From Terebella lapidaria (lineage: Eukaryota; Annelida; Polychaeta; Terebellida; Terebellidae): 64,000 nucleotides of DNA. Position numbers and translations under genes: made by a program. Shown here in pieces: positions 1-64,000 of this stretch. The stretch covers positions 9,927,953 through 9,991,952 of the forward strand of contig OX424565.1 in NCBI GenBank assembly GCA_949152475.1, read 5' to 3'. The notes beneath the pieces are model-generated. The model did not search any database and had not been told where the DNA came from. It saw only the letters and a list, made by a program, of their open reading frames with translations. The number at the start of each line of letters is the position of its first letter. The first letter of the stretch is position 1.

Positions 1-388
1 TTAGATGATGTTGTGCCTTTATATTGTTTAGAGTTTAGAGTATTTGAAACCTCCAGTTCATGCACTGCATATTTGTGGGCCACATCTGTGGGCGAGGGCC
101 TATTTCTGAGGAAATCTAATCCCTATGGCTAATTAGACAGCACGGGCTTGTACATTGATATTTCGGACACTGAGTCCCAATACTATTTAATATGGTCAGT
201 ATTTGATAGAAAAATTATTTTAATCAACATGTGTCGACATATGGCGTCCAAAAAGTCATTATAGCGTTGACAACAACATGACCTGACCTCTACACAAAAG
301 AACCAGGTAGGTCAACGCTCTGTGCCGTTTGGTATGGTCAGAAACCCATTTCTGGTAGGGCGTAACGAAAAACTTCTGAGGAAATATT
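1..388. other. Nothing recognised
   Basis: AT-rich sequence before the first foldback element; no supportable gene or repeat. Confidence 0.45.
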
Positions 389-1230
389 GTCTATCTACAG
401 TGGCTGATTTATGCCATAACAAGTTTTTTTTTAAAATCCGAGACCAAACCGTTTTCCGCTGCAGCAAAATTATTCCCGCTGCAATCAAAACATTCTCGTG
501 GCAGCGAAAACAGTTGATGCCGCATTTAAAACATTTTGGTCACAACGAAAATCATTGTTGCCGCGACCAAAACATTTCCGTTGCGGCGATAATAGCAGTA
601 ACTGTTACTTTGTTTTTCACACACTCGCTCAAAAGAAAACAAATTGATGATTTTCGTTGCGATAAGACACAATTTGTTCTCTTTCAGGTGATTTAACAAT
701 AAACGTTCTAACAAGTAGGTCTACGGCATTTCTCGCCGTGGCGATAATCATTTTCGCTGCAACAAAAATGTTTTGGTCGCTTAAATATTAATTCTGCGAC
801 ATAAATAATTTTCGCTGCAGCGAAAATGTTCTCGCTGCGACTTTGACATTAATTGGTCGCCGCATCAGCGGCGGCCTATATCAAATACAAAGTTACTCTA
901 ACTTCCGGTGCCGCTTAGCACAGTGCACCTTTTTCCACCTGCCGCTCAGCGCACGAACTGATATTCTAGCACAAACATCATTCAATTTTATCAGTTTATT
1001 TGACTGACGATCTCACAGCAAGAATTTTGGCCAACGCATTTGTTTCATGCGGCGACCACTTTTGCTACTCTGGATCCCTGACGTTTACTTGTTATGCGGC
1101 AATAGCTATTCCTGCTGCAGCCAACATATTTTGGCCGCGACTGAAATGATTTCCGTCGTCGCAACTAAATTCGCGACTGAAACTGTTCAGGAAAAAATTA
1201 TTATGGCATAAATCAGCCGCCGTAGTCTAT
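389..1230. mobile_element. Motif-packed foldback element (GCAGCGAAAA repeats)
   Basis: Inverted ends: GTGGCTGATTTATGCCATAA at 400-419 and its near-perfect reverse complement at 1201-1220, with a weaker match outward. The interior carries many copies of TTTTCGCTGC / GCAGCGAAAA and TTTTGGTCGC in both orientations. The open frame 322-696 simply runs through this composition. No transposase. Same design as 46529-47108 with different motifs. Confidence 0.65.
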
Positions 1231-1551
1231 CAATCCACTGTTGATCCACTTAAGTTTTCTAGCCACTTCAAAACCTCTCATAGATGAAACGGCAAAATTA
1301 ATGAGCCAGCAATATAAACTTCACTGCACACACCGACAATAATTAGAACTATTGCCGAATGAACCAAGAATATACAGTGTATGCATATTCTAGGATCGTG
1401 ACTATTGCTATCATATAGTGTTGCACATCGAACATAATTAACAGATATATCCCAGATACATCTGACATATAAATCGAAGTTGGTGGAAATAGTAAAATTC
1501 GATAAAAGATAATATATTGAGCAAAAACAACCATAATCATAAGTACTTTAC

Positions 1552-1670
1552 CTGAGCTAGCGAGAGATTGTGACGGAGGAACTAAGTTATCCTGACGTTG
1601 GAATGTAGTGTCTTGGCTCGCACTGAGCGGACGAGAGAATGGCGGCTCTTACGTCTAACTAGCACACTTC
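1552..1670 (-). other. Candidate non-coding first exon of a minus-strand gene to the left
   Basis: On the minus strand CTCGCTAGCTCAG is followed by GTAAAGTACT, a good 5' splice site. The upstream part (CGCCATTCTCTCGTCCGCTC) is GC-richer than its surroundings. The right-hand limit is arbitrary. No ATG-led coding frame; the rest of the gene would lie outside the window. Confidence 0.25.
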
Positions 1671-3150
1671 CGCCGATCTATCAGCTCTCGTTGCCAAGGA
1701 TACAGATATTTTTACTCCCACACACAAGATATTCGTCCGCCACTGTTCCTCTCAACCTCTCAACTGATGCTCCAACCAGAAAAGTGCCGACATATTTCTA
1801 GCAAGTTGGGTTGGGATGATTGGACGAGTCCACTATATGACACAATAGGGGTGCCCAGCAGTTGATTATCTAACCTATGCCTGATTATCGAACAGTCCTA
1901 GGATACCGGAAACCCCCACCGACCTGGAAATGAACTGCTCTAGCACCAGCAGATACCTTGACATCTAATAAATGCGGGGGGGGGGGGAGGGGGGGGGGGG
2001 GCGATAGATCAGCTTAGGGAAAAAGTTCTGCCAGATACTCCTGGAAACGCCGAGATAATGCCCAAGTGATGCGCAAGTACCCCTGCAAATACTTGCTTAC
2101 GTACTACTGACATAGGCAACAACCCGGGTGGGGCGGGGGGGGGGGGGAGTGGTTGGAATCCAGGAAGTTAATGCATCTGGAAGAGGTAGAGGCGCGCGGG
2201 GAATGGGAGGGGGGGGGGGGGGAAGCAATGAGCTTGTTTCCTGGCACAGTTCCTGGCTCTTGCTGAATAGCGGAGCTGTGTACAACGCACATGTACAGGC
2301 TCTGCAAAATCTCCTGGTGAGGCTTTTCCTTTTATAGACAGACTGAAACTCGAGTGCGGGAGCTGGATTTAGATCAGTACATTCTGTAAATATAGCACGC
2401 GGTCCGGTTTGGAGGCAAGTGTTCGGTCCTGTACGTGTTTTCCAACTGACTATGTACACACCGATCGGCTTATTCTGGGTGTACGCTAACTAATTATCGC
2501 AACATTATTGTCAGATACATGAATTTCAATCCTTTCCCCATATCCGCAATTATTTATACAATAAATATGCATTGTCCATTTTCTCTCGGTCAGATACTAG
2601 TTTTTTTTTCTTGTTTATGCAATAAAATATCAGGAAAAATTGGCTGGTGTCCAGTTAGATAATGTAAAATGGATTGGATTTATACGTTTTGACACATTCG
2701 TTAAAATAAACTCAAAAACCAAAAAAAAACCAAACAAACCATTTAATATATTATGAAGAGAAAAATTGACCTACAGGATGGTCTATTTTCGTGTTGCTGA
2801 TAGATCTATTTTCGGCAGTGGTTAATTCATAACGCATGGATATATATTCAATTTCCTGCATAATTATCGGAATGACTGATGACACGTACTCTAGATGTAG
2901 CAATAATGTATGTACTTATAGCGATATATCGCAATCAGACCGTGCAGACAGCGAGAATATTCCACGGACTCGCCAATATATCTAGCCTACTACAGACCCT
3001 AAATTTAACATTCTCCATTGCTTCTCCGACTGCTATTTCGACGTTTATATATCGATAATTTCGTGAATAAATATCGAATGCTCACTAAACTTCCAGAGTG
3101 ATACACGTCTATATTAGTAAAGAATATCATAGTATTGAAATGTCTCTTAC
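1671..3150. other. G-tract region, no gene
   Basis: Long G runs at 1976-2001, about 2137-2149 and 2209-2221 lie on the plus strand. Pro-rich minus-strand open frames here are products of these runs. A CAG-flanked donor is not seen. Confidence 0.5.
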
Positions 3151-3300
3151 CTGAAATAAGGATGCCCTATCGGCTTGTTATTTCCCTCCTTGTAGCGGAC
3201 CAAAGACGCAAACTCTACGAGCAGCAAGTCAGAAGTGAGCTCCTGTACAAGTCATGTGACCCGTCACCGCGCTCTCACTGGCTGAGAGATTTCCCGGAAC
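3151..3300 (-). other. Candidate non-coding first exon or recursive splice site, minus strand
   Basis: Minus strand CATCCTTATTTCAG is followed by GTAAGAGAC. The block to its right contains CACGTG (3321) and GTCACATGAC-type motifs and is GC-richer, like a promoter with a first exon. The pyrimidine-rich stretch before the CAG also makes it a possible acceptor abutting a donor. The right-hand limit is arbitrary. Confidence 0.25.
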
Positions 3301-5000
3301 ACGTTTGATGTAAACAAACGCACGTGCTATGTATATTAACCTCCATTTTTACTGTCATCTGTCAGTGGTGCCACATGTGCATGTTTGTTGCTTGTGGTAA
3401 CCTATTGCTTGTTGCTTGTGGTCCCCTAAGATATATTCTTGTTCTTACTCTTAATTTGAAATATACTAATATGTAGTCTATATCTAATATAGACTACTAA
3501 CATGTAGTCTATATCTAGTAAGCCTATATATCATCTTTACAGGAATTCGATTGTATATGTGTTATTCCATCATTTTGACTTCTGTATATTATATAGATTT
3601 GATTGTAAGGATTTCCTATTCTTCTTCGCACTGCAGAGACCTTAATATGTTATTGAGCAATGCATTCAAATATAAGTCATTAAGGACTGATTGCACGTAA
3701 CATACCGGTGACCGCACTGAGGCACTTTTCCATTGACTTATAATGTGAAAGCAAAGGTAACAAAATCACCAAAACAATACAATCCCCTGACCTAACACTT
3801 GACTAGCACACTGTTCAATTTGATGATAAGATAAATGATTTTATACGTTTCACCAAAACGAACATTCGTGTGTTCCACTTGTCGAACACTGGCTGCTGCG
3901 TATATTTATTCTTTACTTTGGTCAAAATAATGAGAATATCTAGGGCTATACTTTCTGTAAGACGAAAACGCCTCGGTGCACCCGAGTGTTTATCACCTGT
4001 GAGTTTCACTAGCATCACCAGCTATTTGCTTTGCAGCATAATCCTTTCGCTCGCCCTGTTGTGAGTGTATTTTGTATACTGAGAAATAGGTCGGAAAATG
4101 ACATATGAAAACGATGAATTTAACTAATTTAACATTGTTTAGTAAGAAACGAAGTCTCGGTTAGTAATCCTTGATGGCTAACAATCAGAATGGCAAAGTT
4201 TCACGTTGATTGGAAGTTTGTAAATTCATGATTTTGTTACCTTTATATTTACATTATAAGTGAATGGACAGCTGGTCGATTCCAGGTTCATGACCATTAC
4301 ATGCAATCAAGCCTCAAAATAATACGAAGCATATAGAATATTTTGATAGCCCAGCGCACACGACCCACCCTAAGGGGCTATGGACTTTTCACCATATCCA
4401 AATCAGGTATCGTCACATTCCCGTACCGACACAACACGTGCCGGCACGGAGGGCAAAGCTGTAAGTATGCTATTTAACGTAGTCCGCTACAAACAGTGAG
4501 GTAACGAAGAGTTAAAATTTAAAAGTCATTTCTTGAATATTATCTCTTCAAAATGACATATTTTATAGAGTAAATGTTCAGCATCCTAATGCTGAAAAGA
4601 AAACAGGGGGCCACCGTGCTCGTTTCTTCTACATATTCGATCGAAATCACACACATTTACCTAAAATGACATAAATTATGGCATTTTTGCACATTTTTCG
4701 TCCATATTCACATCTTGCATCGTGTTTTCCATGCGAACGGATACGGTGACCCCCTATTTTCTTTTCAGTTTCAGGATGCTGAACAGTTACTCTATAAAAT
4801 ATATCATTTTGAAGCTCTAGATTATGTTGACACAGTTATTTATTTTAAAAAAAACTCTTCCACCATCTCCCCTCACTGTTTGGAGCGGACTACCTTAAAG
4901 AGATACCGTACAATCCCTTCGAGCTTTTGAGACATCCCTAAACCTTTGGTGCGGACTGGTGACGTAAGAAGGTGTCTTTGGCCTAGGCCGACCAGGGGGA
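3301..5000. other. Nothing firm
   Basis: AT-rich, with a short tandem of GTAGTCTATATCTA near 3473-3520. The open frames are short and unlike any family I know. Confidence 0.45.
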
Positions 5001-5010
5001 TTTTTGGCCG

Positions 5011-5275
5011 TATAAAAGGCGGGGGCGATTAGCCTACAGTGTGACATAATCAATAGACCATGGAGGCATATACATCGTCCAAGTCCTTATCTAATGCACT
5101 TTATCATGTTAATATTTTGACGAATGAAGCTATACGAAGCATTTTAGCATATTGGTAAAATGTAGGGTGTGACGAGATGGGTGACATGTCTGATGAAATT
5201 CTACAGCATGTGCTTGCGTTTACAATGCCACCGAATAGGGACGTTAAAGCTGGACTAATGGCATTTAGGAGATAG
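5011..5275 (+). other. TATA box followed by two short ORFs in one frame
   Basis: TATAAAAGGCGGGGGC at 5011 lies 49 bp upstream of an ATG at 5060. ORF 1 (5060-5158) encodes MEAYTSSKSLSNALYHVNIL and 12 more residues. After a TAA the same frame reopens with an ATG at 5177 (to 5275): MGDMSDEILQHVLAFTMPPN and 12 more. The frame then stays open to about 5371. I do not recognise the protein. It could be a decayed intronless gene or chance. Confidence 0.3.
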
Positions 5276-7324
5276 AAGAGATTAAAAAAATATATGTCGG
5301 CACATGTAACGCATGTGTCCACGCGGTACTGCATCCTTGACATTACCGAACATTTCCGAAGTACCATCGGCTAGTTTCGGCTGGCCTCGACGTTTGCTCC
5401 TAGCTCCGCACACACAGTGCCGCCGGTCGATATAAAACTCGCATGTCGCATTTAGATATAGTCCAGTTCAACTCAAGATACTCTAGGCTGCAACACCACG
5501 CTGCACTCCCGGTGAATGCATATCCCCCATACAGCTTGTCAACAGCAGATATTTTATATCATTAGAATATTATGCATACAAACCATCATATATTTCCTAA
5601 CTCTATCTGCAAAATGGAAATGGATAAACACGATAGGCCTATACAGAGTTGTAATCCAACGGGATTACTACTCCACTTGACAGACCGCTCAATGACAGGC
5701 ACAAAGGAGCTAGTCACTGAGTTGGCCAACAACTTGGATGTTAAAGTACAAAAATAATTTGAGATTTCATGTTTGGACCAATCTATACATGTATACTAAA
5801 CCAATATATATAAATTCAAATGAAGTGTTATCAAATCATCTTGATATTATATTATTCAAGTGGATATATTTTAATGGACAAGGTTGCGAGTCATTGCATG
5901 TTTCCAAATTTGTCATTCATACATTCACCAAAAAGCGTAGATCAGAAATAAAGTTTGAGGGGTTTGAATTGCAGTGTATCAATTGGCTTTGTGCATCATT
6001 GTTTTGCCAATCATGAAATTCGGGATGCTTATTCATCCTGTGTGACTGGTATTATCTCTGATTCATTTAGTTCTTGTTTACTTTCTGTGTACAAATGTAA
6101 CTTTTGTAAGATGTACATAATGTATGAAGAGTACATGTATACCCCTGAGTACAAAATCCATGACATTCTTTGTCTAGTGTGTTTGATATCATACTTGTGA
6201 TCCATGTATGTCAAAAGATGAAGTGTTTCAATTCATAGTATTCATTGATCTATTAGTGATTTGTTGATGGTGACATTGATACAAATTGTACTTTCAATGA
6301 TGTTTGTACTGATGAATGAAATGTTACCAATGTGTGGGTTTCACACTAGTTGTGTTGAAACAGTCTACCAGTGCATGTGCAATAATAGTACTTTACTTGC
6401 GAATGTAGTCATGGTGCAAATGAAAGAAAAGCATGGTGATATTTACATTTACTATGTTATTGGGATCAGTATCTTTCCTGTATCTAGCTTGGGTTTTGTG
6501 CTCTTTGTCTATTTAGACACAAACATATGCACAATAATGGGCAGTGAATGCATGTAATGTTTGTTATTTGGTGAACTTAAATTGTAATGGGTTATGTGAA
6601 ATACAAGTAGATGTCATAAAACCCAGAAATTTTAAACTTATAATCATCACTTTGAGAATATGACAAATTATCAGCATTGATCAGGTCAGTAGAGTAGTGT
6701 CATGTCTCAATGCACACAAAAGCTCTAGTATGTGGCAGTCTAACAGCCGCTGTGAATTGTGCACAGGGGAGCATATAATATTGAAGTCTCCCTCTCACTG
6801 TGCCAGTGACTGAAAGGGTTAAAAAATAGTGCCTGTAATGGTCATTTGATGAAAAAAATGTTCCGGTGTCAATAACTGTCAAAAATCATTTGTGACGCAA
6901 TGGACTTGAATTTCAAAAAGAGTTTTCTTGGCTCAGACACTAGCATATGTGACAATGCTCAGAAAAATACATGGAACATTTGCAAATGACTTTTTCCATA
7001 AGGACGGATGTCCCGAAATTTTGGTAGTCAATTTCACTATTTTCAACAAAAGATGGAAAATAATTGCACTGAAAATGCTTTAAATTACTTACTACCATTG
7101 TACTGTAACATTTTTATGCAATATGTGACAATTTCTTGAAGAAAAAAACTTTTCTAAAATATTCAGTGCGCATCACTGACAAAAAATGGCGAGGGTAACA
7201 ACCCCTTAAAAAGTTCCAATACTTTGTGCATCTGTGTGAAATACGAATTCTGAACTCCTGGTCCCTATGCAGTATGCATTGGTTTTTTATATCCAACTAG
7301 ACAAAGGACAATAAAAACATGACA
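5276..7324. other. AT-rich region with unrecognised open frames
   Basis: Open stretches at 5738-6016 and 6261-6557 on the plus strand are hydrophobic, Tyr/Cys-rich and lack family motifs. I do not claim genes here. Confidence 0.4.
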
Positions 7325-8661
7325 TCATTCGGAAACCGCCCAGTAAGCAGAATCCTTCCGATAGTACTTCCGATCGTCCAGAAGGTCGATGTGATATCTG
7401 GCTGCATATGTCTTGCCAACCGCACCGCCAGGACTCATGAACACATCCGCATACTGCCGGAGCAGCTTGCAGAGAGCTTGGCGCGGATCTTCATCCAGCC
7501 GGTCCTTCGGAACACGAGATTCCGAATGGAATTTGGAAGCGCTCAGGTGGCGCTGCAAACTGGACCGTCAGGAATAACCCGGCTAGACGCCACGAGTATA
7601 GCAATGGCGGCTACGCTCCCGCGGCGCAGTACAACTGGAGTGTCGGTGGGATTCACCACAAGAATGGGCATCGCACGAGTATCGGACTTGACCAAAGTCC
7701 CTCCTAGCGCGAGTCCCGTATCCCGGGCGAAATTACTCACAGGTTGTACTAAGCAAGGGCGACGGTCAAGGATCATGCGCAGGTGGCGTATTCTAGCCTT
7801 GACAATCATCTCGCTTAGGGGCGGCACTACCTTGGTGCGCGCCACCCTGAGCTGGAATGAACGGGACGGACCCTGGCGGAAGAGGTAATGGGTGTCTCCT
7901 CCAATCCGGAGTTCGCCGGAATAGGAGTCCGCGATCCACCACCCCGTGGATCCGTAGAAAGTTTGTCCCAATGATCCCGGCTGCCCCGATATCTGCGACG
8001 ATTGCGTCTGTAGTATAGGTGATACCTCCAAGTGTGACTGGGAGGTTGATCAGTCAGTGGATACGAATATTGTTGTTACCCGCTCCGTAGAGCTTGTAAC
8101 TGCCAGGATCCCGCAGCTCCATGCGGCGGAAAGTGCGTTCCCGCTTGTAAGTCCCAGTGGAGACGAGAGTGACCTCTGAACCGGAGTCAACAAGAAACCG
8201 CCCAAATGGTAGGGGCAGGTACCAGCAAGGGTCCTTAACCAGTGCACACATCAGATGACCGAGGTCATCCGGCGCGCTAGGTTCCGATACAGAGTCCTCG
8301 TTATCTGCCTCAGCTGCAGAGGAGCTAGACGTAGCCTCAAGGACCACTCCCGGAGGAGTTATACCTACTTGAGAATCGTCTGGCCCGTCAGTGGGTGGGG
8401 CAGCTGCAGGTGCTTCAGGACAACTGTCCCTGGACGCGGTGTTGGTCGCTACCACGTCCAGCTTTCCCTCACGCCAGGGTTGCCGCCTCTGTCCCAGGGC
8501 GGAAGTTGGGGTTCCTCTGTCAGGCTTTTAGGCAACCTGCCTTGGAAGCTGTTGGCGTGCAGGCGTTCCAGCAACTCCAGACACTGTAGCCGGAAATTCC
8601 GCAGAAATTTAGCCCCATCACTGAATTTCTGGATCCACATACGATTTTTCAAAATCAGCAT
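7325..8661 (-). mobile_element. Ty3/Gypsy LTR retrotransposon fossil (protease to RT entrance)
   Basis: Minus-strand fragment with a retropepsin region near 8230-8060 (FLVDSGSEVTLVSTGTYKR) and a stretch near 7480-7400 resembling the segment before the Gypsy reverse transcriptase (LLRQYADVFMSPGG). No LTRs, RT core or integrase were found. It is broken in several places. GC content is higher than its surroundings. Old to moderately old by its state. Confidence 0.75.
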
Positions 8662-9589
8662 CTTTGTGTAGAATACATCCCTGATGTGTCTTCTCTTCCA
8701 AAATTACAATACTTCGAGTCCTAAAGGACGTAAGCACGACCAAAATCCCCGAATAGGCTCAGTTTACTGAGATCCCAGTTTACTGAGATCCCATTATGTG
8801 CTGCAATTTAACATTGGTGTAGATTTAAAAAATTTTTTGGATAGAAATGTGAAATTCGGTTGATTTGACTGCCAGCTGAAGTATGCCAAGTTATAATACG
8901 ATGCCAATCAGGATCGCACAACTATCAGCAACAAAAAGGGTGTAAACGAGTTTTACAAGCAGAGTATATATAGACACTTCAATCATTAGGATTGGATGCT
9001 CGGTTCTCGACGTGATATTGCCAAAAACAAATATCAGTATTGGTAGTTCCTAATTTGCATCTACATAAATGTATGCACATATTATACAGCTTAATATGGT
9101 ACAATCATACAGTATTCTTGGGACAAGAAAACATAGGCGTACACGTGTTAATCATAACAATCAGTTGCATATTTATGAAGTTAATTATATAAATAGACAT
9201 TTTATTATGTAAGTGGCTTCTAACTTGCATATTGAAGAATAAATATACATAATTGGCACTTATGAATGGCACAGTCGTGTTTCTTGACCATAAAAACATA
9301 GGTATAGACACTTCAACCATTATGATTGGGTGTTTAGTTATCGAGATATTGCCAAAACTAGATATTTCATTAATGGCAGTTCCTAATTTGCAGTTTTATG
9401 TCGTTTTTGGGTAAAAAAAAAAATCCCCCTAGTGACAAACCGTACGCTAGAGGGCCAGTCGTTTGTTTGATGGTTTTCGTTGAATGACAAGCCCTGGTAC
9501 AGACACAATGGCGGCCATTTTGGAAAATGGCGGCCATTTTGTTTTTTTTTCAGAGTGGCTAAACATTCAATTTTGAAAAGTGGCGTATG
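8662..9589. repeat. Spacer with imperfect direct repeats
   Basis: The segment at about 8966-9063 (TAGACACTTCAATCATTAGG, GATATTGCCAAAA, GGTAGTTCCTAATTTGCA) recurs at about 9301-9394 with changes. GGACAAGAAAACATAGGCGT and GACCATAAAAACATAGGTA are also related. A palindrome-like AAAATGGCGGCCATTTT occurs twice at 9505-9541. Confidence 0.6.
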
Positions 9590-11391
9590 GTGAACGTTTG
9601 TTGAACCGGTAAATGTGAAATCAACGCTAAATGTGAAACCTAACGGTAAATGTGAAAACACACTAACGCTAAATGTGAAAAATAACGGTAAATGTGAAAA
9701 CCAAGGCATTTGCCTTGACGCTAAATGTAATAACTATGTGCTTGACGCTAAATGTGAAAATATATATATAGTTACCACTCACAGTCATCAGACTGGTACG
9801 AACAACTAAGAACTACCCTCATCCCGAAAGGGATAGCATCGAAATGGATAGCCTGTCCTTCTCCACTCCCGCCTGGTCGACTGTAGAACCGTTTCACCCT
9901 AGTTCAAATCGGTTCTACAGGAAAGCAGGTGTTCCCATCACTGATCTGTCTTTTTATGTTACCGTATCTTTGATCTAACAAGCCACAGCATACAAGGAAT
10001 AGAATGCGTAAGACTATGTCCGGATGACATGTTTTTACGTTACCTGACAAAATGGATAACATCTCGCTTATTATCGACTTTATAGCTTAGATATCAATTG
10101 TGGACAGATAGAAAATGATATATGCTGAATATTCTGATGACCTTGAATTTGACCTTTGACCTCATTTTCAAGGTCACAGAACGAAATGGCTAATATCTCA
10201 CTTATTATCGATTTTACAGCTTAGGGATCAATTGTGGACATATAGGAAATGATATATGCAGAATATTGTCGTGAACTTGAATTTGACCTCTGACCTCGGT
10301 TGCAAGGTCAAAGCACAAAATGTCTAATATCGCGCTAATTATCACTTTACAGCTTAGGAATCAATTGTGGACATATAGGAAATGATATATGCATATTATT
10401 GCCATGACATTGGATTTGACCTTCAACCTCATTTTCAGGATCACAGGACAAAATGGCTAATATCTCGCTCTTTATCGACTTAACAGCTTAGCAGTCAATT
10501 GTGAACATATAGAAAATGATACATTCTGAACATTGTCATGACTTTGAACTTGACCTTTGACCTCATTTTCAAGGTTGCAGGACAACATAGCTAATATCTC
10601 GCTCATTGTCGACTTTACAGCTTAGGAATCAATTATGAACATATAGGAAATGATATATGCGGAATATTGCTATGACCTTGAATTTGACCTTTGACCTCAT
10701 TTTCAAGGTCAGAGAACGAAATGGTTAATATCTCGCTTTTTATCGACTTTACAGCTTATCAATTTATTGTGGACATATAGAAAATGATATACGGTATTCT
10801 GAACATTGTCATGACCTTGAACTTCACCTTTGACCTGATTTTCAAGGTCACAGGACAAAATGGCTAATAGCTAGCTTATTTTCGACTTTACAGCTTAGGA
10901 ATCAATTATGAACATATAGGAAATGATATATGCTGAATATTGCTATGACCTTGAATTCGACCTTTGACCTCATTCTCAAGGTCACAGGACATAATGGCTA
11001 ATATCTCGCTTATTGTTGACTTTACAGCTTAGGAATCAATTGTGGACATACCAGAAATGACATATGCGGAGTATTATCGTGTTCTTGAATTGACCAATGA
11101 CCTTTTTTTCCAGATCACGGGACAAAATACTAATATCTAAAATATATATTGTCCGGTAACCTTTCTTAGCCCTTGGGCTAATTTTCACATTTACCATCGT
11201 GATTTCTTTTCACATTTATAGTTAAGGGTGATTTCCTTAATTTTCACATTTAGCGTTAGGTTTCACATTTACCGTTAGTGTTTTTTACATTTACCGTTAG
11301 GTTTCACATTTACCGTTAGTGTTATTTTACCTTTACCGTTAATTTTTTCACATTTAGTGTTGATTTTACATTTAACGGTTCAATAAACATT
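9590..11391. mobile_element. Foldback element with tandem-motif inverted repeats
   Basis: The left arm (9590-9760) repeats AACGGTAAATGTGAAA / AACGCTAAATGTGAAA about eight times; the right arm (11190-11391) carries TTTCACATTTACCGTTAG in reverse about eight times. The outermost GTTTGTTGAACCGGTAAATG pairs with its reverse complement ending at 11391. The middle is filled by a HINE-like element. No protein. Confidence 0.75.
9955..11192 (+). mobile_element. HINE/pearl-like element nested in the foldback element
   Basis: Starts near GTTACCGTATCTTTGATCTA and ends TCCGGTAACCTTTCTTAGCCCTTGGGCTAA. About eight ~130-bp units (ATGGCTAATATCTCGCTTAT, TATCGACTTTACAGCTTAGG, GACCTTTGACCTCATTTTC) fill 10045-11120. 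The (ACGG)n tract is not evident in this copy. Non-coding. Confidence 0.65.
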
Positions 11392-11605
11392 GTGTGTAAT
11401 TTCATGCTTGTATCACAATCTGAACAATTCGACCTAAAAATGGTCCTAAGCTGCCCCACTACAATACGTATTATTAATCACAATAATCAGGAAATTTAGG
11501 TTATTCAAGGGAACGCATGTTGCCACATTCTCTTTTACCTCAAATTGTACGAGAATCATTCCTTTTTCAAACAATTCTCAAGGGAAAACGAACCATGTTT
11601 CATCA

Positions 11606-12310
11606 GTGAACACGGGCGGATATGCTTCGTTTGTACTTAATTCTCTAGATTTGTCTCAATCTGATCTAACAGAACCTCAGAAAAATCAATTGCGGAATCT
11701 TCTGAGTGATTATGCAGATATCTTAGGAGCGGACGGTAGACTGGGACTAACGGACAGAATAGAGCATCACATAAAAGTGCCAAAAGATCAGCAGCCTGTA
11801 CGAGTCCAAGACAGAAAAAAAAACAATAAATGAACAGATTGAAAAATTACTGGAACATGATATTATTGAACCTAGTGATTCCGCCTACGCTGCTCCCATC
11901 GATTTGGTTAACAAACCTGATGGACCATTTCGGTTTTGTGTCGATTATCGACGTATAAACGCTGTCACACAAATGGATCCATTGCCACGCATTGATGAGT
12001 ATTTATAGACAGTTTAGGACAAACTGATCCCTCATATTTTTCCACCTTGGATTTATTGAGTGGTTATTTCCAGGTTCGATCCGTTAGCCGAGTCATCAAA
12101 ATGATTATCTGTTTTTGTTACACCCTCCTATGGCTTGTATCAATTTCGTCGTATGCCTCAAGCGTTATGTGAAAAATGTGCTATTGGGACATTTGCATGA
12201 TTTATATCGACGACATAATAATCCAATCTAGGACTTTCTCGGATTATGTGAATCATATTGGACAAGTGTTCGATCGTCTGAGAGACGCGGGTTACACGAC
12301 CTCTTACGGA
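11606..12310 (+). mobile_element. Ty3/Gypsy LTR retrotransposon fossil (RT region)
   Basis: Plus-strand Gypsy-like reverse transcriptase remnants: LLSDYADILGADGRLGLTD, IIEPSDSAYAAPIDLVNKPD, FRFCVDYRRINAVTQMDP, then the YGLYQFRRMP and YIDDIIIQSR regions. No LTR, protease or integrase seen. Broken many times; old. It is a different copy from 7325-8661 and from 39540-43900. Its right end is included in a local tandem duplication. Confidence 0.8.
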
Positions 12311-13248
12311 ACGGACTAATAAAGATACTCCATTTATTTGGACCCAAAAATGTCAATAAACCAAATGGAAAATGAATTGGACTTCTAGAATGTGACACCT
12401 CACTTCATCCGGAGGCCGTGACATACAGTCCCGTCCCCCGGTAATGTGTTTAACACAAGTAATCAATCTACAGTGGAGATAATTATTTTTTTGTGGCCGG
12501 TGGAAATATGGGCCCAAGTAGCGCACTTTTCTCTGTTAATACTACTCACCTACTGAATGTATACCATATTTAATCCGTCTGGCACATTTTTAATCTTCAT
12601 TGAATTTAGAAGAAATAGTAAGCTGCGCTACATGGGCCGAAATATGATGGGCTGGGAAAGTTTGTGTGATTAATAACCTTAATTTAATGGATTAAATTGT
12701 TCATTATTCTTTATATGGCCCAAGATTTATATCGACGACGTAATAATCCAATCTAGGACTTTCACGGATTATCTGAATCATATTGGACAAGTGTTCGATC
12801 GTCTGAGAGACGCGGGTTACACGACCTCTTACGGAACGGACTAATAAAGATACTCCTTTTATTTGGACCCAAAAATGTCAATAAACCAAATGGAAAATGA
12901 ATTGGACTTCTAGAATGTGACACCTCACTTCATCCGGAGGCCGTGACATACAGTCCCGTCCCCCGGTAATGTGTTTAACACAAGTAATCAATCTACAGTG
13001 GAGATAATTATTTTTTTGTGGCCGGTGGAAATATGGGCCCAAGTAGCGCACTTTTCTCTGTTAATACTACTCACCTACTGAATGTATACCATATTTAATC
13101 CGTCTGGCACATTTTTAATCTTCATTGAATTTAGAAGAAATAGTAAGCTGCGCTACATGGGCCGAAATATGATGGGCTGGGAAAGTTTGTGTGATTAATA
13201 ACCTTAATTTAATGGATTAAATTGTTCATTATTCTTTATATGGCCCAA
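12199..13248. repeat. 525-bp tandem duplication, two copies
   Basis: GATTTATATCGACGAC at 12199 recurs at 12724, and the following sequence is nearly identical to about 13248. Each unit contains a piece of the Gypsy remnant and a decayed GGCCCAAGTA-type MITE (about 12512-12640 and 13037-13165). Few differences (for example ACATAATA/ACGTAATA) point to a recent event. Confidence 0.95.
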
Positions 13249-13365
13249 GTACGTACACTGCTCCTAACTACTACTCGTCCACTGAAAACATACCATTTAA
13301 TCCGTCTCGCACCTTTTTAATCCTAATTGAATATAGAGGAAGGGGCAGTATATGATACTTGGGCC
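13242..13365. mobile_element. hAT-type MITE copy
   Basis: 124 bp from GGCCCAAGTACGTACACTGC to ATGATACTTGGGCC with the family interior TACTACTCGTCCACTGAAAA. No exact target duplication found. Confidence 0.8.
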
Positions 13366-13514
13366 CTCCAGATAACAAACACAGAAGAACATAATCTATA
13401 TATCAATGGTTTTGACGTTGCCCATTGTTTTGCTCAAATGGATAGTTCATGGCGTCTATTTTGGTGTGAACAAAACGTATTTTTATCCCACTTTATCACT
13501 TTTATGTCGGAAAC

Positions 13515-13638
13515 GGCCCAAGTATCATACGCTGCGCCTTAATACTACTCGTCCACTAAATGTATGCCATTTAATCCGTCTGTCCCTTTTTAATCCATAT
13601 TTAATATAGAAGAAGGCGCAGTGTATGATATTTGGGCC
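13515..13638. mobile_element. hAT-type MITE with perfect 8-bp target duplication
   Basis: 124 bp from GGCCCAAGTATCATACGC to ATGATATTTGGGCC. Flanked by TCGGAAAC on both sides (13507-13514 and 13639-13646). Confidence 0.92.
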
Positions 13639-13845
13639 TCGGAAACTATAAAAGTTGGCTATCTTTCGTAATTGTTCTGTCAACATCAGAAATTTAGCAC
13701 ATAGTTTTTGTTGCGCCACTGTATGCGTATGTATTACGGTAAACTAAATCTAAAAATATCGCAAAACTCTCAGAGTATTTGCGTTTATTCATTACTTTTA
13801 AGATTGAAATGTAAACATCATTGAAACAATCAGAAATCTTATTTT

Positions 13846-14845
13846 TAGGTTACCGACCCTTTAGTCCGATAATCTATTGGCATGGTGTTGCGTCCGTCGT
13901 CATATGACAAAATGGCTAATATCTCGCTTATTATCGACTTTACAGCTGAGGAATCAATTGTGAATGATATTATGATATACTCTGAATATTGTCATGACCT
14001 TGACTTCGACCTTTGACCTAATTTTCAAGGTCACAGGACAAAATGGCTTATATCTCGCTTATTATCGACTTTACAGCTGAGGAATCAATTGTGAACATAA
14101 TAGGAAATTTTATATACAGAATATTTTCATGACCTTGAATTCGACCTTTTAACCTAAATTTCAAGGTCACAGGACAAATTGACTACTATCTCACTTATCG
14201 ATTTTACAGCTTAGGAATCAATTGTGAACATATAGAAAATGATATATGTTGAATATTGCCATGACTTCGGATTCGACCTTTGAATCATTTTCCAGGTCGA
14301 AGAACAAAATGGCTAATATCTCGCTCCTCTATTGACTTTATATCTTGGGAACCAATTGTGGACATCTAGAAAATGATAAACACTGAATATTTTGATTTCG
14401 CTTATTATCGACTTTACAGCTTAGGAATCCATAGTGAACATATAGAAAATGATATATGCTGAATATTTTGGGGACCTTGAATTTGACCTTTAACCTCATT
14501 TTCCATGTCGGAGAACAAAATGGCTAATATCTCGCTTATTATCGACTTTACAGCTTAGGAATTTATTGTGAACATTTTAAGAAATAATATATACTGAATA
14601 TCCTCATGATTTTGAACTTGACCTTTGACGTCATTTTTAAGGTCAGATCATAAAATGGCTAATATCTCACGTATTATCGACCTTACAGCTTAGTAACAAT
14701 TGTGGACATACTAGAAATGATATATGCTGAACATCCTCGTGACCTTGAATTGACCAATGACCTTATTTTCAAGGTCACGGGACAAAAGGCTACTATCTAA
14801 AATGTATATTGTCTCGCAAACTTTCTTAGCCCTTGGGCTAATTTT
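13846..14845 (+). mobile_element. HINE/pearl-like element, compact copy
   Basis: Begins TAGGTTACCGACCCTTTAGT then GTTGCGTCCGTCGTC, has about seven ~130-bp core units, and ends CTTTCTTAGCCCTTGGGCTAATTTT. This copy shows both ends and the order of parts most clearly; the ACGG tract is reduced to CGTCCGTCG. Non-coding. Confidence 0.75.
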
Positions 14846-15160
14846 GAAAGTGCTGTGATCCCCTTGTTGAGATTACAATATTCAAAACAAACGATAGGAC
14901 CGGGGCCGCCCATGTCTACCATCCTTGGGTCTATTTTTACCCAAATTTAGAAGACTAGTGCGAATCGCTGGCCAATGAGAAAAACAGACCATTACATTAA
15001 CTATGTTTTGAAATATATTAGCAGAGTATTCCACCATGTCTTGATCGCTGTATAAATACAAACGCTCAGTGTGATCGGTTTTAACATGGTTTATTAATAC
15101 AAGTAAACGAATATAAAACAATAATGACACGAGTTGAAGAAATTTCATCTAATTTAACAA

Positions 15161-15166
15161 TTTATT
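15161..15166 (-). terminator. Candidate poly(A) signal of troponin I
   Basis: AATAAA on the minus strand, about 520 nt downstream of the stop of the distal C-terminal exon. No in-frame coding lies between. It is the best-placed canonical hexamer I noticed; cleavage site use is not shown. Confidence 0.4.
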
Positions 15167-15686
15167 CGTACTCCTGAAAAATCTTAATGAGAGGCTGGAT
15201 ATTGGTTAATTTGCAGTGGAACCATTTACACAAAAGATTCAGTGCACAAGAATACACATCGAAACCGAAACTTTTCAACATATATCACTGAACCTACGTG
15301 ACAGATATCATTAGAAACATAACAGATCATAAGAAAACTTCAAGACACAATTCCGAGACTGTAAATTCGATAATTCAATGCAATATAGTTCTTAAAAAAA
15401 GAGTCTGATTTTGTTACATTTACATGTTAGACAAAGCAAAATATACACACAAGAAAACAAGAAAAAAAGAAAGGCAAAGCCAGTAATGACATACAATGTA
15501 CTTTTTCTGAAATGAATCCGTCCTATGAATCGACTACAATTTACAATGACAAAAGTATGTTGCCTCGGATATCGTGGAAGAAATTGGTAATTTTAGCGAA
15601 CTTGAAGGAGGAGTAAGAGAAGAGGACTGCGGCTGTGCAGCTGGCAGGGTTGCGTGCGCACACCGGAAAAGGTGGGGCGTAACAGT

Positions 15687-15821
15687 TTACTCCTCCTCCT
15701 CTTCTTCCTCTTCCTCCTCCTCCTCTTCTTCTTCCCCCTCCTCTTCTTCTGCCGCCGCCTCGCCGTCCTCGTCGTCCTTGTGCTTCGCCAACACGTCCTG
15801 GCCCCACTCCGGTTTCTTGGA
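15687..15821 (-). CDS. TnI: Troponin I alternative C-terminal exon (distal), poly-Glu tail
   Basis: Acceptor TGTCGTTCGTACAG, then 45 codons including the stop: SKKPEWGQDVLAKHKDDEDG, EAAAEEEEG and a run of about 14 Glu before TAA at 15689-15687. It is the paralogue of the tail at 17727 (KPEWG, KHK). Acidic C-terminal tails are common in protostome troponin I. The poly-Glu coding run is a GAR triplet tract and probably varies in length. The 3' UTR continues to at least 15161, where AATAAA occurs on this strand. Confidence 0.9.
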   Translation of the reverse strand, partial: SKKPEWGQDVLAKHKDDEDGEAAAEEEEGEEEEEEEEEEEEEEE

Positions 15822-18800
15822 CTGTACGAACGACAGGCGGATTCTCAGCGTCAGAATATAACAATACTACTACTACTAATAATAATAATAATTAATATTA
15901 CTAATAATAACTAGACGTCGAGGCCTATAGGCCTTGAAGACATTTCAGTGTGAAGCACGAGGAGACAAACTGCTGACTCAGCCAAAAAAAAAAAAAACAG
16001 ATCAAAAAGTTCATCCTTGAAAGTTATAAGACCACTCTTTAGAGAGTCAGAAAATAATGTCAATTCTGCTTTATAACACACCAATTCCGAGATATCGGCA
16101 AAGACACAGAATGCCGAATCAGCGAAAGAAAATTCAGGTCAAGGTCGAAGTTTATCTCTGTCATTTCTGATGTATGTTTTCCAAAAAGAGGAGGAGTCTG
16201 TTCTGCTGTACTATATGTACCGAGATATCTACGATAATGAAATATGCGAAAATTCCAGGACAGGGTCAGAGTTCATCCATAATTCCCCATAGGCATGTTT
16301 TTCTATAGCGATGAGTCTGAAAATGACGCCCATTTTGTTCCACAACGCTCCGATTTCGAGATATCGATGAGAATAAAAAAATGCAGACTCAGCAAATTAA
16401 TTTCATGTCAAGGTCAAAGTTTATCCCTGATACCCCTAAGGTATGTTTATCTAAGTTCGAGTTCGAAAATAACGACCATTTTACTCTGCGTTGCTTTGTT
16501 TCGAGATATGGACGAAAAAGGAAATGTCAGGACGAGGGTCAAACTTCATACTTGATACCCCTAAAGTATGTTTGCCTGAAGTGACGAGTCCAAAAACAAC
16601 ACACATTCGCTCTACGACGCACAACTTACGAGATATGGACGAAACTAAAAAAGTGCTGACTCTCAAAAACAAAAATTCAGGTCAAGTTCATCCTTGAAAC
16701 CCCATGTTTGTCTGTGCAAGAAGATTCAGCAAAAACCCTTTAAGCCCTAGGTCGAGGGTCGTTCGACAGATGGGTATCCAACTCAATATGCTTCTTCTCT
16801 GGTGGTAAGGGGACCCCCATGCAAAGTTTAGTAGCCATTATTTGAATATATTTCTGTAATTATCGTCTGGACCCAAAAGAATATTGATTTCATCCTCACG
16901 GACCTCACGGGCCCGAATCAGAAGCAACAGGCTTCTTATATAGGCCGACAACATTCCTGACAGCAAAGAAAATTTGGCAAGGATTGAGGGGAAAAAAACT
17001 TTTTTTTTGACAAAACCATAAAGGCATAACCGCTGAAACGCCTTGATAACAATAACCTTAACGAAAAACAACGATAATATTAACGATAACAAAATAAATA
17101 AATAAAAAGATTAGGTTAATTGATAAATATAATCCATAAATGTTAAATTGCGTATATATATATATATTAAGATATGCCATATAGCCCTAATAAGAAGTGA
17201 GGTGTGCACTCAGTAAATCTGGTGCAAAACGACACGTCACACACAAGAGCATTCGACCGAGGCAGTGATTTGATCAGCACATGGACGTGACAACGTCATG
17301 TAGTAGATGACACGTGATCAGACACAAGAACACACGTGACCCTGCTACTGGCGACTAACAGACTACAGACTACAGGGGCAACACTTGGTTTGTGACCAGG
17401 GTGTGATTTGGAGGATTGACACGGACATGGAATGTTGTGATAGTGAACTTCATTGAACACACTCGTCGTTTCTAGCGCCATATAACACTGCAGCAATCTG
17501 CGCGTCTAGCTGCCAACAGTGAACGCACATAGCCTGCCCCCCCCCCCCCCCCACCCTGCGGTGTGAAGCCACACGCCACACAGTGTCAAGCCACACGAGC
17601 AATCAGTGTTCAGTACGTCTGATTCCGGCTCTGGGTGACTGTCCGCGACCGGAGCCGACACCCGCTCTTCGCTCTCGTCTTCCTCCTTGTGCTTCGTCAG
17701 GGACGACCCCCACTCCGGCTTCTCCTTCTGTCTCCCGGGAGATAGTAACCGTCAGACAAACACAGTAACAACGCCAACCTTCCAATCACTTCAATGTCCT
17801 CATAGGTTTACAAAAAAAATTATTGCTGGAACCAGAAATACTCTCTTATGTATTTCTGCTGGAACTCAGTTCTGTTTGACAATTACATGAGAACCACAAT
17901 CACGAGTCTGCTGGTGATGGCAACCAACCGAAATCTAGGTTGCATCAAGCACTGCTAATGTAGGCTGTTAAAACGGGTGCACATCATATACTGGTCTATG
18001 ACACATCAATCAACCACAACAAGTATTGCTCAAGAAAACATCATTGTATGTCAATAATATTCAGCACTCACGCTTAGCACTCAAACTCAGCTCTAACACT
18101 CAGCACTCACACTTAGCACTCAAACTCAGCTTTAACACTCGGCACTCACACTCAGTTCTAACACTCGGCACTCACGCTTAGCACTCAAACTCAGCTTTAA
18201 CACTCGGCACTCACACTCAGTTCTAACACTTGGCACTCACGCTTAGCACTCATACTCAGCTCTAACACTCAGTATTCACGCTAAGCACTCACGTTCAGCA
18301 AGCACATTCAGCACTCATATTCAGGTCTGGCACTCAGCTCTCACACTCAGCTCTAACACTCAGCACTCACGCTTAGCACTCACATTCAGTTCCAAAACTC
18401 AGTACTAACACTCAAGACTGGCACTCTCTCTAACGTTCTCAAAATTGGAAGTTCTACAACACGAACCAGCTAAACTTCGACAATACTAAAGTACAGCCAT
18501 TGAGGAGGTATTTAGTATTACATCGTAAATACATTTTTCCAGCGTTCTAGCTCACCCGAAGTTTGGGTTCGTTTGTCTGTGTTAGTAAGAATACAGTTCG
18601 TTACAGAAAACACATAAATATTTAGAATTATATCGGCTTCCAAAATACTGGCGAAACTATTAGGCATCGACGATCAAACAGAGGTACACTAGAAAGACGT
18701 ATTATGTATTTGAATATTTGATTTGTTATTTCTCAGTTATTCTGATTGAAGTTTTTATCATGAACAGTGATATATCTCAAACACCGACCTCTTCCTTCTC

Positions 18801-21800
18801 GTCCAGGGCAAACTTGGACTGTCCCGTGGACTTGAGCTGGTCCCGGAATCCCTCTCGCTTACTCTTCAGCTTTTCTTTGTCAAACTTGGCCATCTTTTGC
18901 TCTGTTTTGGAGATCTTCTTTAATACAGGTTTCACGCTACAAATGAGACGAAATGGCATCGTGAGACATCGTCGCCGCAATGGCACACACATCGATATGG
19001 ATCGATGAAAACATCAAAATTAATAATTTGTACCCAAACCGACAATCATAATTCTACTCACAATTTGCCCTTGATGTCGTTTACTTTTATAGTGAGTTCG
19101 TTTATCTGAAATAAAAAGCAAAGTTTCAATTTATAGTTATCAGGAACACTAATGCACGCGTAATCTATTCATACATAATCCTGGATGATGATCAGTTATC
19201 TTTATGCCATGTGACCACTGACTAGTGATGGCCAGTCCCTGTACAATGTGACCACTGACTAGTGATGGCCAGTCCCTGTACAATGTGACCACTGACTAAT
19301 GATGACCAGTCGCTGTACAATGTGACCCCTGACTAGCGATGGCCAGTCCCTGTACAATGTGACCCCTGACTAGTGATGGCCAGTCCCTGTACAATGTGAC
19401 CACTGACGAGCGATGACCAGTCTCTGTACAATGTGACCCCTGACTAGCGATGGCCAGTCCCTGTACAATGTGACCCCTGACTAGCGATGACCAGTCGCTG
19501 TACAATGTGACCCCTGACTAGCGATGGCCAGTCCCTGTACAATGTGACCCCTGACTAGTGATGGCCAGACCCTGTACAATGATACCCCTGACTAGTGATG
19601 ACCAGTCGCTGTACAATGTGACCCCTGACTAGTGATGGCCAGTCCCTGTACAATGTGACCCCTGACTAGTGATGGCCAGTCCCTGTACAATGTGACCGTT
19701 GACTAGCGATGGCCAGTCCCTGTACAATGTGACCCCTGACTAGTGATGGCCAGTCCCTGTACAATGTGACCCCTGACTAGCGATGACCAGTCCCTGTACA
19801 ATGTGACCCCTGACTAGTGATGGCCAGACCCTGTACAATGATACCCCTGACTAGTGATGACCAGTCGCTGTACAATGTGACCCCTGACTAGTGATGACCA
19901 GTCGCTGTACAATGTGACCACTGACAAGTGATGGCCAGTCCCTGTACAATGTGACCCCTGACTAGTGATGACCAGTCGCTGTACAATGTGACCACTGACA
20001 AGTGATGACCAGTCCCTGTACAATGTGACCCTTGACTAGTGATGACCAGTCGCTGTACAATGTGACCACTGACAAGTGATGGCCAGTCCCTGTACAATGT
20101 GACCCCTGACTAGCGATGGCCAGTCCCTGTACAATGTGACCACTGACTAGCGATGGCCAGTCTCTGTACAATGTGACCCTTGACTAGTGATGACCAGTCC
20201 CTGTACAATGTGACCCCTGACTAGTGATGGCCAGTCCCTGTACAATGTGACCCCTGACAAGTGATGGCCAGTCCCTGTACAATGTGACCACTGACTAGTG
20301 ATGGCCAGTCCCTGTACAATGTGACCCCTGACTAGTGATGACCAGTCGCTGTACAATGTGACCGTTGACTAGCGATGGCCAGTCCCTGTACAATGTGACC
20401 CCTGACAAGTGATGGCCAGTCCCTGTACAATGTGACCACTGACTAGTGATGGCCAGTCCCTGTACAATGTGACCCCTGACTAGTGATGACCAGTCCCTGT
20501 ACAATGTGACCACTGACTAGTGATGACCAGTCCCTGTACAATGTGACCCCTGACTAGCGATGGCCAGTCGCTGTACAATGTGACCCTTGACTAGCGATGG
20601 CCAGTCCCTGTACAATGTGACCCCTGACTAGTAATGGCCAGTCCCTGTACAATGTGACCACTGACTAGCGATGGCCAGTCCCTGTACAATGTGACCCCTG
20701 ACTAGCGATGGCCAGTCCCTGTACAATGTGACCCCTGACTAGTAATGGCCAGTCGCTGTACAATGTGACCCCTGACTAGTAATGACCAGTCCCTGTACAA
20801 TGTGACCCCTGACTAGCGATGTCCAGTCGCTGTACAATGTGACCACTCACTGACGGTCATGAGCTACACCTACCTCGACGTCTTGTTTCGCCAGTTTGAT
20901 CTCCCAGTCGTATTTTTCGTCCTCGAGAGCCACGACTTTCTTGTACAGATCGCGGACAATCTTCTCCAAGGAGCCTGTAACACACAGAACGGTGGCTCAT
21001 ACATAGGCAACATGTCAGACAAATATCATATGGCGACATCAACATTTCAGACAAATGTCAAACAGGGATTGCAACATGTCAGACAAATGTCATTCATTAC
21101 TTATTCGGTCCATAAGATTGTTTTTATTGAATATAATGTTTTATTACTTTGTGAAGAAGTTGTGCAGTGATAGGATAAAGTTATATAATCAGCCCAAGGG
21201 CTAAGAAAGGTTACCAGAGTAATGTACAATGTTAGACATACAACTTTTTTCAGTTCAATTGCTGCTTTCAGTAAAATTCACCAAAGGTCACCAAAACTCA
21301 AGGTCATGGAAACAACACCTGACATGAATAACCTACATACGTATTCCTGACCAGTGATGACCAGCCGTAACCAGCCATTACCTGCTCATAATACAAATCT
21401 AATACAGATATACAATCATTATGTCTGTCTGAGCTGTATACCCCCCCCCCCCCCCCAATAATTATAAATCTAGTCCGACGCACTTGAGTTCATACTAAAA
21501 CTATCATTGAATATACGCACGGGATATATCTCTGAATGTCGGCATAACTTTGAAGATTTATAATCTAATCTCATCATTATTATCGAAACAAAATTATCGA
21601 AATTTCATCGAAATTATATCATTTTGACTCTATCTTAAGTTATTTGACAAACTTATACCTATTTTGATATTCGGTTCAGAGGTATGAGGATATGAAGTAC
21701 GCAAGGATATTAAGGAAATTTAGATGAAATTTTGTAAATATGTTTTGGGCGTTACACGAAATGCAACAAATTGTGCAGTTCTTGGATTGTGCAGTTCTTG

Positions 21801-24800
21801 GACACACTCAGTTGTCTGTTCTTCATATGTATATAAATGTGCCAAATATTGGATTAGCTTTGTTCAGGTACTTGACGACACACGTTATCCCAAGTGCTGT
21901 TACAGAGTTATGTATGATCTCGATGCTGCACGTCGACATACTTGGGCCACGGATGTTAGGTTTCTATATGTAGGAATGGTTTCGGCCATGCCTGGCTTTC
22001 CCAGGGTGTAGGAAATATACAAAGGTTGACTGATGTAACAAAGCAAAATTGGTCTTCTGACATACATGACAAACCTAAGTTGGATACTAATCTTACGTTC
22101 AAGTTTGATTTGATAAGTGAGAAATATTTGTACTGTGTTAAAAGTGTGAGTCATGAGAAAGCTTTGTCCAGGTTTCGCTGCTCCATTCATAGATTGGCTG
22201 TAGAAAAATTAAGGGGTGTTTCGAACAGACAGAATATGGTCTGTAGAAATTGTCTTAAGTCTAGACTTGTATTAATCTTGGAAGATGAATATCACTTTGT
22301 CATGATCTGCCCTTCTGAGGTCAACTTCATGGTCAACAAAACATGCACCATATATGACTTCCTATTTGTCTACAATGCAATCCTAAGCTGTCATCTGAGG
22401 TCATGTCCAAGGTCACCAAAAGTTGTGTTATATATGACTTCCTTCATGTTCATTGCATAAATATACGCTCTACCTACAAGTATTTTGTCTGTATAGATGC
22501 GCCATATATGACTACCTTTATGATTATGATACAAACCTAAGCCCTATGTAGAAGCTCTTTCGCCTCATATGGCAATCTATCAATACTAGGTCATTCTGGG
22601 CATTTCGGGCCCACATATCAGGCCTTTTCAGTGACGGAATTCACTCCATCTTCAAATTAACCCAACCTAAATTAACCAAGAAAGATTACTGGAGAAATGT
22701 TTAGTTTCAAACCACAACTTTTTCCATCAAAATTGCCATTTTGACCTTTCAAGGTCACTGAAGGTCAATTTTGAGGTCACCATTGAAACTGCAATATATG
22801 ATGATTAGATACTGCCAATATTTAAACTGTAACTTGAAGTATTCTATGAGTTTACTCCATACAGCTCCCATTATGAGGCAAAATGAGGTCAAAGGTCATC
22901 AAAAAATTAGCCCAAGAACAATTTTGGTTTTAAGCATTGTAGGTGACATATGACCTCGAGATTTACCACCCAAAGTTATCTTTGTGAACTTCAATGTCAC
23001 CATCAGGTGTGCTGCATATAACTTCCTATATGTTCGTATTACAAACATATGCAGTCTATTAATAAGTATTTTGTATGTAGAGGTCGATTTACACATTTCA
23101 GGTTGGGCGAGACTTTGAGATTCGTCTAAGGTCAAGTTCAAGGTCACCAAATAATGTGCCAGATATATATGACTTCCTATAAGCTTATACAGTGGTCCCC
23201 CTTAGATAAGACCTACCTTTCTGCCACAGAATAAGGGTCTTATATAAGAAGATGTCTTGTTAGAGGGGTTCATTCACATGTTAACATTATCCTAGCGCCA
23301 TAAGGACAGGTCTTTACAGAGGGGGAAGCCTTTATTGAGGGGGGTCTTATCTGATGGGGACCACTGTAATACAATCCCAACTTCAAGCGCTGAGGCCTCA
23401 GCGGCCAAGTTACACATTCCACGTCAGACATTTAGCACTCAAGGTCATCAGAGGTCAAGCTCAAGATCATCATTAGCTGTTCCATATAGGACTTCCTATA
23501 TGCCCATAAAGCAAACATAATCTCTAGCTACAAGCATTCCGTCTGTGTAAGCAAATTTGGGAGGTGATTAGAATATTAAGCATAAATCATTTCCTATATG
23601 TCCATAATTGTTTCCTGATCTCCAGTCATAATATTGAGTAATATATTAAGGAATAATGTGTCTCATTATGAAGCTTGCGAGAATTTAACATTGGAAAGTC
23701 CCATTTGAGCCAAGTTTGGGCAAAAATGGCCCATTTCGAGCGATTATGTGAGTCATATGCATCAATCAGAAAAAGAAGTTATTGGAGAGATATTAAGAAA
23801 TCCTTTCCCAGATTTTCCGAAAGACTGGACCGTTAACATAAGATAAATATGTTTACAGACGACGGACGGACGGGCGGCCAGACGTACGGACAATGAACGC
23901 AACGCCAAGACAATAGCTAATCGGACCATAGATCCGGTACTCTAAAAAATAGATTAAAAAAATCAGCAACAGATAAAGTGTGGGTTGTGGTTTTGTGGAG
24001 AAAATCCTGAGCCATAAAACAATCAGTACTGAAAAATAAAAAAGTTTGTAGAACTAGTGTTAAAACAAGTTTGATAAACATATACACACAGTGCGGGAAC
24101 GCATTTAGTGTCACCGAATGAACAAAAGTGCGAAGATATAAATACAAGATTAAACAAAATAATTAACAGAGCACTGAAACAAAATGTGTTATTACGCAAT
24201 CACTGTTAGTGTACAAGGCCGGCGGTTATTTTGGGTTACTGTGGGCGTGGCAGGAAACGTGGTTGCTGTATGGCGTCACTCCGGCCTTACCCTGGTCCTT
24301 GCCGGCCAGATCGAGAACAGGCATTCGGCCTTCGATCACCTTCCTCTTCGCCTCGGCATCAGCCTCTTGTTGCTTCTTCAGGTCCTCGGCCGCCTTTTGC
24401 ATGATCAGTTGCTATTGGTGAAAACATGTCATGTGATCAGATCAGGTTACTGCGTTTGAAAATGTGAATTTGGCCAATGAGGATGATGATGATGCGGTGA
24501 CGCGGTAAAGGTTGGTTAGTATGGACCGGAAGCAAGCACGTCTGATCATCCAAGGAAGGGTTAGTCTCTGTGCAAAAGAAACCACCTGTACTAATCGCCG
24601 AAAGTTCACGAAATTCGAACCAACGAATTGCAGAGCTGAAAGAGAAGTGATTCGACTTCAGGTTAGCCCTGAGGTTGAAGAGTTAATCACAACATAGAAC
24701 AAATCGTTCCATGCAAACACCGCTCCTCCGTCCTCTCCCCCTTCGAACTGATCAGTCAGGGACATTTGTGAAGAAACAAATTAAAAAAGTTAGATAGGCT

Positions 24801-27800
24801 TAACTTGATTTGACAAAAACACGACATATACGGACGTGACTACGTAGAACATGACTACGATGACAGTGTGGGTGTGGTGCGTGCTATGGTGGTGTTAGAG
24901 GCATGCTAACCTTGGTCCAGTCCCTCTATAGCTAGAGGCGGGACTCTTTTCCCCAGAACTCGTGTCTTCTCCCGCAGCTGTTCCTCCTGTCCGTGTTTCA
25001 GGTCCTCTATGGCCTTGTCCATGCACACCGACTGGGAAGGGTTAAGTGGTAACACGGGGGTAAGTACAGAACTCGCTCGCAGACATACACTCCCAGCCCG
25101 ACCCCATCATTTTATCCTGTAAGTGTAGCTACAGTCAAGGAAAGCAACACAAACAAAAAACATCACATTTCAAACCATGCAGCTTTCTGTGGTGAAGTGG
25201 ATTATGAATATGATGGTGATGAATATGATTCGGATGATGAAATCACATTATAACAATACTTGGTCTTACAGTAGATGTTTTTTTTTCGATTCTCTTCAGT
25301 GAATACAGTTAATAGAGTTACTGTTTAAAGAAAAAAAAACATAAGAGGACATCATTAATCCAAACATTGGGAAACCTAAAATATGCTGAAACAATTAGAT
25401 GTTTCAGAGATCTTCCAGCAGCATTCTGAAGTTCTGAAACTCTAGCTACATACAGCCCAGTGACTGCGCATGCGTACACTAGTCTATGCAGTGTTGTGTA
25501 AGATGCTTCGGGTGACGACAAACCACAGCAAAACACCGCTACACACGTGGTCGTGTATTAGCATGAATCTCTCTCTTGTTATCACCACACTGAGCTATTC
25601 TAGATGTCTCACTGAGCGCCTACCAGAAACCGCAATTTTCAATAGCAAATTTCCAGTGACTGTGGTCGAAAGATGCCCCGCGGTAGGGCGAAATTGCGAG
25701 GTGTAATTTTGATCTCGATGGGCGGAAACTCGCTCGGGGGAGGAGATTGACAATTTGTGTCAAGGGTCAGTGTATGAGTAATACCTTCAGAAGCTTCTTC
25801 TTCTCTGGGGATAGGCCTCCCAATCCCTTCCTCTTGCCCTTCTTCTGTAAAAAGGAGGGAGGAAAGAGAGATTCAGTCTGTATCGGTCGGCAAAATGCCT
25901 TGAGTGAGGAAGGCAGGGAAGTATGGATCAGTGCGGTGTCCATGACAACAGAAACAAATCTCCCTGTGGTGTCGCTGGACACTCAGGGATTAGCGGTTAG
26001 TCAATTTTTGCCCAGACTACTGACAAAAATTATCTCATCATCAACCGAAAATGATAAAAAAATCTTGTGCTAATGAATAAATAAAAATCAATATAAACAG
26101 ACACGGCATGTCCGGGGGCAGTACATGATCAAACGGTTGCCAAATCAGAAATAATCCCAAAACAATGCTTGCACAAGGCATCAAACTCGTGTAAAACAAA
26201 ACGTGTGCGTGTATGTATGTATGGAAACCTCGTGCAGTAAGCAATCATACATACATACAAAACAACTGAGCGGATCATGAAACCAATGGCTCCGGTTTAG
26301 TATGCTAAATTTTGGATGACTTTAGATTTGACTGGTGGCATTCACTGTTGCTAAGCAGTCCCTGTTGCTATGTGACAAGCGATGTACCATGTACTGAACC
26401 GACGCAGCCTGCAAGAAGAAAGTCTGACAGCCACGTTAGACATATGATATAAGAGTGATAACTCTGATAAGTTCACATCAGATAACGTACTAATCTGAAA
26501 GGATAGCTCTAGACTTTCTTCTTACAGCGGTTCCCGGGGTCTAAACTCGAAATACACAGAACAGTGGCGAGGAACTGACGATAGCAGGGATGTAGGAGAA
26601 AGACAACGTAATAAACACAACAGAATCTGTAACTTATTGTATACACGATTACACTACAATAGATTATTTATATCAGTAGAAACGATCAATACAAATCATG
26701 CACACGGTGTCGAAGGTACTGCACATATACAACAATAATTACTTCACGCTGTTATTACTTGAAAACTTCATGTATTCACAAATAATATACTCATTTGTGG
26801 AAGCATTCATTCCATCCAAAAGTGAATTGTCACATCAAGATATCTTTCTCAGAAAGCAGCTGGTGAACAGGACCAAATCACGAACTGCTTCATGATATAA
26901 CAACCACTAACTTGTATGATAAAACAAGCATATTCCCATTTATTTCGGGACAAACAGAATGATTGACAGTTCACCTTAAGAACCTGACACGTAGGCGAGT
27001 ACTCTCTCATCAAACACACCTTCACACATCGTGGCACTACATGTACTTACGTCATCATCGTCGTCGTCGGGGTTGTCATGGTTATCGTCAGGGTGCAGCA
27101 CGGTCTTGACAACAGTCGTCACACGAAACAAGGGTTGATGGGGATGGAGTGAACATGCGCGACAAAGCAAGAGACAACACTGAGATAATAAGTATTTTGC
27201 GTGCACAAGTCAATACTGAATCAACAGGCTGATGCCGAGAGTCAGGAGCAGGGCGCTGACATTGTTTGCTGTCTGTCGCGTGGCTTACAGGTTGACTCCA
27301 GGCCTGTTGTTCTCTGCGCTCGGTTGCACGTCTTTTCCTCTCCTCCAGGAGCTCCCTCTGCTGTCGGGCCCGCTCCGCTTGCTCCCTCTGGGCCACCTCC
27401 CGGGCCATCCAAGTCGCATCGACCTCGCGCGCTACTCTGCCTGTCCCGGGCCGACAGCAGACCGGGACAGAGCTATCCGCACTAGTCTGTACGGGAGAGG
27501 GTGGGAGTGGGGGTGGGGAATTGTGTTAGTGGGAGTGTAGACATTTCGGGGGCTGAGGAAGGGATTTGAAAATGCACGGTGCCTTGAATAGACGGATTTC
27601 CTAAATATTTCCAAAATATTCCTAATTTCCTGAAGACTTGAATCTCAATTGCCTTCGAAATTGAGGCTTGTATTTATAGATCATTGATTGGTTATTTCAG
27701 CATCTCTAAAGGAGCCACGAATTACTTCAGGAATGCCCCGTCTACCTAAGGTACCGACGTGTGGATTCTGACCTGGAGCCTGCTGCTCCATTCCGCAGCC

Positions 27801-30800
27801 CGACGTCTGACGTCTGTGGGGAACCCAGCCGCCTGGGGCTCTGGGGGTGGGCTGGTGGGGAGCTGGATGGGCTTTTTACCCGACACAACCATGTTCTGAG
27901 ACCACAGTTCCCGCTTGCGTTCCATGGCAGCCTTCCTCTCGGCCTCTGTCACAACCCCTTCATCCTTCCTGGGGCTAGCCCTGTTAATCTCTCCGCTCGC
28001 CACAGGGAAGCGCCTTCGTCCGGTGTCAATTTCCGCCGGAATGGGCCGGGCCACTTGCCCGGGACTCTCTCCTGTTAGACTCTCTGTCCGCGCCAGTAGA
28101 TTTCGGACCTTGTCTACCACCACCCGCTGTGGCAACATATCTTCTGACTCTCTGTTCATCTCATCTCCAGTGGCAACCTTCAAACCGAGTCCGTCGCTAG
28201 ATGACATCAGCTCATCCGTCCTCTCTCCATCCTCTTGTCTCGCCGAAGAAACTCCTGAACTTTCAGTTAGCGAGTTGGTCTCAAGTTCGGATCGTCTGTC
28301 TTCAACAAGTGTTGTGACGTCGTGCATGGTGTCTACTACATTATGTATGTGGAATTTATCTTGTCTGGTAATGTCAGTGTTGCTAGAATCATCGTCGATG
28401 TATTTGTCTGGACCTGACATTGAGACATTCGGTATTGTATCCTGCTCGGGCCTTAATGTGTCTTTTGTGCTCTCGAAACTAAAACTGATAGCATTTCTGT
28501 AAGTTTGACTTTGTTCTGTGTGTGGCGGAGTTTTTGATGATTTGAGTGATCTTATGTGATCTGATCCCGTCTCGTACTGAATATCAATTCTGTCTGTATC
28601 CAAGGATATGTCGCTTTTGACATTTTCTGGTGTCGTTTCGTCTGATAAGTCTAAATGATCAATTGTTTTGTCTGGATACATGTTAGCTGTTGTGCCTCCA
28701 GTCACGTCTTCTACGTCTGTCATGTTCACGGTAAGCGCAGTCCCTGAGATGGTCACGTCTGTCGTGTCCACGGTAAGCGCAGTACTCTCTGAGATAGTCA
28801 CGTCTGTCATGTCCACGTTAAGGGAAGTACTTTCTGAGATGGTCACGTCTATCGTGTCCACGGCACACGCAGTACTCTCTGAGATGGTCACGTCTGTCGT
28901 GTCCACGGTAAGGGCAGTACTGTCTGAGATGGTCACGTCTATCGTGTCCACGGCACACGCAGTACTCTCTGAGATGGTCACGTCTGTCGTGTCCACGGTA
29001 AGGGCAGTACTGTCTGAGATGGTCACGTCTGTCGTGTCCACGGTACGTGCAGTACTCTCCGAGATGGTCACGTATGTCGTGTCCACGGGATGCGCAGTAC
29101 TGTCTGAGATGGTCACGTCTGTCGTGTCCACGGGATGCGCAGTACTGTCTGAGAAGGTCACGTCTGTCGTGTCCACGGGATGCGCAGTACTGTCTGAGAT
29201 GGTCACGTCTGTCGTGTCCACGGGACTCGCAGTACTCTCTGTGATGACCAGGTCGGTCATGATGTCATCGTTATACCCGCCTGTCTGTGGCTGCTGCATG
29301 GCGCCGACGTCTGGGGCTGACCCCGACTCTGGGGGTGGGTATGGTGCTGTTGTCATGGTGAAGGTTGCTACCTCGGACTGACAGGCCAACAGCAAACATC
29401 ATGCAGGAAGGCGAGGGTAGCGATGTTAGTATACAAGCAAACGATCAAGTGGTTAAGCGTACATGGGTGAACATACAAAGCTACCAATTTTATAAAACGT
29501 CGAATAAATGTCTCGTTGCTTCCAAGTGCATTTTGAAATAGCGATGTGACAGACATTGTGTCTGAATGAATGAATTGAAATCCATGTGATAAACAGGGAG
29601 AAATTTTGTTAATTTTGTTTCGACATTTAGCTTACCGTGGTGTAATGTCTTAGTACCAGAACAAGATGATAGGATAATATTACAATAGTTACTTGAGACG
29701 TAATAGTTTGGACGGTATCACAGTAAGGCAGTTTACAGCCCACCTCTGTCGTATTTCCCGTCTTCAGTCCTGTCTGGGTCTACATCAGTCACACACACTG
29801 TACTTACCAAATCAATTTTACAGAGCGCTACATACAATCACATGACCTGTCGGCATGACAACGCCACCCACGACACCACAAAGTCACCAAAAACTATCGG
29901 AGCCCGTACTCACCTGAAATACAGGGGAAAATGGTGCAGTTAAATTATAGAAAATAACATCACTTGCACAATCGTCAATATTTATCAAATATACATCTAG
30001 GCACACATTATCGTACTCGATCCAAAGATTGAACTAAAATCAGGCAATTCATGTTGAATAAAGGAGTTAGGTGAGGACATAGATGCAAGCAGATATTAAT
30101 CCCATATGACCAAGTACAAACTGTCAGTGACGACGTTAAGATATGTCAGTGAAACTGGGTGTGCCAGGGTACTACCTGAGCGCGGCTACGAGGGCACTCA
30201 GGGCTCAGCCCGAGGGTGTGGTTAGTGACGGGAGGGGACAGGGGCTGGTTGCCAAGCACATGATCATCATCCTCGACCAAGGTACGACGTCGGTGTGTGC
30301 GCCATGACGTCAGACTGCTGGTGATGGCGTCATACGTGTCGTCACTCTGCTTCAGTTGGCTCGGGGTGAGGGTAAGGGGGGGGGGGGGGATATTAGGCGG
30401 GATGAATCGGGCAGACGGACGGGGGGGGGGGGGGGGTATAGGGCCGGGATGAGTTAACAAACACCCACAAAATAAAATACATGCTCAAAAATGAAACCCA
30501 CAAAAAATAATACAACCACGAATGACACTCAAGATGGACTGAACGATATTATGTTAGTGTTAGTCTTTTGAAAACATGCACATACCGGTAGTCATAAAAG
30601 TGAATGTTAAATTGTATTGATGCTAAATATTGCGAGGTTCTCTGGTTGTATAAAATATCACTAATTGGTTGTTATTCAGTCTGCCATTAACGTGATCTGC
30701 CACTGTAAAACTAGATAACCATATTGAAATTTACTCGCAGTGTCCTGCTTACCATTCACCAGCTGTTTACGTATGAACGGTGAATCCAAGAGATGATTTG

Positions 30801-33800
30801 TGTTGTGACTGTTGGGTTTTCATCTAATTATTTACCGCGCACTAGATAATGAGTTGACATTTTTGTGATTTTTTAAAAATCACGTTTTCAATAAAAATCA
30901 GCCCAAGGACTGAGAAAAGTTACCAAACAATTTTGGTTTTAAGCATTGTAGGTGACTTTGAGATTTACCAGTCAAGGTCATCTGTGTGAACTTCAATGTT
31001 CCCATTAGGTATGCTGCATATGACTTCATATGTGTTCTTAATACAAACATATAAGCTCTATCAACATATATTTCATCTGTAGAGGCCAATTTACACATTT
31101 TAGTCAGGCAAGATTTTGAGATCTGGCCTTCAAGTTCGTTTAAGGTCAAGTTCAAGGTCACCAAAAGGTGCGCCATATATACACGACTTTTTATGGGCTT
31201 GTACACAATCCGAGCCTGTATGTGTTTAAGCCTCAGAGGCCACTTCACAGATTTCACGTCAAGATATTTAGCACGCAAGGTCATCCGAGGTCAAGATCAA
31301 GGCCATCATTAGTTGTTCCATATACGACTTCCTATATGTTCATAATGTAAACTTAAGCTCTATCTACATGCATTTCATCTGTAGAGGCAAATTTGTGCAT
31401 TTTTCGACCCAAAAGTGGCTATTTTGGCCTTTCAAGGTCATCAAAGGTCAAATTCAAGGTCACCTCACAAACCGCCATATATGACTTCATATTTGAAAGT
31501 GTCAATATCTAAGCACTATCTTCCAAAACTTTTTCCAAAGGGTGAACATTTTTATGGGCCTAGAAATGGCCCAAAATGGATAGTAATGCAATTTGGGGCA
31601 AAATTTTTTTCGCCGACCCGTCAATAATTCAAAATGGCCACCAAACGGAGACTGGCGATGCAAGGGCAAACAAAACTTATACACGTCACAAAGGTACATA
31701 AGAGGAATCATTTTAAACAAAACTCTCAAAACTGATCAGACAGTTTTACTGGTAGGTTACTGGACAATATAATTATAGTAGATATTTTGTCTCGTGGCCT
31801 TGAAAATAAGGTCACGGTCAAATTTACAGTCACAAGAGTATTCAGCATACATGATTTCCTATACGTTCACAATTGATTACTAAGCTGTAAATTCAGTAAT
31901 AAGAGAAATATTAGTCATTATGTCCTGTGACCTTGAAAAAATCATAAGTCAAATTAAAGGTCATCAGAATATTCAGCATATATCATTTGCTGTATGTCCA
32001 CAATAGAATCCTAAGTTGTAAATTTGATAATAAACAAGATATTACCCAAGTTGTCCTGTGAGACCTTGAAAATGAGGTCAAAGGTCAAATTCAAGGTCAT
32101 GACAATATTCAGCATATTTCATTTCCTATCTATCCACAATTGATTCTCAAGTTGTAAAGTCGATAATAAGCGAGATATTAGCCATTGTGTTCTTTGACCT
32201 TGAAAATGAGGTCAGAACTCAAGTCAAAGGTCATCACAATATTCGGACCATATCATTTCCTATATGTCCACAATTGATTCCTAAGCTGTAAATTCGATAA
32301 TGAGCGAGATATCAGCCGTTTTGTACTCTAACCTTGAAAATGAGGTCAAAGGTCAAATTCAAGATCATTAGAATATTCGGCATATGTCATCTCCTATATG
32401 TCCACAATTGATTCCTAAGCTTTAAAGTCAATATTAAGCGAGACAGTAGCCATTTCGTACCTGATCTTGAAAATGAGGTCAAAGGTCGAATTCAAGGTCA
32501 TCCAATATTTGGCATACATCATTTCCTATACGTCCACAACTTAGTCCCAAGATGTGAAGTGGATAATAAGCGAGATGTTAGCCGTTTTGTTCTTTGACCT
32601 TGAAAATGAGGTCCAAGGTCAAATTCAGGGTCATCGGAATATTCAGGCTATATCATTTCCTGTATGTCCACAATTGATTCCTAAGCTGTAAAGTCGACAA
32701 AATATTAGACATTTTGTGCTCTGACCTTGAAAATGAGTTCCAATTCAAATTCGAGGTCATGACAATAATCAGCATATATCATTTCCTATGTGTCCACAAT
32801 TGATTCCTAGTCTCTAATCTCAATATTAAGTGAGATATTAGGTATAATGTGTCCCATTAATTATAAAGCATAGGAGAATTTAACAAGAAAAAGTCCCAAT
32901 TTTGACCTGTCGAGAAAATGAAAATTTCCGCTACACGCAGACCGGCGATTAAGGGGCAACGAAACTTATCCACATCACAGAGGTATGTGAGAGCAATCTT
33001 TTGAAATAAAACTGTCTGAACAGTTTTTGCGAAAATGGCCGCCAAAGTCAGAAATTGGCCGTTTCTTTGGCGAAAAATGCGAAAAAAAAAATACCCCTCT
33101 TGAAATATACTTAGGTATTTTTGCGCAAAATTTCAGAAAGATCCGATCGTAAACCTTAAAGATAAAAATGTGGCCGGACGATGCGAACGGATGGGCGTTA
33201 CGGGCAGACCCAATGTTAAATTTCCTATCTTAACTTTCCTCGTAGATCCTGTAAAAATTCCCGTAAAACCGAACTTTCGGCTTAAACCATAGTTAGGGGG
33301 CATTTTCAGCTTTTCTCCCCCCCCCCCAAGCTTTCCCCGTAAACCCTTTTGGTATGCCCGGACGGACGGACGGACGGACGACGGACGCAACGCCATGGCA
33401 ATAGGTTATCGGACCATAGATCCGGTAACCTAATATATAAATCGTCTTTGCCATAGCTTGTGAAGAAACCATGAGAATAACATAGTTTGCCTTCAAGTCA
33501 TCTGTACATAGCCTGCACACCCAACCATCATTTACTGATATCGTAACTTTGCAGTTCCATGAAAATCGATCACAAACGCTCTACTATGCGTAGAATAATG
33601 GGAGTTTTCAAATAGCGAATATTTAACACAATAATATAAACTACCGCCAGGAAATGACGCATAGAAACATATTTGTACGACAAATATGGACGTTTTTTTT
33701 CTCAGAAAGATGTTTGTTTGATGAAAACCAACATTTGTTTCAGAATACAGTAGAGAGATACAATAAATGGAATCCAATTGACTGACTGACTGACTGACTG

Positions 33801-36800
33801 ACTGGCCGAATGATTGATTGATTGATTGGTTGATTGAATTCATGATAATTTGTCATGCCTGTCTGTTGAGATTATACTCGTGCCTGGGACATTAGTGTGT
33901 TAGGAACACGCAGGACTTGCCTAGGACACGAATACCATACACCTCGTGTGACTCCTGGCGTCTCAGCCTGGATACATACCTCGCCCCTGAAACATACAAA
34001 TACATCGTCACATTACATAGTATCAAACATGTACACGCTGTTTGTGCATTGCTATTGTAGAGTAATGACTACTATGAAAAAATACATGCAATCAAAATCC
34101 CAAGTCTTCCTCGATTGCACAATTTATGGTTGAAGTTATAGTGTAAATACCTGTATTTTGATAAATACCGATACGGCCATGTACGGAATAGAACACTCAT
34201 TAACTGGATATTTGGTCAATCAAAAACATTGATATCCCAATGCCCCAAATGAGTATGTGTTAGACATAGTACAGGTCAGGTGCTTGCTTCTGGGTGGACT
34301 GGTCTTGACCAGAAAAAGTCCTCCATGTCACGGCAAGGTGTTGTGTTCTGTGCCGTGACAAGGTTTTGTGCTTCGTGTCATGAGAAGGTTTTGTGCTCTG
34401 TGTCGTGACAATGGGTTTTGCTTTGTGCCATGACAAAATTGTGTGCTCTTTGTCGTTGGAGATTTTGGGCTCGGTGTCATGACAAGGTCTTGGGCTTGGT
34501 GAGCAATTGTTTCAACTTTTACCTTCAATGGAATAACCTTGAAATACATGTAGTTCAGAAAATTTGCAGTTTATTTAAAACTTTGTCAATAAGAAAAGTT
34601 TCAGAGTTGTTCGGCCCATGTTCGTGAACAAGATAGGTCCCTTTAGCAAACATCTGCGAGACTTTGACGAAAGGTATGAAGAGTAAATATTAGTACGACG
34701 ATAAAATCAACAATGACTGCTATTTAAAATTTACAATGACTGCTATTTAAAAATCTGTATTGGTCTGAGTAATAATACCCATATCATTGAAGAAACATCC
34801 ACAGAAATATGCGGATATTTAGTGCAATTTGTAAAACTGATGTCTATGACGTAGACAATGAAATTGATGATTCATTCACCAGTGTCATGATGTTGACACT
34901 AGTAATGACTAATGAGATTGCCTGGGAAAATAAATTATCAATAATTATGAACCGAACATTCCAGTATCAATATTTATACAAGATAACCACAATTATAGTT
35001 AGCAACTGAGTTGCATAGACATGTATCAGAAATGCATAAGATCATGGTCTTATGTATTTCTGCATGTATGCATTGGACAGCAATTTATCTTGGCAGATTA
35101 CAGCCAAATTAGTTCGCTCCAGTATGTCAGCATTCTCTCCGAAATGATCTCGAATACATTCGGCACGATGCCTTGCACTGTATCGTATGTAGGATAAATC
35201 TGGATCAACATACCGGTATCCCTATGTAGGACAGATCTGGATCAACATACCGGTATCCCTATGTAGGACAGATCTGGATCAACATACCGGTATCCGTATG
35301 TAGTACAGATTTGGATCAACATACCGGTATCCGTATGTAGTACAGATCTGGATCAACATACCGGTATCCGTATGTAGTACAGATCTGGATCAACATACCG
35401 GTATCCGTATGTAGGACAGATCTGGATCAACATACCGGTATCCCTATGTAAGACATATCTGGATCAACATACCAGCATCCCTATGTAGGATATATCTGAA
35501 TCAACATACCGGGAACCCTATGTAGTACAGATCTGGATCAACACACCGGTATCCTTGACAATTCCACGTACGGATACAAACACTTTCTAGTGATTTGTGA
35601 TCGATCCCCGGGATCAAACATTTGGATGGGTGTGTCGATGTGTGAAAAGCACAAATACGAATTTGACAATCCACACATCGGTCACAATACCTCACTCAGC
35701 ATATCTAAAGCGGAATTCCAGTGAGGGGAAAATCAGTTGGCCACGCAACGCTCTGGATCCATTGCTGACGCAAGATCTGGCGGGCTATTTCTGGGTTGCC
35801 ATGGCGGCCCCCGGCGGGGCGGGGGAGGGGGGGGGGGGGGAGCGCCTCGGTACAATCGTTAGAATACTATTATATTATATGCGGAGGCAGTATCTTGCAT
35901 CATCCATGCACATAACTTAACACATGTATTAACGGATGAAACGTCGTTATAATTTGGATATCTTTCCATTCCGAAAACATATAATTTATCATAGCATATC
36001 GTGGGTGAATTCGCACTAAAACCTGACACAGTCATACATTTTATACAAATAATATGTATCAAATGAAAGGCCATTTCTCTCACTGGAAACCGAAAACGAC
36101 GCATGTTACTATATGTCTTCTCTTAGATATATATACATAGCTTTTAAACTCGCATTGCTATATAACTACTTCATTTTCCTCGTAGTTCAACTTCGAAAAG
36201 TGGAATGAACTGGCGTGACGACTGCGTTTGCTCTGGATAGACTTTTAGCTCCTCTCGATCGCGATTTCCCGTAAAAGCTGCAGTAATCTTACTGCGATCT
36301 AACGATAAACTACATGTGAGCAGGTAATAAAGTATTACTTACATTGTGAATGGTTATCCGGACTGAATCCCAAGAAGAGATGCGAAGATGGAATGAACGG
36401 TGCGCGCGCCAAGAACGACACTGAGCTGGTGAGCGTGAACAGGCGACTGGGTCTGGATCTCAGCCGGGAGATGGCGCGTAAGTCGGGTAGGGAGGGGGAG
36501 GGGAGCTAGGAGGCTGGGGGATGGAGTGAATAGCAACACGAGTGTTCCTGAGAGCCAAGTAGATCCGATTTGAGCCAGAGATCCCAGCTGGTAATTTGTG
36601 CACATGGTGTGCAAAAGAGGCAGAGTTGGGTGCTGAGGGGGAAGGAAGAGGGTCGGGGATTGACTTTCATGTTACTGGATGTGTCGGGACGGAGGGGAAA
36701 GGCGATAACCGTGCAGAGATTGCACCGAGGCAGCCTGTACACAAGGGAAGTTGCACAGATTTCTTCGGGAGGCGAACGGGAAGTGGAGAGGTTGGGGGTG

Positions 36801-39800
36801 CAGTAAGGGGAGCCATGGATACATTGTGTGTACGTCCCTTGAAATACCAGCCCCAGCCACAAACAGGCAACGTCAGACGTATTGTGTATACTATAGCATG
36901 TTCTATTTATGGCAACCCGAGTAATGATACACAGACAGTCTATTAAATGTATAGAACGGAAGATGGCTCGTGTAGAATTATGCTAGTCTCGGTGTCAGAC
37001 AATTCTAGAAGAGTAAATTTAGTTGCAGACACATTCTTTTACTAGTACCACCCACCCCCGCAAACATCGGCTGATGCCGCTGATCCCAGGGTGAGCCAGT
37101 TATAAATACAAGATGCCAAGAATGCAATATTGTTAAGTACAGCATACACTGCAGATTGGCTTATAACAATTATTCTCAAGCAGCCAGATGTTTTATTTCC
37201 GGGTTACATTCAGGCTTCAAACCAGGAAATAGATCGAATATAGAAAGAGTTTTGTTATTTTCTAAGTCCGAAATATAGTGTGAATTTTGTATACACTCGG
37301 CAAAGCATTATCATATTTAGGTCTGAACAATTTACGTGTAAAAGTAGTTACTCAACCAAAGAGGGATTCCTAGCCAAAATGATCTCATTTACACTTGAAG
37401 GTATAATACCCTGCGAAATCTGTAGTTTGGCATTGTTCTTCATCGTGGAACAAAGAAAACCTGCATTGTTTGATGCGCTATCAAGTGTCCAAATACGTGT
37501 CATTTTGTATCGGAGTGCTTGAACACTCAAGTCTGAAAACTCTCAAGTATAGTCGATCATTTCTTTTTGAATAATAGCTAGTGGCATGGGAAGGCTTTTA
37601 TGGTGGAAATAAATAGATAAAAAGAACGTGGTGAGACAAAAATTAACCATTTAACATTTACTCTTCACATATTAAATATATTAACATAATCCCCCCGTCT
37701 TGTTCCTCAAGCCATGTTATTTTCAAATGACGATATATGTTAATCTTGAGAGGAAGTGATGTGGATTGCGGATTCAACCGTTGCCTTGTGTGTTGACAAC
37801 ATACTGTATGTGCTGAATTCTTTAGAACTGACTCAACTAAATATCCCTTCAGTCCAGAGCCAAGATAATGATTGTTTGCTTGCCCAGAGCCAAGATGCTA
37901 ACATCTGGCATGCGTCGGAACAGTTGTAATCTGCATACCTCAGTTATTTAGCTTCCAGGCCAACAACTCGAGAATTCCTGTGGTATCATACAGATGTTTT
38001 TAGCTTACCGACCCATATGGGCCGATAAGCTATTGTCATGGTTTTTCGTCCGTCGTCCGTCCGGCAAATAACTTTTTTTACCTTGATGGATTTTTCTGAA
38101 AATTTATCAAAACATTCCTTGGGCTAATACCCTTTTTCATTCAATCGTTTTTGCCGATTTGGCGGCCACTTTTGCCGAAAAATGGCCAATTTTGGACTTT
38201 AATGGCCATTTTCTCGAAAACTGTCTGATCAATTTTGAGATTTTTGTTTTAAAATATTCCTCTCATGTACCTCTATGATGTGTGTAAGTTTCGTAGCTCT
38301 TGAAATGACGGTCTGCGTGGAGCGGCCATTTTGATTTTTGATGGGTATGCGAAAACAATTTTTTTTGTCCCAAATCAAGTTACTATTCGTTTTGAGCCAT
38401 TTCCAGCAAAAAAAAATTTTTGGCCATTGAAAAATGTTCTTGGTGAATATAATGTCATTAACGAAAAAAATCTTTCAAGATGTAACTTGATTTCGTATTA
38501 TAGTCCATACAGAAAATGTGTTTCCAGCAACATTTGCGAACATGTTTTGACAATAGAGTTTGAGATCAGTGTAACAATTTATATGTTGGAAAATCAATAC
38601 TCTGCATTTCTCATGATTTCCGGTAAGCTACAGCACCCTTGGTGCTATGTTTCATGTTTTCAATACACACACCACCAGGTTGGTGATTCAATTCCCATCA
38701 GATTGGTGATTCAATTCCCTTTCCAAAGTATGCATGCCCCACTTTAAAAAGTATTCAATTCATGAGCCAAATGTAACCCACCCCTAGAAATTTCTGAGCG
38801 AAAAAAGCCGAGATTTCTTGCAAAAATAGGGATGATCATGCCATACAAACAAATTTCTATAAAAAGTTTGCACCCACAACTGTGATGCACACAACAAGGC
38901 TTGAATAGAGAGATATATATAAAGTCAAATTGTGATGTAACATCCCATCAAGAAACATATATCACTTAAAAAGAGCCAAAATAATGGATAATTTTCATGC
39001 GACGGAGTACAATAATTTCCCTGCCGATCTCAAGTGGTGTAGGATCAATGTCCTTTAGGCGGAGCCTATCCGTTTTCACTTTTGACTTCCGGTGGCCAGC
39101 CGCTACGTGCTTCAAGTAGAAATAGTCAGAAAAACTCATGCGTTGACTAATTTTGTGTGAACACGACTCAATGTTTCATTTGACCACAGGCCACTGTTGA
39201 TAGTTGTTGATAATTATTCAGACCAAAATATGAGTACGTTTAACATACAATTACGTATGTATCGAATGTAAAATGTCTATGAGATCTATGTAGCATATTT
39301 TAAACGGTATAATCACTCCCCCAAACCTAATCCCTACAGCGACTGATGCAGACATACACACGCAAAACTACATAAAGACTTCACAACTTATACAACACAC
39401 AACACACTTTCTACAAGCAGTATATTGACATGGCCAATCACCTTAGCAACACATGACACACGATATATTACAGCCAATCACGACTTGCACAAGACATGAC
39501 ACCCCTAACTGGCCCGACAAGAAGCACATCGTTAGAAGATGTTGTAGCGGACACAGCCATATTGGAATTTGTGAAGCATAGAAAGTCAGTGTGCCTTAAA
39601 CGAGAGGACTAATTGTGAATTTAGAAGAATAAGTAGACTGCCATGACACAAAGGAATATTGTGACCGTGGACTAGTGTACATTGCATTGGGGTTGACGTT
39701 ACGTAGAAGGTGAGACTGTTTGAGTGAGTGAGCCATTGGACCTTGCCTGGTTCACGAATAAACGTTTGAAAAAGGACAGTACGTGACATTGTATAGCGCT

Positions 39801-42800
39801 ATAGGATATATAGTCAGTGATAGGTTCGTGCTCAACCTGTAGAAAAATACATCACATTCGTGCTCGTGACCTGTAGCGGATACCAGTCTTGGCTTTGTGA
39901 GGGCATTGACTTGAATGTCCGACCGTATGCAAACAAGACCCAATCGCTTACAGGGGCCTAGCCCCAATTATCCGCTGTCGCATCGTCCGATGGAGTGGTG
40001 ACATTCCCTCGGTTAGCCGCTATGTTCAGAACGATGAACGATCGGCAAGGTGTCGCATCATCGGGTTTCTCTAGCATTACGATCCTGATACCGTGTGGCA
40101 CTCCACTAGGATTTCGACTTACGGCTTCGATTGACCCGGGCACTGTCACACACTTACCGAGAACCCAAAGTGTGTGGGAAATTGCCAGTGTATGCTCAGC
40201 TAAACGATTACGCAATGACCCAATGGCGTACATGGGAACATAATGATTATCAACCAAGTTACATGGTTGATATGCAGCCTTCATTGTCGCCACTAATGAG
40301 TGCAAGGAACAATGTGACAAAAGTTCAAAACCGAATTAGTACAACGACTCTGCTAAAAAACTGTGCCAGCTGCAACAACCCAGATGACACGTCCAAGACG
40401 CAACGTGCAGGTTAAACATCCCATGCCACCTGCGGCTCGCCAGCAGTATTGACGCCCCCAGTATCAACTGCCACACATGCACTGTTTTGTCCCACTCATC
40501 ACCAATGAATGCCCTCGATCACAACATCCACGCCCGCACCACTAACGATCGGTCCCTGTCTCTACGACCGTGCCGCCGATACACTACACGACCAATATCG
40601 GAGTACCAAGCTACTTGATGGTACTGACCCACTACACCGTCCTGACATCGGGGTACCATTCAACTTGACAGTACCGGCAGGTCACTCTGCTCTGTACCCA
40701 GTGCGTTCTGTGCATCAACGGTCCGAAAGCATTCGGCACCGGTTTACTGATCTCTTCACAGTAATCCCCTCAAGTGGGAATGACTCCAGACATCCCGATT
40801 TCTACTGAGAAGACTCCTGCATCCACCTGCATCGCTTCAATATCAACCAGCACCGACTCCAGCACCAGTAGTTGCCCCTCCGCAAGTATACTGATCTCCA
40901 GGGAAGCACAAACCTGACCTGCATCGTCCACGCCAGTCTCCGCCATAACCGCAATGACAGCAAGCAGCACACCGCCGGGTTCCACAACCTAGACATCCCA
41001 TTCTGACACAGCTCCTGCCAGGACAGTGACCGAAACACTCAGACAAAATTGACTCATTCCGAGCAAGTCCAAACAGTGACGTCAGACATTCAAAGACGGA
41101 ATTTTGTCCCAGTATATATGGAGTTATAAACAGTTTAAGGTTGCTTTTGACTATTCCGATCTGAATAGATCTAAGACCACCACGTTCTGCAGCACCCTAC
41201 GGGGACATGCCGAAACTTTGGCGTTAGATATTTCTGTTCAAACATCATGGGAAACCTTCCGTGATACACTTCTGGAAAGCTACGAGTACGCACTGAGGAA
41301 GGAATCCAAAAGATATGACTTCCTGTTCATTCACTGTGAGTGCAAGGAAAACGCAAAAAAAAAAAACGTTTCTTGAATGACTCAGAGCTCTCGACGAACA
41401 GATCTTTACAGATGTGACCCCAGAGTGCAACAGAATATGATCATGTCCCAATCTGGGCTACAAGGTTGTATTGAGTTAGACATTCCGAAGTGTTCCCATG
41501 AATGGGTGGCCTGAGCATTTCAGAGCGTTCTGAGAGATTAAGAAGGACACTACTTCGAAGAGACACTTCTTTTCCAGACTGATAGTGACGACCGCTCCCC
41601 GAGGCGATAAATCCCTCCGCCAGGTCCGCCAGGTGCTTTTTCTGCAAGCTGACATGGACACATTGGGTAACCTGTTTTCAACTAAGAGATATTTCAAAGG
41701 AATGAAACCTTTCATGCCAAAACCTCAATTTGGCAGCTCTGAACGAAGGACAGATCAAGTCAGATCAGAACCGACCCAGTCGCCAAGTCTGCCTCCGAAG
41801 GCTAACCCACATCATATTAAATGTGGGAGGTCCTCCGGAGCAAGTGACTTCCCAGAAAAACGACCATTCGTGCTCCAAACCAATCGTCATATACGTGCCT
41901 GCATACCTGCCTCCTGCGATGCAAGCACATGCGCCCACACCAAGGCTATGGCAGGTTACCACTTTGACTTCAATCTGGATTCACTCCACTCTGAAACCAC
42001 GGGTTCCATATGGTGTGCCTCAGCTCTACGAAGGGGGTGTTGGCACCATAGCCAGCTTTACCACTGCCGCAACGTCCACACCATGAGCCTCGATACCAGG
42101 AAGGGGTGTTACCACTATGCACCCATTATACCTCATGCAAGAGTACCTCAGAAGTCGAGGGGATCTCCGATGATGGGGCATTGTTCATCTGACGAAGTGG
42201 ACCAGATACACCCACACTGCCGGTTGCAATGCCATGTCAGGATCCATTAGAACGCTGCACAAAAGAAACCAATCATGATCGACGTTTGTAACCAGCCATA
42301 GAATGCTGGAGATTACTCGTACAATATGGAGAACACTCTATCAAGGCTATTCTGTATACCGAATCTCTCTCCTGTAGTGAGATCATTCCGTTCGACAAGT
42401 GCTTCCATACTTGACATCAATGGTGACGTTAGCCCCATTGACAGAGTGATAGAACTCACTGTTAAAATTGGAATGAAAGACATGATGCTTACATTTTTGT
42501 GTCGCTCAAATACATGATGAGATGATACTGGGAATGAATTTCTTCTGCCAGGTCAATGCTATCGGAACTTCAGTGAAGGAACTCACTGAGCCGTCGCCAG
42601 GTTAACTGGGCACATATAAAGAGAGTGTCATTACAACACAAGAGTCACTTATGACTAGGCGTACCTTATTTGCTTAAAATTTGAAGATGAAGGACATCAT
42701 TCTGAGGAGGTACTCTTTTCCGTACTGAGAGCGACAACTTCTCTCAGTGGTGATAAACCTCTTCCGCCAGGTGCGTTGATGAAGTGCTTTTTCTGCAAGT

Positions 42801-45800
42801 GGCCCAGAAGTGTTTTCGACTGAGAGAGGTCCTCGTTAAGAACGGAATGGAACCTTTCATGTCGAAACAGTCGTCCGGTAGTTCTGATCAAAGGACATAT
42901 CAAGACAGATCAGAACCGACACGGTTGTCCAATCTGCCTCCAAAGACCAATTCGACACTGACTCCGCCAACTTCAAACTAAATGTGGGAAATGCTGCGGA
43001 GCAATCGCCCTCCAAGGAAAATGATCATTCATGCTCCAAACCCATCATTGTGCACATGCCTAGATACCCGGCAACCCAGCCACACCTGCGCCAACACCAA
43101 GGCTACCACAGGTCACCACTTCGACTCCGCGTTTGCTCTACAAAGGGGTGTCAGCGCTACAGCCGGCTTGACCCTTGCTGTAATGACCGCCTAATGAGCC
43201 TCGGCGCCAGAAAGGGGTGTTTACCTCTATGCACGCAGGTAGCTCAAGCAAGAGTACATCGGAAATCGAGTGGATCTCTGATGACGGAGGATTGTTTAAC
43301 TGTCCGAGGATCCACAGCCACGATAGGACCCATTCCAGATCCACAGCCACGATAGGACCCATTAGAACAGTACTCAGAAGAGCCAATCGTGAAAGATGTT
43401 TGTCGACCATTCATAGAGTGTTGGAGATCACCTGTATTTTACAGAGAACTATCTTGGATATCGGGGCACAGATCTCCCTCTTGCGACGGGATCTGCTGCC
43501 AACGTACCCGAGGACCAGCGTCAACTCCGGTCAACAAGTGCTTCGATATGTGACATCAATGGAGACTTTAGCTCCATCAACGGAGTGACAGAATTCACCG
43601 TCAAAATCAGAACAAAGGACATGACGCTCACATTCTGTGTCGCCCAGATCAATGATGAAATGATACTGGGTATGAACTTCTTTTGTCAGGTTAATGCCAT
43701 TGTGAACTTAGGTAAAGGGACTAGCGTTATTGATAAGAAGTTGTTGTTGTTCGCACAGAAAGAACATGAGGCGAATACGGTACACCTAGCCATTCGCCGT
43801 GCTGTGACCGTTCGTGTTCAGAGCAAAGCTATTATCGAACTGGTACCTACGTCCAAAATACGGACACAGAAACACCCTTGAATTGGGCAGCCCATCACGA
43901 CGTTTCCAGCCCATCACCTTTTTATGGGTCGTACACTTACGTCTCTGGATAGAAAGTGAATTAAAGGGTCACATTTGGGAGAAATAAATAATGTGTAAAA
44001 CGGCTTCCGTACTTACTATTTATCAATATATACTATTTTTACGTGACCTGGGTGGTTTCGAGATTTTCTTGCCCAACGGCTCCGTAGAAATTGATATAGG
44101 ACTGCATGCACGGGACCGTGTCAAAAATCCGTTGGTCACTGCATTGACACGGTTAATCAAAAATGGTTTTATATTGTCAAGGATCCACTATTTTACATGA
44201 TCACAGTTGATAATAAATACCGTATGTTACGAACGATCTTTTGTTATTAACATTATTATAATAAATGGGATATTTTTTTGGTATATCCATCCTCGTTCAG
44301 AGAAAATATACATCTATATTTGCCACTTATAAATCACTATATCACTTATGAATATCAATTGGAACAAGAATGATACATTCACGAGCATAAATTATACACA
44401 ATATGTGTTTTTCATAGTCGATAGTCGAATTGTTTCAATACTTGCATTTATTCGAGCTTATCGTGTGTCGTTTTTCTGAAACATATTTCTATAAAGCTGC
44501 CACACCAGTGCATTTGTGGCAGCGGCAAGGGTTGCAGAGAGAGAGTTGCCTCAAAACGTCGACCGTACAGCAAAAATCAGCGTCTACAAACAAGTCCAAG
44601 GGGTGAATATTTCAAAATTCTTCGTGATGCCTTATATTTTAGCATAGGCTCAGTAGATCTGAGTGCAAATTGTACTGTAGAATGCAAGATTACTGCAGAA
44701 ATGCAGTATGTAACGCAAGCATGTTCAAACAGTGTAAAGTTTGCGTTCGCTGCCGCTGTTAGGCGCTGTACATGTACATTCATTTGTATCCTTAATGGCA
44801 TTAGGCCATATGGAATATTGAAAATAGGTAGGCAGGAGAGATAAATTGTGACATACTGCAGTTCATAACCATGTGACCATATTATGACCCTTGTACATAT
44901 CTTGTACATATGTCATAGTACATATTATTCATGATATATATTACTCATAATTTGATATAAATTTCCAGGAGGCCAGCTCATCAATTATTAAATATGTGAT
45001 GGTTATATTATGTAACGCATAATATAACCATTATATTATATTATGTAAACCAATAATGTAACGCAGGAGCTCAGAGCAAGACGTTTCGTCCAAGTATCAT
45101 ACACTGCGCCTTAATACTACTCGTCCACTAAATGAATGCCATTCAATCCGTCTGTCACCTTTTTAATCTTTATTGAATATAGTGTATGATAGTGTATGAT
45201 ACTTGGGCCGACGTTTCTCACAAACAATCGTTAAATATCCCTAGACAATGTGACCATGTGGCCCAAGTATCATACACTGCGCCTAACTCTATATTCAATC
45301 AGGATTAAAAAGGTGACAGGCGGATTAAATGGCCTTCATTTAGTGGACGAGTAGTATTAAGACGCAGTGTATGCTACTTGGGCTTGACGATTCTATGTGA
45401 TGCTAAAGTGAGCTATAACAGTGAGCTATACAGTGAGCCTATCTTGAAAAGAAAAGTCTACTAATATTTGGCCTCTAGCCCTCCATACATCACTGTGGTG
45501 AGACTGGATGCACTAACGGCCCAAGTACCGTACACTGCTCCCTAATACTACTCGTCCACTGAAAACATACCATTTAATCCGTCTCGCACCTTTTTAATCC
45601 TTATTGAATATAGAGGGAGGCGCAGGATATGATACTTGGGCCGCACTAACGATCGTTAGTGCATCCCGCAATGGCGAACCCACTCGCGGTTCGTTTGAAT
45701 TTTCTTAATTTTCCCGATAATTACGATTGTGATCGATACACACATACATCTGCTGATTCTTATGCGCACGAAACAACCGTTCATTGCAAATACATGGCGA

Positions 45801-48800
45801 TTTATGTTGGTTTGAGCATGAACAACTCGTCTGAAAAAAAGCCGAAAGATTCCCTAACGATTGTTTTTGTAAAATCGAAGATTCACTAACGAACATGTGA
45901 AGATTCCCTAACGATCTTTTCTTTATTAATTCAAATCTACATTATTTAAATGTTGAACGTGAAATAAGGTACCAATTGACATGTATTGATGTGTATAGAT
46001 GATCTTCTAGTACAGATTTCCTATTTTTAATGTGACATTCGCTAATTTATGTCGCATAAATCAACGAATTCACAATGGTGTATGATATGGACCTATTACA
46101 ATATACACGTATTAGGCCTATATCGTTAGGGAATCTCACTTTTGTCGTTGGTGAATCTTATCGCTAATTCTTTTCCTCAAAATATCTAAACAAAAGAGCG
46201 TGATATGCTTGAAATAACTACGCATGTCTTTGACCAAATTACTAAGCTACCTTCAGAGTATCCATTTTTCACAAATGGACCTATCATTTGATAAAATACG
46301 GTTAAAAACCAAACAGACCGTGTTTACTGTCCGCCATTGCGGGATGCACTAACGATCGTTAGTGCATCCAGTATCACCACAGTGATACATGGGCCCAAGT
46401 ATCACACGCTGTGCCCTAATACTACTCAACCACTAAATGAATGCCATTTGGTCGCTCTGTCACCTTTTTAATCCTTATAGAATATAAAGCGCATGATATG
46501 ATACTTGGGCCCATACCAGGGCCCATACGTACGGAAGCGCATTTATACGGAAGCGCATTTAGGACATGGGAGAAAAAAATATTAATCCACCCGGGCAGAA
46601 TACTAATTCGCCCGGGCGAAATACTAAATCGCCCAAACAAAATAAAGTTTTGTTTGGGCAAAATACTAGTCCGCCCAAACCAAATAAAATTTTGTTTAGG
46701 CGAAATACTAATCCGCCCAAACCAAGTAAAATTTTGTTTGGGCGAATTACTAATCCGCCCGGGCGAATTAATTATTTGTTTGCACAAAATAGAAATTTGG
46801 AAAAAGTGAAAAAACTTTTACTTTGGTTTGGGCGGATTAGTGATTCGCCCAAACAAATTTTTATATTGTTTGAGCGAATTAGTATTTCGCCCAAACAAAA
46901 TTTTACTTGGTTTGGGCGGATTAGTGATTCGCCCAAACAAAATAAAAATTTGTTTGGGCGGATTGGTATTCCGCCCAAACAAAATATTATTTTGTTCGGG
47001 CGAATTAGTATTTCGCCCGGGCAGATTAGTATTCCGCCCGGGCGGATTACTATTTCGCCCGGGCGGATTAATATTTTTTTCTTCCATGTCCTAAATGCAC
47101 TTCCGTACTTAACTATACGAAATGATAACAACAATCATTTGCAATTAGGCAGACGCTATCTAGAAATGAAGACTTGAATGAACAAAATCAGCTCATTACA
47201 GTTCAAACTGTTGAGTGGTCTTAAATTTTATCATTTGTATCACCCAACAGATACAAGACAATTATTGCGAGACCACTCCCAAACAGTGTAACAGCACATT
47301 GGAAATGACGACTTTGCGGTTAAGTCACTTATACACATCACAAAGGTACATAGGGAGAATTATGTATTATGTATTTCGAGGAAAATTTTCTGAATAGATT
47401 TGGAGAAAATGGCCAGCCAAAGACAAAAATCATTGTTTCCTTCGACAAAAATAGGTCGTTTTGACCTTTCAAGGTCATTGAAGGTCAAATTCAAGGTCAC
47501 CACTCAAACCGCAATATATGATTCTATGAGATTAATCCGCGTAGCTCACATTATGAAGGGAAAATTTGGTAAAAAGTCCAAAAAAATTTTCAATGGCCAA
47601 AAATATATATTTATATGTTTTTGCTGGAAATGGCGCAAAACGAATAGTGACTTGATTTTGGGACAAAATTTTTTTTTAAGCCGGCCCATAAAAAATCAAA
47701 ATGGCCGCCACACGCAGAGCGGTGATTCAAGGCCAACGAAACTTATACACGTCATAGAGATACATGAGAGGATTGTTTTGAAACAACAATCTCAAAACTG
47801 ATCAGACAGGTTTTGAGAAAATCGCCACCAAAGTCAAAAATTGGCCATTTTGCATCAAAAATGGCTGCCAAATCGGCGAAAAGATTCAATTAAAATAATT
47901 TTTAAAAAAACGTATTAGATATTGTCCTAAGGTATGTTCTGACAAATTTATGGGGAAATTCATCATCAAAAAAGTTACAGACCCAGACGGACGAAGGACG
48001 ACGGACGGACGACGGACGACGGACAGACGACGGACGAAAAACCACGATAATAGCTTATTGGCCCAAAGGGCCGGTAAGCTAATAACTTGCACTGGCAGTG
48101 ACTTGTTAGCATGGCTGTACATACGCCTTGTCCTGTCTGGCTTCACGTCTGGCCTCTCTCCCGGCTTCTAGCTCCTCCGAACTCATGGCTGGTGCTGCTG
48201 CCTGGTGCTGGTTGTGGTGTCTTATGCCGAATGCCTGATGCGGGGTGAGTAAATGACTTCTTCACCCCGAACACGTCTGAACACGGGTCGTACCCTGGGA
48301 TATATCACAGACCCACAGTGAGTCGGTCACTAGGAGTCGGGAAAATAATGTTTTAATTTGTTAGCGATTATCCACTTGGCACGTTCAACTTCGCTGGGAT
48401 GACGAGGAAGTCATTTTCAATAGTGGACTGGTAATTTCGGCATGTGACCGCCCATCATCGAACGAGGAACGAGTCAAATCAATTAAGGCCTGATGTCACG
48501 AGAACGAGTCAAATCAATTAAGGCCTGATGTCACGAGAAAATTCCTATAAGTGTAGCTATGTCTGTGTGTGTTTGAATACACACTACATGTGCATAAGTA
48601 CAGATAACGTTCGTAAATGAAGTTCAAACGATGCAGTAATATTCCCAAATATAATTTAAATGTGGAAGGGAATCTGCTCGTAGAAGACGAACCACTTAAT
48701 ATATTAGAAACTGTAAATAATTAATCGCGTCCAAAAAATGTCGTTGATATGTGATAGTATACGTATGAAGTAAGCCGTAATCTAATTCCTGAATATACGC

Positions 48801-50864
48801 ATCACTTATCATGTGTGGAAATCCTCGTTGATATTATTTGTATAAGAAATGTTGTTACAGGTTTTGTGTTTTGGCACATAATTTTATTGCGTGCTGGGGA
48901 CATAGAGTCTAATCCTGGCCCTATTGGTGGTAGTGTCGGTTATAGTGATATTTCTATGTGTCACATCAATGTTCAGAGTTTACGCAATAACAAAAATACT
49001 GGGTATTGATTCCACGTCTAATACAATTATTGTGCAATGTATATATCATCGGTACCTGATAAGAAGCCCTGTAAATCAGGTAATTTATTTATAGTAGTGC
49101 CATAGAATTGGACATATTAGTGCGATGAAATTAATGTGCCTCATCTTCGATTCATTTATTCATTTACATGTGAACACGAGTGATGAATGGTTTCTGTATT
49201 GGACGACCAGCATCCAATCTTTGTTGCTAGTATATTATTAACAGCACGATAATGGGGTGCATTATGGAAAGGTACAAATTGTTTGTGTCTTCCTGTGAAT
49301 AGACCCACGTTGCCGTATAAATGCATTTTATTTTCACAGTTTAATCATGCATGACTAAAATTAATCAATATTCATAGGACATGGTCAGTGCGGACCAGTA
49401 AGGCGGTACTGACTTTGTTATGCATGAAAGGTTTTCCCAGAAGAGGGTATTACATGCAACGTGGGTCTTTACTGAAAGACTTCAATGAATTTACAGTTGG
49501 CGTAGGTACCCCATTGTAACAACCATGCTGATTGGCTGCTATCGCGTCACCGTCTAATATACGCAATCCCATATACATGACTCGGATCCAATATACTTTT
49601 TTTTCAAGGAACAGACAAGCTGATTGGTTGAGGCGACCGCGCTGTCCGATACACAAATGCAATATATACCATTTCAGGATCCAACATGCATAATTTAGGG
49701 GTGGCACGTGGTACAAATAAACCAATCAGAGAAGATGATTCGTGTCAAGTTAATAATGTTATCATATATTATGGTATATTCTGCCACCAGGTATGGTACT
49801 GTCCAGAAAGGCCTCGTACATGTAGGCCTACTATAGACGGGTCTTTTATATCAGAAGTGTATTGTACTAGAATGGAATTGTAACTGTAATTGAATAATTG
49901 AGCCCTTTACTAGAAAAGACTTGCACCAGAAAAACACTTTATTGTTGAAGCATGTTCGTAAATGTTGCTAGAAACACAATTTCTGTATGGACTATAATAC
50001 AAAATCAAGTTACATTTGAAATATTTTTTCGTTAATGACATATTGTCACAGACAGTCGATTCAAAGGCAACAAAACTTATACACATCACAAAGGTACATA
50101 GGGAGAATCTTATGTATTTCGAGGAAAATGGTCTGAATAGATTTTGAGAAAATGGCCGCCAAAGACAAAAATCATCGTTTCCTTCGACAAAAAAGGTCCT
50201 TTTGACTTTTCAAGGTCATTGAAGGTCAAATTCTTAGGCCCAATAGGCCCAATACTTAGGCTCTATCTCGAAGTGTTCTATGAGATTACACACACAGCTC
50301 ACATTATGAAGGAAAGATAGGGTAAAATTGCTCAAAACGAATAGTGACTTGATTTGGGACAACACATTTTTTTTACGCCGGCCCGTAAAAAAATCAAAAT
50401 GGCCGCCACACGCAGAGCGGCGATCCAAGGCCAACGAAACTTATACACGTCATAGAGATACATGAGAGGAATGTTTTGAAACAAAAATCTCAAAACTGAT
50501 CAGACAGTTTTTGAGAAAATGGCCACCAAAGTCCAAAATTGGCCATTTTTCATCAAACATGGCCGCCAAATCTGCAAAAACGATTCAATCATTAAAATAA
50601 TAAAAAAACGTCATTAGATATTGTCCTAAGGTATGTTCTGACAAATTTATGGGGAAATTCATCATGCCCAAAAAAAGTTACAGACCCGGACGGACGACGG
50701 ACGGACGACGGACGAAAAACCACGATAATAGCTTATTGGCCCAAAGGGCCGGTAAGCTAATAACTTGCACTGGCAGTGACTTGTTAGCATGGCTGTACAT
50801 ACGCCATGTCCTGTCTGGCTTCACGTCTGGCCTCTCTCCCGGCTTCTAGCTCCTCCGAACTCAT
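15687..50864 (-). CDS. TnI: Troponin I gene (whole locus, alternatively spliced)
   Basis: Troponin I binds actin-tropomyosin and holds striated muscle relaxed until calcium-loaded troponin C releases it. The exons below, read in order on the minus strand, give the family hallmarks: LSPEKKKLLK, then IMQKAAEDLK, a coiled-coil stretch ending EKYDWEIKLAKQDVE, INELTIKVNDIKGKF, then KPVLKKISKTEQKMAKF and a KPEWG tail. The core from LSPEKKK onward is about 200 residues, usual for the family. The N-terminal part is far longer than usual if every exon is used. Every internal junction I propose uses GT-AG sites and keeps the reading frame; only the 45-codon exon has a weak acceptor. The identity is firm; exon usage and the distant 5' exons are inferred from phase and splice-site fit. 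Confidence 0.9.
15970..16745. repeat. Tandem repeat, ~130-145 bp unit, about 5-6 degenerate copies
   Basis: GAGATAT recurs at 16089, 16222, 16358, 16503 and 16630, each time in a unit containing GACTCAGCAAA, TCAGGTCAAGGTC and CCCCTAAGGTATGTTT. It lies in the intron between the two alternative C-terminal exons of troponin I. The units resemble in style, but not closely in sequence, the HINE-like cores elsewhere in the window. Confidence 0.75.
16746..17505. other. Intronic sequence, no feature recognised
   Basis: AT-rich, with a short (TA)n at 17154-17168 and a CACGTGA motif cluster near 17310. I see no coding exon here beyond the stop of the proximal tail exon. Confidence 0.5.
17506..17727 (-). 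CDS. TnI: Troponin I alternative C-terminal exon (proximal)
   Basis: After CGGGAGACAG the frame reads KEKPEWGSSLTKHKEEDESE, then ERVSAPVADSHPEPESD and on to a TAG at 17508-17506. KPEWG...KHK aligns with the other tail exon at 15687-15821, so the two are homologous alternatives following DEKEE. The last third of this open frame crosses a 16-base G run (17537-17552 on the plus strand as C) and looks non-conserved, so the true stop may depend on its length or on a further splice. The residues up to the acidic stretch are well supported. Confidence 0.75.
   Translation of the reverse strand, partial: KEKPEWGSSLTKHKEEDESEERVSAPVADSHPEPESDVLNTDCSCGLTLCGVWLHTAGWGGGGGRLCAFTVGS
18061..18425. repeat. 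Minisatellite, CACTCA-rich, ~38-40 bp unit
   Basis: Repeats of CTCAGCTCTAACACTCAGCA followed by CTCACGCTTAGCACTCAAA, about nine degenerate copies with internal 6-8 bp substructure (CACTCA / GCACTCA). Located in the troponin I intron between exon 18777-18936 and the proximal tail exon. Confidence 0.85.
18777..18936 (-). CDS. TnI: Troponin I inhibitory and switch region exon, with an optional early stop
   Basis: Acceptor CTCATTTGTAG is followed by a completed Phe codon, VKPVLKKISKTEQKMAKFDK, then EKLKSKREGFRDQLKSTGQS and KFALDEKEE. The basic KPVLKK..SKTE stretch is the inhibitory region that contacts actin; the following helix is the switch region for troponin C. At 18789/18788 there is a GAG|GTCGGT donor in phase 0 that can lead to either tail exon. 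If unused, translation adds VGV and stops at 18779-18777, a third C terminus. Confidence 0.93.
19062..19105 (-). CDS. TnI: Troponin I exon leading to the inhibitory region
   Basis: Acceptor GCTTTTTATTTCAG, 44 nt, donor TT|GTGAGT. It encodes INELTIKVNDIKGK plus two bases of a Phe codon completed by the next exon. KVNDIKGKF is the end of the coiled coil and the entry to the actin-binding inhibitory segment. Confidence 0.95.
19209..20849. repeat. 37-bp minisatellite filling a troponin I intron, ~44 copies
   Basis: The 37-bp unit reads TGTGACCCCTGACTAGTGAT then GGCCAGTCCCTGTACAA. It is repeated about 44 times with little divergence; the same few positions vary (CCC/CCA, TAG/AAG, GTG/GCG, GGC/GAC, TCC/TCG). 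The array covers about 1.64 kb of a 1.77-kb intron and stops about 25 bp from the 5' splice site of exon 20874-20974 and about 100 bp from the acceptor of exon 19062-19105. Minus-strand open frames across it are artefacts of the period. Higher-order order of variants suggests expansion of multi-unit blocks. Confidence 0.97.
20874..20974 (-). CDS. TnI: Troponin I coiled-coil exon
   Basis: Acceptor TGTGTGTTACAG, 101 nt, donor GAG|GTAGGT. It completes a Gly codon and encodes SLEKIVRDLYKKVVALEDEK then YDWEIKLAKQDVE. This heptad-patterned segment is where troponin I pairs with troponin T; the EKYDWE motif is nearly invariant in protostome troponin I. A 37-bp minisatellite begins about 25 bp beyond its donor. 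Confidence 0.95.
21724..22320 (+). mobile_element. LINE 3' fragment (ORF2 C-terminal end)
   Basis: The plus-strand protein contains LSRFRCSIHRLAVEKLRGVS, then CRNCLKSRL..EDEYHFVMICP. This is the C-terminal zinc-knuckle-like end (C-x2-C ... H-x4-C) of CR1/L2-type LINE reverse transcriptase proteins. It is related to the fragment at 58690-59592. It is 5'-truncated, broken in frame, and lacks its own 3' tail here. Confidence 0.65.
23190..23366. mobile_element. Tc1/mariner-like MITE, 177 bp, TA target site
   Basis: Terminal inverted repeats begin CAGTGGTCCCC and end GGGGACCACTG, with TAGATAAGACC and GGTCTTATCTGA just inside, flanked on both sides by TA (23188-23189 and 23367-23368). Short, non-coding, with good inverted termini and a TA duplication, as expected for Tc1/mariner MITEs. 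It sits inside the HINE-like element, so it is younger. Confidence 0.85.
24291..24411 (-). CDS. TnI: Troponin I alternative exon, version B (mutually exclusive)
   Basis: Acceptor TTTTCACCAATAG, 121 nt, donor CAGG|GTAAGG. The product starts QLIMQKAAEDLKKQQEADAE, continues AKRKVIEGRMPVLDLAGKDQ, and ends with one base of a Gly codon. LIMQKAAEDLK is the family consensus directly after LSPEKKKLLK. Its paralogue, version A, lies 500 bp upstream in the gene. Together they are a clear mutually exclusive pair. Confidence 0.93.
24911..25031 (-). CDS. TnI: Troponin I alternative exon, version A (mutually exclusive)
   Basis: Acceptor AACCCTTCCCAG, 121 nt, donor AAG|GTTAGC. The product starts SVCMDKAIEDLKHGQEEQLR and ends GLDQ plus one base. 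It aligns residue for residue with version B at 24291-24411 (x-x-x-M-x-K-A-x-E-D-L-K), has the same length and the same phases (0 in, 1 out), and would encode the same segment of the troponin C/T-binding helix. Use of both in one mRNA would duplicate the segment, so one is probably chosen per transcript. This version carries a Cys and lacks the LIMQKAA signature, so it is the more divergent of the two. Confidence 0.88.
25785..25844 (-). CDS. TnI: Troponin I exon: start of the conserved core
   Basis: Acceptor CCTTTTTACAG and donor AAG|GTATTA bound 60 nt encoding KKGKRKGLGGLSPEKKKLLK. LSPEKKKLLK is the conserved opening of the troponin I core, where the chain starts the helix that binds the C-lobe of troponin C and continues as LIMQKAAEDL. 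Phase 0 at both ends. It is followed downstream by two alternative versions of the next exon. Confidence 0.93.
25850..27050. other. Troponin I intron, nothing recognised
   Basis: AT-rich intron sequence between the acidic exon and the LSPEKKKLLK exon. Only short direct repeats such as (CATA)n near 26246-26260 are seen. The open frames here show no family motif. Confidence 0.5.
27051..27104 (-). CDS. TnI: Troponin I acidic exon (18 codons)
   Basis: Fifty-four nt encode TVLHPDDNHDNPDDDDDD, bounded by TTGTCAAG and a perfect GTAAGT donor, phase 0 at both ends. A short aspartate-rich insert ahead of the basic KKGKRKG exon is plausible as an optional isoform segment. Part of the coding sequence is a GAC/GAT triplet run, so its length may vary between individuals. 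Confidence 0.65.
27289..27423 (-). CDS. TnI: Troponin I Arg/Glu-rich exon (about 45 codons)
   Basis: The frame reads VDATW, MAREVAQREQAERARQQREL, LEERKRRATERREQQAW and SQP, ending at CCT|GTAAGC. This highly charged helix-forming stretch is typical of the N-terminal extensions of molluscan and arthropod troponin I. The end is clear. The start is less so: a phase-0 start needs the weak acceptor GCGCGAG, while the nearest better acceptor (GGGACAG) would need another phase. The ATG at 27408-27406 could be the start of a shorter isoform made from a separate promoter. Confidence 0.65.
27773..29377 (-). CDS. TnI: Troponin I giant repeat-bearing exon (535 codons)
   Basis: This 1605-nt stretch is open on the minus strand, starts after TGTTGGCCTGTCAG and ends at CAG|GTCAGA, phase 0 at both ends. 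It begins SEVATFTMTTAPYPPPESG. Then follow about twelve 15-residue repeats of the type STAHPVDTTDVTISD (roughly 28715-29250), a Ser/Thr/Asp-rich disordered middle, and a charged end with ERKAAMERKRELW and PIQLPTSPPPEP. It has no recognised domain. Its last 70 residues resemble the Arg/Glu-rich next exon, supporting membership of the same protein. If included, it would make an exceptionally long troponin I. A 535-codon open frame in AT-rich DNA is very unlikely by chance. It could instead belong to another minus-strand gene nested here. Confidence 0.65.
28715..29250 (-). repeat. 45-bp in-frame coding repeat, about 12 units
   Basis: Units of 45 bp encode S-T-A-x-x-V-D-T-T-D-V-T-I-S-D/E. Two adjacent units (LTV..ISE followed by CAV..IDVTIS) occur twice in a row, so a 90-bp pair was duplicated as a block. 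Variation is concentrated at residues 4-5 and at the last residue. The 45-bp period keeps the antisense frame open too, which explains the long open frame at 28668-29381 on the plus strand. Confidence 0.9.
29905..29930 (-). promoter_or_regulatory. Candidate recursive (zero-length exon) splice site in a troponin I intron
   Basis: On the minus strand the sequence CCATTTTCCCCTGTATTTCAG runs directly into GTGAGTAC, so a good 3' splice site abuts a good 5' splice site at 29914/29913. This is the pattern of ratchet points used to remove introns stepwise, known in Drosophila and vertebrates. It lies in the intron between the 57-codon exon and the 535-codon exon. Whether it is used cannot be told from sequence. 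Confidence 0.3.
30176..30346 (-). CDS. TnI: Troponin I optional N-terminal exon (57 codons)
   Basis: A 171-nt open stretch with phase 0 at both ends begins SDDTYDAITSSLTSW, runs through THRRRTLVEDDD, and ends ECPRSRAQ at a CAG|GTAGTA donor. The acceptor follows a C-rich tract and reads GAAGCAG. A symmetric exon of this kind can be included or skipped without a frame change. The peptide is hydrophilic and Ser/Thr/Asp-rich, and I recognise no domain. A G-rich stretch (30379-30389 and 30421-30436 on the plus strand) lies in the upstream intron, giving the C-rich tract. It could also be chance open sequence; the splice sites and length are the only support. Confidence 0.45.
30896..33433 (-). mobile_element. 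HINE/pearl-like element with ~130-bp tandem core
   Basis: It starts AGCCCAAGGACTGAGAAAAGTTACC and ends GGACCATAGATCCGGTAACCTA after a (GACG)n tract at 33360-33380. From about 31780 to 32860 lie about nine units of ~130 bp (CCTTGAAAATGAGGTCAAAG, GTCAAATTCAAGGTCAT, ATATCATTTCCTATATGTCC, ACAATTGATTCCTAAGCTG, AATAAGCGAGATATTAGCC). The part 30900-31750 has related but different ~110-bp units. An internal TAGGTTACTGGACAATAT at 31753 may be the end of a second, nested copy. Non-coding. Confidence 0.7.
33776..33838. repeat. Microsatellites (TGAC)n and (TTGA)n
   Basis: A run of about six GACT units is followed by about five GATT units, in a troponin I intron. Confidence 0.9.
33980..33986 (-). CDS. 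TnI: Troponin I 7-nt microexon
   Basis: On the minus strand, TGTATGTTTCAG is followed by GGGCGAG and then the donor GTATGT. Seven bases turn the phase-2 ends of exons 1a and 1b into phase 0: the junction reads GC|G GGC GAG, adding Ala-Gly-Glu. All following troponin I exons down to 25785 have phase-0 starts under the boundaries chosen here. A chance acceptor and donor 7 nt apart can occur in intronic sequence. The exact frame repair, and the lack of any other phase-2 to phase-0 bridge that I found between 30.3 and 48.1 kb, favour a real exon. Confidence 0.5.
34333..34503. repeat. 25-bp minisatellite, about 6.5 copies
   Basis: Degenerate units of CAAGGTTTTGTGCTCTGTGT plus CGTGA; the copies differ at several bases. 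In a troponin I intron. Confidence 0.85.
35185..35555. repeat. 37-bp minisatellite, about 10 copies
   Basis: The unit is GTATGTAGTACAGATCTGGA followed by TCAACATACCGGTATCC. About ten near-identical copies lie in the intron between the microexon and the alternative first exon region. It is unrelated in sequence to the other 37-bp array at 19209-20849. Confidence 0.95.
36343..36430 (-). other. Possible alternative first exon with a start codon split by the intron
   Basis: On the minus strand the sequence ends ATTCACAAT and is followed by a strong GTAAGT donor (36342 downward). Spliced to the 7-nt microexon GGGCGAG, the junction would read AT|G GGC GAG, making a new ATG and the peptide MGE in the frame used by the downstream troponin I exons. 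Exons 1a and 1b end in the same phase. The left part of this exon is not resolved: I set it arbitrarily and see no clear TATA box. This is inference from splice-site strength and phase only. Confidence 0.25.
36431..38001. other. Troponin I intron or upstream region, nothing firm
   Basis: A less AT-rich stretch at 36360-36870 has open frames on both strands but no family motif. The rest is AT-rich. It could hold a promoter for the alternative first exon at 36343, but I see no TATA box. Confidence 0.4.
38002..38570 (+). mobile_element. HINE/pearl-like element, second subfamily
   Basis: It starts TAGCTTACCGACCCATATGG, then CGTCCGTCGTCCGTCC, the reverse complement of the ends at 48084 and 50762. 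The body matches 49940-50762 in reverse (GATGTAACTTGATTTCGTAT, TAGTCCATACAGAAA, AGCAACATTTGCGAACATG). The far end is near CAATAGAG, matching CAATAAAG in the other copy. It lacks the ~130-bp tandem core. Non-coding. Confidence 0.6.
38571..39539. other. Intronic sequence, nothing recognised
   Basis: AT-rich with no exon, repeat array or element end that I can support. Confidence 0.5.
39540..43900 (+). mobile_element. Ty3/Gypsy LTR retrotransposon fossil (gag and protease region)
   Basis: A degraded Ty3/Gypsy copy in sense orientation. A gag-like stretch lies near 41100-41400 (FKVAFDYSDL, LRGHAETLALDISVQTSWE) and a retropepsin-like stretch near 43440-43700 (GAQISLLRRDLLP, MILGMNFF). The span 41580-42620 resembles 42715-43880, so the gag-protease region appears twice in tandem. 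A leader resembling LTR sequence may begin near 39540, but no LTR pair was established. No reverse transcriptase or integrase is seen. It is broken in many places and looks old. Confidence 0.75.
43901..45079. other. AT-rich sequence with a short hairpin
   Basis: No gene recognised. At 45001-45029 there is a perfect 12-bp inverted repeat around a 5-base loop (GGTTATATTATG / CATAATATAACC), within longer TATTATA repeats. Confidence 0.5.
45088..45209. mobile_element. hAT-type MITE, ~122 bp, 8-bp target duplication
   Basis: A copy of the GGCCCAAGTATCATAC family (left end slightly decayed to GTCCAAG). It has the shared interior TACTACTCGTCCACTAAATG and CACCTTTTTAATC. Both sides carry the 8-bp duplication GACGTTTC (45080-45087 and 45210-45217), the size made by hAT transposases. 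Confidence 0.85.
45260..45383. mobile_element. hAT-type MITE, inverted copy
   Basis: Same family, inserted in the opposite orientation: TATATTCAATC, AAAAAGGTGACAGGCGGATT, AGTGGACGAGTAGTATTAAG between GGCCCAAGTATC and ACTTGGGC. No clear target duplication remains. Confidence 0.85.
45491..46386. mobile_element. Non-autonomous DNA transposon with a palindromic terminal motif
   Basis: Inverted ends carry ATCACTGTGGTGA, then ACTGGATGCACTAACG and a CGCAATGGCG / CGCCATTGCG pair inside. At the right end (46342-46369) GGATGCACTAACGA with its reverse complement forms a perfect 28-bp palindrome; at the left end the same palindrome is split by a MITE. The interior repeats CTAACGAT-type motifs in both orientations (about 45850, 45898, 45910, 46127), which could be transposase-binding sites. 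No transposase is encoded. The family is not known to me. Confidence 0.65.
45520..45642. mobile_element. hAT-type MITE inserted in another transposon
   Basis: 123 bp from GGCCCAAGTACC to ATACTTGGGCC, flanked by a perfect 8-bp duplication GCACTAAC (45512-45519 and 45643-45650). It interrupts the palindromic end of the element 45491-46386, so it landed later. Confidence 0.92.
46392..46511. mobile_element. hAT-type MITE copy
   Basis: About 120 bp from GGCCCAAGTATCACACGC to GATACTTGGGCC with the family interior (TACTACTCAACCACTAAATG). It directly abuts the right end of element 45491-46386. No exact 8-bp duplication seen. Confidence 0.82.
46529..47108. mobile_element. Motif-packed foldback element (GGGCGAATTA repeats)
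   Basis: The ends form long inverted repeats: TACGGAAGCGCATTTAGGAC ATGGGAGAAAAAAATATTAATCC on the left, matched in reverse on the right to 47108. Almost the whole interior alternates CGCCCAAACAAAAT / ATTTTGTTTGGGCG and GGGCGAATTACTAATCCGCC in both orientations, so it is a chain of about ten small palindromes. It translates without stops on several frames of both strands purely because of this composition. Non-coding; related in design to the element at 389-1230. Confidence 0.75.
47328..48084 (-). mobile_element. HINE/pearl-like element, second subfamily, in duplicated block copy 1
   Basis: It ends TTGGCCCAAAGGGCCGGTAAGCTAA after a (GACG)n tract at 47985-48035; the interior has CAAGGTCATTGAAGGTCAAA and AAAATGGCCGCCA. 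It is the counterpart of 50076-50762 in the duplicated block next to troponin I exon 1a, but the two have diverged by indels. Non-coding. Confidence 0.65.
48125..48186 (-). CDS. TnI: Troponin I first coding exon, proximal copy (1a)
   Basis: This is the second copy of the first coding exon: MSSEELEAGREARREARQDK plus GC, then the donor GTATGT. It is identical to 1b except for one base, which gives Lys instead of Met. The flanks match as well: the leader, the CATCAG possible acceptor, and a repeat end carrying a GACGG tract downstream. Either copy can be spliced to the same downstream exon without changing frame, so the two could be alternative first exons with separate promoters, or one could be silent. 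The high identity suggests a recent duplication or ongoing gene conversion. Confidence 0.6.
48815..48993 (+). mobile_element. Truncated LINE 5' end with 2A-like motif (duplicated copy)
   Basis: It encodes LLRAGDIESNPGP followed by SMCHINVQSLRNN, identical to the start of the LINE at 51493, then breaks into unrelated sequence at the duplication edge. Confidence 0.85.
48994..49939. other. Spacer between duplicated blocks, nothing recognised
   Basis: AT-rich sequence without a supportable gene, although a GT-rich plus strand stretch at 49686-49883 is open. No element ends seen. Confidence 0.45.
49940..50762 (-). mobile_element. HINE/pearl-like element, second subfamily, copy 2
   Basis: Reverse-oriented relative of 38002-38570: it ends GGCCCAAAGGGCCGGTAAGCTAATA after a (GACG)n tract at 50688-50712, and its other end (CAATAAAGTG in reverse) lies near 49940. 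The interior has AAAATGGCCGCCA. It adjoins troponin I exon 1b. Confidence 0.65.
50803..50864 (-). CDS. TnI: Troponin I first coding exon, distal copy (1b)
   Basis: The ATG at 50864-50862 opens a 62-nt coding stretch reading MSSEELEAGREARREARQDM, then two bases (GC) before a GTATGT donor. The peptide is short, acidic then basic, like the start of invertebrate troponin I or T. The exon ends in phase 2, as does its copy at 48125-48186, and both join in frame to the 7-nt exon at 33980. It differs from that copy at one base in 62, giving Met instead of Lys at residue 20. A sequence ending in CATCAG just upstream of the leader could be an acceptor, so a further non-coding exon is possible. It belongs to a duplicated block that also holds a LINE 5' end. 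Placing it in troponin I rests on phase, orientation and composition, not on transcripts. Confidence 0.6.
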
Positions 50865-51492
50865 GGCTGGTGCTGCTGCCTGGTGCTGGTTGTGGTGTCT
50901 TATGCCGAATGCCTGATGCGGTGTGAGTAAATGACTTCTTCACCCCGAACACGTCTGAACACGGGTCGTACCCTGGGATATATCACAGACCCACAGTGAG
51001 TCGGTCACTAGGAGTCGGGAAAATAATGTTATAATGTGGTCGCAATTGTCCACTTTGCATGTTGAACTTTGCTGGGATGACAAGGAAGTCAATTTGAACA
51101 GCGGACTGGTAATTTCGGCATGTGACCGCCCATCATCGAACGAGGAACGAGTCAAATCAATTAAGGCCTGATGTCACGAGAACGAGTCAAATCAATTAAG
51201 GCCTGATGTCACGAGAAAATTCCTACAAGTGTAGCTATGTCTGTGTGTGTTTGAATACACACTACATGTACATAAATACAGATAACGTTCGTAAATGAAG
51301 TTCAAACGATGCAGTAATATTCCCAGATATAATTTAAATGTGAAAGGGAATCTGCTCGTAGAAGACGAACCACTTAATATATTGGAAACTGTAAATAATT
51401 AATCGCGTCAAAAATATGTCGTTGATATGTGATACTATACGTATGAAGTAAGCCGTAATCTAATTCCTGAATATACGCATCACTTATCATGT

Positions 51493-53015
51493 GTGGAAAT
51501 CCTCGTTGATATTATTTGTATAAGAAATGTTGTTACAGGTTTTGTGTTTTGGCACATAATTTTATTGCGTGCTGGGGACATAGAGTCTAATCCTGGCCCT
51601 ATTGGTGGTAGTGTCGGTTATAGTGATATTTCTATGTGTCACATCAATGTTCAGAGTTTACGCAATAACAAAGAAAAACTTGAGCATGTAAGGCTGCAAC
51701 TGAGCGGTAATTTCAAAATAATCACTGTCTCCGAAACCTGGCTCGACTCTACATTTCCGAGCCATGATTTCGATTTGCCGAACTATTATCCCATATTTCG
51801 TCGAGATCCAAATTCCAATTCCATCGGTGGCGGAGTTGCGACCTGGGTTTCCTCCCGCCTGTCTATGAAGCGGCGGCGTGACCTGGAGTTTGATAATATC
51901 GAAGCTATGCGCCGTCTATAGGTCACCGAGCGGAACCGTCGATTTTTGGGATAAAATCCAATCCTCGATGGATATTGCTCGCGATATGGGCAACATAAAT
52001 ATCGTGATACTTGGTGATTTCAATGCCGATGACAACACCAATCACGGCAGACACTTCAATTTCATTGTGGAGGTCAATAACTTTACGTCACGTATAAATG
52101 AGCCCACACGTATGACTGCATCGTCTCAAACAAAGTTAGATAGGATAGTTACCAACTGCCCCCACTTTGGTAAAAGCAGTGGAGTTCTGGACCCGCTTCT
52201 CTGCAATGATCATTCCACGGTATCGATATCGTTGTTGTTTAGATACAGAAGTGCTCGTCTTTATAAACGGACAATGTGGCACTATGACAAGGCTGATATC
52301 AATGGCTTGAAAGAATATTTGCAACGAATCGATTGGGATTCGGAGTGTAATATCTTTGTTGATGTTGACATTGCCACTGATAAATGGACATCTGTTATTC
52401 TCACCGCTGCCAAGCAATTCATTCCTAATAAACATGTAACTGTTCGTCCGAATGATAAGCCTTGGTTATAGTGGTGAACATAGGCGCCTGAAGCGTGAAT
52501 GCTAAAAAGCGCATCTGGCTGCAAAGAAAGGCAATACCCGGAAAATCATAAGTTCTGTTCGGCTGTTGATGACGGCAAAGAAGTACGGGTCTTATTCTTG
52601 GGTATCAGTCACTGTGGTAACAGTCCCTGAGCTTCATAAAACAGGCATAGGTGACAACCTCCTGAAATGGTTGGCTAGCTGTCTGAGTGAGAGACGTCAG
52701 CGTGTATGTATAGGCCAGTTCTCGGAATGGGGTAATATTGAGTCGGGAGTTCCACAGGGATCTGTTCTAGGACCTCTGTTATTTTCAATCTTCATCAATG
52801 ACATTATCGAAGTAGTCAAGTTCACCAGTAGTCGTCTTTATGCGGACGACAGGTGCTAGTTTCTGACAGTTGATAACCGAAAGATCGCAGCTGATTGCAT
52901 CAATCAAGATATGCATGCGATTCAATCCTGGACTAATCAATAGCTTGTAACTTTTAGTCCGAGCAAGACAGAAGCAACGGATATCTCTAACAAGCGTGAT
53001 CTGCATTCGCAACCT
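51493..53015 (+). mobile_element. CR1-like LINE, 5' and central part (endonuclease and RT), with 2A-like peptide
   Basis: Opens with RAGDIESNPGP, a 2A ribosome-skipping motif known at the N terminus of some CR1-type LINE proteins. An APE endonuclease follows: HINVQSLRNN, SETWLDSTF, LGDFNADDN, LDRIVTN, NDHSTVSIS. Then come reverse transcriptase blocks SGVPQGSVLGPLLFSIFIND and YADD (52745-52855) and WTNQ..VTFSPSKTEATDISNKRD. The frame shifts near 51910 with apparent loss of ~20 codons, and a stop at 52471 precedes an internal deletion that removed most of the RT fingers. Its 3' part continues at 56700 after inserted elements. A dead copy. Confidence 0.85.
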
Positions 53016-56000
53016 TAGTCAGGAGGAAATTTCACACAGGGTGGAAATGTAGTACAGACTTTTTCTGTCGATTGATATGGCTTCATAATGGTTTAAGACA
53101 ACCTTTTTCAGAGGGTGTGTAAAATTTTCTCCTGGGCTAACTTTTTTATGGCCATTTTCAAAATGGCCGACATCGAAAATTTGGCATTTTAGGAAAAAAT
53201 CAAAATTATCCTCCTGGCATGACGCTTTTGGTCTAATAAGGTGAACTTTAGTTATGTGGAGATATATTCTTCATAAATTTACTAATAATACCGATTCAAA
53301 CGCCCCGAAAATGGAAAAAAATCCAAGATGGCCGCCAAATTCTCGCCATTTTTACACAAATGCTCATAACTTCCTGCCAAATTGAGATAGAAAGCCAATT
53401 TTGGTGTCTAACCCTGGGTTTTGGGGTATGAGGATTTCAAATATATAACCAGTTTTGTGATTTGATGGTTTGAAGCTGCTCAGAATCCAAGATGGCTGCC
53501 AAATTTTAGCCCGATTTCGCAAATAAGCACCAATGACCGTCATATATTTCAAGATAACAAGTCAACTTTGGTGCCCAGTCCTGGGCTTTGGGGTATTAGG
53601 GTGCTACTTGAAGAAATACTCTTGTGTGTAGATGGTGAATGGCCAATTTAAAGGTGTTCAAAGGCGAAGATAACCATTAATTAATGTGAAACATGTAAAC
53701 GAACCGTCTAATAACACTCACTCGCACAAAATCAACAGAACCAACCACTATCAGACAGAAAAAAATATATCTGAGTCAACTCTTCAGGGAGGTCTGTTGG
53801 TGATATGGCACGGGCATTGATGCCAACTTGGTCATTGTCAAATCTAACACACACATTGTGGTTGGCGTAGAGGTTTGGAACCTTCGATGATCCTCAAGAC
53901 CGTTCCCATAATGCCACTCACCAGACCTCTACATTTGGGATTTCTCCTCATAATCACCACGGAGCCCTCACGGCAGTAAGGTTGCATTCAATGGGTACAG
54001 GTGTTGTATTCTTCTTCAAGCCAGATCTATTCTCGATAACATCCACATCCACAATCTTCGATTTCTGTCTGTTCAAAGAATCAGTCATCTTTACATTGTG
54101 TGCAGCAGCAACTTTTCGGACAGGAAACACATGAAGTACATCTGCTGGGTAGGGGGAATCTGTGATTCCCAAGCATCTCTTTATTTTCAGAACTCTATGA
54201 TTCAACATCTCCGCATTCAACATCTCCGATTTGTCACGTTTTTGTCTCATTATGTCGGTCAAAGTAGTAACCTTGAAGTCGTCCCAAGGCTCTGCAAGGG
54301 CAGCTGGGTCTCAGTAGTTGTCCTACTACATGCGGCAGTGGATAAAATCACTGACTGCCAGAATCATGAAGAACTCTTGTTTCTCTTGAGTTGATCAAGA
54401 CGACCTTTGATGAAATTCAGCATGCCTCTGCTGAGACCTCATCAATGATTATCAGCACGAGGTTTTAATACCTAACCCTTGGGGCAGTGATGAGCTCTAC
54501 ACCAAGTGGTATATACTTTTGTCCCACAGCCCTTTGCATGGAAGCATGGTTCCGCCAGCAATGGTAAATGCTGCTTTGCCAGTTGGAGCTATTTGATGAT
54601 ATAAAACTTTCCTTTACCAATAGTATATTGAAAGTCCCCAGATATTTTCCAATCATCTTATCGACGCACCACTAGTGAGTCTGAATGAAGACTTTCCCTT
54701 GCATAGTGTTCATGCACTGCATGAGAACTAGGCTGGTTCTGTGGGATTGTCAAGATGATGTGCTCTACTGACAACTGAGCTCCGAGGCAGGCCACTCAAT
54801 CTGGCAGGTCTTCCAGACTGATGTCCTGGAGGTCAGCGCCATCCAGGTTGGCTTTTTTCCAAGAGTACAGCCTCCACTTTCTGGGGCAATGTGTGCCAAG
54901 GCATCTTCTGCAAGGTGATTTCCTTGGATCTCTTCATGGTCACTTCAACCTCTTTGATATTATTTCCAAATAGCACTGGTTTTTCTCTGATTATGTTGCT
55001 GATGCTTGTCCTTTTGCTATATAAGGAAATGCTCCCACGCATTTAAATCCATTTCAGAATGTGGAAGATAAAGAACCATGAGATTCTGATAATGTTTCTC
55101 ACTGCCCTACAGATGTGCAACCTTTACTGGAAGATTTCCGCCTTGAGATTTATTCTCTATTCTGAGCCAACTTCACTAAAGCGTATTGAGCTAAGAGCGT
55201 CAACAACTTCCTCATCAAACTCCAGCTTGGGAGAATTTTCCACACAGAAAAGGCAGTGAATGTAAGTATCAATGTGAGGCCAATCTCTTTGTAGAAACTC
55301 AATTCAAACAAAGTTGTCACAGACTTTGCCAATTTAATTTCATGATGAAGTGACCATCAATTTCATGGAGTTTACTATACCATGATATACTTGGGTTTGA
55401 CTGCTCGCAAAATAATTATGCCTAGTAGTAGTACTGTTTATTTCGAAGTGCGAGTGAATGCTATTAAACAGGTTTGTTCGCATGTGTTTCATTAATTAGT
55501 CGTTATCTTGGCTTTTGGACAGTTAGACAGCTTTAGACTGGCCAATCGCCATCCACACACGAAAGTATTTCTTCAGGTAGCACCCTCATACCCCAAACCC
55601 CAGGACTGGCCACCAGAATTGGCCTCTTATTTTGAATATGTGACGGTTATTGGTGCTGATTTGCGAAATTGAGCTATAATCTGGCAGCCATCTTGGATTC
55701 TGAGCAGCTACAAACCATCCAATCACATAACTGGTTATATATTTGGGATCCTCATACCCATATACCCAGGTTTAGACACAAAAATTGGCTTCCTATCTCA
55801 ACTTGGCAGGAAGTAATGAGTATTTGTGTAAAAACGGGGAGAATTTGGCCGTCATCTTGGATTTTTTTCATGTTTGGGGGTCTGAATCGGTATAAATAAT
55901 ATTTTTCCATATAACTAAATTGCACCATATTAAACCGAAAGCATCTTGACAGGAGGATAATTTTGATTGTTTCCTAAAATACCAAATTGTCGGTGGCGGC

Positions 56001-56160
56001 CATTTTGAAAAGGGTCATAAAAAAGTTAGCCCAGAAGAAAATTTTGCATACCCTCTGAAAAAGGTTGTATCAGACCATTATGAGGCCTTATCAATTGATA
56101 GAAAAAGTCTCTACCACATTTCCACCCTGAGTGCTATATGCTCAATATTCCTCCTGACTA
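53016..56160 (-). mobile_element. DNA element with ~620-bp inverted repeats and a PIF1-helicase remnant
   Basis: TAGTCAGGAGGAA opens the left end and its reverse complement closes the right end. The left arm 53016-53640 matches the right arm about 55540-56160 in reverse (AGGGTGGAAATGTAG, GACTTTTTCTGTC, AAGATGGCCGCCAAAT, CTTTGGGGTATTAGGGTGC). Between them, minus-strand fragments match PIF1-type helicase: LIIIDEV near 54440-54465, TLTDIMRQKRDKS and YPADVLHVFPVRKVAAAHN at 54250-54060, and a C-terminal stretch toward 53800. It interrupts the LINE. No transposase was recognised, so the superfamily is open. The gene is degraded. Confidence 0.7.
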
Positions 56161-56189
56161 CCTCCCTTGCGGATCGGTAATGTTACCGG

Positions 56190-56700
56190 CAATGTTAATC
56201 AGAGATTGCAAACCCTAGCCCTTCCAGATTTCTACCTGGAAGGTAATCGGGGGTTGTGGTCGTACTGTGGTCGTACTGTCGTACTGGCAAAAAATAACCG
56301 AAATCATGACCCCCCCCCCCCCCCCCCGACTTTTCGACATCGGGCGATAATGAGAATGTTCGGCGTACGACCAACGGCTGTACACCATACGATCCAGAAT
56401 TGGCCAGAAAAAATACAAAAATAGTTGGAAAACTTATTATCAAGTAGAACCGGAGTTATGGCCAATTATGTGACTTTCACTTTTTCCGTCGACATGGCAA
56501 CCGTTTTCATCCAATTACGACAACATTTGAGGAGGACCGAGCCACTGCCATACCGCTTCGTTCCTATAAATTTCACATCGATCAGACAATTTGTATCCGA
56601 GTTATGCGCGGGGACAGACAGACAGACAGACAGGGAGACAGGGAGACAGGGAGGGAGACAGACCCAAATGCAATTCCCTCGCCCCCACCCTACGGGGGCG
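56190..56700 (+). mobile_element. Short unclassified element with GACA/GGGA microsatellite
   Basis: It starts CAGAGATTGCAAACCCTAGC CCTTCCAGATTT, contains an ~19-base C run (56311-56329), and ends with (GACA)n, (GGGAGACA)n and CAATTCCCTCGCCCCC. A related start is at 63880 to the window end. Non-coding and repetitive; a SINE or MITE is possible. It sits between the inverted-repeat element and the 3' part of the LINE. Confidence 0.5.
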
Positions 56701-57905
56701 AGTGTAAACATCTGGGTTTAACCTTCAGTTCTAATTTGTGGTGGCACCCGCACATCGATAGCATCTTTACAAAAGCCACTTTCAAGTTCAAACTTGACAG
56801 ATCAGCACTTGACAGATTTTATTTATCTTTTGTCAGACCTATTTTGGAATATGGTGATGTTGTCTGGGCCGGAGTTCATGATTGCGACCTACTTAAACTA
56901 GATGAGGTCTAGTCACGAAGGCTACCGAGCGATCCAATGATCCAATAATCATTACTTGGACACCGACTGGGCAACAGTCTAGCTGACCGAAGAGACATGC
57001 ATAAACTCTGTCATTTGTACAAAATAGAAAATTATATGGCACCTTCGTATCTCACTGATATCATGCCGGCCTCGGTTGAGGAACGCACGAATTATCAACT
57101 AAGAACGCGTCATAATGATTCCCATTTCCTGACTCGAGTAGAATCGCTTAGAAGGTCCTTCTTCCCTTCCACTTCTGTGGCATGGAACTCGCTGCCCATT
57201 GAAGTCAGGAATTCACCGATTCGGGGACATTTAAGAATTGTTTAAAGGCTAGAATTGGTAAATTCAAAAGACCATGGTTTATGATTGGCGAGCGATTCAC
57301 GAATATCCATCATGCTAGAATGCGCATCGGAGCAGCTTTTTGAATGCTCATTTGTTTCACAATCTGCATGTCTTTGACAGGCCTAACATTATATGTTAGA
57401 GTGTGCACGATTCCGAGTCATTAGATCTAGTTTGTTCCGTAAGTTAAATGATTTCATTCCGTTAAACACTGAGTTATTACTCCTCGGAAATGAAAATCTA
57501 TCAATATCTGATAATATTATAATATCACTAGCAGTACAGGATTACATCAAAGATGCCCGTCGCTTTGTTCACTCAGACGAGAGATGCTTACCCTAATTTA
57601 CTAGATGAGTATCATTCCTTTTTGTCCTGTGTATCTTGCGTATGGTCTATCTATTTCCGTGTATATATCCGTGGTGTAAATACAGAACATGGTTCTGAAA
57701 TCGTATCGGTTGCCATTTGCTATTTGTGTGTAAATACGTTGTTTTGTTACTTGTGTTTCGGTGGCCGTCGGTGGAGGGCTGTATCAACAGTGTTTTTTTC
57801 ATTTGTATATAAAGTTTTTTTTTTACATATACTTTGCACACCTTTGTCCCTCTCACTGGAAAGACCTTTGTATATGCATGTCCTGTTGGTTAATCCTAAT
57901 AAATA
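56700..57905 (+). mobile_element. CR1-like LINE, 3' part, separated from its 5' part by insertions
   Basis: Protein resumes with CKHLGLTFSSNLWWHPHIDS (RT thumb region), FYLSFVRPILEYGDVVWAG, then RTNYQLRTRHN, STSVAWNSLPIEVRN and a region ending FIPLNTELLLLG. The preceding residues SNKRD at 53000 would directly precede this part in an intact relative, so the two halves are one LINE. It is followed by AATAAATAGC near 57897, a plausible 3' end. Frame breaks occur at about 56910 and 57243. Confidence 0.8.
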
Positions 57906-57914
57906 GCGTTTATA

Positions 57915-60750
57915 ACAAAAATCAATAATGAAAGTGATATTAGCATTTTTTCCCTGTGACCTTGAAAATGTCAAATTAAAGGACATCAGAATATTCGGCA
58001 TTCATCATTTCCTGTATGTACACAATTGATCGTCGAGTTGTAAAATCGGTCATAAACGATAAATTAGCCTTTTTGTTGTGTGACCTTGGAAATGAGGAAA
58101 TAGGTCAATATCAAGGTCATGTACATATTCAGCATACACAATTTCCTGTATGTTTACAATTGATTCCTAAGCTGTAAAGTCGATAATAAGCGAGATATTA
58201 GCCATTTTGTGCTCCGACCTTGTAAATAGAATCGAACGTCAAATTCAATGTCATGAGAATATTCAGCAACATAATTTCCTAAATGTGCACAGTTGATTCC
58301 CATGCTGTAAAGTCGATAATAAGCGAGATATTGATCATTTTGTGTTCTGACTTTGAAACTAAGGTTCCATTTCGAGGTCAAGACAACATTCAGCATATAC
58401 CCTTTCCTAAATATGGACAATTGATTCCTGAGCTGTAAAGTCGATAAAAAGCGATATATTAGTCATTTTGTGCTCTGACCTTGAAAATGAGGTTAAAGGT
58501 CAAGTTCAAGTTCATCGAAATATTTGGCATACATCATTTCTTATATGTATACAAGTGATTGCTGAGATGGAAATTAAAAAATAAGAGAGATATTAGCAAT
58601 TTCCTGCTTTGAGCTTGAAAATGAAGTCAAAGGTCAAGTTTAAGGTTCTACGAATATTCAGCATATTCAGATATTTACAAGTTCTGTAAATATCTGTTAT
58701 CCGTGTCTTATAATACATAAAATTCGGCTGTTCTCGGTGAGCTTGGAAGATTGCCTTTGAATGTTTTATATATGTATAGGTGTGTCAAATTTTGGCTGCA
58801 AATAGTCCATGACAATAACGTTAGGATACGAAACTCTTTGTACAGTGCATTGAAGACGTTTTCAGATAATGGGAATAGAAACTGGGTATCCGACGTAAAA
58901 AAATATGTTATACAGATATGGATTTGGTGAGGTCTAGCTTCAACAGAGTGTTGGCAACTCATCTTTATTTTTATTTTACATTCAGACAGCGCCTCATAGA
59001 TGTGTCAGAACAGAACTGGCATGGAGAATTATGTGATAATTTCAAACTAAACATGTATAAAAACTACAAAAAGTCACATGTCCTTGAGGTTTAGTTATCA
59101 ATAAATATTCATTGGAAGCATCGTGTAGCATTGTCAAGATTTCGTTGTGTGAACATTAAGTTATCTTTAGAACGCCTCCGATTTTCGAAGACTGATCGAT
59201 CGCAGCGTTTGTGTAAATTTTGTAAAATTAACAGTTCTGAATTTGCAGAAGACGAGGTTCACTTGTTGTTGATATGCCCTTTATATTCTGAAATAAGACA
59301 TGTGTATTTGAGTAAATATATAAATAGTGTCATGAATCCGATTGAAAATTTCAAAATCATAATGTCAAGTGAAAACCATATATTGTTGAAAAATTTGGCA
59401 GCGTATGTGTTCCATGGTATGGATGTCCATAACAACTATTACTTTGATATGTAGCATAATCTTTTCATGTATCCAACGTTTGTGGTGTTTGCTTGTGAAA
59501 TTGTCTATTTTGCATATGGGCCAAAGGCCCCTTTGAGAATGAAGTATCATCATCATCATCATCATCACCCTCATCATCATCATCATCATCATATATCATT
59601 TATTATATATGCACAATGGATTCCCAAGCTGTAAAGGCGATAATAAGCGAGATATTTGCCATTTTGTCCTTTGACATTGTAAATGAGGTCAGAGGTCAAA
59701 TTCAAGGTCATCTGAATATTCGGCGTATATCATTTCTTATATGTCCACAACTGATTCCTAAGCTGTAAAGTCGATGATAAGCGAGATATTAGCCATTTTG
59801 TGCTCTTGACCTTAGAAATGAGGTAAGAGGTCAAATTCAAGGTAACGAGAATATTCAGCATATATCATTTCCTATGTCCAAAATCTATCAATGAGCTGTA
59901 AAATCGATAATAAGTGAGATAATAGCCATTTTGTCCTGTGACCTTGAAAATGAGGTCAAAGGTCAAATTCAAGGTCACGACAATAATCTGCATATCATTT
60001 CCTATATATTCATAATTGATTCCTAAGCTCTAAAGTCGATAAGAAGCGAGATATTAGCCATTTTGTTATGTGACCTTGAAAATGAGCCAAAGGTCAAATT
60101 CAAGGTCATCAGAATATTCGGCATATATCATTTCCTACAGGTCCACAATTGATTCCTAAGCTGTAAAGTCGATAATAAGCGAGATATTAGCCAATTTTGT
60201 GCTCTGACCTTGAAACTGAGGTCAAATTCAAGGTCATGAGAATATTTAGCATATATCATTTCCTATATGTCCACAATTGATTTCTAGTCTCTAATCTCAA
60301 TATTAAGTGAGATATTAGGTATAATGTGTCCCATTATAAAGCATAGGAGAGTTTAACCTGGGAAAGTCCCATTTGGGCCGAGTTTGGGCCAAAATGGCCC
60401 ACTTTCAGCGATTCAAGCGCAACGAAACTTATACGCGTCACAGGAGTACATATGAGGAGTGTTATGTATCAAAAAAAAAGTTACTGAACAGATTTGGAGA
60501 AAATGGCTGCCAAAGTCCAAAATCAGGCATTTTACGTAGAAAACGGCCGCCATTTTGAATAAAAAAAATGCGAAAATCGGAAAACTGAAAAAATTCTTTC
60601 CTGGAAATATTTTTAGGTATTTTTGTGCAAAATTTCAGAAAGATTCGATCGTTAACTTTAAAGATAATAATGTGAACGGACGGACGGACGACGGACGACG
60701 GACGCAACGCCACGACAATCGGTTATCGGACAAAAGGGCCGGTAACCTAA
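57915..60750 (-). mobile_element. HINE/pearl-like element with long tandem core
   Basis: About sixteen ~130-bp units (GTCAAATTCAAGGTCAT, ATATCATTTCCTATATGTCC, ATTGATTCCTAAGCTGTAAA, GATAATAAGCGAGATATTAG) in two blocks, 57930-58680 and 59590-60320, split by a LINE fragment. It ends with a (GACG)n tract near 60680-60710 and TATCGGACAAAAGGGCCGGTAACCTA. Non-coding. Confidence 0.7.
58690..59592 (+). mobile_element. LINE 3' end with (CAT)n tail, inserted in the tandem core
   Basis: Plus-strand protein with SRFRCVNIKLSLERLRFSKT, then CKFCKIN and EDEVHLLLICPLYSEIRHVY: the C-terminal knuckle of CR1/L2-type LINE proteins. A 3' UTR with GGGCCAAAGGCCCC hairpin is followed by a (CAT)n run at 59549-59592, a typical simple-repeat tail. 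5'-truncated. Confidence 0.75.
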
Positions 60751-61632
60751 AAACTGCTAATACTATAAAGGCATTTCTGCCGAAATACCTTAATAAGATC
60801 ATAGTTATACAGGATTTATCGATAAGAGTTTGATGACTAAGCGATCATTCGTATTTGCATTTCGAATAAAGTACACGACGCCAGTTCATCTGAACTGTCG
60901 GCAAGTTGATATATCTCACGTCCCTAATATGCGATGAGGTTAAAGCACGTCGTCCTGTGTTCTTGTGCTACACACTTGGATTACACCAGCCTGAATACGT
61001 GATGACGATATACGACTCATCGAATACTGGAGTACATGTCTTATCTACAAATACACACCTTCGACTTACTTATCACAAATGTACAATAAACAAGAGTGTA
61101 CAGCGCGGAGTAGGAGTGACGGGTTATATGTGTCACAATAGATATCCACTGGTTGTTGTACTTCGATCACGTATCAATAAATATATTATACACCAGCGAA
61201 CCAATCAAGCGACTGTGATATCACAGATTCCGTGAACGAAACATAGCAGATTGACTAGATAAATTGTATAATTCGCTTTGAAACAGGACGAGAACAGACA
61301 TCGTGTGCATTTCACGTTATTCTCAAATAGTTCGGGAATAATAAATTCATTGTGAGAATAACAACAAAAGAACCACTCTTGTTTGACAGATAACTTTTGG
61401 TCAACAGAAGATCTCGGAAGAGATGGATAACTCGCTTCCAAGCAATTAGATCTGCAAGAAAATCCAGTGAACGTAAGTTTAAATATTAATTATTAGTAAA
61501 AATAAGAATAATATTATCAATAATAGCAAAATGTATAAGAAATATGTTAGTTTTGATCAATTCGCACTTGTTCCGTGGTAAGTGTGAGATTTATGCAAAT
61601 TTCTGTTAACACCGTAAACTAAAGTTCAATAT
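60751..61632. other. Unassigned sequence with one strong donor-like site
   Basis: No gene recognised. At 61472 TCCAGTGAAC is followed by GTAAGTTT on the plus strand, a strong 5' splice site preceded by a short ATG frame (61421, MDNSLPSN). It might be the first exon of a plus-strand gene beyond the window; support is weak. Confidence 0.25.
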
Positions 61633-61768
61633 GATAAAGCTAGTCGTACTTGCCCCTCACGTAAAACTAGTCATAATTGCGCATTACGTAAAGCTTGTCA
61701 TACTTTCGCCGTACGTAAAGCTTGTCATACTTTCGCCGTACGTAAAGCTTGTCCTATTTGCTCTTACG
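61633..61768. repeat. 27-bp minisatellite, 5 copies
   Basis: Unit GTAAAGCTTGTCATACTTTC GCCGTAC; the third and fourth copies are identical and the outer ones degenerate. Confidence 0.9.
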
Positions 61769-62409
61769 TATGTAGAGGGCAAGTATGATTATTGCTAAAA
61801 AAGGAGAGTAAATAAACATGGAACCAATACAAAACCGAGTCCGTTATTGATTGATTACCAAGTCCTTCATTGAATGAAAATATAGTAAGGATGCTTATCA
61901 GTCAAGATCCATGCCTTATCAGCAGAAATCTGGTATGTTTTGTTTGGCCTATAACTCCGCAGTTTGGTAATGGATTGCGCTGAAAATTGCTGCGTAGGTT
62001 CTATCCATGACTGCAATGCTTGTCCAATGGCCAGATTGAAGTCCCAGTCGATATATTCATACAGATTCTGAACGCTATACACCGCCAATCAAATGTAACT
62101 TACATAGAAAACAGACAGCGTTTTAGGGTACAGTTCATTGCCTATGGTTAGACTACATATCATAGAACAATAACCTACTGCCTGTTTTGGGATTTACCTC
62201 AACACTTGATGGGCGTTTGATGGTCAAAATAGCATTTTGTATATCATCCGCATTGAAAATACACTGGGCAAAAGAAATTGATTGACAGTCGCATTAATAA
62301 GGTGACGAATCGAGTTCATTGGGCACGATCAGCCGTATCACTGACGTATAGTAAAGTAATCTGATTTATTCGGTGTCCCGAAACATGCAAGAAACCGGTT
62401 TAGAACTCT
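61769..62409. other. Nothing recognised
   Basis: AT-rich spacer before the LINE at 62410; the open frames show no family motif. Confidence 0.45.
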
Positions 62410-63879
62410 TTGTTTACAAAATACTCAATTTCTGTGTCAGATAAAACACACGAAGGCATTATCATTCTCCACCTGGAAAGTGAATTAACACATATGTTGT
62501 CATATTATGTTGGTTGCTATTTGCCACCAGAAAATTCAGTGTATGGTAGAGACTATAGTATTTTTTTTGCCCATATACTTTCACTGTTGTATACATACTC
62601 GAATGCTGGATTCATGCCTGTGGAGACTTCAATGCCGGTATAGGAAATAAGCTAGATTATATAGAAGGTATTGACAGTGTACCAGTCAGATTGTCCATAG
62701 ATGACGTATTCAATAAACACGGTGAATTGTTAATAGAACTTTTGAAAGATAGCAAAATGTGTGTTACAAATGGAAGATTTCAGGAAAGTCTTGACAATTT
62801 TACATGTATCTCTCATCGTGGCAGATCCATGGTTGATTATGTAATAGTGCCCCATGAATATATAAGTGATTGTGATATATTTGAAGTCCTAAAATGTACA
62901 GACGTGGTCGCCAAGTTTAAACTGGAAAAACTGTTGCACAGTAAATGTAAGGTGCCTGATCATTCTCTGGTATCCATCACTGTCCACATGAAACAGGGTA
63001 CAGGATCTATCACACCATGTATACAGAATGTGTCAAACAACCAGGTCTGTGATGTGGTACACAATGTAAATAATGTGAATAATTCTGAACAAGTCGCTGA
63101 ACATGATACAGTAGGACTAAAAGGTACTGTTTTAATAGTATTCCGGAAGGGTTCATGAGTTCAAATTACTGGAAATTGTGTATTGATAATGTGATAAATC
63201 TATGTCTGTATTATATGCGCTCTCAGGATCAGGTGGATGCTGTCTATGAGTATTTTTGTTCAATTTTGTATCAGGAAATGAATTCTTACTTGAAGTGTGC
63301 ACATGACAGGAGTAGTGAACATGTTCATAGGAATTTAAAACCATAATGGAATGATGAACTTAAAGAATTATGGTCATGTATGAAAGACAAAGAACGTGAA
63401 TGTACAATGTTCAGGGGTATGTAATGTATCAAAAACCGATTACGTATAGAATTTATTGAATCCAGACGATTATTCAATAGGACATTGAGACAGTGTGAAA
63501 AAGATATTTTCGTGAAAAAACTCAGACTCTGGAGCTCAACTGTACAAAAAATCCTAGAAATTTCTGGAAGTATATCAAATCCTCGGTGCCGAAAAGAATT
63601 ATAATATTGAATTGAAAGTGCATGAAGGTGACGGTTTTAATTGTGACCCTGGATTTGTATTGAATGAATGGGCGAATGAATTTGCATCATTGTATAATCC
63701 TAATTTTGATCAGGCATATGATAATAATTTTTACTTGAAAACCGTAACTTTTCTTAGACATTGTGGAATTTATACCATACCGTTCTTTGAGACAAACCAT
63801 ATGGTGAATGACGACATATCATTTGATGAAGTTGAAAGACAGGTTACCAAATTAAAAAAAAACAACGATACAATCAGAG
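62410..63879 (+). mobile_element. LINE 5' part (endonuclease to RT linker), second family
   Basis: APE endonuclease C-terminal blocks: YYVGCYLPPENSVYGRD, CGDFNAGIGNK (shifted frame near 62615), VTNGRF, FTCISHRGRSMVDYVIVPHE, PDHSLVSI. The linker follows (FNRTLRQCEKDIFVKKLRLW) and then the RT entrance ISFDEVERQVTKLKKN. Several frame changes (near 62640, 63155, 63345) show a dead copy. RT blocks are cut off by the element starting at 63880. The C-terminal fragments at 21724 and 58690 may belong to the same family. Confidence 0.8.
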
Positions 63880-64000
63880 ATTGCAGACCCTCGCCCTTCC
63901 AGATTTAGTTACTAAAATTAGAGTTTATGACCCTTACATTTTCGACATGCGCGATAATCGGGGATTTCGGTCGTATTATCATTGGTCATATCAAATGATC
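63880..64000 (+). mobile_element. Start of the unclassified CAGAGATTGCA element, cut by window end
   Basis: CAGAGATTGCAGACCCTCGC CCTTCCAGATTT matches 56204 onward, and TTTTCGACATGCGCGATAATCG matches 56327 onward. It interrupts the LINE at its RT entrance. Confidence 0.55.

Follow-up and report, generated by a model that had tools for sequence, protein, structure and literature searches.

Among the small regulatory (switch) proteins of muscle, troponin I is well studied, and in few animals is it known to carry a very long arm. The question raised by this locus is whether an open reading frame of 535 codons, lying beside exons that resemble troponin I, belongs to the same gene, and whether its inclusion would yield a giant form of the protein, as had been proposed in an earlier note on this DNA. 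All positions given below are those of the window, i.e., the whole stretch of 64,000 nucleotides that was analyzed.

The identity of the neighboring exons was established by searching the assembly for matches to the Pfam Troponin profile, and the gene model was then completed by reading frame and splice sites. Across the 761.6-Mb assembly the search returned four exon-sized matches, three of which lie on the minus strand of this window. The first of the downstream exons, E2 (27289..27486, minus strand, as are all exons that follow), encodes a Glu/Arg/Gln-rich N-terminal segment and carries an ATG at its codon 27. It is followed by E3 (25785..25844; KKGKRKGLGGLSPEKKKLLK), placed by frame and splice sites, and by two exons of 121 nt each, E4a (24911..25031) and E4b (24291..24411), for which the Pfam match, the frame and the splice sites all agree; as these two are equal in length and phases and similar in sequence, probably one or the other is used. 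Frame and splice sites also define E5 (20874..20974), E6 (19062..19105; INELTIKVNDIKGKF), in which the inhibitory region starts, E7 (18789..18936; VKPVLKKISK...), which contains the inhibitory region and part of the C-terminal portion, and the last exon, E8b (15687..15821), with a poly-Glu tail and a TAA stop. A possible alternative C-terminal exon, E8a (17603..17727; KEKPEWGSSLTKHK...), starts at 17727, but its 3' end is tentative, and a trial join through that end does not keep the reading frame.

The model comprises eight exons, counted from the giant exon to E8b, and the joins are in frame with either version of E4. When the joined E2-E8b product containing E4b was compared with the Pfam Troponin family (PF00992), the match had an E-value of 1.6e-32 and spanned profile positions 1-132 of 134; the E3-E8b product containing E4a gave 3.2e-33. 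Against chains of solved structure, the downstream exons scored 57.8 bits with the best troponin I, compared with 27.1 for the best troponin T. The peptide 3tz1_B, 24 residues of a troponin I that we take to be from scallop, matched across the E3/E4b join with an E-value of 1.3e-5. The motif GKFVKP occurs once, at the join of E6 and E7, and represents an inhibitory region of the GKF-x-[RK]-P type; such a region is described for rabbit and tarantula troponin I in the accessible text of PMC2674065. A 49-residue peptide from E7 had no relatives among prokaryote genome contigs and viral contigs, as expected. When 150 residues of a muscle myosin encoded in the assembly were compared with solved sequences, the best eight matches were ones that we take to be from squid and scallop. 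Judged by sequence, the downstream exons are those of a troponin I gene.

The frame of the giant exon is the longest of the 6808 stop-to-stop stretches in the window (29398-27746, minus strand, 550 codons); the second longest, of 240 codons, is the antisense of the exon's own repeat. The exon (27773..29377) was delimited by its open frame, its repeats and splice scores, with some uncertainty at its 5' end. The coordinates proposed earlier hold, and the strand, which had not been given, is minus. Between the splice sites the exon measures 1605 nt, or 535 codons, and is in phase 0 at both ends, the acceptor AG ending at 29378 and the donor (CAG/gtcaga) following 27773. The open frame overshoots the acceptor by 7 codons and the donor by 8, so that frame and splice sites agree in their limits. 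The encoded sequence begins with a short P/G/Q-rich portion and continues with 15-residue Thr/Ser/Asp repeats, an acidic stretch and a basic tail. The repeats correspond to a 45-bp tandem array (28713..29246, minus strand; 11.9 copies, 88% match), in agreement with the earlier count of about twelve, and in translation they comprise ten full 15-residue units (codons 53-202), one unit of 14 residues and degenerate edges.

One possible explanation for so long an open frame is that the exon is an unexpressed or decaying relic, which has stayed open partly through the tandem copying of an open unit. The repeats themselves are compatible with such an origin, since they are also open in other reading frames and show no sign of purifying selection (dN/dS of ca. 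1.16 over ten units), although this ratio says little, the units being young or homogenized. The 313 non-repeat codons that follow the repeat speak against it: they contain no stop codon, compared with a mean of 12.6 and a minimum of 3 in 2000 dinucleotide shuffles, and they display a purine bias at codon position 1 (0.69, versus 0.52 and 0.55 at the other two) that was matched by 0.4% of 5000 random stretches of the window.

Codon usage was scored with log-odds derived from 4601 codons in 33 stretches of myosin and kinase sequence from the same assembly. For the 313 post-repeat codons the true frame ranked first of six, but narrowly (3.5 versus 0.8 for the next), and this value was reached by 0.7% of 4000 random stretches, a rank that may in part reflect a higher G+C content, as the window mean is 41%. 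The signal differs along the stretch: the basic tail scored 23.5 and ranked first of six frames, and the 198 acidic codons had a negative true-frame score (-20.0, third of six), a poor codon fit that is a further point in favor of a relic. Synonymous choice alone was not convincing for the post-repeat stretch, with -9.4 for the true frame versus 41.8 for an antisense frame, and was equaled by 7.9% of random stretches. Weighing the absence of stops and the purine bias outside the repeat against these points, we consider a relic improbable; the giant exon is probably coding and fast-changing.

Database comparisons gave the exon no further identity. Pfam returned only DUF2786, with an E-value of 0.18 and under the Pfam cut-off, and no solved structure matched at E-values up to 1. 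A search of the 761.6-Mb assembly for further copies gave, beyond the exon itself, only weak low-complexity similarity among the 68 matches listed. When the tail, E2 and E3 were searched together, the three matches among the best candidates scored were all from this gene; in both searches, therefore, no processed copy containing the joined mRNA was found among the best candidates scored.

The manner in which the exon would enter a transcript depends on its two ends. An in-frame ATG in good context (CTTCACCATGACA; 29354..29356, minus strand), which had been overlooked earlier, lies 21 nt inside the exon at codon 8 and is a likely start codon; with it, the 5' end of the exon could be something other than an internal splice in phase 0. 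The acceptor is weak, with a rough score of 0.25 that places it eighth among the ten acceptors of the gene, and two upstream acceptors, at 29913 (6.25) and 29561 (2.25), outscore it on the same scale. The donor is the top-scoring GT between 29377 and 27500 by the rough score, and ranks third among the eight donors of the gene. E2 begins 286 nt beyond the exon on the same strand, in phase both with it and with troponin I. Of the earlier description of a phase-0 exon with good splice sites at both ends, the 535-codon frame, the phases and the donor thus stand, but the acceptor is weak by the rough score.

These features bear on whether the giant exon is an internal phase-0 exon, as had been read earlier, i.e., a cassette that transcripts may include or skip, with an upstream coding exon supplying the start codon. 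The phase-0 acceptor and donor would both suit a cassette, and so would the seven open codons ahead of the ATG; in addition, the only CAGGTRAGT in the window, a CAG/GTGAGT at 29916 on the minus strand, ca. 540 nt upstream and behind an acceptor-like tract, could end an upstream exon. No troponin-like coding exon, however, was recognized by eye in 29400-30700 or among stop-free stretches of at least 40 codons up to 36000, and the weak acceptor and the well-placed ATG likewise count against a cassette, which we regard as rather unlikely. Instead, the weak acceptor together with the ATG favors an exon with its own start that is spliced to E2. With a start codon of its own, the exon's 5' edge could lie further upstream, and a leader exon may use the 29916 site as its donor. 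The strict ratchet-splice pattern (five pyrimidines, any base, CAGGTRAGT) has no match in the window, and 29916 fits a looser form of it only.

An ATG within the frame would also be expected if the exon belonged to a transcript or gene of its own, lodged at the 5' end of troponin I and never joined to it, and the exon's sequence has no recognized tie to troponin. Such an arrangement is decidedly improbable in our judgment, as the frame stops 8 codons past a good donor and the next exon, which follows after 286 nt, shares the phase of the giant exon and of troponin I alike. No other gene adjoining the exon on the minus strand was recognized in a non-exhaustive look. Position, strand and frame support the assignment of the giant exon to the troponin I gene, and to this extent the earlier reading is borne out; its other component, splicing into the mRNA, is predicted from the sites described above.

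The explanation that we favor, and consider fairly probable, is that the troponin I gene carries at its 5' end a coding exon with its own ATG, which is joined to E2 and gives rise to a heavy form with an optional arm. Building on the frame, the phases, the gene context and the troponin identity of the downstream exons, all of which are observed, we infer a start codon, a pattern of splicing and skipping, and a mechanical role. The giant exon most likely supplies its own start codon (29356), and splicing of the donor at 27773 to E2 would then yield a heavy troponin I of ca. 796 residues. The predicted join of the giant exon through E8b encodes 803 residues, or 796 residues and 87.9 kDa when counted from the internal ATG, consistent with the earlier estimate of a chain of over 750 residues. 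If the giant exon were skipped, translation could start at the ATG at codon 27 of E2 and produce an ordinary form, predicted at 242 residues and 28.2 kDa. Since transcripts that omit the giant exon could start in this way, the exon would act as an optional N-terminal arm, the inclusion of which would more than triple the predicted size of troponin I.

The arm would be strongly acidic, its net charge coming to -32 for the repeats and -24 for the 198 residues after them, and would end in a basic tail (+6), which is followed by the Glu/Arg-rich E2 (+3). It may leave the troponin I core on its N-terminal side and project from the thin filament and, by analogy with the arm of insect heavy troponin, could tune the spacing of filaments, or access to them, by acting as a charged tether or spacer. 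The spring-like character suggested earlier found no structural support. Under the charge-hydropathy rule the repeats plot as ordered and the remaining segments as disordered; the troponin core is also placed among the disordered, which leaves the test little power. Phosphorylation of the repeats by CK2 was considered as a mechanism and rejected, as the 26 CK2-type sites are no enrichment over the shuffled mean of 25.7. A similarity between the end of the giant exon and the next exon had also been pointed out earlier. The similarity of the tail to E2 does exceed that of shuffled sequences (fractions of 0.003 and 0.001), but its score of 54 does not stand out among 4281 segments, two unrelated charged segments scoring higher (56 and 55) and one equally; it was accordingly rejected as proof that the tail and E2 share an origin.

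We know of no N-terminal acidic repeat arm on troponin I comparable to the one predicted here, and it would be new. A search of titles and abstracts turned up no molluscan giant troponin I; most subscription papers lay outside this scope, and absence from print is not claimed. The accessible portions of PMC5963113 and PMC12040844 give nothing on the size of troponin I. In abalone, a predicted 'troponin I-like isoform X4' and 'troponin T-like isoform X18' are named in the accessible part of PMC11250055, so a form of this kind may already be present among the automatically annotated genes of related genomes. Should the heavy form be real, it could explain troponin I bands that are missed or mis-sized in muscle, as is argued for sea urchins in the accessible text of PMC5341096. 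An acidic repeat arm at the N-terminus would further point to more than one origin of heavy troponins and would offer a clean test of arm function, since an ordinary form can be encoded by the same gene.

N-terminal additions of more modest size occur in other troponin I proteins. Akazara scallop troponin I has a Glu/Arg-rich N-terminal extension of more than 100 residues in a total of ca. 292, which E2 resembles in character; we know of no giant repeat exon in the scallop protein. Vertebrate cardiac troponin I likewise has an added N-terminal arm, of ca. 30 residues with PKA sites, but no cardiac-type RRxS/T site is present in the giant exon, and E2 contains one RRAT. At the upper end of the scale, the range of 180-300 residues given earlier for most known chains proved too narrow a comparison: the heavy troponin (TnH) of Lethocerus flight muscle, a form of troponin I, is put at ca. 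70-80 kDa in the accessible texts of PMC13322953 and PMC6726838, and sea urchin troponin I (HpTnI) at ca. 52 kDa in that of PMC5341096, so that size alone is not new.

With HpTnI the predicted form shares a long N-terminal extension, but HpTnI is smaller, repeats are not mentioned for it in the accessible text, and it is described there as being without the TnC-binding switch region (PMC5341096). The likeness to Lethocerus TnH lies in the addition of a large low-complexity arm to an ordinary troponin I core, as far as the accessible texts describe it (PMC13322953; PMC6726838). For TnH the mass is 70-80 kDa, against 87.9 kDa computed for a join that is itself predicted. The two arms differ in position and composition, that of TnH being C-terminal and Pro-Ala-rich, and that predicted here N-terminal, Thr/Ser/Asp-rich and acidic; the giant exon encodes no C-terminal Pro-Ala-rich arm of the TnH kind. 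In insects the Pro-Ala arm is reported, in the accessible part of PMC13322953, to contribute to the order of the flight-muscle lattice and not to be needed for stretch activation. We tentatively suggest, at somewhat less than even confidence, that this animal makes a heavy troponin I of ca. 88 kDa by means of one exon. This form would count as the second heavy troponin, independent of the insect one, with its arm at the opposite end and with an arm length free to vary by repeat expansion.

The 121-nt alternative exons of troponin I (window 24911-25031 and 24291-24411, minus strand) share their phases and supply the start of the troponin domain in two versions, both of which were matched by the Pfam Troponin profile. 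At position 29916, about 540 nt upstream of the giant repeat exon and on the same minus strand, lies the sole occurrence of CAGGTRAGT on either strand of the window, placed immediately after an acceptor-like tract. This site may be either the donor of a leader exon or a recursive (zero-length) splice point; the strict recursive-splice pattern was matched nowhere in the window.

The intron between troponin I exons E5 and E6 is mostly occupied by a 37-bp minisatellite of 44 copies (window 19209-20851). Arrays of an AGGTCA-rich, 133-135-bp repeat are found at 10046-11138, 14398-14798, 31784-32841, 57964-58665 and 59586-60318. Counting both strands, the window contains seven exact AGGTCAAAGGTCA sites, a sequence built like a nuclear-receptor DR1 element, and only one of these (22886) lies outside the arrays. 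The remains of a non-LTR retroelement were also seen on the plus strand (51433-52471), with weak endonuclease matches falling under the Pfam cut-offs; the same plus-strand region includes the motif GDIESNPGP, which resembles a 2A peptide.

Elsewhere in the searched assembly, G000, a muscle myosin gene was located on the minus strand of contig C1 (67002015-67016119). Several of its matches fall on identical profile positions (about 99-165 and 593-640), and these repeated matches therefore probably represent clusters of alternative exons. Kinase and myosin matches were also obtained on small contigs (among them C25, C110, C149, C150, C186, C235 and C255), where they contain many in-frame TAA and TAG codons and few TGA. 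Some ciliates decode TAA and TAG as Gln; as the frames on these contigs show the stop usage of such ciliates, the contigs probably derive from an associated ciliate within the assembly.

A troponin T gene was observed outside the window, on the minus strand of contig C12 (about 9918100-9913765; L073, L074). It lies on the same strand as troponin I, some 25 kb past the last exon of the latter, and two of its exons, chosen by eye and joined, had troponin T as their best match among solved structures. According to PMC9825255, TNNI and TNNT genes are paired in mammals and unpaired in amphioxus and tunicates. The TnI-TnT pair found here, in an animal read as a mollusc in our analysis and in fact an annelid, is thus relevant to whether the pairing is ancient. 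The last exon of troponin I (window 15687-15821, minus) finishes in a run of Glu, which resembles the Glu-rich C-terminal tail of insect troponin T as described in PMC2674065 and PMC13322953.
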